From Parapristionchus giblindavisi (taxonomy: Eukaryota; Nematoda; Chromadorea; Rhabditida; Diplogasteridae): 64,000 nt of DNA. A program made the translations under genes and the position numbers. Below the pieces are notes generated by a model. That model saw only the letters and a program-made list of their open reading frames with translations, searched no databases and was not told the origin of the DNA. How positions within the stretch are numbered: position 1 is the first letter of the stretch; each line of letters begins with the position of its first letter. Below are positions 1 through 64,000 of the stretch, piece after piece. The DNA is taken from assembly GCA_943737045.1 (NCBI GenBank), contig CALSFV010000005.1:744001-808000 (forward strand), in the 5' to 3' direction.

Positions 1-256
1 AACGATGTATTATGAGCCCATATCTCCATTCCCATCTCAATATTGCCTCGACATAGTGATCTGCAAAATCACGAGGAGTTGTCTGCGTCTCTCTATTCCG
101 CGCGCTCTCTCGGCACTCTCTCATTTCGCCGAGCTCTTTCGAGATGCGAGAGAGCGCGCGGAATTGAGAGAGTCCTCTTGTTTACCTCTTTCGCATATCA
201 CTATATCGAGGCAATATTGAGATGGCAATGGAGATATGGGCTCATAATACATCGTT
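1..256. mobile_element. Foldback (palindromic) repeat, left end possibly cut by window
   Basis: The first ~58 bases recur as an imperfect reverse complement at about 199-256 (for example TATTATGAGCCCATATCTCC against GGAGATATGGGCTCATAATA). The middle is itself self-complementary, with a CGCGCGCTCTC motif near 98 and GAGAGCGCGCGG near 151. The whole interval can fold into one long hairpin, as MITE or foldback elements do. No transposase is present. The short ORFs inside are by-products of the palindrome. Confidence 0.75.
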
Positions 257-675
257 GTGATCCTCTCGTCACGCCGGTTCGAACTGTCATACTCGTCTGG
301 GGCTCAAACGTCTCCATCAAAATTTCCAGTTGTGACCTTTTGGAAAATTTTCAAAAGAAATGAAGTAGACAGCCATCATCGCCATCGAATTCTGTCCTAG
401 GAGCCCAATTTTCATACCTCTAGCACTTCCATGGACCGAGAATGGCCTGAAAACGTGATCTTACCGTAATCCCGCCCACACCACTGGAGCCAAAATGACT
501 ATGCCTATCTTCATCAGCATGGTCGATAACCCCTATACACAAGTTTTGAGGGTATCAAAATTTATGGCCTGTGCCAACCCTCTCCCAGATTTGCCCGACT
601 CTTACACAAACGGCCTCATAATAATAATAATAATAGTAAAAGGTACCGTAGCATAGTCATATTCCGACTCTTCAG
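257..675. other. Intergenic, nothing recognised
   Basis: No convincing exon, RNA gene or repeat apart from a short (ATA)n run near 617-635. Confidence 0.5.
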
Positions 676-896
676 AGTACTTGTCAATCTTGCAACCTGA
701 AAATACAAATGCAAATGCGACTATAATAAAATCGTTCAATGTTCGTTTAGCGTCGAGTGAATACACATGGAAATTGCCATTTATTCTCGGTTATACAGTA
801 CAGCAGAATCCCCTCCTTTACTTGGGATCCAATGGTGACCCGGGGAGTACCTCCGTCAACACGAGTTTTTACGATGTGAATAATGAATTTATCACG
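676..896 (+). CDS. Candidate internal exon of an unrecognised protein
   Basis: An open frame of 221 nt is bounded by a good acceptor (GACTCTTCAG, ending at 675) and a strong donor (GGTAAGATT, from 896/897). The peptide begins YLSILQPENTNANATI and contains LYLGSNGDPGSTSVNTSFYD, with several N-x-T sequons. It looks like a secreted beta-rich domain, loosely like the nematode CUB-like family, but I do not recognise it firmly. I could not find matching exons downstream before the minus-strand gene at 2128-3176, so this may be an isolated remnant or the tail of a gene starting to the left of the window. Confidence 0.35.
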
Positions 897-2127
897 GTAA
901 GATTCCAATCGTCAATTCTGGAATAAAACAATTTGAAGAGCTGATATGCATTATTCACAGCCTAAAAAATCGAGGGGGGAGAGGGGACACCCCAGGACGT
1001 CCGGGGATTCCACGTCAATGGGGGGGATTCTGCTCAATTATATTGAATAAAATATTTAAAACTCACCAGAGGCAAAATGTTTGGTAGGACGAATGCCAGC
1101 CTCAGCTGAAAATTGGAATTTAAATATCACCTCAAATACTCTGCTTTGGACACATTATTTCAAAAAAAAAATGCAAAAAATATTGATTTTGGTCTAGGGG
1201 TTTCGATAAAGAAGACCCACTTTCGACCGACCTAAAAATGGCTCATCCAAAATAGAAGAGCTCATTTTCGACTATTCACAGAGAGAGAGAGAGAACGCGA
1301 TCGTAAATACGTTGGTTATCCAACATATTACAGATTGCCCCGGGGGGCAGATATCCATGACCCATTTTCGCAACCCAAATTTCAACTACTTTTGTGGTTC
1401 ATTTTCAGATTTAATCACATTGGGGACACCAATCACTTTTTCTAACCCCATGTGACATCCGCAAAATACGGAAAACGCTTAATCTAGTTTTAAGGGGTGG
1501 CAATATATAAGTAGCAGTAAAATAATTACTTTTCATTACGCAGTAAATGTTCTTCATGACATTATTGTCGGCTGTATCGATCTTAATCTCCATCTTCTCC
1601 GCATCTTCCCACTTTCCATTTTCGCACATTATCGCCACTTCTTCTTGATCGTTCTTTCTGCAAATTTGCCATTCTCATTTTTTTTTTAGGATCTGCATTT
1701 CTTTGAAAGCCAGAGACATGAGCGAAGAGATCATAGTATTCGAGAAAGTTTCCCGGCACTACTTCAGAATAGGTCCAAAAGGACGTGAAAAATGAAATTG
1801 ACACAAAGTAAAGGACGTTTATATTAGGCAATTATAATATTATTTAGGTCTGGTACCCTATTCTGAAGTAGTGCCAGTTTCCCCAGGCTAGCGGTCGTTC
1901 TGGTTTTCAACGTAAAGATAATAATAATAGTATGATAATTTTATGTGTTTTACAAGAAAACACGGTAAGTAATAGCTAAATATATTAATAAAATTGATGA
2001 TGATACATAACAACACTACAAATACGATAACACAGTGGACTGCATATTGTTATCCAATCCTTATCGGAAAAGAGCCTAGTATGGCAGACGTAGGCCGGTG
2101 CCATTTATGTTAATAATCAGTTCATCC
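897..2127. other. Intergenic with a small inverted repeat
   Basis: No gene recognised. Positions 1755-1775 (GGCACTACTTCAGAATAGG) recur inverted at about 1855-1875, giving a ~120-bp hairpin. A short GA run lies at 1279-1294. Confidence 0.5.
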
Positions 2128-3176
2128 TTACAGTTTGTAATCCTCGTACTCGCAGAAGACATGAGTCTCGTTGGCAATAGGCTGAAAATAAACCACCTCT
2201 GAAGCAATGATTAGCGTGCTGGAAAATGGTAAGGTTGCATCAAAATAGAAAAATGGAAAACCAAGCGATTCGTTTCTAGGAATTTATTTTCGCTCCTTTC
2301 GGAGGGCAATTTACCTCTTTATCCTTTTGAACAAATTTAGACAACCCTAATGCAATAATAAGGCAATAACACAAACACGCGGGCTAAATATTATACTCTC
2401 GGGAAGCAAAAATTAAAAAGCTCGAATGCACGATTATTTTCACATGACTTTGTTTGGTTTTAAAAAACTCACTTTTTCATATTCAAATCCTGATGGGCTC
2501 GATTGACGGTCTTCGAATGTGGGGACATCGCATACTGCAGGTGGAGGCGGAGCTTCGGTCGCAGGCGGAGCAGGAGCTTCGGTCGCAGGGGGAGCTTCGG
2601 TCGCAGGCGGAGCTTCGGTCGCAGGCGGAGCAGGAGCTTCGGTCGCAGGCGGAGCAGGAGCTTCGGTCGCAGGCGGAGCAGGAGCTTCGGTCGCAGGCGG
2701 AGCAGGAGCTTCGGTCGCAGGCGGAGCAGGAGCTTCGGTCGCAGGCGGAGCAGGAGCTTCGGTCGCAGGCGGAGCAGGAGCTTCGGTCGCTGGTGGAGCT
2801 TCGTTCGCAGGCGGAGCAGGAGCTTCGGTCGCAGGCGGAGCAGGAGCTTCGGTCGCAGGCGGAGCAGGAGCTTCGGTCGCAGGCGGAGCTTCGGTCGCTG
2901 GTGGAGCTTCGGTCGCTGGTGGAGCTTCGGTCGCTGGTGGAGCTTCGGTCGCTGGTGGAGCTTCGGTCGCTGGTGGAGCTTCGGTCGCTGGTGGAGCTTC
3001 GGTCGCTGGTGGAGTCGGAGTTTCGTCGCCTGCGAAAATGTGTCCATGACGAAATAGCAACGAAATGTTTTCTTGTAATATTGTTATCTTGATCAATGCT
3101 GAAACGTACCGTGAACTCCGATCGCCCAGAATATTACCAGAAGAGAAAGTGAGATGATCAATGGACGACGTCTCAT
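2128..3176 (-). CDS. Secreted PATEAP-repeat (mucin-like) protein
   Basis: Three exons, join(2128..2181, 2473..3029, 3110..3176) on the minus strand, 225 aa. Exon 1 encodes a signal peptide (MRRRPLIISLSLLVIFWAIG) and ends phase 1 at CACG|GTACGT. Exon 2 begins after TTTTCGCAG and carries about 20 proline/threonine/glutamate-rich repeats (PPATEA and PAPPATEA variants). It ends in a unique segment VCDVPTFEDRQSSPSGFEYEK at a consensus GTGAGT donor. Exon 3 follows TTATTTTCAG and gives PIANETHVFCEYEDYKL then stop. All phases join cleanly. The two cysteines of the mature protein flank the C-terminal unique region and could pair. The Thr/Pro-rich body suggests O-glycosylation and a surface, mucin-like or matrix role. 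I do not recognise a named family. The antisense frames through the GC-rich array are shadows. Confidence 0.75.
2540..3010. repeat. Coding minisatellite (18- and 24-bp units)
   Basis: Two interleaved unit types: a 24-bp unit (GCAGGCGGAGCAGGAGCTTC core) in the low-coordinate part and an 18-bp unit (GCTGGTGGAGCTTCGGTC) repeated about seven times at 2895-3010. All units are multiples of three, so length changes keep the frame of the PATEAP gene. The array is far more GC-rich than its surroundings. Confidence 0.9.
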
Positions 3177-4048
3177 CTACAACATATCGGTTTGGACGAC
3201 ATAATAAGACTTTCCCGTCACAATTCCAGATCCTTCTGAGGCCACGACGGCAAATCGTTCGCCGGTAGACGTGGCATCACAAGCGTTGGGGAGGATCATG
3301 GCAAACGCCTCCGCCTACGGTTGTGACGTCACGTTTGCCGGCAATGGGTTTGTCACTCATAGTTTACAGGTTAATGTCTTCACGAGACACTCCAAGCTAA
3401 TTTGAAACTTTTCGCTCTGGTCATTCTATCTCGCTTTCGTGAGAGATCGTGGCCACTACGGATAGTTTGAAATTAGTCTGACTTTAACTGAGCCATCATC
3501 CACGTTAGCTTAATGCGCTTTCAAATGTATTACAACACAATTTTGCTGGTGGAGAAAAATAACCGTCAAATTAATTTTGTATGGAACGCAATTGTATCCA
3601 CTAGAGGCTGAACTATCCAAAAGTGCGAAAAGTAATTCACGAGGACACTGGACAAAGATTTTTGAGTACTACAAGCAACATCGAAGAATTGTAACCACTA
3701 TTTAACAAGTTACAATTAAGATTCAGTATCCCTGCTGTTAAGATATTCTTGATAAACCCGTGTTCACAATGTCGAATTGACTGAAACCCACAACGATTCT
3801 GAGAGAAGATTTGGAAAAAAAGGAATGAACCAACCGACCTCTGGTGTTGAGAGAGACGATAATAAAATGGATTGCTCATGAACAAAGCGAAAAGACAATG
3901 ATTATTATGTAAATGTTTTTTATGCATGATAAATTAAATTAACGTTTTAAATTAAATTATCAATTAGCATGAGTCGATTCATTGTTTCTTGCAATAATCG
4001 TTCCGAGATAGCTTTTTGTTTTCGCTTTTCGTCACCAGAACATTCTTA
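3177..4048. other. Intergenic with short dispersed repeats
   Basis: Around 3245-3350 lies a sequence with the TTTGCCGGC and TGACGTCAC motifs that recurs near 58280-58320 inside a rabs-5 intron. Positions 3405-3475 belong to a dispersed palindromic family (CGCTCTGGTC/GAGAGATCGTGGCC) seen again near 7085, 9015, 13730 and 20930. No gene recognised. Confidence 0.5.
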
Positions 4049-4683
4049 CAAGGAGTCTCTTTCAGCTTAAGGTGGCGATAGGAGATGAGTTATAGCTCAT
4101 TTGAAAGCCCTTCATCTGTAGATTAAGAATATCTACTTAAAAATGCAACCGAGGTCTGTGCACGGACAAAAAAATTGGAGGAGTGTCTAAAACGCAACGA
4201 TGGGCGTAATGATGCTCTAGTTTTCCGCGTTATCTCTGCGAGTTAGTGGTATCACAAAGGTAAAGATGAGTAATTGCGGTATGTCTAACGAACTTCGGTT
4301 AGGTTAGACGCGCGAAAAATGTTAAACATTAATTGGAAACTGCTGGAAAAGTTTTTTTCACGAATGGAGAAGGTTCTACACAGCCGGTTCAAGTACATCA
4401 TCGTTGACTCTATCAACTCACAATTGTAAATTCACTCGGAAACAAAAACGGAGAACGAGGATCGTTAGCTAGCTGTGCAACCACTAGCGCGCAGAGATAA
4501 CGCTGAGAACTAGTGCATCATTGCGCGCGTCATTGCGTTTTAGACACTCCTCCAATTTTTTTTGTCCGTGCACAGACCTCGGTTGCATTTTTAAAGTAGA
4601 TATTCTTAATCTACAGATGAAGGGCTTTCAAATGTGCTATAGCTCATCTCTTATCGCCACCTTAAGCTGAAAGAGACTCCTTG
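4049..4683. mobile_element. PIF/Harbinger-like foldback MITE, TTA target duplication
   Basis: The ends read CAAGGAGTCTCTTTCAGCTT and its reverse complement, immediately flanked by TTA on both sides (4046-4048 and 4684-4686). A TWA 3-bp target duplication is the hallmark of PIF/Harbinger elements. The arms are about 200 bp and well matched. There is no transposase. A diverged relative of the right arm lies at about 44990-45127. Confidence 0.75.
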
Positions 4684-5698
4684 TTAGTACCAAGTGCATT
4701 CTTGAACAGAAGTGATTATTCACCGAAAATACCGTTCAGAATAGTCCAAAAAGTATTTGGTACGGCAGAGGAGTCACGCTAATGGCCGATCATCATGATT
4801 TTGTACATGACAAATCATCCACATACCTCGCGCCAATCCGTTATTAAATTAATATTTTTAAACAACTACAATAGAGTACACTTTATCAGATCCGTGCGTT
4901 GAGAGAGGAAGCGTGGGACTTCTTCTTATTTGTTAGTTCTATTCTTCTGCATCTGGGCGATTATCTTCCCCATACAAGCCGTCATATTGAAACAACCAAA
5001 TAATCAAATTTTGTGCGATATTCGTCTTCATAGCATGTTAGACTAGGTGGACGTACTCCTGGCATTACAAAGTGTTTTACATATGAGGAGATTCAACTGT
5101 GGTCCTTGTCTGTTGATTGCTATTATAGAATTACAAAAGTTTTGCACACACCGCGCCAAATGCCGAATATAGTAAACTTCTCCACCGTTGAGAAAAACGC
5201 ACTCCAAATTTTCGGAAGGTTTTTTCGAACGTTTTTTCAATGCAAATAATTTTATTTTTATTGAAAGTCCTGTGAAATGATGAGGAAACGCCAAAAAATT
5301 CGATAAAACTAGAGAAAATGGTATGTCGCGCAAAGAAGTGGGCGGAGTCTGAATATTGCGCGGCAATTAGCGGAATTTGCATTGTTCGGACAGTTTTAAT
5401 TCTATAATATTCACTACAATAAGAGGTGATAGAGTTAGGATCTCTGACAATGCGTGAAAGTCAATAGTTCTAGGCGAAAACTTATTTGGCACGAACGGTC
5501 ACACCTAAACAGGGAAATGACCTTAAGGGTAGAGAGAAATCTTACAGTTTCTTCGCTATCTCGTCGGTAGAGAGCGAGAAAATAGTGTGTGATATTGGGA
5601 GATCGTTACGCTACCCTCGAGACAAAAGCGCCCTAAACAGTGCGAACCCTTTTACAATGAAAGTGCTCCCCAATACGCTTCCTCTCCCCTCTCTCGAC
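4684..5698. other. Intergenic, upstream of the collagen gene
   Basis: No gene recognised. The part close to 5699 serves as the collagen upstream region. Confidence 0.45.
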
Positions 5699-5706
5699 TA
5701 TAAAAG
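5699..5706 (+). promoter_or_regulatory. TATA box of the collagen gene
   Basis: TATAAAAG ends 34 bases before the start codon. A start site about 30 bases downstream would fall near TCATTCATCAG (5721-5731), giving a very short 5' leader. No splice acceptor lies next to the ATG, in contrast to TPRKB and genes A and B. Confidence 0.7.
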
Positions 5707-5740
5707 TGCCTCCCTTGGTCTCATTCATCAGCCTCCAGTC

Positions 5741-6723
5741 ATGGACTCCGAGTCAGCTCATAAGATTAAGGCGTACCGCGTTGTCGGCTATGCTGCCGTC
5801 ACTTTCTCCGCAGTCGCTGTTCTTTCCATCGCCGTGACTCTTCCCATGGTGTACAACTATGTTCACCACATGAGAAGAACCACCATCCATGAGCTCCAGG
5901 CTTGCAAGGTACTGTAACCAACTTTATTCTGAAATACAGTATTAGTTCAGTAGCTATTTATGTATCTGATACAGTAATAAGTCGGACCGTAAACTAATGA
6001 ATCGTTCTTCAGGGTCACGCCAAGGGAGTCTGGACTGACGTCTTCGCCATGAAGGCTCTTCCTTCTCACAACAGAACCGCCCGTCAGGCTTACTGGGAGG
6101 ATGCTCAGTGCAACGGATGCTGCCTTCCCGGTCCCGCCGGACCTCAGGGAGCCCCTGGACGCGCCGGAACCCCCGGACACCCCGGAGCCCCCGGACAGCC
6201 CGGAAACCCTGGACGTCCCCCAAGCACGCCTTGCGAGCCTCTCACGCCTCCTCCTTGCCAACCTTGCCCCGCTGGACGCCCTGGAGCTCCCGGAGCACCT
6301 GGAGCCCCCGGAAACGACGGAAGACCCGGAGCCCCCGGACAGAAGGGAGCCGATGGATTCCCCGGAGAGCCTGGAAGCCGCGGAAACAACGGATCTGCTG
6401 GACGCCCCGGAAACGACGGAAGACCTGGAGCTCCTGGAAAGTCTGCCCAATCTGGCCGCCCCATCCCCGGACCTCCTGGACAGCCCGGACGCCCCGGATC
6501 TCAGGGACCTCAAGGACCCGCCGGACGCCCTGGAAACGATGGACGCCCCGGAAACGACGGACGCCCCGGAAACAGCGGAGCTCCCGGAGCTCCCGGAAAC
6601 GATGGAGCCCCTGGACAGCCCGGTCGCGACGGAAACTCCGGAGGAGCTGGAGAGCGCGGTATCTGCCCCAAGTACTGCGCCCTCGACGGAGGAATCTTCT
6701 TCGAGGATGGAACTCGTCGTTAA
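5741..6723 (+). CDS. Nematode cuticle collagen
   Basis: Two exons, join(5741..5908, 6013..6723), 292 aa; the 104-bp intron is phase 0 (TGCAAG|GTACTG, CTTCAG|GGT). Structural protein of the collagenous cuticle, made in the hypodermis and secreted as trimers. Residues 1-60 form the conserved N-terminal cuticle-collagen domain with a hydrophobic stretch ([20 protein letters not shown]) followed by [13 protein letters not shown] short cysteine cluster (CNGCC) precedes the Gly-X-Y region, which is broken in the middle by a cysteine-containing interruption ([13 protein letters not shown]). The C terminus [20 protein letters not shown] is the typical non-collagenous tail of one large col subgroup. 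Codon use is strongly biased (GGA, CCC, GAC), as in highly expressed nematode genes. Length matches the family norm of about 290-320 aa. I cannot assign a one-to-one col orthologue. Confidence 0.97.
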
Positions 6724-7960
6724 ACGAATGTCCTTTGTTTTCTCGTTTGCCGATCTCGATAAACAATATCGTTCATCTTTGTTGTCAATCTTTTTTTGTT
6801 TGTTAGTGGGAAAAGTAGAAAAAGGTCTTAAATTTATTATTATATTATGCATTATATAAGATGGCTACCTCCCAACTGGGTACCGTCCACTGCCTCTAGC
6901 AGTAAAAGTAAGCTGATATGCGCAGTTTCATCAGCTAAACAATCATCAGCCGGGATGCTTCATTCACGTCAATTCTTTTCCACAACCTCGAACCCCTTCG
7001 GGGGAGATTCCCAATTGACCTCTTGATAAAACGTGCTTAAATTTTTTAAAATCATGTTATGCATTAAGATCATCGAAAACTCTTAATCTCTCGCTTTCTT
7101 TGTCTACGAGAGAGCGCTGCCAGATAGGAGGCTGAAATTAGCTCGAGTGTGAATTTAATCATCGCTAATTTCCTTCCTCGTCTTACAGCGACCTTGCCCT
7201 CTCGTTCTCTCGAAAACAATACATCATTCATTAAAGGAACACCCTAAGCGATGTTGAAACTCACTTTCTCATAAGTGTGACCAGTGGAAATTAGCTTGTA
7301 AAAGGTGGAGTCCGACGAATATTTTCGTGAACAAACTGTGAAAACAGAAATATAGCAAAAGTTATACAGCATGCCGTACATAAATTATTTTATGCTAATA
7401 CCGCTTATTGATCGCTAGAATCCTGAATGAATCATGCTTGATGTACAGGCAAAGGCACGAAATTTTGAAAATAAGAAAGTTCGGCAATTTTTTTTGTTTC
7501 GAACACGCGATGTTACGCCAACTACACAGCGCATTTACCACTAAGCCAAGGGATACATGCATGGAAGTTCTAAATTCTTGCATATAATTTATACCTTGTA
7601 TAGCCGATATATTACACATTAGCATAGACATTCGAGGGCCTCCAATGTCTATCTTAAAATCGGGGTTCCCAATGTGGGTTCCCGCAACATTGGTTCCCAA
7701 ACGTACAGGTTCCAATGTGAAAGTTATGAAATGTTGGTTCCCAACTCTTGGTTCTCAAAATGCACGTTTTATGTTCTCTTATCGCTTTTACATAACCGTT
7801 GTTCTCACTCAATTTTCGTTGTTCTCACTCAACCTCAACAATTTTCAAAGATCACGTTCCTCAAAGAACGGATTCATTTACATAGTTCCAAACAATAGGT
7901 TATTTAAATAGGATTCCAATAAGTTGCATTGTCCAAATTCCAACTCGTACCATCACCCAT
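6724..7960. other. Intergenic between collagen and gene A
   Basis: Convergent 3' flanks. Positions 7085-7205 hold a copy of the dispersed palindromic GAGAGAGCG family. About 7497-7560 (minus) has tRNA-like A- and B-box spacing (TTGGCTTAGTGGTAAATGC, GTGTTCGAAAC), so a tRNA-derived SINE or pseudo-tRNA is possible. No protein gene recognised. Confidence 0.45.
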
Positions 7961-9422
7961 TTAATTACAATTATGATATACATGGGGAGGGCAATGACGA
8001 TGAGGAGCTCTCTTCTCGATCGGAGCTTCTCTCTTCTCGATCGGAGCTTCTCTCTTCTCGATGGGAGCTTCTCTCTTCTCGATGGGAGCTTCTCTCTTCT
8101 CGATCGGAGCTTCTCTCTTCTCAATCGGAGCTTCTCTCTTCTCGATCGGAGCTTCTCTCTTCTCGATCGGAGCTTCCCTCTTCTCGATCGGAGCTTCTCT
8201 CTTCTCAATCGGGCCCTCGTAGCCCAAGCTGCGAGCAGCTCTAGTCTTTGATGCATCGTACTTCGCCTGAAAACAATTATGAAACAATGCTTAATATATG
8301 CAAATCGCACCTGGATCTTGTTGGCGACATGATCGAGTTTGATGAGGGCGCGACCGAGACTTTGGAAGAAGCGAATTGCTGCCTGTGCGTATCCGGGATG
8401 CACTGCATTCACCTGCAAATATTGATTACCTGCATTAAAAGTATTATTGTTATTCATGTCGTTTATCATTTTCATGCTCAATTCCTATTTATCAGCTATC
8501 AAAGAATTGTTTGAGGCCGAGACGACGTCTGACGAAAGCGTGGAGCAGTGCGACGCCGCTGTTTGAGGAGTGTTTGGTCCCAAGTGAAACCCCTAAGGGC
8601 TTATTGGGTCAGTGGTAATGATAGCGCTAAGATTGTGGTGAATTTTCTACAGTAGCCCTATGGATCCAAATACTTTTCCTCTTGGGACCAAGCACACTAA
8701 GAACATCGACGTGAACTAAATGTTCCATGCCTTTAAGATGTACGAGAACCACTGACCTGCTTGATGGTATCAACAATCATATCTTCGACGTATTTCTTAA
8801 GTTCGTTAAGAAGATTGGCATCGATCAGATGGTCATACTTTCCAGAGTCGAGTTCTTGTTCGAAATCGTCAAGTAACTTTAAATAATAATCTTGATCAAT
8901 CAATCTTCAATCAAATTTTAAAAATCATATTGAAAAATATCCAAATCACAAATCGATTACTCGATTTAGTATCTAGTGAATTCCAAATGTTAAATGAACA
9001 AACTCTCCCTGCTCCGGCCACACTCACTCGTAGACAGAGAGGGAGAGTGTGTCCAGAGCGGAGAGTTAGCTCGGGTGTGGCTCGAGTTAGCTCGAGTTAG
9101 CTCGAGTTAGCTCGAGTTAGCTCGGAGCTCGGTGTGAGAGTTAGCTCGGGTGTGGTGTGGATCACCTTGATCGATCCATCTATGGTATCAGCATACGTGT
9201 TCATCTCCTTTTCTTCACGGGTAAGATTACGAAGAAAATTTGCCTGAAATACTCATGCTTTTACTAGATTTAAGAGATCAGACAGCTCACATCTTTCAAC
9301 TTTCTGGCAATATCTTGTCTAAACTTTTCGACGTTCTTGTCAATTTGAGCCCTCTGATCAGGGGTCAAAGACCTCGCCTCGAAGAGGGCTACGGATACCA
9401 AGAGAATGATGAAAGACTTCAT
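7961..9422 (-). CDS. Secreted helical protein with KR-punctuated EAPIEKR repeats (gene A)
   Basis: Five exons, minus strand: 9291-9422, 9166-9243, 8757-8876, 8311-8412, 7961-8266, all phase 0, 245 aa. Exon 1 starts MKSFIILLVSVALFEARS, a signal peptide, directly after the acceptor CTGTTTACAG, so the mRNA is trans-spliced or has a 5'UTR intron. Exons 1-4 encode a charged, mostly helical domain (TPDQRAQIDKNVEKFRQDIA; LLNELKKYVEDMIVDTIKQ; AAIRFFQSLGRALIKLDH) of about 145 residues. The last exon carries one GPIEKR and nine EAPIEKR copies, then APHRHCPPHVYHNCN. Each repeat ends in Lys-Arg, a classic proprotein-convertase site. The helical part is vaguely like small nematode secreted helical proteins (FAR, SXP/RAL-2) but shows no motif that settles it. 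Gene B at 53.5 kb shares its promoter and 5' structure. Confidence 0.8.
8015..8213. repeat. 21-bp coding tandem repeat
   Basis: Nine full 21-bp units (CTCGATCGGAGCTTCTCTCT type, with silent or near-silent variants) plus a partial unit, encoding EAPIEKR on the minus strand in the last exon of gene A. Confidence 0.95.
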
Positions 9423-9632
9423 CTGTAAACAGAGCAGCTTAGGTTAAGGCTAAGGCTAACGATAGGCTAAGGTTAAGGTTAAGGTTAAGGTTAAGGTTAA
9501 GGTTAAGGTTAAGGTTAAGGTTAAGGTTAGGGTTAAGGTTAAGGTTAACTAATGAAAAAGTGAGCGAACCTCGTTGACAGTAGACCGACAACGTCGAAGT
9601 GATAGATTAGTCAATGAAATCGGCCTTATAAA
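9423..9632 (-). promoter_or_regulatory. Promoter, 5' leader exon and CCTTAA-rich 5' intron of gene A
   Basis: On the minus strand a TATA box TTTATAAG (9625-9632) is followed 16 bases later by AATCTATCACTTC. A leader exon then ends at the donor GAG|GTTCGC (9570/9569), and an intron ends at TTTACAG just before the ATG (9422). The intron is filled with CCTTAA hexamers. The promoter of gene B (53247 onward) has the same TATA box, the same 16-base spacing, the same AATCTATCACTTC block and a GG|TTCG junction at the equivalent place. Confidence 0.65.
9441..9549. repeat. (GGTTAA)n hexamer array
   Basis: About 15 tandem GGTTAA/AAGGTT units with occasional variants (GGCTAA, GGTTAG). It resembles, but is not identical to, the nematode telomere hexamer TTAGGC. 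It lies inside the 5'UTR intron of gene A. Confidence 0.9.
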
Positions 9633-9884
9633 GGGAGCAGACATAAAGGACATTGAATGCAAAAGAAGAATTAATATGGAAAAGGTCTATAACAATGAGA
9701 TTACAATATAACTCATGAAATTTGATTTCAGTAACAAAGAATTAAGAAATGCAGAATATTCAAATTGATTTCACTTTCAACAATTAAGAGATGCAGAATA
9801 TGCGAATGAGCTAATATTTTCATTCGTATTTTATATTGTTTACCGCATCGAATTTAGGCCCATCATTTTTTCGTCTTAGTGTAT

Positions 9885-10204
9885 ATATTTTTCGATTCTC
9901 AAAGCCTTGAATTGTAAGTGAAATGTAAAGCAATGAAATCATGAAATGGAAAACCTCACAAGGGAAGTCTTTTATGTCTCAGTGAGACTGTTGAATAAGA
10001 GTATTTTTCCTCGATAGGTATAGGACAAATATGATAGGAGCCAAAAAATTAGCTGCTGCCATGCACTTTCAGATTTTATATAATTAATTTTAATTTTGTA
10101 AATTTAAAAAAAATTGTTTTATTTTTATTTTTCGATTCTCAAAGCCTTGAATTGTAAGTGAAATGTAAAGCAATGAAATCATGAAATGGAAAACCTCAGA
10201 AGGA
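9885..10204. repeat. Direct 80-bp repeat pair
   Basis: The sequence starting TATTTTTCGATTCTCAAAGC at about 9885-9965 recurs almost perfectly at about 10125-10204. No gene recognised in 9633-10262. Confidence 0.8.
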
Positions 10205-10262
10205 CTTTGTATTCATCACTTTTTTTACAAATTTCACAATAAGACAATTAAAAGGAACTATC

Positions 10263-11875
10263 ACGCGTGTCGCGTAAGGTTCGAATAAACGGTGGCACAT
10301 TGAAAAAGTCGAAAATGAACAAAGGTCATTTTTTGGTAGTCCTTATTGTTAGGGTCCCTAACAGGCTGGCCAGAGCTTTTTTGCATATCTTGATTTTCAA
10401 CGTCGAGAGACGACGTCAAACTTTTTTGAAGCCGAAATTTGCCGACTTTGGGGCTCTGTATCTCTTCGGGGTAAGATTTTGGTATCGAGTCGTCAGCAGA
10501 AAAATTACTCGGAATGTTAAGGAGAATGCGCCTACATCATTGGCAGGTCGATATTGTATTTAGTATTTTTGTAAATCGATTTCATTGATTGGTTTAAAAC
10601 AAAAATCGAAGCCGAAGGTTTTTAATAGCTCAATCGACTGACCTCGACGAGAGGACTTCAGCGATACGCTGAACGTTTTTCTATGTGGTAGCCTTCGAAA
10701 GATATGAGCATTTCAAGATTTTAATGGCGTGCGATCACACGAGAGGAGAGTGACGCGGCCAGTGATCTACCCACTCTACTGCCTCGTGCGATGACTTCAC
10801 CCATTGTAATAAGTTTTACTATTGTTCTAGTGCATCTTCAAGTTATTTTTTAACTTTGGAGGTTTCGTTGTCATTATTAAATTTTTTTAAATTCATAGCC
10901 AATCGATGAATATTAAACAACATAAATGCAAATGACAACAAAACAACAAAAGGCTTCGAATTCTCAGGAATATTTTATCACACTCTATCATCCTAAAGAA
11001 GTCATATTCGTGTTGTCCGAGAATCTCCTTGGTCTCGTCCTCCTCATCATATTCCTCTTCCTCGAAAACGTCATCGCTCAGCTCCGAGTACTCCGACTCA
11101 TCCACAACTCTTCAATTCCTGATCGTGTTAAAGTTAACGCTTACTGATGTGCTAAAGTGTATACTCGTTTTTTCTGGTTTTCATAATCACAGGAAAACAT
11201 TTCGACAAAAAAAAAATCAGCAAAAGAAAAGTGCGGCAAGGAGGATCGAAATCAGCAAAAGAAAAGTGCGGCAAGGAGGATCGAACCCCTGATAGTCAAA
11301 AATTAAACAGCGACCTTATCCACTACACTACCCAGAAAGTTATTAAGATGGTTGATAGATGAGCGAATCAACCAATTCGGATGGTTTGTGTATGAAAATG
11401 CACGAATTTCTCAATCAAAAAAATCTTGAAATGCTCATAACTTTCGAAGGCTACCACATGACAAAACGTTCAGCATACCGTTGAAATTCTCTCGTCGAGG
11501 TCAGTCCATTGAGCTATTAAAAACCTTCGGCTTCGATTTTTGTTTTAAACCAATCAATGAAATCGATTTACAAAAATACTAAATAAAATATCGACCTGCC
11601 AATGAAGTAGGCGCATTCTCCTTAACATTCCGAGTAATTCTTCTGTTGACGAATCGATACCAAAACCACACCCCGAAGAGCTACAGAGCCCCAAACTCGG
11701 CCGATTTCGGCGTCAAAAAAGTTTGACGTCGTCTCTCGACGTTGAAAATGAAGATATGCAAAAAAGCTCTGGCCAGCCTGTTAGGGACCCTAAGGACTAC
11801 CAAAAAATGCATTAATATGTGGGGGTCAAAAAATGTGCCAAACACCCCCGGATTTTACTCGATTCTTCAGTGACA
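10263..11875. mobile_element. Large foldback element with ~430-bp inverted arms
   Basis: The left arm (about 10263-10740) and right arm (about 11395-11875) are inverted copies. Examples are GGTAGTCCTTATTGTTAGGG near 10335 against CCCTAAGGACTACC near 11788, and CTTCGGCTTCGATTTTTGTT near 11530. The termini share CACGCGTGTC, flanked by CTAT on both sides, a possible 4-bp target duplication. The ~650-bp centre contains an acidic ORF (minus, 10893-11105) and a tRNA-like stretch. Family not identified. Confidence 0.75.
11257..11336 (-). pseudogene. tRNA-like sequence (SINE head or pseudo-tRNA)
   Basis: On the minus strand the stretch begins TCTGGGTAGTGTAGTGGATA (A-box-like) and later has CAGGGGTTCGATCC (B-box-like) at the right spacing. 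The anticodon stem and acceptor stem do not pair well. It sits inside the foldback element next to a duplicated AGCAAAAGAAAAGTGCGGCA motif. Confidence 0.4.
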
Positions 11876-11880
11876 CGCGT

Positions 11881-13393
11881 GCTATATGCGCGTTTTCTGG
11901 CAACTGGTCAAGTGGAGGCGCAGTCGGGAAGAGTCTTGTGTATAAAACTTTTATTTTCTCGAGTACCGTAGTTCGATTCCTTTCAGAGTATTTTTTTGCT
12001 CGTTTTGTTGTCGATCAAACTATATTTTTATCATCTTTATTAACAATTATAACAACAAAAATAACATATAATACTGAACAACGATTCTAACAGCGAGTTG
12101 AGCTCTCTGTGCAATGCTATTTCAGTGTAATTTCTTTCCGTACCTACCAATTTTCGATCTTCGCCATCGATTTTCCGTCCATAGGAAACAAAAATCCTAA
12201 AAAATATAAAACCAAAAAGTCTTAAAATTTACCCTCTTTCCATCCATATTTAAAACTGAAAACAACAATAATAATAATTTATTCACCATAATAAAAGAAT
12301 AAAGCTAGGATGTACATATGTGTCTCTGTTAAACTCGATTGGGCATCCACAAATTGGGTTTTCTTCGAGTCACAGCAGTGTTGTCTTGTTTCAATCAGCT
12401 CCTTTCTCAACACTTCCTCTTGTTTTTTGATGATTCTTCAAATACACGAAGCAAAATGAGATTCCACCTGGTGCCATACCAAACTTTTTTACTTTTATTT
12501 TTACTTTTTAAGTTTTATTTTCCATATTTTTTGTTTCAACTTGAGAGAAGAATAACAATATACCAATAAGAAATTGCATTCTTCTACCTTCAGTACTCCA
12601 TTGTCCTGTTTTATAACTTCGACAGATACGCAAGTAAATTGTAGCCAATTTGTTTCCGCAAAAATCTTTAAATTATGGTACATTTTATATTCTTATTATG
12701 TCAACCGTCCCTAGTTCTCACTGTAATGGAGGTGAAGTTTTTTTTTTTTAAATTTCACCAGAATTTTTTGTCAGTTACTAACTACAGCAGTCGTTCGAAG
12801 TGAAAATGGATTAAACTGACCATGGATTTAGTTAAAACTTTGTTTGCAAGGGCTCAAACTCGGCCCATTACCTAGTTCTTATCAACGCCTTTGCGTAAAT
12901 ACTGTCACGGCTATATCTCTCCCTCTCCCTCTTCTTTACCTTCTACCTCTCCCTCTTACTCTATCCTCACCACTTCTCTACTTATGCAAATCTCATTGTG
13001 GCCACGGAGTAGATGGGGCGTTAAATGTGCTAGTCTGTTTGCCTAGGGCGATCAGACGACTAGGGTGGTGGATTGGGCATACCAAGTAGCACACCATTAG
13101 ACTTACCTTTTGGCATACCAGATGGTATGCAATTTAGGCATACCAATGAGGGTATCCTTTGGCATACCATTTACGATTCCCATCTCACAAGCAGTTCCCT
13201 TTCATCTCATCTTCTCATCTACATACCATATTGGATGTGCTTGATGGTGCAATATATCAAAGCACTCTTCGCACCACCGCACCATATCCACTACACCACG
13301 AGAGGAGCGGCATCCGGTGTCTTTCCATATATCCTGAGGATGTGAGGTCACGCCAATATTGGGATGTACTTCTCCCTGTCTTCCTCTCCCTCT

Positions 13394-13432
<39 letters not shown>

Positions 13433-14600
13433 TCTCCCTCTCCCTCTGTCTCTCTGCCCTCTCTCCTTTCCAATACTCTCTCGTCCCTCATCTTCTTCTC
13501 ATCCATCTTACTAATAAATTGACAGCCGGCATGATCCCTACTTTACTGGGAGGGGTTGGTGGGAGGAGGACCCCACCCGCATCGCCTATGTTTCATTTGT
13601 TTCATCTTCTGGTGTCTTAGTTATTCCATCTATTCAAGGAATAGACCCGCTATGGTTACATTCTCTCACTTTCTCTGACCACGGGGTGACACCCCGAGAT
13701 AATTTTACTCTACGCTCTGGCAATACTCTCTCGTAGACAAAGAAAGCGAGAGAGTGTGGCCAGAGCGGAGAGTTTTAAATTAACGCGGGGCGTACCCTTA
13801 AATTAGGAAGACAGTCCTCATCTCTCACCTTCTCCTCTCTCTTTCTCCCTCTCCCTCGGTTTCTCCCATCCTCACACCCCTTTCATCTCGTAATAGATTC
13901 ATGCAAATTTCAATCTATGAAACCGACAATTTTCTGGAAGGGAGAGGGCGAGGGAGAGTGAGAGAAGGAGAGGTAGAGATTGACGTTGGACGTAATCGTG
14001 CATTCAGAAATTGCCCCGAGGCGTTGGGAGAAGAGAGGTAGAAACAGAAAACGGAAGAAATCGACCGCGTGTTATAGGAGTCATTCAGTTTCTTCCGTTA
14101 TTTTTGACACTGTGCCAAGAAATCTCATTATCTGAGCCTCTCGTTTTGCTTGCTCTCTCATTATCTCTAATGTGTTCGAAATACCATAAATCACCGTATC
14201 GATTTCGGTTAGGTCTTGTTTCACTGTTCCACAGCTCACCCTCTCTCTCCACCTCTATCTCTTTTTTGCTCATTTTATCACCCCGAAATCATTCCAAACT
14301 GTTCTAATTCTTTTATTTCGATAGCTCACAATCACAAAAATCTATAAAATTTTGTGAATTTGTAGTACCAAAGATTCCGAAGGGAATTTTTCGCTCATAG
14401 CCATATTTATCTAATTTTCTAGGTGAATACTGTATTTTTCTGAACGTGTGAGTTACTGTAATTTCAAGATTGATCTTTGATCTCCGAGTTCAGTTGGCAA
14501 TAAATTATTATCTGTGTTCAATTCATCACTTTGATGGGTTTCTGAGTGACACAGGCTTCAGTTTCGCACCCTCTCACTTTCTCTCTTCCTCTCCCTCTCC

Positions 14601-14644
<44 letters not shown>

Positions 14645-15793
14645 CTCTCTCGCTCTTTCTCTTTCCTTCTCTCCCACTCTTTCCCTCTCTCCCTCCCTCT
14701 TCTTCCTCCTCTTCTTATCCCTCCCTATCCATCCCTGTCCCAGCTTGTTTTTCTCGACACATTCCGGGTCTTTACCGCCCATCTTTCCATTTCAGACACC
14801 ATGCCTCAACTTTCGTCCGTCAACTAGTCGGCTACTGACTACTTCCCGGCAGCGGCTCTTCAAGGACCGCTAATTACTGCCCGGCCATGATCTACAAACG
14901 GTAAAGTCTCTAATGAAGACAAGTGGGAACACCATCTGTTCTTTTCATTGACTCTATTCTTAAGTCATCTGATAGAGTTCCATCCATCCGCTCCCATAAT
15001 ATAATGGGCCTAAATGAGCTCTGTGCCGGATGGCGGGCTACTTTGGTGCCTTTGCGTAAACAAAAGAACAATAACGCAGAATTAGTAAAGTTAGTTAGTG
15101 ACAGCTTGTGATTTGCAAGAATTAAATTGCAACTGAAAATGGAGAAAAACGAAAGGGAAAGGAAATAAAATGCAAAACAATTGGATTACTGTAATTTGAT
15201 TTTTGGTCAGAGCCGCTTAACGAGCCGTTGTTTAGCAAAGAACGAGCATTGACAAACATCGTCACATAAATGCGCACGCGCGTGGTGTGCCTAGGGCATG
15301 CTACTCGAAAACAATTTTGTTTTGTTGCCATTGCCTGTCGTATTTTCGACATGTGCGTGTGGGTGACCATCCTCTTCTCTTGCTTGTCGATCCTACTCTT
15401 CCTTTCTCCTACTTTTTGTGCTCTATATCATCCTCCTTTTGCCTCTCATCTTTCATGTGGTACATATGCATTCATTCGATCCTTTGATACAACGCAGCCT
15501 TCTTCTTTCTTCTTCTTCGCTCGCTCGTTAATATCCCAGCCGAATCACTTGTTTTATGTGCTGCCCGAATGGCTTATACATAAGCTTTTTTGCTCGAATA
15601 CGCCAATCGATCATGTTTTATTTGGCTTTAAAACGCGCGAATGTTTACTCTTTTCTCAGGTCATAGATTTATTCGTTCTCGTAGTTCTCGATTAAAATCT
15701 TACCTATCATAACTAGATTACTTCTATATTGTTGTTGATATTTAAATATTATTTTATTATTGATTTATTGATTGATTGATTATTTGTTTCCAG
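11881..15793. other. Intergenic, low-complexity rich
   Basis: No gene recognised. It contains CT-rich microsatellites (13396-13436 and 14607-14645), more pyrimidine-rich tracts, and a copy of the dispersed palindromic family at about 13715-13775. A 141-codon ORF at 15270-15695 lacks any recognisable feature and overlaps the TPRKB upstream region. Confidence 0.5.
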
Positions 15794-15806
15794 AAGAAAC
15801 TGCAGG

Positions 15807-18800
15807 ATGTCACCCGGACTCTCGCGACTCTATCAGCTCCAACCTGATCCCTATGACAACACACAGAAGGCGTATGTTTATTGATCCACTATTTTATTTA
15901 TTTATTTTTAAAGTAATATTATAACAATAAACATTGCATGCTATATAATATTAATAGAGTACAGTTGCATACTATACTTCGAATTTAATCTTTACGCTAG
16001 GTAATCGATGAATTGTGGACGAATGTGTCACTTTGGAGAATTTTTTTGTTTTATGGTACATCGATGTTTTACTGGGGAATCACTAGAAAACACTATGTGT
16101 TAGTGCCCTCGATTAGTAAATAAGGAGAAAATTTCACTATTATCCTCTCAACAATCGTCCTAGGCTAATTTTACTCTCCGCATTGACAATACTTTGTCAT
16201 ACGTATATGTATATGAATAAAATTTATTGTATTAATACATTAATTTTATTGCTTACAGTACACTTCGTGTGTGCCTCTTCACGGACGTGAAGAACGCGGT
16301 GGAACTGCGTGAGAAGGTACGGTTTAATTTTTCTAAATTTGTATTTTGTAACGTACTTTTTAATTCTATGAGAATTGTCTTATGTAGTCTAACAACACAA
16401 TATCACTTCTGAAAAATGAGATGAGACAGTTTGAGACAGTTTTCTTAAGTTGAAGGGGGGGGGGGGGCAAATTCAAATTTATTATTATTATTCATTATTC
16501 ATTATTTAGGTGCGCAATGGCGATATCGACGCAGCCCTAGTGCGACCCGAACTCGTAAGTGCATTTTCTTTTTATTCTCTCGGAAACTGGAATATTGTTA
16601 TTCAAGTGTTTACTGTATTTAGCGAAGTTGCTTATTTTTGTTTTTTCCATGCAGACGAGGTGGACTGTTTAGAAATTGATGGATGCCATTCCCAGCTGTT
16701 ACGCCTCACTTTACCTCGTAGTACTCGCTGTTTTCTTTAATGTTCCATTCAACAGTCGCGAAATGAAAAGAAAATCAGATAAAATTCTCCTCGTTTTGCA
16801 CACTCTCTCGTCTCTTTTTCTTTTCTTTTCGCGACTTTCGGAAGCACATTAATTAATGTCATATCACTTCCTTTTGATCGTACATTTCGAAATTCAAAGA
16901 GCAGAGGGATCCCTGTCTGAAAGTCGGGAGTCTGAACCCGCTGGATTCATGTTGCACGAACTTCTTATGATTAGATCACGAATAGAGTGTGTAATCTGTG
17001 TAATCCATCCATGTCGGTTTGTGGCCGTATATATTATGAGCATCTGATTGTGGACTCGTACAGTCCACGAAATATCTAACGTGGCAGCAAATTTTCTATA
17101 TTATTATATTTCACCTCACTTCTGTATTTCTTGTCGTACCTGTCACGGGTGTTTTAAATTAATAAATAGAATAGGGACGAGATAGTGTGTGAAAGTGGGA
17201 GAGTGTTTTCTGTTTCTTCTTCCGCTTGAAACCCTTCCCAATCTTCTCTCTTTATTGTTGTGCCGTTTCGTCTTATCAGTTGATCGTCATAACCCTCCCC
17301 CCTTCCTAATAAGTGCCAATCTCTTCCTCTCCCCCTCCCTCTCCGTCACACTCCTAATCATACGTGGGCACCACTGCCGCTAGCGGCAATAAACCCCCGA
17401 TTTTTGGCAACCGACCCCCCGATTTTCCAAAAAAATCACTCAAAATGACGTATAAATACTCCATTTTTTTGCTTCCGACCCCCGATTTTCATTTCCAGCG
17501 GTAATGCCCGCCCACGTATGCTCCTAATCAGTGTCACCTCCGACAATCCGGAGCATCACTAATCGTGTGATCAATAATCAGTGGGGTTATCAGTGACTCT
17601 GTGGTTCCTGTCTAGCTGACTCTCAATCCTTTGTTCTCTATCTATCTATATATCTATCGATCTACCTGTTTCTCTATCGTCTCTCTCTATCTCTCTCTCT
17701 CACCCTCTCTATCCATCAATCCCCCACATCATATCTGTTTGTGTTTAGTCACCGACACCTTGCCATAGTAATGTGCACTCTAGAGAGATAGACATTACGG
17801 TGGACGTTTGACATTTTGTTGACAGTGACGATGGATGTAGACATGGCATGACGACGCCTGTGCTCTATCTGTGAAAGCGTTTGCGTTGATATTGTATTTT
17901 TATTTCAATGAGACCCGGCGCATTCAGGTTACTGCAGATTTATTAGAGCTCAAAATGAATGGATCATTGATTGGTGAGGCTTACACCCCGGGCAAAAAAT
18001 ACAAACATTTAGCAAATACTATTGGCTAACTGGAATGCTAATTCCCTTTTGCTATTGAAACGAAACGAGAGATTTAGTTATTTATTTATTGATCATACAA
18101 TGGATTTAATAATAATATTATTATTTAAACATATTCATGAATATACAATCAAACGCGTGATGATACGAAGTGGCAATTTGTCTATTGCTAAAAATCTATT
18201 TTTGTATCTGGAGGACGTAGATAATACAGTAGACAGTACGAAGACTATCTGATTGTCTGAAAGTGTTTGAGTGTGCCATTGCAATAGACGAAGGGAGGAT
18301 CATTGAGAGAAGAGATACGATGGTAGTTTGCATGGTTGTAAAGTGCGCTAAACCGTTTGAGGGGAGAAGAGGGAGGGAGAGAGAGAGGAGAGAGGGAGAG
18401 GGAAAGGGGAAGAAAGAGTGAAGAGAAGGTGGGGGCGAGAGAAAAGGAAGGAGAGAGAAAAGGAGAGAAAGGGCGATGTCGTCCTTGACGATGCCACATT
18501 ACACCACTTGGCTTGTGGCCTGATATCAAAAGTTGCGAAAAGTACAGAACGTCAGAGAAAACTCCTCGTTGTACACACTCTTTTCGTTCCTTTCACGATT
18601 TTTGAGCACCTCATAAGTCTCAGTACACACGTAGGCAGTGTTGGAAATGAACCTTATAGAGAGAAACTAGTTGATAAAGTAAAATTAGATATATCGTTTG
18701 AACACAGTAATACAGTGTAGGCAACAAGTCTCCGGCCACTTTTTCATTTTTTTACAACTTTTGATCCAGGAAAGCAATCAAGCTGATCTTTTCAGTCAAT

Positions 18801-21142
18801 GTACAGAATTTATTAAGGAATACAACCACGATGTGTTGGTGATATTACATTAGTTAATTATTGCGTAGTGATGACGCAGTCGAATTACACTGTTTTGAAA
18901 AATTTTATTTCTTCAGTCACAAATACTGTTCTACTGAAACATTGTGAGAGTGTACAACTTCACTAGGGCTGCATAGTCAAACAATCCGGAATGGCTCCGA
19001 CTCCGATTTCAAGCTGTAGCAGTGTTGCAACTTTGGCTCCCAAAATATATAACTCAGCTTCTAGATGTGCTAACGAACCGTTCGAAGTGCTAAAATGATG
19101 CTAGTGGTGAGTAATGTTTATCCCCTGATTACGGTTGTCAGAGCTCGTCATTTGCCCTCAGGGCATAAAATAATTTTTTTGTTGGGAGGACCGATTTTGA
19201 GGCCCTACCGTTCAGTAGACAGGTTTTCTAAAATTATGGTTCCTGCGCAAGTAGCTTTGCAATGTATCATACATTTAGTTCCCTTATTTTGGATTAGTTG
19301 CGATTCCTTTCAGACCCGTAGCAAAAGTTATGCTGAGGTCTACTCGATGCGCACTCTTGTGCTTTCTCTCTCATTGCTCTCATCCCTGGGCCTCTATTGA
19401 TGAAATCTCTTATTTACAAAGCACCTATGCATGTTATAGATGTTCACAAAAATTTTTACACTATTGCTGAACCTCGATCTTTGATCTTTGGATTTTGATC
19501 TTTGATCGCAGTAACCGAGTAGATATCAGCATAACTTTTGCTACGGGTCTGAAAGGACTCGGAACCAAACCAAAATAAGGGAAATACGTATATGATACAT
19601 TACAAAGCTGCTTGCGCAGGAACCATAATTTTAGAAGACCTGCCCTCTGAACGGTAGGGTCTCAAAATCGGTCCTCCCAACAAAAAAATTATTTTATGCC
19701 CGGAGGGCAAATGACGAGCTATGACTACCGTAATCTGGGGATAAACATTACTCGCCACTTGCATCATTTTGACACTTAGAACTGGTCGTTAGCACATCTA
19801 GAAGCTGAGTTATAAATTTTGTGGGTCAAAGTTGCAACCCTGCTACAGTTTGAAATCGGAGTCGGAGCCATTCCGGATTGTTTGGCTGTGCAGCCCTAGT
19901 GGAGTTTTACACTCTCATAATGTTTCAGAAGAACAGGACCTTTCACAAAAGAAATGTAAATTTTCAAAAAAGTGTACTTCGATTGAGTCATCAGAACGCA
20001 TCAGCGAACTAACGTAATATCACCAACACATCATGGTTGTATTCCTTAATAAATTCTGTACATTGACTGAAAAGATCAGCTTGATTGCTTTCCTGGATCA
20101 AAAGTTATAAAAAATTGAAAAAGTGGCCGGAGACTTGTTGCCTACACTGTACATATATAATGTATACATAAAAAAGTTGTTGTTAGTGAAACTGTTGACT
20201 GCTCAAAAGTTGGGAAAATAAATGAACACTTTGTGCCACGGGAGCGGATAATGAGCGTAGAGCCGGGGGATATTAGGGTGGTCAGAAAGCATTGCTCTGA
20301 ATTTTATTTTTTTTTATTTTTTTACCCGGATAATTATAGAATTACTTGATATCTGTATGTCGTTTATGCTTAAAAGTGACAAATTAAAAGATCAAGAAGT
20401 GTGAAACGAGGGGATTTTTTTCCTTTTCTTTTCGCTATTTTGAACAGAGCATTAGCCACGTAGTTGTGTATTGAGAAAACGCATCTTTCACATTTATTCC
20501 TGGGGGGGGGGGGGGCGATAAGGAAAATGAGAATTTTACCTGCTGATTTCGTGTCACGGGAGTGGGTAAAGAAAGTGGGACTTTTGTGACGAGTTTGTTT
20601 TTGACGAATGCCTCACATTTGCCCTGCATCAACCTACAGTATCATCCTACCTCCTCTTCTTCAGGTCTACGGTGTGTACGTTCTTCTCGCGGCGGCCAAC
20701 CGCGCTGTGCACCAGCAGGCGCACAATCGCATGGCGACACGTTCCCTTGCCGCCGAGCTCATCTACAGTCTGTCTCCCAGCAGGAATGTAAGCGTACTGT
20801 AGCTTGTATTTATCTTTCGGTAAAAAGTTAGCGAATTCGACACCAGAGACTGTTTTTACTCTAGAGATGAAACCTGCTGTCAGCTGGTTATCTTTGTGAA
20901 AGTGATTTGAAACTCTCCGGTCTGTCTGGCCACCCTCTCTCGCATTCTTTGAATTTGAGATAGTATTGCCAATGCGGAGAGTAAAATTAGCCTGTGGTGT
21001 GCCTTTAATTCACCAACGATGGTTGACAAACTCATTGACAATAGACTTCAGAAAGTACAGTATTGATAGCCGAAATGATTATGCGATTCATAGCTTATAA
21101 TTGTAATAATAATGTTAGTAATAATAATAATAATTATTATTA

Positions 21143-21208
<66 letters not shown>

Positions 21209-22122
21209 ATTATTATTATTATTTCTCAGATCTCCGACTCGCTGGTGACGTTCGGCATCGCCGAGAAGAGCACGTCGCTACTCGCGGCTGTCTATGATGA
21301 CAAGAGCGGATCGACCATGAAGGTACTATGGAAGTCGCGGAATAAAAAAGCGCAAAATTAGATTCTCAAAGAAAATTTCGCCTGTTGATTTCGTGTCGCA
21401 AGAGTGACTAAAGAGCGAATCTGCAAGGCGAAATATGCTAACCGTTCGGATATTGCTGAAAACACAGTAATCTACTGCAGTAGGCTAACCACCCGTATCC
21501 TTGATCGAGATTACCATATTCTTGTGAGAATATACTGTAGCAGTGCTACGGTAATACAGAGATCTCGCACTTTTATGAGGGCTACACTATGGCTGCGTCA
21601 GTGTTTTATTCAATATTAAAAATGATCAGATTCACGATAGAGTCTAAATAGTGGGATTTTTTGAAACCTGAATAATAGGAAGTATGCATTACAGTAATAT
21701 TATTAGTCCTTTGTTTCATTAAAGTTAATATTAACTGAATTCCTCTCTGCAGAAGCTGTGCAAGCAGATCGCTGGCAAGCCCGTCCCACTCGAGGAACTC
21801 AACTCTATGGTCAATATTAATGCCATCAGAAAGGTAGAATATTGATTTTTGTAAATATTGATTATTGATTGTTTGGGTGTGTATTATTTGGTTAATTCGT
21901 CCTAAAGAATGGTTTAACGTTTAAGAAGTTCAGAGATTGTTTGTGAAAACTAAGAGAAAAGATCATTCAAGATCAAAGATCAAATGTCAATCGAAAGATC
22001 AAAGATCAAATATTAAATCTCGTTCCGTTAAGGTGTATCAGCTCACTGACGCTCATATCAACGACGACTCGCTCACCGATCACATCGCCACTCGTCTCGT
22101 GCACAAGGACTTCTCATCTTGA
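15807..22122 (+). CDS. TPRKB: TPRKB/Cgi121 homologue, KEOPS complex subunit
   Basis: Seven exons: 15807-15871, 16259-16316, 16510-16554, 20665-20787, 21230-21322, 21753-21833, 22033-22122; 184 aa (human protein is about 175). TPRKB binds the kinase PRPK/TP53RK within KEOPS, which makes the t6A modification on ANN-decoding tRNAs. Recognisable blocks in order are LRVCLFTDVKNAVELREKV, a DGSL-like segment (GDIDAALVRPEL), YVLLAAANRAVHQ, TRSLAAELIYSLSPSRNIS, FGIAEKSTSLLAAVYD, and a C-terminal INAIRKVYQLTD. These match the single Cgi121 domain from end to end. The start codon lies 13 bases after the acceptor TTGTTTCCAG (15793), which fits spliced-leader trans-splicing. Every junction keeps phase. 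Intron 3 is 4.1 kb and contains a 1.4-kb foldback transposon; the introns carry several GATCAAAGATC runs. No damage is seen, so the gene should be functional. Confidence 0.92.
18713..20149. mobile_element. Tc1/mariner-like foldback element in TPRKB intron 3
   Basis: Terminal inverted repeats begin CAGTGTAGGCAACAAGTCTC and are flanked by TA on both sides (18711-18712, 20150-20151), the Tc1/mariner target signature. The arms are long, extending past 600 bp on each side (GGCCCTACCGTTCAGTAGAC near 19201 against the inverted CTGAACGGTAGGG near 19645), so nearly all 1437 bp are palindromic. No transposase. The sub-terminal sequence (GTAGTGATGACGC) recalls the 35774-37884 element, suggesting related families. 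Confidence 0.8.
21118..21220. repeat. (ATT)n microsatellite
   Basis: Trinucleotide ATT/TAT run ending 10 bases before exon 5 of TPRKB; it supplies much of the pyrimidine-poor region upstream of the TTTCTCAG acceptor. Confidence 0.95.
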
Positions 22123-23380
22123 TCTTTGATCTTTGGTCAAACTCCGCCCCGTTTGGTCTTTGATCTATGTTGTTATATCCATACGCTCTGGCCATCCATC
22201 CGCTCCACTTATCTACTCTTGACTCCGCTCTGCAGACAGGCAAAGTATACTTTGACTGTTCTATGGAACACTCCCGTTTGCTATACACCTGTTTGATCTT
22301 TGATCTATTGATCATTTGGTCTCTAATAACCACTCACAAGCTCTTTACCACAACTACTGTAAGCCCCGTTGTTTTCATTTCGCGTACCGGTAGAATCCAC
22401 ACACACAACCTCTGCCTCTGCCTCTCTAGTTCTTTGTTGATCTTTGATCTTTCTTCAGTTCACAGTTACCGTAACCATACTCGCTCTTCCTAATCACAGT
22501 TATCTTTCTTTATTACCATATACCGTATCTTTCCCGATATTGATTAGATATATCTGTCTCGCTAGTCGTCAGTTTACCCCGATAGTAATACTGTATCTTT
22601 TCCGTTTATCGATTAGTCTTTTCCCCACCCCACTTTAAGTGGCGCATATATGCATTTAATCCTCGTGATTTGATTTTGTCTTTTTGAACAATATTGGAAT
22701 AAATAGATTTTTTTGCTTATTGTAAAGTGTTAGAAGTTACAGATATAGGTTTTGCATGCACATTAAGGTTAATAAAATAATGATATACAAAATAAATTAA
22801 TGTTAACTATTCTCGAAGGCTCTGATGAATTGCGTATTTGATATGAAAAATGAATACGGTATATTATACAACACAACAGATTGATATTTTTGGGATTTTC
22901 CGGTTGATATCTTATGAAAAACAGTGATAAATGTATTACTGAATTTCAAGTTTCTTATTTCTATCTCGTCTTTTATCAAGCTGTGCCCTTGAAATCGAGA
23001 TATCATTCCATTCAACAATTTTATCTCGAACGGTTGATCTGGCTTTCAAATTCAAGAGAACATTCCACTAGACATCATCGGTCATGACATCATGAAGGCC
23101 TCCCTTCAATCAGTAATCGTGTCCGCATCTATTTATCTGTGTTATTTATCACCAATGCCCGACAGCTGTCCTGTCGACCTCTCGTATTTCAAAGGAGTGA
23201 GAGGGCCACACACAATCACATAGACAATACGAATAACAATGAGGTTCTGGACCGAGTTTATTGATTGTTCGAATGTGCAACTTTAACTTTAATGACACCT
23301 TTTTTAAACATGTGCCTGTGTGAATAAGATAGTCTACATAGGACACGAACATGAGATAAGTATAGGTTGTGTGGATCCAC
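22123..23380. other. Intergenic between TPRKB and the next gene
   Basis: Convergent 3' flanks. TTGATCTTTGATCTTTG motifs lie just after the TPRKB stop and again near 22300 and 22440. A possible polyadenylation signal GGAATAAATAG lies near 22697. No gene recognised. Confidence 0.5.
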
Positions 23381-25173
23381 TCAAGGATCAGTGGAACCAT
23401 CGGAAATACCGCTACGGATCCGGTGACTCACCGGGTCAGTTGTTCCAGATGTTGTGGTTAAAATGTAAGAAAATATGTAATAGGCTTCAATAGGAGGTAC
23501 TGCTGAATTGAGGGTGGAATATCATAGTGTGGGTACTGTGGGATGTTCTTCAAACTAGGAATCTGTGACCATTTTCAGGCCGACAAAGAGTGAACGACCT
23601 CGAACTAATCCATACCCACGGTGAAGATTTTGCACTGAAAATATCGAAATATTATTATTTTTACAAATTTACTATAATATTTTTATGTCATTTTTATATT
23701 TACCGTACCGGTTTGCCGTCCTCCTTACTCTTCAGTTGTTTCAGTTGTTTCTTTACGTGACAGAAAAAGGGAATATAGATAACCATAGCGATTATGAATA
23801 ATCCGGTGAAATGTACGCAATTGAAAATGTGGAGGGACTGGAAGTATTGATTTTATTATTTAAATAAGTAAAAAGTTTGATCTTTGATCTCTTCTGTTCA
23901 CAGGTACCGTAACCATACCATAATATGTTTAAATACTCTACGACTCGCGCATGGCATGTAGATAACCCTCGCACGAGGCAGACAAAGTGATATAAAAGAG
24001 CAAAACAATAATCCGAACCAGAAAATACAGATCGAGTAAATTGAAAGGTAGCATTGGATAGTGAGGGAGAATAAAAACAAAATTAAATAAATATTTAAAC
24101 AATTATTTAAATATAACCTTAATGCTGTCGTAGTCTGGTTGGTAGAGTCGAATGGGAAAGAGGAAGTCGATATGCTCCTGGAAATTGAAATGATTTTTAA
24201 CGAAGGAAAAACCTGCCCTGTTCCGTAAGAAATCGAGTTACTATTGAGGACAATTCAGAAAAAAGTAAGCTATTGACAATTTGAGGAATCGCCATATTGT
24301 GCGTATAAAATGTACTTGCATAAGAAAATGATAAACGGTGCTAACGAACGGAAGTCGCTCAAAGGATCTCGCCGCGCTAGATCTCGCCCCGCCTCTCGAT
24401 TGTCTCTCCGCTGCCTCTCTCTAACCCGGCTAACCTTCGCCGCGCGCTATGTGATATATAAAAGAGATCAGACATAGTTTCTGAACCGTGCAAAACAAGA
24501 AAGTCTCTTCTACAAATAAAACAAGTGATTTTTATACGCTCAATACCATAGAACGTTTTTTCAGAAGCCATGAAAATCAACAAAAATATATAGAAATTTT
24601 TTAAACATGAAAAATACGACAAAAATATGGCAAAGAAACGCGGTAGCTGACAATGAGAATACAACCTCACTTTCATATTGGCAAGCGCCGTTTCATCCGA
24701 CAAATAGACCAATGGTATGCTGAACAGTAAGATCATGCAGTACAATATAGCCATGATACAACCTGCAAAAATCAATATTTCAGTTAAATTTAATTTTAAT
24801 TATTTCAATATAAAGACAATTTGTCGTGAGCCAATCAAATCGATCAAGGATACGGGTGGTTAGCCTACTGCAGTAGATTACTGTGTGTGTTAGATAGGAA
24901 TTTCGTGTGTTTGTGTTTTTTTAGTATAAATGATTTTCGAAAGCATCAGAGCGTAAGTGCTCGGACATGAGAATATAATGAAAAAATTTAAAAAATATAT
25001 TAATTGTAAAGAAAGAAGAGCCGTTTTATGACACTCCAGAGTCAGCGGCCACTGCTTCGCTAATCTTGATAAAGTGTTTTAATAATTATACTACTAATAA
25101 TAAAGGACATACCATAAACACAAAGCGCCTTATGGTACAGAGCGTATCGTTTGGTTAGGAGTTGTTCCTCCAT
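23381..25173 (-). CDS. Small multi-pass membrane protein, unrecognised
   Basis: Model of six exons on the minus strand: 25113-25173, 24671-24762, 24118-24177, 23709-23837, 23616-23634, 23381-23502; 160 aa, all phases consistent. It starts MEEQLLTKRYALYHKALCVY. A first membrane segment (IMAILYCMILLFSIPLVYL) follows, then a soluble loop (EHIDFLFPIRLYQPDYDSIK) and a second hydrophobic segment (FTGLFIIAMVIYIPFFCHV). A basic stretch KKQLKQLKSKEDGKP and a tail with AYYIFSYIL complete it. Donors and acceptors are good (GTATGT, GTGAGG, AATTTCCAG, CTTCCAG). The 19-nt exon 5 and the 3' end are the weakest parts: exon 5 could instead read straight to a stop at 23605, giving 123 aa. An open stretch at about 23150-23400 (VPLILEWIHTTYTYLMFVSY) may belong to an alternative 3' end. 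An acceptor-like TTTCAG upstream of the start suggests trans-splicing. Confidence 0.5.
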
Positions 25174-25548
25174 TATCAATTAATTGGTTAATTATCAAAA
25201 TGAACTCTGAAATATCAAAAAACTTTGATCGGGTCTGAAAACAAAATTATAAGAAAACATGACGGTGAAAAGCGCAAAATACGGAGATCTAAATAATATT
25301 TTGAAAAGAAAAATTGCAGAATTTTTCTCGACGTAAGAAGCAACAAGACATTGGGAGGGATCAAGAGATCCCTCTTCTTCATCCCGACAACAATGATCAA
25401 TTACTCTAACACAGCTGTCATGATCTCCCCCCCCCCCCCTACTCCATGTCATGGCTCTCTGAAGACCGCGACACTTACAGCAGCGACGCGTGCGACACAA
25501 CATGTTGAAAATGTATAAGCAATGCTTTAAAAATAAGCAAAAAGTTAT
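25174..25548. other. Intergenic, upstream of the membrane-protein gene
   Basis: No gene recognised; a C homopolymer lies at 25427-25438. Confidence 0.4.
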
Positions 25549-25630
25549 AGCGCGAGTGGGGTTCGAACCCACGACGACTTACGCCGATTGGAACTTAAGT
25601 CCAACGCCTTAACCACTCGGCCATCGCGCT
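25549..25630 (-). tRNA. tRNA-Leu (UAA)
   Basis: 82 nt with a 7-bp acceptor stem AGCGCGA/TCGCGCT, a D arm, an anticodon stem TTGGA/TCCAA around loop CTTAAGT (anticodon TAA), a long variable arm typical of class II tRNAs, and a T arm GTGGG-TTCGAAC-CCCAC. It carries A and B boxes for RNA polymerase III. It differs from the two other copies in this window by one base in the T loop. No intron. Confidence 0.95.
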
Positions 25631-26013
25631 CTACGGTGAATGACAAAGATGAGCATCTCGAATATTTTGTACGCTCATTTGTGAATAAATTCAATGTAGT
25701 TTGCCTATATATTTGAATAAGGATTGGATAGACATACATTTTCAATAAACAATTAAGGGGTTAAAATGTAGTAAAGCTCATCAATAAATCGACCTGTTTC
25801 GAGAAAAAATAACTCATTCAAACGTTTCAAGAATCGCTTTTCAGTGATCTTATTACCGTCGGAGAATTGTTTAAAAAATGATCAAATAGGTATGTATTTT
25901 GAAAATAAATTTCGAAGTTGCTAACCGAAATGTATTATTTTTCTAAACTATAAGTACTTTTGCATAGCTGCCTCTTGTATTTTACAATTGAAAAAAAAAC
26001 ACCAAAAAGATTT

Positions 26014-26095
26014 AGCGCGAGTGGGGATCGAACCCACGACGACTTACGCCGATTGGAACTTAAGTCCAACGCCTTAACCACTCGGCCATCGCGCT
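26014..26095 (-). tRNA. tRNA-Leu (UAA), copy 2
   Basis: Same 82-nt class II tRNA as at 25549, with T loop TTCGATC. The flanking bases on both sides match the copy at 38831, so this pair was moved by segmental duplication. Confidence 0.95.
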
Positions 26096-26301
26096 CTACG
26101 TTAGGGAGCACATATAATAACATCAAGAAATACATACACCGAATAAAAATAAAATAAAGTCTAATATCCGCTCTTACCTCATTTGTTTCACAACGAAATG
26201 ATCTAAAATTTTCAACGATCACAACCAGATGCGTTCGAACATTTTTATGACTTCCCACTCGTGAAAAGTAGGAATAAAATAATATCGAATTTCATGCTTA
26301 T

Positions 26302-27311
26302 CACGGATCTCCTGTAAGAATGAAAGAAGCCAACCGACAGTTTTTAAACTTTTCTCATCGATTTGGACGAGATTTAAATGATTGACCATAGAGAGGTAAA
26401 GGAGAAGGCCTAGGCACTTGATTTCGCCAAATTTGCATTTTTATCGATTTTTTTATCTTCCACTTCTGGCAGCCATATCTCCCTCAATTTTTGACCTACA
26501 ACAAAAATATTTTTTTCTAATCGATTCGAAATGAACTAATCTAGAAGATACTCAAGAAAGGATACGTGCAAAAACGCGATCTTCTACCTGTTTTCTTCAA
26601 AAAACTGATTTTTTGAGTACAAAATGCTAATTTTCTCAAAACTTTTCCACAAAGGATACGATTTTTATTCGCGATTCTGATTCCCCATCCTCGAATTGAG
26701 GTACGTACATATTTCATCACTCATAACTCACGACAAGCCATATCGATCCTCAGAGAGTGCCGGACCATGCTTGGGAATTTGCATGAAAATGAGGAGACGT
26801 GAGATAAGAAATGTATTTTTGAATGAAAATAACGCCAAGTCCGGCACTCTCTGAGGATCGATATGGCTTGTCGTGAGTTATGAGTGATGAAATATGTACG
26901 TACCTCAATTCGAGGATGGGGAATCAGAATCGCGAATAAAAATCGTATCCTTTGTGGAAAAGTTTTGAGAAAATTAGCATTTTGTACTCAAAAAATCAGT
27001 TTTTTGAAGAAAACAGGTAGAAGATCGCGTTTTTGCACGTATCCTTTCTTGAGTATCTTCTAGATTAGTTCATTTCGAATCGATTAGAAAAAAATATTTT
27101 TGTTGTAGGTCAAAAATTGAGGGAGATATGGCTGCCAGAAGTGGAAGATAAAAAAATCGATAAAAATGCAAATTTGGCGAAATCAAGTGCCTAGGCCTTC
27201 TCCTTTACCTCACTATGGTCAATCATTTAAATCTCATCCAAATCGGTGAGAAAAGTTTAAAAACTGTCGGGAAAAGGTCTCATTTTCCTACGTTTTTACA
27301 GGAGACCCGTG
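26302..27311. mobile_element. 1010-bp foldback element, TTAT target duplication
   Basis: The ends are CACGG(A/G)TCTCCTGTAA inverted repeats flanked by TTAT on both sides (26298-26301, 27312-27315). The equivalent site in the duplicated segment at about 39110 has TTTATATTAAGG with the TTAT once and no element, so ends and duplication are confirmed by an empty site. The arms (about 26333-26765 and 26835-27273) are nearly identical reverse complements with a short loop. No ORF of note. Confidence 0.85.
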
Positions 27312-29655
27312 TTATATTAAGGTCTAACGATCAAATATCATTCTTCTGCCTTTCTCTCTGCGGTCGATTGGACAACAAATCATTTGTTCGTCTAAAAATC
27401 ATAGACAAAGATCAATGATCATACCAAACTCATTTTAATGATGTTCGACAAGGAAAAGGAAACAACCAAACTCGCTTTAAACACACTCAAGCGTAATCTT
27501 GCGTTCAACAAAAATAATGAATTAGTTTATTACACGCACCAGACACAACGATTTGACAGGTATGGAAATGTAGGAAATGTTCGATAATTAGGAAATGAAA
27601 AATTGCGAGAGAAAAAAACAGAGAAAAAAGAGTAGACCATGTAAAAAGTGTATAATTTCCGTTTTTCTCGAAACTTTGAAACATACGCATATGAGAAATA
27701 TACGAAACATGACCGGGGGACAATAATATTCTAGTATTCGGCAAAAACTTTGCAATAACATAACTTTTGACTCAGATGAGCAATCGGGCTCATGTTTTGG
27801 CAGAATACTATAGGACTAGGGGACATCACATCCTAATCCCGTTGTTAGGATTCGTCGTCGTATTATTGTGTAGCGATTCTGGAAGCACTCTGTACTTACT
27901 CAGCGATAATTATTTCCACAGCTGGATTTTTCTGAGGCGTGTTGCTAGCAGTGTATGAACAACATTTACTGATAAGAAGAATCCGCTATGCAATCCATTC
28001 GAGCTAATTCATTCCTGTGAGAAAATCCAAATTTCCGACACCCTTGAAATTAGACAAAAATGTCATAACTCTGTGTTAAGAGACGCTGCAGCGTCCAGAC
28101 TTGGCAGATATAATAGCTCACGAGTGATACTAAGACCGGCCAAGTATGAGCCCGATCCGCTGAATTTTGAGAAATTTCGAAAATTTATTTTTCACATTTT
28201 TCGAGGTACAGGAAGTACCTACTCAGGTTAATTTCTATTGTGTTTAACCGCCAGATGTCTTGTATGTATAATAGACGACAGTTTACTACTGTTCGGCGAA
28301 ATATCGATTTCTTCGAGAGAAGTTATAATTGGAGAAAGGAGGTTGAAAATAGTTATGATTTTTTTTCACGATATTTTCGAAATTCACAGAATTTGTCCGA
28401 TTAGGCTCAGATATTATCATTACAATTATCACGAAGACAGAAGATGATCCCTATAATAGAATGGCTATCGATGCTTTTTTAGTCCAAGAAAAAAAACATT
28501 TTAATTTTTAGATGGCCTGAAAAAAATATTTTCAGCCTGTTTCTTCAATTATAACTTCTCTCGAAGAACTCGATATTTCACGAAACAATAGTAAACTGTC
28601 GTCTATTATACATACAAGACATCTGGCGGTTAAACACAATAGAAATTAACCTTCTGCCATTTCCCGCTCGTACTTTATAAGCGACTTTATACTTTGAATA
28701 AAGTGGCTTAAACTATCGATTTAACATTTATTTTCCGTTCAAAAAAAGAATTTAATTAAATTTTTTTTTTATTAAAGTGCCAGTTTGAAAACAGTTAATT
28801 CTTTAATACACAATGTTTTTCCTTGACAAGAATATTAGATTATTAGTTGTTAGCATTGAATAAATATTTGGAAAGTTGACAAATAGCCTGTTGAATTTTC
28901 TGCTTAAAAGTACAGATTTGGTTCATATTTCTATTCCTGTTAGAAGAGATCCAAATATAAACTGGGATTAACGCAGAATCCAATGTAACTAGTAAGATAA
29001 CAAGATGATTAAATTATCCCAGATTGAAGATTGAATATCGTGACATTATCTTATCAGTTTCAGAAATAAGAATAATCACGCAATGAGATCTATGATCTCT
29101 AGTTTTAAACCTCTAATGATCAACCTTGTTTTAGGGACAAATGAGATGTAAAATGTTAGTTTGTCTTCCATCCCTTGACGAAGTGGTGTCATTGCGGATT
29201 TTCCTCGAAACATATTGCGAACTTTTCAATTTTCTAAAAAAACCGAAAAAGGTTAGTTCTTTCGAGATTCTATCATTCAATGAGCTGAATGATCTCTTCT
29301 CAGTAAACACATATGAGTGGATGATTCGTGATCCCGACACATACAATAAATTGACCATAGTGCATTCGCATTGTGAGAGAATAATCTTAGAATGGAAGTA
29401 CCAAGACGTAGCGGCTTCGATACTGAAGAATGTCACCAATAGGTGATTATAAGAAGATGAAGGAAAATTAGTAAAGAAAGACCTCCTTTTATGACATTCC
29501 AGATTCAGTTGATAAATAGTGTTTTAAAGATGGAGACCCTCGAGTTTTTTTCGTAACAAGACTGTTAGGGAAGAATGACAGATATTCAGCACACGAACCG
29601 AAAGACATATTTGATATTGCTTGAAGATATGTTCGAAGCTTGATATATGTATTGA
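27312..29655. repeat. Duplicated segment, copy 1 of 2.3 kb
   Basis: Nearly identical, in direct orientation, to 39114-41444; a shorter third copy lies at about 57014-57440. It contains a palindromic repeat (28228-28655) and no convincing gene. Similarity to the second copy stops at ATATGTATTGAAA. Confidence 0.85.
28228..28655. mobile_element. Small foldback element
   Basis: Ends GGTTAATTTCTATTGTGTTT and its reverse complement; the arms pair over about 110 bp each. The same element is in the second copy of the segment at about 40023-40436, so it predates the duplication. Confidence 0.7.
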
Positions 29656-29656
29656 A

Positions 29657-30146
29657 AGTACAACTTTTAAGGCAAGTAGAGAGTGCCTATCCGATTTGCA
29701 TAGCTGACTCTCTCACTTTAACATTGTCTCTCATGCTAATTCTTGAATCATGTCCTATTATCTGGAATCCCACCCTTAAATACGTTACCAATTCAATAGA
29801 AAGTGTACAAAGAAAATTCACATAAAGACTTTTTGCTAAGTGCAAACTTGCTCCCTTACCTTTTAACGAACGCAACGCTTTTCTTCAACTTCCCACATTA
29901 GAATATAGAAGAGTCATCCGTGATCTCCAATTTCTCCATAGCACAGTGCATAATCATTGTTTATTTGAATCCTTTCACTTATTCTATATTGATTGTAATA
30001 GAATTAGCCATCGTTATCGGATATCTCTCCCTTTTTGTATTACTAAATCTCTTTCTACGTGTACTTCTCTATCTTTGTCCTCTTGGAACTCCCTCACCCA
30101 GAGCTTGTCCCTTCCCCTCCCCATATATTCCTTGCAGCGATACTAA
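29657..30146 (+). pseudogene. 3' end of a non-LTR retrotransposon reverse transcriptase (LINE)
   Basis: One frame reads SCPIIWNPTLKYVTNSIESV then QRKFT, a single TAA stop (29823-29825), then LPFNERNAFLQLPTLEYRR and onward to SWNSLTQSL. This is the familiar C-terminal region of jockey/CR1-type LINE reverse transcriptases (W(N)P...I..ES.QR.F...RL..LPTLEYRR). The stop is one base away from a lysine codon; otherwise the frame is intact. 5'-truncated, as is usual for LINEs. Confidence 0.7.
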
Positions 30147-30409
30147 TTTTTTTCCACAATATTATAACTCAATCTCGTATTCGTCCTTAAAGAAGGGGAC
30201 CCACGAGTTTTTTCGTGACTAAACTGACCCGACAGAACTATAGATCACATCTCCCTGTATACAAAAACAATTTTCTGTAAAATTTTACTTGCACAGGAAT
30301 GTTCGAGCATAAAGTTCATTGATCCCCCAGGAAAAGGCGCGAGTTTTTGAATTTGAAGGATAAATATAAAGAAAATTGCAAACGAGAATCGGTACCAATT
30401 TGCGGTAGA

Positions 30410-31649
30410 GCGGACATTATAATGAGTAGGCCAACGGTGAGCTAACAGTAAAACTATTTTGACGATTTTGTGCCTAATCCTCCTTTGGCCTTTCAGAATC
30501 CACGTGACAAATCAATAAATCAATAACCTCAACATATCGATCTCCTTCTGCTTCATCATGAGCTTGCGTAGCAGTTTGTCCGCATCGGGCAGCGTGTACA
30601 TCGTCTCGCCGTTCCTGCAACGAATGCTTTCGGTAGGGATACGGTAGGTGCCAGCATATGATATCGATTACTACTCGTACATCATTTGACGAGTTCAACT
30701 AATTTGCAGTGTATAATTTTCAAGGCTATTAAATAAATAATATATGGGGAATTGAGTTTTTAAAATTTTTACTTTTGCATCATTCACCCAGAAAAAAATA
30801 AATACCTGCAAAACAATTTTGCTTGTTCCGAAAGTTCAACAAGTCTACGACGAATATATTCAAAGCTACATTATACCCCATCAACAACTACGGCCTACCT
30901 CAGCGACTCAGCGGTTCTCGCGTAACTCGGCGACAGATTAGTCACTTCCTTCAACAGTACACGTAGTTGATCGTACAGTGAGACGAACGAGGGAGGATGG
31001 CAACCATCCATTTGGGCCTGAACTAGTATGTGCTTTAATTTAATTCAATTTAATTAATCTTACATTGAATAAATGTGACAACAAGTGAGAAAATTAATTT
31101 CGTGAATTAGGTTGAAGCAAGGGAGACCGTACTGCGTGAGTATTATACTGTATTTAATAATTCCATCATCAAATAACCATATTTATAAACATATTAACGG
31201 CCATTAACATTCAATGTATTCGATCACCAAGACAAGACGGCTTCGCGTCTCACCCTCATCTCAAAGCCGGCAATGAATGGCTTTGATTTAGTTACATCAG
31301 AATATTTTATTTCAAAATTATACTACCTCTCTCCTCGATAGGAACCCGATGCACGATGGGCATACACGCATGTGCTCGGCTGCATCCTGAACAAAGATCA
31401 AAGATTAGAGATCAAAGATCAAAGATCAAAGACTGAATCACAGATCAAAGATTAACAAGGCAGACAATCAAGAAAGTCCAAAAAAGAATGACAGATTTAT
31501 CGATTAACCTACAACACTAAATAAATTTAATTCGCAACTAATCAGAAACAGGTAAAAGGTTAGAAATCAAAAGATCAAAGATCAAAGATCAAACTTCATC
31601 GACGCCAACCTGACTCTGCAGCGAGCGCACGCTGCCCTCCTCGCTCTCA
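30410..31649. repeat. Segmental duplication of rabs-5 region (partner 61550-62809)
   Basis: Collinear and nearly identical to 61550-62809, including exons and introns. Together with 33691-34885 (partner 62811-64000) it forms one duplication block interrupted by the 31658-33682 element. The low-coordinate breakpoint is near 30405, just inside the intron after the NGETMYTLP exon. Confidence 0.9.
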
Positions 31650-31657
31650 TCGCCCGA

Positions 31658-33682
31658 GGGTCGTAACCATGTGAGCGAAAGACATTTGCGCCGAATGCAT
31701 CAATTGCGCCGGTCCCAAATGCGCCGAGGTATACTTGCGCCATTACCAAATGCGCTGAAGGACATTTGTGCCAGTTCCAAATGCGCAGACGGACATTTGC
31801 GCCAGAACCAAATGCGCCGGGGGACATTTGCGCCGGAACCAAATGCGCCGAGGGACATTTGCGCCAGAACCAAATGCGCCGAGGGACATTTGCGCCGGAA
31901 CCAAATGCGCCGAGGGACATTTGCGCCGAAGTACATTTGCGCCAGAACCAAATGCGCCGAGGGACATTTGCGCCGAAGTACATTTGCGCCGAGGGACATT
32001 TGCGCCGGAATTTTAAAATTTCTTTTAAAATTTAAAATCATTTTAAAATACAGGTCAATACTCCCGTCTGTGTGTGATGTATAGTTTTCTTTTTGATTAA
32101 AAAATAGTTCATGATACGGCACTTGGTACGGCACTTGGTGCACCGTATATTGCGAGCCACTCTCTATCAACACGCCTAGCCGAAGGTCTGCTCAAGCATG
32201 TCGAATCTGTTGAACTTTTGTTTGAACAAGCAACAGCTCAAAACCTACTGTTATACCAATATAAGAAAGAAGGATCTATTCAAAAGACTAATAGAGAAAA
32301 AGATTAATGGCAGTTGCTAATGGTGGAAGTTCTATCCAACACCTTGAAAGTCTATCGAAAAGCTAAAATAAAGTTAAAACTTGTTGAATGCTCTGTTGAT
32401 TGAATTCTTTGTTGTTGTTGTTATGTAATCTGTTGCTTTGTTATTTTTTCTTTGTTGAATCGCAGTGTTATGAAATATTAATAATATATATTTATCGTTT
32501 CTTACAAGGGGATGGTCGCAACTGGTCCTGGCCATATGAGATGGCAACAACATGACTAGGATCAGTTTCGATGCTGATTACGAATCCGTTTTCAGAAAGT
32601 GCCTAATCGACCTGATTTTCGAGGAAATCGATATTTTAGTTCGGAAATTCGTGTGGTTTCCTGTGCAAACCGTCCGGGTGGGCTGGTGAACTCGTCTATA
32701 AACTCTCGCAATAGTTTACCTTACATTGCCGGATCTTTCCGATGCAATCCAGATAGTTTTTAAAGGAAACTACACGAATTTTCGAATTAATAAGCCAAAT
32801 TTCAGTACCGATTTTCTCGGAAAAGAGGCCGATTAGGCATTTTCTGAATACGGATTCGTAATCAGCATCAAAAACTGGTCCTAGTCATGTTATTGCCATC
32901 TCATATGGCTAGGATCAGTTGCGACCATCCCCTTGTTAGACAAATAAAAAATTGCGATATTTGGGGAAGTAAACATATAATTTAATGGAAAGGTGGATGG
33001 AAACACCGTAATATATAGATCACAGCTTTGAAGCAATTGCAACAAAAAAATGATAAGACAAGAAAATAAAATAGTTCGGCATAAATGTCCCTCGGCGCAT
33101 TTGGTTCTGGTGCAAATGTTCCTCGGCGCATTTGGTTCCGGCGCAAATGTCCCTCGGCGCATTTGGTTCCGGCGCATTTGGTACTGGCGCAAATGTACCT
33201 CGGCGCAAATGTCCATCGGCGCATTTGGTTCCGGCGCATTTGGTACTGGCGCAAATGTACCTCGGCGCAAATGTACCTCGGCGCATTTGGTTCCGGCGCA
33301 TTTGGTACTGGCGCAACCGTACCTCGGCGCAAATGTCCCTCGGCGCATTTGGTTCCGGCGCATTTGGTACTGGCGCAAATGTACCTCGGCGCAAATGTCC
33401 CTCGGCGCATTTGGTTCCGGCGCATTTGGTACTGGCGCAAATGTACCTCGGCGCAAATGTACCTCGGCGCATTTGGTTCCGGCGCATTTGGTACTGGCGC
33501 AAATGTACCTCGGCGCAAATGTCCCTCGGCGCATTTGGTTCCGGCGCATTTGGTACTGGCGCAAATGTATCTCGGCGCAAATGTCCCTCGGCGCAAATGT
33601 AGCTCGGCGCAATTGGTAACTGGCGCAAATGTCCATTCTCTTCGTGTGGCGCAAATGTCTTTCGCTCACATGGTTACGACCC
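31658..33682. mobile_element. 2025-bp foldback element with minisatellite arms, 8-bp target duplication
   Basis: Termini GGGTCGTAACCATGTGAGCG and its reverse complement; flanks TCGCCCGA at 31650-31657 and 33683-33690. The intact rabs-5 exon near 62803-62810 has TCGCCCGA once, proving an 8-bp duplication, as hAT-type elements make. The arms are arrays of CATTTGCGCC / GGAACCAAATGCGCCGAGGG units (about 31680-32010 and 33085-33660), inverted relative to each other. The centre contains a nested MITE (32505-32935). The many ORFs with CAEGHLRRNQMRRG-type repeats are products of the array, not genes. Confidence 0.85.
32505..32935. mobile_element. PIF/Harbinger-like MITE nested in the 2025-bp element
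   Basis: Ends CAAGGGGATGGTCGCAACTG and its reverse complement, flanked by TTA at 32502-32504 and 32936-32938. 431 bp, almost fully palindromic. The CAAGG terminus and TTA target match the MITE at 4049-4683. Confidence 0.8.
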
Positions 33683-33690
33683 TCGCCCGA

Positions 33691-34885
33691 TCGATCGATA
33701 GTCTGCAAGGAATACTGTAACAACACTGTAGGCATACTGTAAACGTGCACATTCTCGGGGAAGATGGATGCTGTTGAATCAGAGTTTCCAAAAAACAGCA
33801 AACTCTCCTACTTTTGCACACTCTCTCGCCCATTTCTTCATTTCGTTTAATTTCTCTTCTCGACTTTTGAACACAGCTCAATAGACCAGTGAGTTCGTTG
33901 CATCAGCAATATTATTAAATTGGAACTCTCTCGAAATCTTGGTTGTGGCACACCTTATCTTGCTCAAAATCCCATATACCACACTCACACCAGCGGTCAT
34001 AAAGTACGCGCTTCAAACACATTAAAACTACCGTAACCGCAATCTTATACCGTAACCGAGACACACCGTAGCCCATAGCACACCCACACAAACCCACTGG
34101 CACCTCTTTGGCACTCTTGAGCAGACTCATCAGCTGTCCGCTGCTCTTCTTCGCCAGTCCAACCATCGCTTCCGCTGCGGCCTTCGCGCACGTCTGACCT
34201 GCAATCAATCAATAAATCGATAATATGACCATTAACGATCAACGCAAAAAAAGGAAATGCGTTATGCTCGATTATCTTGTTTTGCATTTCATATTCCTGT
34301 AACTAGACGTGAAAACCTCCGTTCATCTTTTTCTGTTAGGTGTGCCCGTTTCCTGACCAAATTACATTGTGTTACTGGTTCACCCACCCTATTACATAGC
34401 ACTCCAATCATTAAAGCTAAATTGATTTCCTGCCCTGACCTTATTGATAAATTAGGAATTACCATCGCATCACTTTAATGCACTTCCTCATAGTAGACTC
34501 GATTCAATCCGATATATATTGAATCAATGCGGACTCCTCCCCCGCTAGGTCTTTCCAACCTATCTTAAATCATGTTGATCTTTGATCTACTTAGTCTACA
34601 TGTGAAGTCTTGCATTCCCCTCCATCTTCTACCTCCCCAATTCCTACCACCCACTTTCCCGATTCTCTTATTCACTTATTTATTCTTTTTCAAATGTTGT
34701 CATATCTTTATTGGATGTATGATAAATAAATAAATAAATGCTGGAGTGATAGAGGTGGCCCTTCGTTAGATCAGATATTTCGCCATACAACGAGGTGGGA
34801 GCGACAATTGAGACTGCGATGATCTCTGCTTATCCCTCCTGGGATTGACCCTCCCAGTACCCCAAAATTGGACCGCATAAATAAA
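33691..34885. repeat. Segmental duplication of rabs-5 region, second part (partner 62811-64000)
   Basis: Collinear with 62811-64000 up to the window edge, with few differences; includes one rabs-5 exon and a LINE 3' remnant. Confidence 0.9.
34257..34740 (+). pseudogene. LINE 3' remnant in a rabs-5 intron (copy X)
   Basis: The open frame contains FSVRCARFLTKLHCVTGSP, resembling the extreme C terminus of LINE reverse transcriptases, then a 3' UTR that ends in ATGATAAATAAATAAATAAA, a typical LINE tail. It is inserted antisense to rabs-5. The same insertion is at 63371-63855, so it predates the duplication. Confidence 0.55.
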
Positions 34886-35773
34886 AGGTTTTCTTTGAAT
34901 TTTAACCTTTTTTTCCGCGATACACACTGGTATACTTCTCTCAAATTGTGGCTATCCAAACACACTGAAAGAGTCTGCGAAATACACAGAACATGAATGA
35001 TTTGAATCAAATATTTTGAAAATTATTCAAAATTGCACACAGTCCATCAATCCGAATAGCATTTTTTCAGCACAATTCATGCGAATACTTGTAGTATAAT
35101 AGTTGTTTTTTTCCAAAATTCAAGAATACCCTACCAAATATCGAATACACCACTTCTTCTCAACTAGGCGACGAAACTGCGATCTCACAGGTCGAAATCG
35201 CTCATTGCGCTTGCAATTCTTTTTTACAATTCTTTTACCATACCCAACGAATGCACCACGAATATGTTACCATACTCCATTACCGTAACCCAAGATCACT
35301 ACCGTATCCCAAGATCAGTACACTAAGCCCATCTCGCAACTGACCGATCAGATGGGGTGTTGGATCGAGGCTGGCCAGGGGCTGCGATTCCTCCTCGTCT
35401 GCTGTCGACAGTGCGGCCATCATCTGTGCTGCCAAAGCCGGATTCGTCAACTTGCCTAACAAGACAATTGGCTATTAGGCAAAGGGGGTAAAGTAAATCC
35501 CGTTATTCAAGGAACACACAGGAGATCACTACAAGACCATTGATAACGTATGGTTACAATTGCAGTCGCAATTAGGATGTTGAGGAAAGAGCAACTAGAA
35601 TATCAACAATTCCTCATGAATTCGGTCATCATTTTTTGAGGGAAAAATTGAACTTAAAATATTTTCATTACTCCATCAGCTCTAATGACTAAATAGCTTC
35701 ATTTGAAAAATCCGAAAGGCTACTTTGTGAAAATTTTGATACTAACGACCAAGCAGGCGAGTTATGCCATATA

Positions 35774-37884
35774 CAGTAGCGCCCAAAAGTCTGAATACAC
35801 TTTTTATTTCTATTGTAATTTTTGGGTCAGTTGAGATATCAACCTGTAATGTGGACATTATGTACCCAATGTATGTATGTATTCGATACCCTTATAAGGT
35901 CTCACGGGCCTTTCTGGTTATTGCATAGTGATGACGCTACCGAAGAATACTTTTTCGAAAATTCATTATTCTTTCAGGGATTTTTTCGTATAGGCCAAAC
36001 TTCGTGAGCATTGAGAGAACTGCAAGGCCTATCCAGAAAAAAAGTTTCAGGTTGCTGCGAATTCGGGTATTGGCTGCAGACTTGCTGCAATATCGCGATC
36101 GCAAAATCATATCTCGGCTTCTAGCAGAGCTTTATAGGAGTTCAAAGCAGCAAACTGATTCTCTTGGTGATTCCTGATAATCCTGTAAGTTTGGTAGCGG
36201 TAGCTCATCATTCATCCTCATGAATCGAAAAAGTCACTTTTTTACAAGTAAATTAATATTATTAATAGATGTACAAGAATAAGTATGCATGCACTTTAAA
36301 TATAAATTATTTGATTAAATAAGTTAACTAGCAATGTGACTTATGGTGTTTCGGCCGCTACGTCTAGACACCATAAAGCGTTGCCTGGTGTCGCGGCCAT
36401 CTTCAGTAGACAGCACCAGGTCTTTCTAGAACCTTTATAAAACTAGATTTTAATATGAAAGTGTAAAATTGTTTTAATTCTACAACTAAACTATTAAATC
36501 AAGGAAAACTACTTAGTTAGTTAGGCTAAAGTACTATTAAACAACATGTAAAGCGAACTAAGTATGAATTACTAAAATTGACAAAAGATGAATACAATAT
36601 AATCAACGGAATTGGTATTAAAATGAACCCTTTCTTTGAACAGATGTTGTCTTGTTGATGAGTAAAGATGAGTAGATGAGTGAAGAGTCCCATCATTCGT
36701 CCCGACCCAACTTTGAAGGTTCACAATTCTGAGGGCGGACCTTGTAAAAATCTGGTTTTTGGATAGAAATGTTGCAAATCTATTAATTAGTCGATTCCCT
36801 GCTTGTTAGAACGATTGCTTATCTTTCTTTCCTGCGGCAGTCGATTATCTGAAGGGTACTCGTTTTGGCCGCGCGCCCTTCTCATCTCGCGACACGTACA
36901 CATCTCTGGATCTTCCACACTGATCAACGATCTTTGATAAATGAAATCACTCTAAAACGTATTGTGGCTAATTCTGAACATCGTAGTCTATAAAAGAAAG
37001 CGTTTTTGATCTTCTGTGATGGAATGAAACAACTTTTCATACAGATTTTGAGCAAAATTTGACGAAAAATGACCAAAAATCAAAGATCAAAGATAGAAAA
37101 TAGCTAGATCAAAGATCAAAAACTCGATTCATACAATGTTTCTCTTTTCTGACAAATCAAATCTCTAAAAGCGGCTAAAATCGTCATTGAACAGCATGAA
37201 AAACCTAGAGATGTTTACGTGTCGCGAGATGAGAAGGGGGCGCGGCCAAAACGAGTATCCTTCAGATAATCGACTGCCGCAGGCAATAAAGATAAGCAAT
37301 CGTTCTAACAAGCAGGGAATCGAATAATTAATAGATTTGCAACATTTCTATCCAAAAACCAGATTTTTACAAGGTCCGCCCTCAGAATTGTGAACCTTCA
37401 ATGTTGGGTCTTGTAAAAAAGTGACTTTTTCGATTCATGAGGATGAATGATGAGCTACCGCTACCAAACTTACAGGATTATCAGGAATCACCAAGAGAAT
37501 CAGTTTGCTGCTTTGAACTCCTATAAAGCTCTGCTAGAAGCCGAGATATGATTTTGCGATCGCGATATTGCAGCAAGTCTGCAGCCAATTCCCGAATTCG
37601 CAGCAACCTGAAACTTTTTTTCTGGATAGGCTTTGCAGTTCTCTCAATGCTCACGAAGTTTGGCCTATACGAAAAAATCCCTGAAAGAATAATGAATTTT
37701 CGAAAAAGTATTGTTCGGTAGCGTCATCACTATGTAATAACCAGAAAGGCCCGTGAGACCTTATAAGGGTATCGAATACATACATACATTGGGTACATAA
37801 TGTCCACATTACAGGTTGATATCTCAACTGACCCAAAAATTACAATAGAAATAAAAAGTGTATTCAGACTTTTGGGCGCTACTG
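35774..37884. mobile_element. 2111-bp Tc1/mariner-like foldback element in copy X intron
   Basis: Ends CAGTAGCGCCCAAAAGTCTG and its reverse complement with TA on both sides (35772-35773, 37885-37886). The homologous intron at about 56285 reads TCATTTACCTATTC with a single TA and no element. The arms pair over about 470 bp (35774-36247 against about 37415-37884) and again at 36706-36900 / 37220-37412. The left arm is interrupted by about 460 bp of foreign sequence (about 36248-36705). No transposase. Confidence 0.85.
36248..36705 (-). mobile_element. Insertion inside the foldback element with a hammerhead-like core
   Basis: This stretch is missing from the matching right arm, where ACAAG joins ACCCAAC directly. 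On the minus strand it has CTGAAGA (36400-36406), GGCCGC (36393-36398) pairing with GCGGCC (36353-36358), and GAAA (36349-36352). That order fits a hammerhead ribozyme core (CUGANGA, stem II, GAAA), as carried by Penelope-like elements and some retrozymes. Stems I and III are not clear to me. It could equally be another structured retroelement end. Confidence 0.4.
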
Positions 37885-38378
37885 TACCTATTCTAATTAA
37901 ATTTGATGGATAAATAAATAAATGTGATCACAAACTGACGTGCTGATAGGAAGGACAGATATCGGGAGCACGAGGAGCAGATGACAAGGCCGCACAGACG
38001 ACAGTGATGACGACGTCTGGAAGAGAAATCAGAGATCAAAGATCAATGTCTAAAGTTCAGTCATAGACCAATTATCGAGCGATGACTTCACGAATTTCGA
38101 ATGATAAAAAAATAATGGACGATCCTATGATTCGTAAAGCACAGTATTTTTACAGGTGGGGGGGGGGAGATGCAGTAAAGATCAAAGATCAAAGATCAAC
38201 CACCGTACCTGGTCAGGGAGAATTTTCCGGCGTTTGACGCGCATAGTGACGTCAACGAATCCGACGTCCACGGCTCAATCATCCTTTCAAAGGCTGCAAA
38301 AGCGAATAATATTTACCGTACCTCAGCTATCGTATCCCAGCCGCCATAAAATGAATGATGTACATCCTCTGATATACA

Positions 38379-38541
38379 TTAGGGATCCGCAAATGTGCAT
38401 TCGTGCGAAATGATTTTCAAAATGAAAATGACCGAAAAGTCGTGCGCACGATTTTAATATTATAATTAAAATGACTTTTCATCATTTTTACTTCGTTCAT
38501 GCTCGTACCGGCAGTGCATTTGCACGAATGCGGATCCCTAA
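38379..38541. mobile_element. 163-bp foldback repeat (TTAGGGATCCGCA family)
   Basis: Ends TTAGGGATCCGCA and its reverse complement, with GTGCATTCGTGC-like sub-terminal repeats. A diverged relative starts at 47843. The copy near 56790 is truncated, and the deletion there also removed the neighbouring tRNA. Confidence 0.65.
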
Positions 38542-38830
38542 TATATGCACATCACCGCACCACATTGTCACGACATTAGAGCAAATATAATCCCAGCCAC
38601 AATAAATCCAACACTGTATCTCCACCACTGCTTCGTACAATCACGATATTACAGTACGTATTATAAATATGCAAATCAACTATCGTAAATCTAATGATCA
38701 AATAGGTAACGAAAATTGAATTAAAAAATAGAATTTACGAATAGAAGTGCACTATGTTTCTATAAATAATTTGCAGATCGTTAACTACTTCTTAAAACTA
38801 CATTTGAGAAAAAAAGCATCAAAATGTTTT

Positions 38831-38912
38831 AGCGCGAGTGGGGATCGAACCCACGACGACTTACGCCGATTGGAACTTAAGTCCAACGCCTTAACCACTC
38901 GGCCATCGCGCT
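38831..38912 (-). tRNA. tRNA-Leu (UAA), copy 3
   Basis: Identical in its 82 bases to the copy at 26014, with matching flanks (TTTAGCGCGAG before, CGTTAGGGA after). Anticodon TAA, long variable arm. Confidence 0.95.
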
Positions 38913-39113
38913 GTACGTTAGGGAAAACATATACTAGCATCCTGAATAGGTACTTTGCATACCATGCGGAATTTAATCGAAACATGCCTCACAAAGCGAA
39001 GTCACGAAATATGCTGAATAAAAATGAAATAAAGTCAAAATTCCGCCCTTCCCTAGTTTGTCCTCGTGTAAAGTAGGAAAAAAATAATATTGTATTTCAC
39101 GAATTTCATGTTT

Positions 39114-41444
39114 ATATTAAGGTCTAACGATCAAATATCATTCTTCTGCCTTTCTCTCTGCGGTCGATTGGACTACAAATCATTTGTTCGGCTAAAAATC
39201 ATAGACAAAGATCAAGGACCATACCAAACTCATTTTAATGATGTTCGACAAGGAAAAGGAAACAACCAAACTCGCTTCAAACACACTCTAGCGTAATCTT
39301 GCGTTCAACAAACATAATCAATTAGTTTATTACACGCACCAGACACAACGATTTGACAGGTATGAAAATGTAGGAAATGTTCGATAATTAGGAAATCAAA
39401 AATTGCGGGAAAAAAACAGAGAAAAAAGAGTAGACCGTGTAAAAAGTGTATAATTTCCGTTATTCTCGAAACTTTGAAACATACGCATATGAGAAATATA
39501 CGAAACATGACCGGGGGACAATAATATTCTAGTATTCGGCAAAAACTTTGCAATAACATAACTTTTGACTCAGATGAGCAATCGGGCTCATGTTTTGGCA
39601 GAATACTATAGTACTAGGGGACATCACATCCTAATCCCGTTGTTAGGATTCGTCGTCGTATTATTGTGTAGCGATTCTGGAAGCACTCTGTATTTACTCA
39701 GCGATAATTATTTCCTCAGCTGGATTTTTCTGAGGCGTGTTGCTAGCAGTGTATGAACAACATTTACTGATAAGAAGAATCCGCTATGCAATCCATTCGA
39801 GCTAATTCATTCCTGTGAGAAAATCCAAATTTCCGACACCCTTGAAATTAGACAATACTGTCATAACTCTGTGTTAAGAGACGCTGCAGCGTCCAGACTT
39901 GGCAGATATAATAGCTCATGAGTGATACTAAGACCGGCCGAGTATGAGCCCGATCCGCTGAATTTTGAGAAATTTCGAAAATTTATTTTTCACATTTTTC
40001 GAGGTACAGGAAGTACCTACTCAGGTTAATTTCTATTGTTTTTAACCGCCAAATGTCTTCTATGTATAATAGACGACAGTTTACTATTGTTCGGCGAAAT
40101 ATCGATTTCTTCGAGAGAAGTTATAATTGGAGAAAGGAGGTTGAAAATAGTTATGATTTTTTTCACGATATTTTCGAAATTCACAGAATTTGTCCGATTT
40201 GGCTCAGATATTATCATTACAATTATCACGAAGACAGAAGATGATCCCTATAATAGAATGGCTATCGATGCTTTTTTAGTCCAAGAAAAAAAACATTTTA
40301 ATTTTTAGATGGCCTGAAAAAAAATATTTTCAGCCTGTTTCTTCAATTATAACTTCGATATTTCACGAAACAATAGTAAACTGTCGTCTATTATACATAC
40401 AAGACATCTGGCGGTTAAACACAATAGAAATTAACCTTCTGCCATTTCCCGCTCGTACTTTATATGCGACTTTATACTTTGAATAAAGTGGCTTAAACTA
40501 TCGATTTAACATTTATTTTCCGTTCAAAAAAAGAATTTAATTAAAATTATTTTTTTTATTAAAGTGCCAGTTTGAAAAAAGTTAATTCTTTAATACACAA
40601 TGTTTTTCCTTGACAAGAATATTAGATTATTAGTTGTTAGCATTGAATAAATATTTGGAAAGTTGACAAATAGCCTGTTGAATTTTCTGTTTAAAAGTAC
40701 AGATTTGGTTCATATTTCTATTCCTGTTAGAAGAAATCCAAATAAAAACTGGGATTAACGCTTAATCCAATGTAACTAGTAAGATAACAAGATGATTAAA
40801 TTATCCCAATTTGAAGATTGAATATCGTGACATTATCTTATCAGTTTCAGAAAAAAGAATAATCACGCAATGAGATCTATGATCTCTAGTTTTAAACCTC
40901 TAATGATCAACCTTGTTTTAGGGACAAATGAGATGTAAAATGTTAGTTTGTCTTCCATCCCTTGACGAAGTGGTGTCATTGCGGATTTTCCTCGAAACAT
41001 ATTGCGAACTTTTCCATTTTCTAAAAAAAACCGAAAAAGGTTAGTTCTTTCGAGATTCTATCATTCAATGAGCTGAATGATCTCTTCTCAATCAACACAT
41101 ATGAGTGGATGATTCATGATCCCGACACATACCATAAATTGACCATAGTGCATTCGCATTGTGAGAGAATAATCTTAGAATGGAAGTACCAAGACGTAGC
41201 GGCTTCGATACTGAAGAATGTCACCAATAGGTGATTATAAGAAGATGAAGGAAAATTAGTAAAGAAAGATCTCCTTTTATGACATTCCAGATTCAGTTGA
41301 TAAATAGTGTTTTAAAGATGGAGACCCTCGAGTTTTTTTTCGTAGCAAGACTGTTCGGGTAGAATGATAGATATTCAGCACACGAACCGAAAGACATATT
41401 TGATATTGCTTGATGATATGGTCGAAGCTTGATATATGTATTGA
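39114..41444. repeat. Duplicated segment, copy 2 of 2.3 kb
   Basis: Direct repeat of 27312-29655 with scattered substitutions and small indels. It lacks the 1010-bp foldback element at its left edge. No convincing gene. Confidence 0.85.
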
Positions 41445-43846
41445 AATTATTTTTCGGAAAATTCGGAAAATTTCGGAAAAATCTAAATTTGCCTCAAAAT
41501 ACATAAATTTCCGTGTTTTACAAAATTATTGTTTTATTGAAGTCATGAAAATCACAACATCAGCAAGGAACAAGATGAAGAACATAATGCAACAACAAAT
41601 CATTAGAAGTCATAACCAAGAATGGGAATGTTAGTATCAAGGAAGAGCAATTGATGAAAATTACCGTATACTGGCATAATAAATACCACAAGTGGACTAC
41701 CTCCCAAGTCCCATAATCATTGAAAAATCGACTTTCTTCTATTTTTATTTAAAATTCGGAAAATTTTAAAGATTCGAAAAATTTCAAAAATTTCGGAAAA
41801 TTTTCCGATTTTTCTCGGAAAATTAGGAAAATCGGAAAACGGAAAATTCACAGCCCTGATGCAAACTCAAGGGTATCCTTCTTTAATAAAAAAAATTTAA
41901 AATCTCGTATTGATTACGATTGTATATTGTTTCGTTGATATTCAGAATAAAACTTCACATGGACTATAATATAGTCTAGATAGGATTATAACACGTATAG
42001 ATGACGATCATAATCTGGGATTATGTTCCTGGTGAAATGAGAAAATGGCAAGATGTGTTAGTTAGAAGATATTTTGATATTCGAATGTAAACAGATGTGT
42101 TGCGATGCAACTTGTACCAGGTACGAAAAGAGATTATCCATAGTGATGCCAGGATACTATATTATTATATGTGTAATATTACATGTACGATACGATCCTT
42201 CACTATGGTACGAACATGTCTCTAAACCGGCTCTTTAAACTCGAGCATTTCCGGACATTGTGCCAAGAATTTTGATTCAGGCCACTCCACTTTATGGGTG
42301 TAGGGAACCTTGGGCCCTGATTACAAAATGGGACCCAAAGCGGCCCTAGCAGTGGAAATCGACGTGCCGCGTGGGCGCCAATTTGGAAAACTCGTTTTTA
42401 TTCGAATTTTTGGTTTTGTTGATTTCTCGGCATCTCAATTTCAATTCCGCAAAAGTTCTCTAGTATATGCAAGGAGCCCAACTACTAGTGCATGTAACCC
42501 TGCTAGGCGGAAATCTATCTTGGATTGCGCGTGTCAGAAAAAATCGGTTTGAATGTCTCCAACTAGACTCAGAATCGTTATTTCATGATTTTTTGCTGTA
42601 TTTTCCAAACGATTATTGAGGAAAGGTCTACTCAAAGTTTAGAGGTGAGACGACTAAAGTGACACAAGAAGCCCATCACTTGGATCAATTTGAAAATTTT
42701 GATTTTCATGACCATTTTCATGGGTCATGGCCGAAAATTTCAAAATTTCACAAGTTTGAAATGTGTTCATATTGCGAAGTACTAATAATGTGAATAATAT
42801 TCAGCCAATGCTCAATGGCTGATCTCTCCTTTCATCCATTTTTTTCGAAAATTTCCATGCTGAATGCGTGCGAAAAATCATAATTGTGTTTGGATCAGTT
42901 TCCAACTTGCTTTCTGTAACATTCTGTCTTACTATTAGTACTTTGCAATGTACATAATCAGTATGAAAATCGTTAATTTTCGAAAATTCTTTTTTTTATG
43001 CCATGACATGGAAATCGAAGTGTAAGGAATGCCGATCCTGAATACTTGTACTTGATAGCAAACGGTCACGATTTGCCAATGTTTGATAGCTTTTTGACCG
43101 CTATCAAGGATACGTAACCAGGGGATGACACCCTTCTACTTATGATCGCAACCAAAAGTCAAAAGATTACTCACAAGTAAACTAATAATACTCATAATCG
43201 CCACTGCAAGTTTGCACGGAATTGCTATGTACAAACTACAAGGGGATTTGAATAACAACAATGCTAATATATGAAAGGAACACAATAAATATCAATCAAT
43301 CAATCAATACTCGCTCTACTATACAGAAGGTCGTGGAACATTTGCAAAGATGCGGCGTCGCCGTCGCTGTAGATATCCATGGGATGTTGGGTCCAAAGAC
43401 GAAAAGCATGAGAATACATATGAATACTGTAAGAAGTTACGGTAGAAACCCACTATTGATCAGTATACCTATCACAGCGTGTGGAGAAATAAGTTGGACG
43501 AAAAAGATAGAGAGAAGATGGTTGGTGCCCCATACTAAAATTTTTTGGCATTTTGAAAAGTTTTCAATGACCCATTTCCAGGTGTTGTTTGGTGATCCCA
43601 TCCACATCCATATCCAATCCTTATCCCATTGCATTTATTCTCTTTTGTGATTTATATTTGTGACAAAAAAAGACGTTAACAGAAATAACTTTATCGGTAC
43701 ATAACATCATCAACAACTATGATATATTTCATAATGATGAAATTGGGGTTGATGAAGTATATGGTGGAGGTATTTTTAATTGGAATTGAGGTAGAATAAA
43801 GTGTAGTTATATTGATGAAGAATAGGGGGAGATTACGGTAGTATCA
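41445..43846. other. Intergenic, nothing recognised
   Basis: AT-rich, with GGAAAATT repeats around 41450-41840. A minus-strand open frame near 43305-43440 (FICILMLFVFGPNIPW) after the acceptor CTTCTTACAG could be an exon but has no clear partners. Confidence 0.4.
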
Positions 43847-44047
43847 TTATTGATTATTTCCATTAAAGATTGTAGAGGGAAGAGCATGAATATATCCTCT
43901 AGTACGATTGTCGACTAGAGGATGGAAGTCCTCATTGGACTCTTTCTTCTCTCCAGTGATGGAGATATTGATAGATTGATTAGAAGAGTGATACCACCAC
44001 TCCATGAATTCCTCAGAGTAGACTACTTCACCAGCAACAAAAGCCAT
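43847..44047 (-). CDS. Small 66-aa ORF with TATA box, unrecognised
   Basis: Single open frame MAFVAGEVVYSEEFMEWWYH to FNGNNQ, stop at 43847-43849. TATAAAG (44106-44112, minus) lies 59 bases upstream, a natural spacing for a short leader. The peptide is acidic, without signal peptide or membrane segment; it contains VDNRTRGYIH and potential N-glycosylation sequons that may be chance. I know no family for it. It could be a real small gene or a chance ORF behind a TATA-like sequence. Confidence 0.35.
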   Translation of the reverse strand: MAFVAGEVVYSEEFMEWWYHSSNQSINISITGEKKESNEDFHPLVDNRTRGYIHALPSTIFNGNNQ

Positions 44048-44053
44048 ATTCAA

Positions 44054-47000
44054 GAATATTCAAGTTGAATGAATATGATTTCTTACTAACAATAAGGAAA
44101 CGGAACTTTATAGGTGTCCATCAATAGAAATAGGCGGAGTTACTAGTCGAGGGATGGTTGACTCCGCCCATATGATGCGTCAAGGAAGTAGCAAAGATCA
44201 ATGTTTACATATTGTTTCATGGAAAACATGGCAAGAGATCGAATGACTACATATTTAAAAGCGCAAATAATGTGCAGAATGCACTATCAGCATAAAGTAG
44301 ATTTTTTCGAAGCAATTCCCGAAGATATTTAAACCACAAATACCCCTACAGTAAGCATAATATTATTAATAATATTTGATCTTTATTTGTATTTATTTGT
44401 CTAACAAGCATTCTCTTTCAGCTTACAAGGGAGAGAAACCTTTGTCAAATATCGTAACCTAATCAACAGCCAGAAATCTTTTCGAGATTTTATGGTGCAA
44501 ATTATAAAATTTTCAAAGCTTTTACAATATTTCATCGTTTTCCAAATGTTTGTTTACGTAGGGGTTTCAAAAAAATAAACGAAATAAATATAAATTGACT
44601 GAGAAAAATAGCTTTGTAAAAGCGTGGGAAAAAAAACCTCGTCGGCCCTTGCAACTCACTATTAGCAATTCGCCATGGGAAAGGGAGAACGAGGACCACT
44701 AGCTAGCTGTACCACCACTAGCTCGCATAACGCACAGCGTTTCGAGAGCGCTCATGGTGTAACAGAGAAAAAGGTAGAGCGAAAAAGAGAGAGAGCACGC
44801 AAAAGTGAGAGACGCAGACGACGAGAACCACACCACGGTGCAGTCATACCGTAATTTTTTTGGCATTTTGCCAAAATTTCAATGCGCGCTCTCACTGTGG
44901 TAAAGAAACGCTGTGTAACGCGGAGAACTAGCAAACCAGTGCGCACATCATTAGCGCATCATTGCGGGGAACTTGTGCAATAATTGCACAAGTTTCGGTA
45001 GGGTGTCAGTCCGTGTACAGACCTCTTTAGCATTTTTAAGCAGATATTCTTAATCTATGGGAAAAGGGCTTTCAGATGAGCTATGACTCATCTCTGATCG
45101 CCACCTTAAGCTGAGAGAGACTCCTTGTAAAATTAGTTTTTCCATATTCATTTTCATTATTATTCATTTCTATATTTGTAAATTCTCCTATATGTTACTT
45201 TCGTAAAATTCTCCGTTTCTGAGATCGAGGCGAAATGGAGCATTGATCACTAAATGTGCAACGACTTAAATACTAGCCAAAAACAAGGTAATCAAAATAC
45301 GAATTGATACAATGCGCATTGATGCATCATGATAAATATCACAAGATAACTGCAATTTTTATTTTCAAAATATTCAAAACAACTTATTCGGGCGCAATGA
45401 AATTATTGAACAAATAAAAAGTTTCTCTTTTCAATGCATAACTATAAAATCTTTATGATATAGTGTGTTATACATATGCACAAACGATTCAAAGTAAGTA
45501 GTATGTATTTTGATCGATGGGCCATACAATTTAAAATTTAATGACATTTATCAACACAACTAAACGACTGATTAGTCTGGGCATGCTGAGGTCACATACA
45601 AGGAGTACTTCTATATTGAACAATCTTCTTCTGATCAGCTGCGGAAGAGGTTATTTAGAATCAAAGCCGCTACATTTGAGAATAGTTAATCATGAAACAC
45701 AATTCAGAAAAAAATAGATAGAGATAACCCATTCCTCGCTCAATACTTCATCAGCAATTGCTTGATGGGCGAAAAGAATCGGAAGAGAAATTTGGTGGAA
45801 TATGACACACTCTTAAAGGCTCATAGCAATCATATCCCAGCACACCAATGTGTTAATCGGATAAAGATTGATTGATTGATTCATAGTATATGGCCCAGTA
45901 TTCTGTCCATTTTGGAATCCAGAACGATCGATCAACATAGAAACTCTCTCAAAATTCTCTCGCTTGTCTGGATATCAATGAATGATGGCTTATATCAGAA
46001 TACTGTGATTACTGTTTTTGTATTTTCAAAATACCGTCTTATTTTGAGATATTAATTGAGTAAAGCGAATACTATACATTTTTTACCCCGCCAAGGTTAG
46101 AGGCAATCAATGAATGACATTGATAGTTAAATTCTTTTTTATGCTACGAACGAAACTATTGGCAGTTTCCAATATTGCATAATTATATAGGAACATTAAG
46201 GAGTCTTTCTCTATCATCGAATCAAAATCAACAACGCAAATGAATCAATTCTAGAAGACTATAAGCAAACCGGGAGTCATGAATTCTCCCACAGAATCTT
46301 ACTTTTGTTTTCCTCTACCTATTTCATCACGAAAAATTTGGTAAATTAGAAAAGGTGTCAACAAATCGTGCTAAGAAAACGATCATGTTAATGTTGTGAT
46401 TTTTTTTTTCAATTTTCATGAGACCAATCCATTTTGGACCAATCTATTCGGTTGGGACGAATTTACCAGAACTGGGCCTATTTTTCCCTCCAAGATCTCA
46501 TCTTGTCGATAATTTGATCGATCATTTGCTAACTTTATCCTCAAAATGCTGACGTTAGTCTCTACTTTGGCTTCACCATGGACATGTTTACTTTTGATTT
46601 GCGGACCACTGAATTCGTAGCAGTTAATCTGGTTCGAAATATAATGCTATACGTATAATCTTATTTTATGTGCTAGAATGATACGTTTATGCAGAAATGA
46701 AGAAACTATTTGTATGTGTTTGAACATAAAAGTACATCCAAGTTTAAAATAACAACCAAAGTAAATAACACAACAATACAGGGATTCAAAAATAACACAT
46801 TCATATGGGCTGTGAAGGGAAAGCAGAAACTTTCCCCCCTCCAAAGTTCAGAGAAAAAATGGACAGAAACAACGCGACATGAAATATTTCCTTTAACAAC
46901 CACCATTTCATTTCTGTAATCTCTAAGAAGCTCGAACTATGATTGATATGACATTCAAATACAATAATTCCAATCCCCCCCCCCCACCCCTCTCGATTAT

Positions 47001-49280
47001 TGTTCTGCAATATTTAAAATTACCGCTCGAGTATTGCTCCTATTGTTTACTCTTTATTAGACTAATTTAAAACGTGCTCTCTGCAACGGCGGAGGGGGGA
47101 GGGCACAAAGTTTCAAAATCATCCTAGACCATTCATATTTGGTGGTTAGAGTCCCAAGGGGTGGGATACACTTCAGCCAAAAAAATTGACCCGAATTATC
47201 GATTTTTGATCTACCAAAACTGAAAAAATCAAATTGATTTTATCCAACCTTGTCATATATCATTCGAAAGAGCGTTGAAAGCTATGTAAAACTGACAAGT
47301 TTCAAAAGATTTCGTTGATTGGTTTTTGAGAAAATCCGATTTTTCGAAAAAAGTCCAGATTTTTCCCTTTCGTTAAATAGCAGACCACTTCCAGAAATCT
47401 CTTATTCCTGCCCCAGTTGAAATCTAGTGTAAAAAAAGATAACACACTGACTTTAACCATCTCCATTCCGGAACATGACATATTGCCAAAAAACGGCGGT
47501 TTTTACCGTTACAATCCTCGACGCAGGGTCGAATCTGGTCGCGGGTCAAAATTTTTGCAAACTTTTTTTAGTTCCCTTTTGGCTTCTAATAATCTCACAA
47601 ATCGCACCTTTCATCCTCATCTTTAAATTTACTCCGTAGAAGCAGAATCCTATATCGAAAGAGGCATAGAATAGGACTCTCGCCTTTTCTCCGCATGAAT
47701 AAGAGATTTCGACTATCGATTAAGAAGACAAGACGAACAAAGTTGCGAATCTTTTTTGACAGATTGAACACACCGCACATTGATGAATATTTGTTAAAAC
47801 TGGGGGGGGGGAATGTGTTGTTTCCTTCTTAACTCATCTGAATTAGGGATCCGCATTCGTGCAAAATCACAGCCGGTACGAGCATGAACGAAGTAAAAAT
47901 GATGAATAGTCATTCTTCACAATTATGACGCATTTTTCGTGCACATTCGTGCATAGAAAGGATAGACCAACCACCAATTTGGTGAATGAAAATGAACAAC
48001 GAATGTCAAAGGGGGTTAATGGATGTCACAGCAGAAACGAAAATTTTTGGTTGAGTGTGGACACTGTACAGCCCCGCAGAATCTCCCTTCGTGCATGTGA
48101 TCCCGGGGATCCCCGGGATCACATCCTCGAATTTTTGTGTTATGAATATTGAATATCAGGTGTGACAATTGTTACTATTGTTTTCCTCTTTACTTGAACT
48201 ATTTTATCAAGGAAAGTTTGGAATTTTTGAAAGCTTGTCAATTAAATTGTGCTTAGAAATAGAAATGCCGAAAAAAGTCACTTTGAGATTAATAAAGCCG
48301 AACGTGCGCGAGTTCTTCAATATTTTCGCGCGGCATTTGCTAAAAATTAATATTTTCAATATCTGTTCTCGGGCTACGTAACTGATAAAATTCCAAACTT
48401 TCCTTGATTAAATAGTTCAAGTAAAGAGAAAAAGAATAGTAACAATTGTCACACCTGATAATCAATATTCATGGCACAAAAATTCGAGGAGCACGGGGGG
48501 ATCCCGGGGATCCCCGGGATCACATGCACGAACGGAGATTCTGCGGGGCTGTAATTGACGGAGGAAAGGCACAAGAAGCTATCGTAATCTCAACCGAAAT
48601 CTCTACCGTAATCCATCTACAGACACGATGCTACCGTAATCTAGGAAATTATTATTATCATTAGGAGGATTATTTCTAAATATTGTAAATATTGGTTTAT
48701 TGGATTACCGTAAATAATTGACAACAATCTGTTTGTTCTTCAAAAAAGCGAAAAGAAATGAAAAATCAATAATTTGTCTGAGATGGATTGGGTGCTCTAC
48801 AATATTGAGATGCCCGATGAGAAGCCAAATCGATTGAGTACGGGAAAAGTGAGGAAAGCCTGCAACAAATGGGAAAAGATATGAAAATAAATCCTGCCGC
48901 CGTACCAAATCATTTTTTGGACTTTTCTGAAGGGCCTTTTTTGTGTATAGGTACTTTTTAAGGAAGATACTTTATTTGCAAAATACAAAATCAACGAGAG
49001 CGAATCAAACCATTAGGGTACGGGCGAAAAATCAACAAACTTGCCAATACAGATGACTATAAGGGGTGGGGTAAACACAAACAAAAATGAGGAGCGAGAG
49101 AGTGTTAACAGAAAATGTAACAAATCGGGTAAATGGTGAATGAAATCAATAAATAGACAAACTTGAATGGCTAAAACACGTAATAAGCAATGAACATAAT
49201 TCGAAACGAAAGAAGTGGTGAATAATGGGGTATTGAGTAGCAGAATGGGAATGGTCAAAACCATCTAGAAATGGTTATCT
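44054..49280. other. Long intergenic stretch with repeat remnants
   Basis: 44990-45127 is a diverged right arm of the 4049-4683 MITE (ends AGACTCCTTG). 47843 onward is a relative of the TTAGGGATCCGCA repeat. Sequence near 48600-48660 recurs inverted at 51613-51718. A G homopolymer is at 47803-47810 and a C run at 46975-46985. No gene I can support. Confidence 0.45.
48069..48551. mobile_element. 483-bp Tc1/mariner-like foldback element
   Basis: Ends CAGCCCCGCAGAATCTCC and its reverse complement, flanked by TA (48067-48068, 48552-48553). Each arm contains GATCCCGGGGATCCCCGGGA, itself palindromic. The arms pair through AAGTTTGGAATTTT near 48205 and its inverse near 48390. Confidence 0.75.
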
Positions 49281-51021
49281 TGATATCATTCACAATCTAT
49301 CTTCATATCTTCATCTATGGACACTTGTCGTTCTTGCAGCGCATCTACCGTTGTAGGTGAACTCTCTGAAAAGGTAAACAATTAAGGAGAGTGAAATGAA
49401 ATTATGAAAGTTTTAGTGGTTTAAAGGAATGTTTCCCAAATTTTCATCAAACAAAGACATTTCACAGCTATTTCATCTCAAAATAAACAAGTAACAACAA
49501 TTATTGCAGATTGAAAAATGAACATAAACTAACCAATAACATCATCCACGTACATTGTCTCTCCATTTGTAGACCATCTGAGCTAATGCATGATCTGCAA
49601 TTCAAATAGTATTAAGAAGATATATTCATGCATTTTTGAAATATACCGTATTTATATTAGACTGTTTAATGCAATTCTTTTTTTTATAATAATTGCAATA
49701 TTATATTTAATAACCAACCATTGTTCTCGTGAATCCTTATTGTATGAAAACGTCGCCTCGAAGAGAACGATAAATAGCCTGAAATGAGTTGAGTTAGTGG
49801 ATCAAATATGAACATTTTATAGCACCTTTGCTTATTCATTCGTACATTATCGATTTTCGTCTTAGAAGATATGATACAAATCTGAAAGAAAATAGATTAC
49901 AATATTGACATTAAAATTAGAATATCAACCTTTATGCAGAACAAGAACAGTAAGACGTAGCATTGTCCACGAAACCAATCGATTGGTACCTGTACCTGCT
50001 TAGGAGGGAGAGAAAGAGAAATGAAAGATGGAGAGACAGAGAATGAGAGATAGATAGGAGGATGAAAGGTTTGCACGGACGTTCATCGTAGATTCATATT
50101 ATATAGGATTTAATTTAATGCATGAAGACCATCATCGACGACGATTTATATGTTGTGTTCATTTGTTTTGAATATATTGGAGATTAATTGCGTGAATATA
50201 TTACATAAATAAAAAAAAGAAATAAGCATAATACTACGTACAGTAATCCAAAGGGAATCTCAAGGTGAAGTTCACCACGAATCCGGGTTAATAACGAGCT
50301 TAGGAAGAGAGCAACGAGTATTCTGCAAAATTTCAGTGATCTAATAGCAATGATTAAACAACAGCAAAAGAACTAAGACCAACCTTACCTTTCAAATTCA
50401 ATTTAGTTGTTTCAGCAAGAATAAACATAGATCCAGTGCCTTGTATAGTGAATAGCTAAAGTTAGAGCACAACCAATCTGAAAAAAAGATCAAAGATTAT
50501 ACTACACAGCGGAGATACGACATAAATATCGTTCAATCGCTCAAAATTCAGCAAGGACGATAGTCAATCGAATATTAAGCACTAATTTATTAATAAAAAA
50601 TACTCACCAAAATATCGATTCATCTCCTTTAATAGTTCGTCATCCAACAATTCGACCACTAACAACGGAGCGAGAATATAACAATGAATGGGCCACCTTC
50701 AAATGAAATGAAATTAGAATGAAGAGGTATATATACTCTCTCGATGATTTGCATATACAATCCAGCTAATATGAACTCAACTACAAACTACATCTTTTTT
50801 ACGACCTTCAATCACACTGATATTCCCTCTTTCTTGAACGTTTGTCAAAGATTAACGCAATGAAATACCAAATATGGATCACTATGTGTTATAATAACTA
50901 AGGAGCTGGCACAACTGACCTAATCCATGACTCAGAATCAATTCAATCAATAAAAGTATAGTAACGAACCATTTATAAAGTTGCAGCAGTCCGCATGCTG
51001 ACGATACACCAAGTTCAATGT
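49281..51021 (-). CDS. Candidate multi-exon membrane-protein gene, unresolved
   Basis: A series of minus-strand open stretches with plausible splice sites encodes hydrophobic helices. Examples are ACGLLQLYKWFVTILLLIEL (about 50930-51021), WPIHCYILAPLLVVELLDDE (about 50607-50698), ILVALFLSSLLTRIRGELHL and IPFGLLYVVLCLFLFFIYVI (about 50200-50335), and WFRGQCYVLLFLFCIK (about 49931-49990). A possible last exon (49290-49372) has SSPTTVDALQERQVSIDEDM and a stop. The pattern suggests a nematode chemoreceptor-like seven-helix protein. I could not make all phases agree, so start, exon count and family are open; it may be a decayed gene. Confidence 0.3.
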
Positions 51022-51731
51022 TTAAAAAAACCTGAAAATATTATATTTAATGCGATATATGAAAGAAAGAGCATGTATCGATTGACAAACATGGATCATG
51101 ACAAATGAGTTTTGGGGGATATGTCAGCTAAATCGAGCAAAACTATCTTCGAAGAACAACATAACGATGGAACATGTTGCTTATCGTCGATTCATACATA
51201 AAAAAGGCAGAAAATATAGCAACAACAAAGAAAAAACGCAACTAACAAAGTAAAATGTCCGAAGCCTTGATAGAGGTGGCAGCCGGAGCATAAGCCGGAG
51301 AATGGCAAATTAAACTCCAAACTATGAATGAGAATGATAGGTCCAAATTTGGAATGTGTATTTTTTCTATAGCAGTCCAATTTAGAGTGGAGGTTAGAAA
51401 AAGGAGTAGAGTGTATGCAAAATTGAGAGTGCGCAGACACTGGAAAAAAGTTGCACATTACAACCCTACTACTTTTTGTGATCGGTCGTTTTTCTCTGTT
51501 CTCTCTTCACTTTCTTTTACTCTCTCTTTTTCTTTCCCCCACCCTCTCAAATTTTGACTGTTTTTGGACCAAAAAAGTAACGAATTATAAGGACATTTTC
51601 GACTGATTTGGTACGGCGGCTGCAAATAATAATAATTTCCTACTTTACTGCAGCATCTTGTGCGTAAATGGATTACGGTAGAAGTTACGGTAGCAAACAT
51701 TTTCGTTTCCGCTGTGATATTAATATTATTA

Positions 51732-52984
51732 GGTTGATTCATAAGTCTTGTCGCATTTTGCCCCTTTAAACAAATTAAAATAACTTTATCTCGGTAAAAG
51801 CAAATCAACCAAAGTAAGCTCCGTCTGCGTCGACACACTTCCTCCAAAGTTCGGGTAGCTTGTGGATGCAGTGCTCCCAGAAGGACGGCTGCTAGGAGGC
51901 AAAGAAGTTGGTCAGCCAGATTTCGACCTCCCGCTGATTGTTGAAGTGTACTCCTCCGAGAGTATGCCGCACATCGGAAAACAAACTGTAATCGCTAGGA
52001 GACAAGTCGGGCGAGTAGGGCAGGTGGGGGTCGATGTTCCAGCTAAAGTATATCAGGGCCTTTTGGTTGTCCTTGCCACGTGGTGTCGGGCGCTGTCGTG
52101 CTGGAAGTGAATTTGATCGCGCAACCAGGGAACGGAGGGGACCTGGGACTTCAGGGTCCGTAGTTGACTAGAGTATACCGCGGCCGTAATAGTCGACCAC
52201 TGTGGTAGCAGCTCCCAATGCACAACACCGCCTCTGTCCCACCACAGAGACAGCATGATAGTTTTCTGGTGAAGTTCAGGTTTGGCGATGGAATTGGACT
52301 GCTCATCTCGACCAACCCACTGATCCCGTAGGATTACGTTGTCGTAAAGTATCCATTTTTCATCTCCAGTGATGATCCCGTCGATCCAAGCCGTTGTGCG
52401 AGCGTACGAAATTAGATTCAGACACTGGTCCGCACGGTTTTCCTTCTGCTTGTCCGACAGTAGGTGGGGTAAGCATCAACCCATATTCTGGACCTTGCCG
52501 AGATCCTGTAAGCAACCAACGATGGTGGGTTGGCTTACCCCAAGACTCGTCGCCATATCACGGGTGGTAGCATAGGGGTCAGCGTGGACGTGCTGCTCCA
52601 GCATGTCCAAGTCCAGCTCGGGGTGCCGTCCGGATTTGGACGTCGTACTAACTTTTTCGAAGCGTTTGAACAAACGCTGCACCGTGCATTTACTAGTGGC
52701 CTTAGTGTTTTATAATACCGCCATACGGGTGTGGACATCGGGTGGTTTGAGCTCGAATAGAAAGAAAAACAACATGAAGTGTCGCTTGTGCACAAAACTG
52801 GGAACGAAAGGTGGAGGCATTTCAGCTACTAGACTCGATGTAGGCACAATTCACTACTACGCTCAAAGAGTAGTAGTACTGACTTATTTACTACCAGAAT
52901 GGACGGGGTAATTGACAACGTACGACTGAGCAGTGATAGCATAAACACACCCCTCCAAAATGCGACAAGACTTATGAATCAACC
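51732..52984 (-). pseudogene. Mariner transposon with broken transposase
   Basis: 1253 bp, inverted ends GGTTGATTCATAAGTCTTGT and reverse complement, flanked by TA (51730-51731, 52985-52986). The minus strand encodes a mariner transposase in pieces. An N-terminal helix-turn-helix region (TTRDMATSLGVSQPTIVGCL, 52476-52682) is followed by a block with IITGDEKWILYDN, LSLWWDRGGVVHWELLP and HDSARHHVA. After a frameshift near 52060 comes LPYSPDLSPSDYSLF. These hold all three catalytic aspartates of the D,D34D triad (TGDE, HDSA, SPDL). The frame is broken in at least two places, so the element is not autonomous. Confidence 0.9.
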
Positions 52985-53246
52985 TAATATTTGATGATGC
53001 AAGGATCACAACCAACGAATTGTTTTAAAAAAATTTATTCATCGATGCGACACTCATTGTAAGCAGTTTACAATTAATAGCGGAAAAAACTCGACGGTCC
53101 CTATCTGTAAATTTAATTTGAAGAAATGATTGAATTTAGTTAATTTAATTTAATTTAATTTGAATAATTTAATTTAATCTGTGTTATCTTTCAGCTTTAA
53201 TTGAATTAACGCAGTTAATTCCTGTTTGGCATGTCTGCATGTTTCC

Positions 53247-53507
53247 TTTATAAGCCCCATTTTGTTGTCCAATCTATCACTTCAACGTTTTCGTTGGTCC
53301 TACAGCGCGGTTCGTTTCCCTTTCACTCTTTGCATTTACCTTAACCTTAACCTTTACTTTATCCTTATCCTTATTCTTATCTTTATCCTTAACTATAACC
53401 TAGTGGCTCTACTTCCAATCTTTTCGTTAACCTTCAATTTAACCTTAACCTTATTGATGCATTTCAAACTTTCCAAATCTTTAATACCAAGATCTTTTTC
53501 CTTACAG
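53247..53507 (+). promoter_or_regulatory. Promoter, leader exon and CCTTAA-rich 5' intron of gene B
   Basis: TATA box TTTATAAG (53247-53254); 16 bases later AATCTATCACTTC; a leader exon ending GCG|GTTCGT (53309/53310); then an intron rich in TTAACC hexamers ending CTTACAG (53507) at the ATG. Closely matches the gene A promoter. Confidence 0.65.
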
Positions 53508-54853
53508 ATGAAGGTTTTCATTGTGTTCATGCTTACCGTAACCATGGCCCAGAAAGATGTCAATGCATCTATTGAGGATACTCTTAATGGCATTGGCCTT
53601 TTCAAGAATGTACGCGACTCCATCAAGGAATCGTGTACACACGTGAGTTCGAGAGATATTATTATGTGTTTAAATTTTAATTTATTTTATTTGTCCTAAT
53701 TGTATATTTTTATTATGGATAGATGTGTAATTTATTTAATTCAGGAGGGTGATGTTCCTCAATTGAACAAAGATAACAAGCAAGGTGCTCTTCCCACCGT
53801 TCCCGCTCATTTGGACTCTGTCAAAAAGAATATTTTTGGTGGTACTGGGCGTTACTTTGAGGAGGTTAGTCATTCAGATACCCATTCCTTTCTATCATTC
53901 CAAAGATAGGTATGATGACACATCAAAGATCAAAGAATACTTGAAGATTATTACCCCCATCAGTGATGCAATGCACGAGCTACTCGAAGATCTCAAGAAA
54001 TCTTCAACTTCCGAGGAGAATATCAAGGTTAATTCGATATCTTGGGAGTTATTTAAAAGATCATTACTTCAGGATATTCACTATGGAGGAAAGCCCGGTA
54101 AGAATGATGTCAAACATTCTGCATTGTTTGAGCCTATTAAAGGTGCTCTTCCCACCGTTCCCGCTCATTTGGACTCTGTCAAAAAGAATATTTTTGGTGG
54201 TACTGGGCGTTACTTTGAGGAGGTTAGTCATTCAGATACCCATTCCTTTCTCTCATTCCAAAGATAGGTATGATGACACATCAAAGATCAAAGAATACTT
54301 GAAGATTATTACCCCCATCAGTGATGCAATGCACGAGCTACTCGAAGATCTCAAGAAATCTTCAACTTCCGAGGAGAATATCAAGGTTAATTCGATATCT
54401 TGGGAGTTATTTAAAAGATCATTACTTCAGGATATTCACTATGGAGGAAAGCCCGGTAAGAATGATGTCAAACATTCTCATTGTTTGAGCCTATTAAAGG
54501 TGCTCTTCCCACCGTTCCCGCTCATTTGGACTCTGTCAAAAAGAATATTTTTGGTGGTACTGGGCGTTACTTTGAGGAGGTTAGTCACTCAGATACCCAT
54601 TCCTTTCTCTCATTCCAAAGATAGGTATGATGACACATCAAAGATCAAAGAATACTTGAAGATTATTACCCCCATCAGTGATGCAATGCACGAGCTACTC
54701 GAAGATCTCAAGAAATCTTCAACTTCCGAGGAGAATATCAAGGTTAATTCGATATCTTGGGAGTTATTTAAAAGATCATTACTTCAGGATATTCACTATG
54801 GAGGAAAGCCCGGAGCAGCTCGCAACGTGGACCATCCTGAGATGGCCCAATAA
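53508..54853 (+). CDS. Secreted protein with three near-identical 68-aa repeats (gene B)
   Basis: Ten-exon model: 53508-53642, 53745-53864, 53929-54027, 54073-54097, 54143-54222, 54287-54385, 54431-54455, 54500-54579, 54644-54742, 54788-54853; 275 aa. Exon 1 is a signal peptide plus helix (MKVFIVFMLTVTMAQ; LNGIGLFKNVRDSIKESCTH). A linker EGDVPQLNKDNKQ leads into three copies of a 68-aa unit (GALPTVPAHLDSVKKNIFGG; IKEYLKIITPISDAMHELLE; DIHYGGKP), ending GAARNVDHPEMAQ. Each copy is split by the same short introns, including one of 44-45 bp with a GTAAGAATG donor. The acceptor of the second intron in each unit is uncertain: a donor at GGTG|GTACTG joined to CCAAAG|AT would give a variant with RYDDTSK. 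AATAAA at 54862-54867 is a likely polyadenylation signal. Family unrecognised; related to gene A by promoter and 5' structure. Confidence 0.75.
53783..54812 (+). repeat. Three tandem ~358-bp gene cassettes
   Basis: Units begin at 53783, 54142 and 54499 (359 and 357 bp apart) with only a handful of differences, so the amplification is recent. Unit 3 is preceded by a one-base deletion (ATTCTCATTG against ATTCTGCATTG), which falls in the 44/45-bp intron and so is harmless in the spliced model. Confidence 0.95.
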
Positions 54854-54861
54854 ATCCTGTC

Positions 54862-54867
54862 AATAAA
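54862..54867 (+). terminator. Polyadenylation signal of gene B
   Basis: AATAAA nine bases after the stop codon, followed by a T-rich stretch. A second AATAAA overlaps the stop codon itself. Confidence 0.6.
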
Positions 54868-55846
54868 TATTTGGAAATATTTTTTTGCTTTTTTATCGCA
54901 TTACGTTAACAAAACAACAATCGCATATCGAGGAGAGTTGAATATTTAAAAAAAAAGAAACCATGTTTACTGACAAAAATTATTACAAAATATGCAGGAT
55001 TTCGGAAATTGATAAAATGGCAACTTTTGAACAAAATCGATGAGTGACAACTTTTGTAAATGGATTCATTCATAGCCGACCGTGTTAATCATCGCCATAT
55101 ATGGCAACCGTTCTACAAATAGTTTCTTGTTGGTTTACATGCTATAATAGTTAATTTTTCTAATTTTGTAGCCAGTTCTGTCTTAGTGGGTTGTTAACTT
55201 CAATTTCTAATACATTCTTTTCTGGATTCTACTTCGAGCACAGATGATGAAAGAACATCAATATTGAGCGTATAAAAATCACTTGTTTTATTTGTAGAAG
55301 AGACTTTCTTGTTTTGCATGGTTCAGAAACTATGCCGATCTCTTTTAGATATCATATAGCGCGCGGCGAAGGTCAGCCGGGTTAGAGAGAGGCAGCGGAG
55401 AGACAATCAAGAGGCGGGGCGAGATGTAGAAAACTACATCTCGCCCGCCTCTCGATTGTGACTTCCGTTCGTTAGCACCGTTTGTCATTTTCTTATGCAA
55501 GTACATTTTATACGCACAATATATGCACGATGAAACGATGATTAGAAAAAAGAATTGAACGCCATTGATCTATGAAGGACCCCCTGCCATGACTCACCGC
55601 ACATATGTGCGAATGTGATAAAGATTATTTATTATTATTATTATCTGTCCTAGTTCGCGTAATTAATTAAAACAATTTTTCAATGTACTATGACGAATAC
55701 GGTAGATGTGCTCGGAAGAATTAATCTATTTATTGATCGAGGACTTATAGCGGACATCTACTTCACCCAATATTTACCCCAAAACATTATGAATCAAAGA
55801 AGTTAACCCAGAAAACACTATGTGCCATAACGAAAATGTATGTCAC
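54868..55846. other. Intergenic
   Basis: No gene recognised. Positions 55260-55540 resemble, inverted, the sequence at about 24290-24550 (GATCTCGCCCCGCCTCTCGA region), which lies in introns of the small membrane-protein gene. A short palindrome ATCTCGCCC / GGGCGAGAT lies near 55417-55447. Confidence 0.5.
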
Positions 55847-56698
55847 AGGTGAGATGGGGTGTCGGATCGAGACTGGCCAGAGGCTGCGACTCCTCCTCAT
55901 CGGCTATCGACAGTGCGGCCATCATCTGAGCAGCTAACGTCGGATCAGCTTGACTGACAAGACAATTGGCTATTAAATTATAAGGTAAAGGTAGAAGCCG
56001 TTATTCAAGGCATACGACGCCTACGGGAGATCATTGATAGGCCAGTGATAACACACAGTTACAATTAAAATCGTAATTACGCTGTTGAGGAAAGAGCAAC
56101 AAGAATATCAACAAATCTTCACGAATTTAGTGATTTCTAGTAATTTCTGGAAGAAAAAAGTAGGATAAAATACTTTCATTACTCCATTACCTCCAATGAC
56201 TACATAGGTACCCTTGATAACCTGATCACCCGGTGAAAATTTTATTTATAATGAGCAATCAGACGACAAAATAGCTATGTCATTTACCTATTCTAATTGA
56301 ATTTAATAGATAAATAAATAAATGTGATCACAAACTGACGTGCTGACAGGAAGGACAGGTATCGTGAGAACGAGGAGCAGATGACGAGACCGCACAGACG
56401 ACAGTGATGACGACGTCTGGAAGAGAAATCAGAGATCAAAGATCAAAGTCTAAAGTTCAGTCATAGACTATCGAGCGATGACTTCACGAATTTCGAAAGA
56501 TAAAAAAATTAAGGGACGACGATTTTTGTCTCCTATGATTCGTAAAGCACAGTATTATCATAGGTGGGGGGAGATGCAGTAAAGATCAAAGATCAAAGAT
56601 CAACCACCGTACCTGGTCAGGGAGAATTTTTTCGGCGCTTGACGCGCATAGTGACGTCAACGAATCCGACGTCCACGGCTCAATCATCCTTTCAAAGG
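55847..56698 (-). pseudogene. Broken rabenosyn-5 fragment (copy Y')
   Basis: Minus-strand remnants of the first three exons seen in copy X: 56613-56698, 56340-56416 and about 55847-55953. The first exon is 86 nt instead of 85 (an extra A before ATTCTCCC), which shifts the frame. The third has lost four bases near its start and meets a stop. Two FYVE zinc-ligand cysteines are replaced (LCASS and VICSSF). The introns are collinear with copy X but lack the 2111-bp element. It lies downstream of the full rabs-5 gene, same strand. Confidence 0.8.
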
Positions 56699-56869
56699 CT
56701 GCAAAAGCGAATAATATTTACCGTACCTCAGCTATCGTATCCCAGCCGCCATAAAATGAATGATGTACATCCCCTGATATACATTAGGGATCCGCAAATG
56801 TGCATTCGTGCGAAATGATTTTCAAAATGAAAATGAGTGAAAAGTCGTGCGCACGATATTAAAAAAGTC

Positions 56870-57440
56870 AAAATTCCGCCCTTCCCTCGTTTGTTTTACA
56901 ACGAAATGATCTAAAAATTTTCAACGATCACAACCAGATGCGTTCGAACATTTTTATGACTTCCCACTAGTGTAAAGTAGGAATAAAATAATATTGTATT
57001 TCACGAATTTCATGTTTATATTAAGTTCTAATGATCAAAAATCATTCTTTTGCCTTTCTCTCTGCAGTCGATTGGACTACAAATCCTTTGTTCGGCTAAA
57101 AATCATAGACAAAGATCAATGATCATACCAAACTCATTTTAATGATGTTCGACAAGGAAAAGGAAACAACCAAACTCGCTTTAAACACACTCTAAATTAT
57201 TCTTGCATTCAACAAAAAGAATGAATTAGTATATTACACGCACCAGACACAACGATTTGACAGGGATGGAAATGTAGGAAATGTTCGATAATTAGGAAAT
57301 CAAAAATTGCGGGAAAAAAACAGAGAAAAAAAGAGTAGACCGTGTAAAAAGAGTATAATTTCCGTTATTCTCGAAACTTTGAAACATACGCATATGAGAA
57401 ATATACGAAACATGACCGGGGGCAATAATATTCTAGTTGT
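56870..57440. repeat. Partial third copy of the 26-29 kb / 39-41 kb segment
   Basis: 56880-57010 matches 26165-26290, and 57014-57440 matches the start of the 2.3-kb duplicated segments. The tRNA-Leu present in the other two copies has been deleted here. Similarity ends at AATATTCTAGT. Confidence 0.8.
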
Positions 57441-57786
57441 TAATTATGTTTTGGTTGTTAGCTCGGTTATGCAATTAGATAAGCCTACTATAAAATACGG
57501 AATCTCAGTAAAACAATAAATAATGCTGGAAAACTCGGAAAATCGCACCACAAATCTAGTTACAACATGAGTAGAGATAAGTTAGAGGGATAAAGCCATG
57601 ATGCTATGATTCGACAGGCATAATAATAAAGTCAGTTGTCGATCGGGGTTACCAAACAGCTACGGTATTTAAAAGGGACAATAATGAATTCAGTCGATCG
57701 GAACTATCAAATGATTACGGTATTAGACAGAATCGATAATAAAGTCAGTTGCCGATCGGGCATCGTGGTGCGGAGCTACCGTACCC

Positions 57787-60044
57787 TCAATCCTGGGGAG
57801 TGTGAAGTCCCAATCTCATGATCTCTTCATCGATCATACGCAGATTCTCCTCGAGGATCTTCGCGTCGTCTACTTTGCCCGCCTCCGCGGCTTGCTGCAG
57901 GAAGCTGGAAAAAAGATCAATGATTGACTGGGCAAAAGATCAAAGATCAGTTTCTGTTTATACAGTAAACCATGAGAACGACCAAGCCCAAAACAAAAGT
58001 TCAAAGATCAAACTGCAATAATCAGACGAGATTAAAGATCAAAGATCAAAAATCAATTCGACATATAGCAATCTACAGTAATCAAATAGGACAACTATCC
58101 CTAAGAGTTCAAAGATCAAAGTTCAAAACACATCACAGTACCTCTTGAGCTGCATTCTCTGCACGATCAGCGGATGATCCTGATGTTCGTCGTCGACGAA
58201 GGGATTCGTGGAGAGACGCTGTTCGGGCGTCCATCCCTCCATCATAGATGACGACCTGAAAAGCCCGTCGTATCCATGAAGCTTGGCAAATCGTTTGCCG
58301 GCAAACGTGACGTCACTAGCATGTAGCATGGGAGGAGGCAAACAATTTGCATGTTTCATAGATACCTATGCTGAAGTTTACAACAGTATTATCTATTAAG
58401 GCCAACGGTATTTTCATTTGGTACTTCCTCCATTTAGGACACGACGTTTTGGAACACTATTTTTACACTACTACCAACATATTACTCTTTAAAAAAGTGA
58501 AAATTCTAAAATGGAGTAGAGCACTTCATTTCTTAAAACAAACACTTTATTTTGTGACCACAATTTTTTGTACCATCTAAAGTTGAAACAAGCAATTGAA
58601 AAAATCGATAATACTTTTACCCATCTACCGTACCTCGCCAGTGCATCTTTGTCGCTTCGGGACCGGGCAGGCGATCCTCCTCTATCAGGGATCGAGTTGG
58701 ACCGCTCGACTGGCGTCATGGAGGGCAGAGAAGGCGACGCGGACAGGGGCTGCAAATGGGCGATTGTATGAACCAAGCGATGAATCAATCATATGCATGA
58801 TTTTACATGCCGGTATATATAAATGATTGAATAAGAAACGAGCGAAAATAGAGTTGAGATGGAATAACTAACAATAAGAGAAGCGCCCGGTGAAACCACG
58901 TTTCTCATTTGTCATAAAAGCATAAAGACAATTAATGTCGCAATAGTTCTCGTAGCGTGAGAAAACAATAAAGGTTTTACTTCTATTCTACTATGATAGC
59001 CAGTATTCCTGCATGAAGCAGCGATGGAATTACCGAAAATAAGACTCGAGTAGTAGCAAAAGATCGGGAGAGCTCAAGCTTCTCATATATAATGGATCTT
59101 AAAAAGCGTGGAAACCCGAAATCAAAACTTAAAAAACACCTGGAAATCCAGAATTTGAATTACCACACGTTATTCACGCCCGCTAATTCAAATTTCAAGC
59201 CTAGATGTTCTCTACAGTACCCCTCATAAAATGATTACATAAGAAGTGACCGAAAGCATAGTTGAGATGGGAGAACTAAGAGAAACACCCGGTGGAACCA
59301 GGTTTCACACTTTTCGTAAAAGCATAGAGACAATTTATGTCGCAATTGATCTCTTGTCGCGCGAAAACAATAAAGGTTTTACTTCTATTCTACTAGGATA
59401 GCCAATGTTCCTGAAGACTCGAGTAGTAGCAAAAGATTAGGAAAAATCGGTTGAGGTCAAGCATTAGACTTCTCAGATATAATGGCTCTTTATAAAAGAG
59501 GTGAAACCCGAAATCAGCGAGTATAAAAGCTTTGAAAAAAACACGCGGTAAAATCGAAAACGGAAACTCGGAAATTTGAATTCGCGGACAAGAATACGGT
59601 GTTGGAATTCGAATGAGCACTTCCAACTGCGAGTTTCCAAAATGAAAAAAAGGATGAAAAGTGAAAGAAAAATAAACTCCGTATTATCTTCATTTTGAAA
59701 CACAGAATTTGGCAGTCGGAAAGTTTGAACTCGAATTCCCACACCTTATTCGCGCCACGAATTGAAATTTCAAGCCTAGAGATTTTTTGTTGAAATCCTT
59801 GCTATTCGGTCAATTCCTACGAAAAAAACACCGTATACTCATTCCTCGCGTGTCTTACCGTACACTTGTCACCTCTTCTGATCTTCCCTACAGAGCCCCT
59901 CATAATTCAAAACAATAAGCTCATTCCTACCATATACTACTATATTCCCGTACCTTGTTCCTAGTCGACGCGTCCCTCTGCGCCTGTTCCATACGACTCC
60001 TCGCTTCCGCCAGTTGACGCGCCACCTTTAATTAATATTTATAC

Positions 60045-60142
<98 letters not shown>

Positions 60143-63100
60143 CACCTCTGCCTTGCGTCGTTCCTTCAGTCGTGTGTACTCCTCCTCCGAGGGCAGCGGA
60201 GGCAGTCCACCCACATGTTCCTGCAATGAGTACACTATAGAGCATAATCTATACAAGCCGATTCTGATGTACCGACTGAACCGATGGATACAGTAGGATG
60301 GTACCGATGTACCGACTGAACCGATGGATACAGTCGGATGGTACCGATGTACCGACTGAACCGATGGATACAGTAGGATGGTACCGATGTACCGACTGAA
60401 CCGATGGATACAGTCGGATGGTACCGATGTACCGACTGAACCGATGGATACAGTCGGATGGTACCGATGTACCGACTGAACCGATGGATACAGTCGGATG
60501 GTACCGATGTACCGACTGAACCGATGGATACAGTAGGATGGTACCGATGTACCGACTGAACCGATCGATACAGTCGGATGGTACCGATGTACCGACTGAA
60601 CCGATGGATACAGTAGGATGGTACCGATGTACCGACTGAACCGATGGATACAGTCGGATGGTACCGATGTACCGACTGAACCGATGGATACAGTAGGATG
60701 GTACCGATGTACCGACTGAACCGATCGATACAGTCGGATGGTACCGATGTACCGACTGAACCGATGGATACAGTAGGATGGTACCGATGTACCGACTGAA
60801 CCGATCGATACAGTCGGATGGTACCCATGTACCGACTGAACCGATGGATACAGTCGGATGGTACCGATGAGACCCGACTGTATGAGTATTATTTGCATAT
60901 TTTTTATATTCACCGGCGCTTATTTCTCATGTTCATAGTTCTCATTTAGTCGGTTCTCATCCGACAGAGTCATCCCCGAGGGTATTATCCAAACCGCCAT
61001 ACTAGCAAATCCACATCCAAATATACATAATTGTTTAGGCACACCGCTGAGCATGCACAAATAGCTAGCCATCCATAATAGAACGTTATATTCCGCCGAT
61101 TACTCTAGAATTACTCTCAAAGACTATACCAAAAATCTGAAACATGCTTTCACCAAGTGTTGTTCGTGTTCTCCGGCATTTACAGATTACGGTAGATTTT
61201 TACCCACTCAATCAATCAATAATCAATCACTAACCTGTAGCACAATGAGAGTTGCTCCTCTAATCGTCTTGCGCACCTTCGCATCCTCCTTCCCTACAGT
61301 AGCCTCGTCAAAGTCATCCGCGATCTTCTTACTGGATAATACGAAAATCAATCGATAAAAACACAAATCCAGTAAACCAAATTAAATTAGAAATCTAGAC
61401 AATCCACAAATCTAGACGTTCGGTTCGGATTGTTCGTTAACTTCTCAAAGAGAAGAGATATAATTGCCTTTTTTTACAGATTTCGTGTCATTTTGGATCC
61501 GGAGGTTTGTCTTGGGCACCGTACCTGGAACCGCCGGGGTAAGTGGTACCAATTTGCGGTAGAGCGGACATTATAATGAGTAGGCCAACGGTGAGCTAAC
61601 AATAAAACTATTTTGACGATTTTGTGCCTAATCCTCCTTTGGCCTTTCAGAATCCACGTGACAAATCAATAAATCAATAACCTCAACATATCGATCTCCT
61701 TCTGCTTCATCATGAGCTTGCGTAGCAGTTTGTCCGCATCGGGCAGCGTGTACATCGTCTCGCCGTTCCTGCAACGAATGCTTTCGGTAGGGATACGGTA
61801 GGTGCCAGCATATGATATCGATTACTACTAGTACATCATTTGACGAGTTCAACTAATTTGCAGTGTATAATTTTCAAGGCTATTAAATAAATAATATATG
61901 GGGAACTGAGTTTTTAAAATTTTTACTTTTGCATCATTCACCCAGAAAAAAATAAATACCTGCAAAACAATTTTGCTTGTTCCGAAAGTTCAACAAGTCT
62001 ACGACGAATATATTCAAAGCTACAATATACCCCATCAACAACTACGGCCTACCTCAGCGACTCAGCGGTTCTCGCGTAACTCGGCGACAGATTAGTCACT
62101 TCCTTCAACAGTACACGTAGTTGATCGTTCAGTGAGACGAACGAGGGAGGATGGCAACCATCCATTTGGGCCTGAACTAGTATGTGCTTTAATTTAATTC
62201 AATTTAATTAATCTTACATTGAATAAATGTGACAACAAGTGAGAAAATTAATTTCGTGAATTAGGTTGAAGCAAGGGAGACCGTACTGCGTGAGTATTAT
62301 ACTGTATAATTCCATCATCAAATAACCATATTTATAAACATATTAACGGCCATTAACATTCAATGTATTCGATCACCAAGACAAGACGGCTTCGCGTCTC
62401 ACCCTCATCTCAAAGCCGGCAATGCATGGCTTTGATTTAGTTACATCAGAATATTTTATTTCAAAATTAAACTACCTCTCTCCTCGATAGGAATCCGATG
62501 CACGATGGGCATACACGCATGTGCTCGGCTGCATCCTGAACAAAGATCAAAGATTAGATATCAAAGATAAAAGATCAAAGACTGAATCACAGATCAAAGA
62601 TTAACAAGGCAGACAGTCAAGAAAGCCCAAAAAAGAATGACAGATTTATCGATTAACCTACAACACTAAATAAATTTAATTCGCAACTAATCAGAAACAG
62701 GTAAAAGGTTAGAAATCAAAAGATCAAAGATCAAAGATCAAACTTCATCGACGCCAACCTGACTCTGCAGCGAGCGCACGCTGCCCTCCTCGCTCTCATC
62801 GCCCGATCGATCGATAGTCTGCAAGGAATACTGTAACAACACTGTAGGCATACTGTAAACGTGCACATTCTCGGGGAAGATGGATGCTGTTGAATCAGAG
62901 TTTCCAAAAAACAGCAAACTCTCCTACTTTTGCACACTCTCTCGCCCATCTCTTCATTTCGTTTAATTTCTCTTCGCGACTTTTGAACACAGCTCAATAG
63001 ACCAGTGAGTTCGTTGCATCAGCAATATTATTAAATTGGAACTCTCTCGAAATCTTGGTTGTGGCGCACCTTATCTTGCTCAAAATCCCATATACCACAC

Positions 63101-63312
63101 TCACACCAGCGGTCATAAAGTACGCACTTCAAACACATCAAAACTACCGCAACAGCAATCTTATACCGTAAGAGACACACCGTAGCCTATAGCACCCCCA
63201 CCCAAACCCACTGGCACCTCTTTGGCACTCTTGAGCAGACTCATCAGCTGTCCGCTGCTCTTCTTCGCCAGTCCAACCATCGCTTCCGCTGCGGCCTTCG
63301 CGCACGTCTGAC
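57787..63312 (-). CDS. rabs-5: Rabenosyn-5 homologue (early endosome Rab effector), 5' end outside window
   Basis: Eleven exons on the minus strand: 63218-63312, 62759-62818, 62476-62535, 62053-62171, 61682-61768, 61235-61331, 60146-60220, 59954-60025, 58634-58749, 58142-58255, 57787-57904; all phases agree. Rabenosyn-5 links Rab5/Rab4 to SM protein VPS45 on early endosomes and promotes fusion and recycling. Visible here, in order: the C-terminal half of the FYVE finger (QTCAKAAAEAM, a serine/acidic insert, then RVCPSCIGFL, the last zinc-ligand pair), LSPSYARTAESLRNGETMYT, the Rab-binding helices (EIDMLSKKIADDF; LPPLPSEEEYTRLKERRKAE), a proline/serine linker, an NPF motif (STNPFVDDE) for EH-domain proteins, and a final helical hairpin (FLQQAAEAGKVDDAKILEEN). 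Order and motifs follow vertebrate RBNS5/ZFYVE20. The upstream FYVE exons should lie beyond 64000. Several donors read GTACGGT. Copies X and Y' are partial duplicates. Confidence 0.9.
58845..59600. repeat. Direct ~350-bp intronic duplication
   Basis: Within the 1.2-kb rabs-5 intron, the stretch from about 58845 (GAGTTGAGATGG, CAATAAAGGTTTTACTTCTA) recurs from about 59245, with moderate divergence. Confidence 0.75.
60049..60141. repeat. (ATA)n/(TTA)n palindromic microsatellite
   Basis: About 18 ATA units run directly into about 12 TTA units, forming a perfect hairpin between two rabs-5 exons that are only 120 bp apart. Confidence 0.95.
60266..60865. repeat. 40-bp minisatellite, 15 copies
   Basis: Unit GATGTACCGACTGAACCGAT followed by GGATACAGTMGGATGGTACC; exactly 600 bp. 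Copies alternate between CAGTAGG and CAGTCGG variants and a few carry GATCGATA, a pattern that suggests higher-order units. It lies in a rabs-5 intron; the open frames across it are artefacts. Confidence 0.95.
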
Positions 63313-64000
63313 CTGCAATCAATCAATAAATCGATAATATGACCATTAACGATCAACGCAAAAAAAGGAAATGCGTTATGCTCGATTATCTTGTTTTGCA
63401 TTTCATATTCCTGTAACTAGACGTGAAAACCTCCGTTCATCTTTTTCTGTTAGGTGTGCCCGTTTCCTGACCAAATTACATTGTGTTACTGGTTCACCCA
63501 CCCTATTACATAGCACTCCAATCATTAAAGCTAAATTGATTTCTTGCCCTGACCTTATTGCTAAATTAGGAATTACCATCACATCACTTTAATGCACTTC
63601 CTCATAGTAGACTCGATTCAATCCGATATATATTGAATCAATGCGGACTCCTCCCCCGCTAGGTCTTTCCAACCTATCTTAAATCATGTTGATCTTTGAT
63701 CTACTTAGTCTACATGTGAAGTCTTGCATTCCCCTCCATCTTCTACCTCCCCAATTCCTACCACCCACTTTCCCGATTCTCTTATTCACTTATTTATTCT
63801 TTTTCAAATGTTGTCATATCTTTATTGGATGTATGATAAATAAGTAAATAAATGCTGGAGTGATAGAGGTGGCCCTTCGCTAGATCAGATATTTCGCTAT
63901 ACAACGAGGTGGGAGCGACAATTGAGACTGCGATGATCTCTGGTTGTCCCTTCTGGGATTAACGCTCCCCGTACCCCAAAATTGGACAGCATAAATAAAA
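61550..64000. repeat. Segmental duplication, partner of 30410-31649 and 33691-34885
   Basis: The apparently intact copy, extending past the window edge. It lacks the 2025-bp foldback element. Confidence 0.9.
63371..63855 (+). pseudogene. LINE 3' remnant in a rabs-5 intron (main copy)
   Basis: Same remnant as at 34257-34740: open frame with FSVRCARFLTKLHCVTGSP, then a 3' UTR and an AAATAAATAA tail; antisense to rabs-5. Confidence 0.55.

Follow-up and report, generated by a model that had tools for sequence, protein, structure and literature searches.

A Lys-Arg-punctuated peptide array at the end of a predicted secreted nematode protein: a candidate prohormone-like tail in an apparently orphan gene family

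Short tandem peptides separated by Lys-Arg (KR) pairs at the end of a predicted secreted protein raise the question of whether the tail is a prohormone-like array, from which peptides would be released, or a repeat of another kind. Such a tail is encoded in a window of 64,000 nucleotides of the nematode Parapristionchus giblindavisi (contig CALSFV010000005.1, positions 744,001 to 808,000), where an earlier note had proposed the former. The array lies in a predicted five-exon coding gene on the minus strand (9422-7961), referred to here as the C5 gene, whose 245-residue product is of the secreted type. All four coding introns are in phase 0 with GT donors. Of the five acceptors, the one preceding the ATG and those of exons 2, 4 and 5 end in cag. 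The exon 3 acceptor, tttaaag, is unlike the usual cag, and ttaaaag stands at the same place in the paralog C488a. The features of the locus are the following.

9624..9635, minus strand: TATA-like box CCCTTTATAAGG of the shared leader (DNA search and leader alignment)
9570..9607, minus strand: predicted 5'UTR segment TCTATCACTTC ... CAACGAG, then a gttcgc donor-like site (alignment of nine leader loci)
9291..9422, minus strand: coding exon 1, MKSFIILLVSVALFEARS...KLKD, with the signal-peptide-like start and the first helix (open reading frame; similar paralog exon), with acceptor-like tttacag before the ATG and donor gtgagc
9166..9243, minus strand: coding exon 2 (acceptor tttcag, donor gtgatc, phase 0)
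8757..8876, minus strand: coding exon 3 (acceptor tttaaag; cross-match to C488a, E 1.2e-6)
8311..8412, minus strand: coding exon 4, VNAVHPGYAQ...KIQ (acceptor tttgcag, donor gtgcga; similar paralog exon)
7961..8266, minus strand: coding exon 5, RAAR linker, peptide array and C-terminal peptide (frame matches exon 5 of the paralogs C488a and C488b)
8231..8242, minus strand: RAAR, a furin-like R-x-x-R before the tail (residues 9-12 of exon 5)
8009..8218, minus strand: array of EGPIEKR and nine EAPIEKR, ten KR, 21-bp unit (unit-by-unit reading)
7961..8008, minus strand: C-terminal peptide APHRHCPPHVYHNCN and stop (translation)

Exon 5 is entered at a ttttcag acceptor just upstream and closed by a TAA that ends at 7961. 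On hydropathy alone, the N-terminus is hydrophobic (windows at residues 1-15, mean hydropathy 2.2-2.65), and amphipathic helical segments fall within residues 25-145 by a helicity estimate that had no control. The helical domain that the earlier note had placed ahead of the array is plausible from this amphipathicity.

The tail itself was described correctly: GPIEKR and nine copies of EAPIEKR, with ten KR, all lie in the predicted last exon (7961-8266), which translates into the linker AKYDASKTRAARSLGY, EGPIEKR, nine EAPIEKR and APHRHCPPHVYHNCN. The 21-bp period is confirmed by TRF (8008-8212, 9.8 copies, 96% matches, score 375). Exon 5 contains ten KR, one R-x-x-R and no further dibasic pair. 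The release of identical pentapeptides is predicted for the nine copies of EAPIE and does not extend to unit 1, whose EGPIE differs and stays joined to upstream residues. The units end in PIEKR, FLP-type RFG before the basic site is absent, and there is no amidation glycine. The latter had been considered unusual, which is not decisive, NLP-14 being given without an amidation mark in the available excerpts of PMC4196577.

The ten units depart from their consensus at eight positions, four in unit 1 and one each in units 2, 5, 7 and 8, and seven of the eight departures are synonymous, the exception being an Ala to Gly change in unit 1. Within units 2-10 the four departures amount to three distinct changes (AGG, ATT and CCC), all silent; three silent changes have a chance of roughly 0.016 in a hand calculation that assumes independent changes and counts 7/21 transitions and 6/42 transversions as silent (the latter by subtraction). 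That this silent-only pattern comprises just three distinct changes counts against a prohormone-like tail. Of the other two minus-strand frames over the array, one contains stops and one is open (RREKLRS), in which the unit departures would incur amino-acid changes. The frame of the array is independently backed by exon 5 of two paralogs, C488a and C488b.

Among the matches scored, the 251-Mb genome (703 contigs) has no second copy of the array. Of 319 candidates in a search with the array, 150 were scored and gave 157 matches, with a single array match (E 5e-45) followed by a next match at 7.7e-12. The 19 next matches given as loci are (NMRENPL)n-like heptad repeats in the matched frame, and none of the 19 contains a dibasic pair. 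One weak match, C7:1553350-1576141, is a tract of about 20 kb that reads as such (NMRENPL)n-like heptads in the matched frame; the longest of its open frames has 2778 residues.

These look-alikes bear on a rather unlikely explanation of the tail as a spacer, uncleaved or incidentally cut, in which EAPIEKR would be a flexible charged extension of a helical protein and KR a by-product of the repeat unit. A 21-bp minisatellite spreads without frameshift, one Pro per seven residues fits a disordered tail, other family members carry anchor-like or very short tails, and uncleaved heptad repeats without dibasics exist elsewhere in the genome. Nevertheless, dibasic sites recur in the paralogs C488a and C488c although the intervening residues differ in C488c, and the lowest dN measured is that of the linker around R-A-x-R.

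Protein searches of the genome found relatives of the C5 gene on contig C488 and weaker ones on C265. C488a has the same five-exon layout in phase 0 and a tail, RATRSSDPIEKRAAHPGPEYVHP, with one KR. It carries a single PIEKR after the R-A-x-R linker (RAAR in the C5 gene, RATR in both C488a and C488b), where the C5 gene has ten units. The array thus looks like a tandem expansion, by duplication of one ancestral PIEKR site that is still single in C488a. Additionally, the start of the C5 C-terminal peptide APHRHCPPHVYHNCN resembles in alignment the AAHPGPEYVHP that follows KR in C488a. C488b looks like a broken copy: its exon 2 lacks both splice signals, exon 3 was not found, and its end, RATRSLGPPESIEIKGTARHGHYYFG, contains no KR.

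The third paralog on this contig, C488c, is of another type:

C488:37389-37979, plus strand: C488c, predicted dibasic peptide precursor with RR and GKR sites and a C-terminal HFG

By its sequence C488c is a candidate amidation-type precursor of 115 residues, starting with MKSLLILLVSVALLQEIRAARPKEEVYRR, continuing with SIG..GYGKR-AAGPEEVY-RR units and ending in KYHFG. It has two GKR, three RR and a C-terminal FG, no helical domain, and a signal peptide similar to that of the C5 protein. The C488c and C5 leaders are 88-90% identical, and at the 3' end C488c is homologous to C488b (score 54 versus a maximum of 29 in 200 plain shuffles). Its two full repeats differ by three synonymous and two nonsynonymous changes. 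Two points count against a prohormone-like tail in the C5 gene: the similarity of its tail to that of C488c is marginal (score 30 versus a shuffle maximum of 29), and the C488c leader has a GC donor instead of GT. A genome search with the C488c protein returned, besides itself, weak matches only (E 0.0025 or worse).

The family is delimited by this leader more than by its proteins. A 111-base promoter/5' leader query found nine genomic places including the C5 gene itself, and the leader of a C660 member used as query added a tenth. The ten loci are the C5 gene, a second gene of the window at 53.2 kb, C488a, b and c, C265a and b, and C660a, b and c, and in 10/10 a hydrophobic start (MK and about 14 residues) lies downstream of the leader. 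Nine leaders were aligned, the tenth being read outside the alignment. CTTTRTA is present in 9/9, C488b lacking the bases after it, and so is TATCACWTC, followed by a GT donor in eight and by GC in C488c. The C660 and 53-kb proteins appear related to the C5 domain through the leader, the signal peptide and short motifs, such as HPG...A..RF in C660a. When the C660a protein was used to search the genome, it matched only itself.

The tails over the ten loci comprise two of multi-site dibasic type, one with a single KR, one damaged and six of other types. C265a and C265b have hydrophobic, anchor-like ends, C660a ends in GKTRADRIQAQ, and AAR(N/Y)VDHP(E/D)(M/L)AQ closes the proteins of C660b, C660c and the 53-kb gene. 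KR conservation, compared within one genome, is partial: dibasic sites are present in C488a and C488c and absent from the damaged C488b and from the tails read of C660a, b, c and the 53-kb gene, which counts against a prohormone-like tail.

Some observations concern individual members. At C265:88000-97900 lie two relatives whose hydrophobic C-terminus resembles a GPI or membrane anchor. One has a single helical domain and the other apparently two, the latter also carrying a Gly/Ser-rich stretch ahead of the anchor-like end. The C265 gene models in the family alignment were put together by eye and some of their exons are incomplete. The second leader gene of the window (53231-54850, plus strand) starts from the shared TATA/5'UTR leader, encodes a signal peptide related to those of the family (MKVFIVFMLTVTMAQ...) and ends in DIHYGGKPGAARNVDHPEMAQ. 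Its middle exons lie within a 358-bp block present in 2.9 copies with 99% matches (53782-54813), apparently a recent exon-block amplification. Runs of the hexamer (CCTTAA)n lie in the leader intron just 5' of the C5 ATG (window 9441-9548) and recur in this intron in several relatives, some of which have more degenerate copies. The runs are telomere-like in appearance and differ from TTAGGC, the usual nematode telomere repeat.

Selection was estimated between the C5 gene and C488a. Over exons 1-4 (144 codons) dN is 0.41 and dS 0.55 (dN/dS about 0.75, p 0.26), and in exons 1 and 2 taken alone dN exceeds dS. The helical domain is thus without significant constraint, which counts against a prohormone-like tail, and the whole gene could therefore be drifting. 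In the linker AKxDASKxRAxRS, 13 codons picked after viewing the alignment, dN is 0.15 and dS 1.32 between the C5 gene and C488a (Fisher p 0.009), and 0.035 and 1.32 between C488a and C488b (p 0.0004; changes at 1 of about 29 nonsynonymous sites and at 6 of about 10 synonymous ones). The agreement of C488b may partly predate its decay, since this copy looks broken. The nonsynonymous rate of the linker does not differ significantly from that of the domain (C5 gene and C488a, p 0.057) or of exon 1 (C488a and C488b, p 0.073). We read the linker with its R-A-x-R as probably constrained while the domain evolves fast, the stretch being short and chosen post hoc.

The same figures bear on the idea that the locus is a non-functional, decaying gene whose array is a neutral coding minisatellite expanded by chance. 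The dN/dS near 0.75 and a sister copy, C488b, devoid of exon-2 splice signals and exon 3 point that way. Still, the five exons of the C5 gene are open with splice sites present (the exon 3 acceptor being weak here and in C488a), the leader is kept, and seven of eight unit departures are silent, so that decay appears very improbable.

The best reading of the locus is, probably, a prohormone-like tail: secretion, cleavage at RAAR and KR, trimming, and nine EAPIE. It is strengthened by the single-KR tail of C488a, by the dibasic C488c under the same leader and by the constrained R-A-x-R linker; the layout proposed in the earlier note thus gains support from some relatives and loses some from those devoid of KR. 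In such a scheme the signal peptide would route the precursor into the secretory pathway, and cleavage would follow, in the constrained R-A-x-R linker by a furin-type convertase and on the C-terminal side of the KR pairs by a PC2/furin-type enzyme. A carboxypeptidase would then trim KR, giving nine EAPIE and one SLGYEGPIE, the further products being a 15-residue His/Cys-containing C-terminal peptide and the helical domain. The computed MH+ values are 558.277 for EAPIE, 964.462 for SLGYEGPIE and 1781.786 for APHRHCPPHVYHNCN in reduced form. In the yeast alpha-factor arrangement KR is likewise followed by Glu-Ala, and a Pro at the third position should impede dipeptidyl peptidases. In nematodes, convertases cleave after KR, and the basic residues are then taken off by a carboxypeptidase (PMC4196577, in excerpt). 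The same genome contains four convertase P-domain matches above cut-off, on three contigs. A PHM-type amidating domain is matched once and in part, at 31.1 bits (cut-off 30). Both are as expected for a nematode.

Homologues were sought in several collections. The 245-residue protein gave 6903 candidates among 5.8 billion proteins, none at E <= 1, and a six-member family alignment gave 2048 candidates in the same collection, none at E <= 1. As a coverage check, residues 1-100 of the neighbouring collagen returned 30 proteins at E <= 0.001, 30/30 with a cuticle-collagen domain, from Pristionchus mayeri, Caenorhabditis and Diploscapter among others; nematodes are therefore represented there. The negative is nonetheless weak for a fast-evolving family, because the first search pass needs shared five-residue words. 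In Pfam, the C5 protein matched no family above the gathering cut-off. For the six family members, E was 0.006 at the lowest over the 25 families displayed out of 43, each of them matched by one or two members. In the PDB, residues 1-167 had a best E of 0.2. By these Pfam, PDB and protein-collection searches the C5 gene belongs to an apparently orphan family. Two matches were read as composition: RNase_Y_N over the array (E 6e-5, below its Pfam cut-off), and a designed helical protein as best PDB match of the family profile (E 0.0012), several of whose 20 listed matches are designed four-helix bundles.

A text search over 5.39 million papers returned no occurrence of EAPIEKR or APIEKR. The string EAPIE occurs in nine papers, on bacterial and plant topics by their titles and abstracts, and was taken as unrelated. 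Among the titles and abstracts listed on nematode dibasic or orphan precursors, none describes the leader family.

By layout alone, the C5 family may work like several known systems. Nematode FLP/NLP precursors have a signal-peptide-like start, many short-peptide copies and KR punctuation, and C488c shares in addition their GKR and C-terminal FG. The C5 gene differs from them by its lack of an RFG motif and of an amidation glycine in the array, by the helical domain in front and by the absence of an orthologue in our searches. The fungal Kex2-processed repeat proteins (KEPs), including the alpha-factor and ustiloxin precursors, similarly combine an ER signal with near-identical, KR-separated repeats (PMC7329392, in excerpt), whereas the C5 gene is an animal gene with a helical domain in front. 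The survey definition, as excerpted, asks for a fungal protein in which Kex2 sites separate three or more repeats, each 8 residues or longer (PMC7329392); the C5 array lies outside it with a seven-residue unit, a five-residue core and a nematode genome. The earlier note had called the combination of a folded secreted domain with a peptide array unrecognised, which was too strong. By analogy, a precedent is provided by Drosophila Baramicin A, a secreted domain followed by short tandem peptides between convertase sites in the excerpted description (PMC9246212). The likeness is one of layout, taken from that description and not from a comparison with IM24 sequence. According to the same excerpts, Baramicin paralogs lose the tail, one having a C-terminal transmembrane segment, which recalls the tails of this family. 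Truncated Baramicins keep the domain and lose the peptides, whereas C488c keeps peptides without the domain.

Baramicin also suggests a defence polyprotein, in which fast-evolving secreted peptides, like those of nlp-29/caenacin or Baramicin, would act on microbes and not on receptors. We consider it unlikely, yet a serious rival since the C488c peptides are Gly/Tyr/Pro-rich and recall the Gly- and Tyr-rich antimicrobial peptides of PMC2453101 (in excerpt). The family is secreted, partly clustered and weakly constrained, with no homologue detected, and Baramicin A, a domain with furin-released short repeats, has truncated paralogs (PMC9246212, in excerpt). The C. elegans nlp-29 cluster resembles the C5 family in being a recently expanded, clustered set of nematode peptide genes, Gly/Tyr-rich like C488c; positive selection is reported for nlp-29 relatives (PMC2453101, in excerpt) and none is shown for the C5 family. 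EAPIE is unlike the nlp-29 peptides, being acidic (computed pI 4.2), five residues only and not Gly/Tyr-rich, whereas cationic charge is a shared feature of antimicrobial peptides and neuropeptides in the excerpts of PMC9246212. The peptides released from a prohormone-like tail would most likely be extracellular signals, a defence role being the next option.

More tentatively, the family as a whole may be a lineage-specific secreted helical family that invents peptide messengers from its C-terminal tail. The linker and one dibasic site would serve as seed, and paralogs would amplify different peptides (nine EAPIE in the C5 gene; SIG...GYG and AAGPEEVY in C488c), and one of them would have shed the helical domain. 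This generalization is possible but goes beyond what we hold probable. If it is correct, the dose of peptide would follow from repeat copy number, which may differ from strain to strain. The origin of new peptide hormones and defence peptides is usually reconstructed from ancient, finished precursors, while here one genome may display a series from a single dibasic site (C488a) through a ten-site array (the C5 gene) to a stand-alone dibasic precursor (C488c). A fast-changing gene family may thus be a source of new signalling or defence peptides, and provided that these are made, both how they arose and how they are dosed could be tested directly in a small animal.

Two further features lie in the same part of the window. 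A two-exon cuticle collagen gene (5742-6723, plus strand) matches nematode Col_cuticle_N proteins over its N-terminal region. At 2440-3096, 24-bp repeats would read as mucin-like PPATEAPA on the minus strand or as ASVAGGAG on the plus strand.
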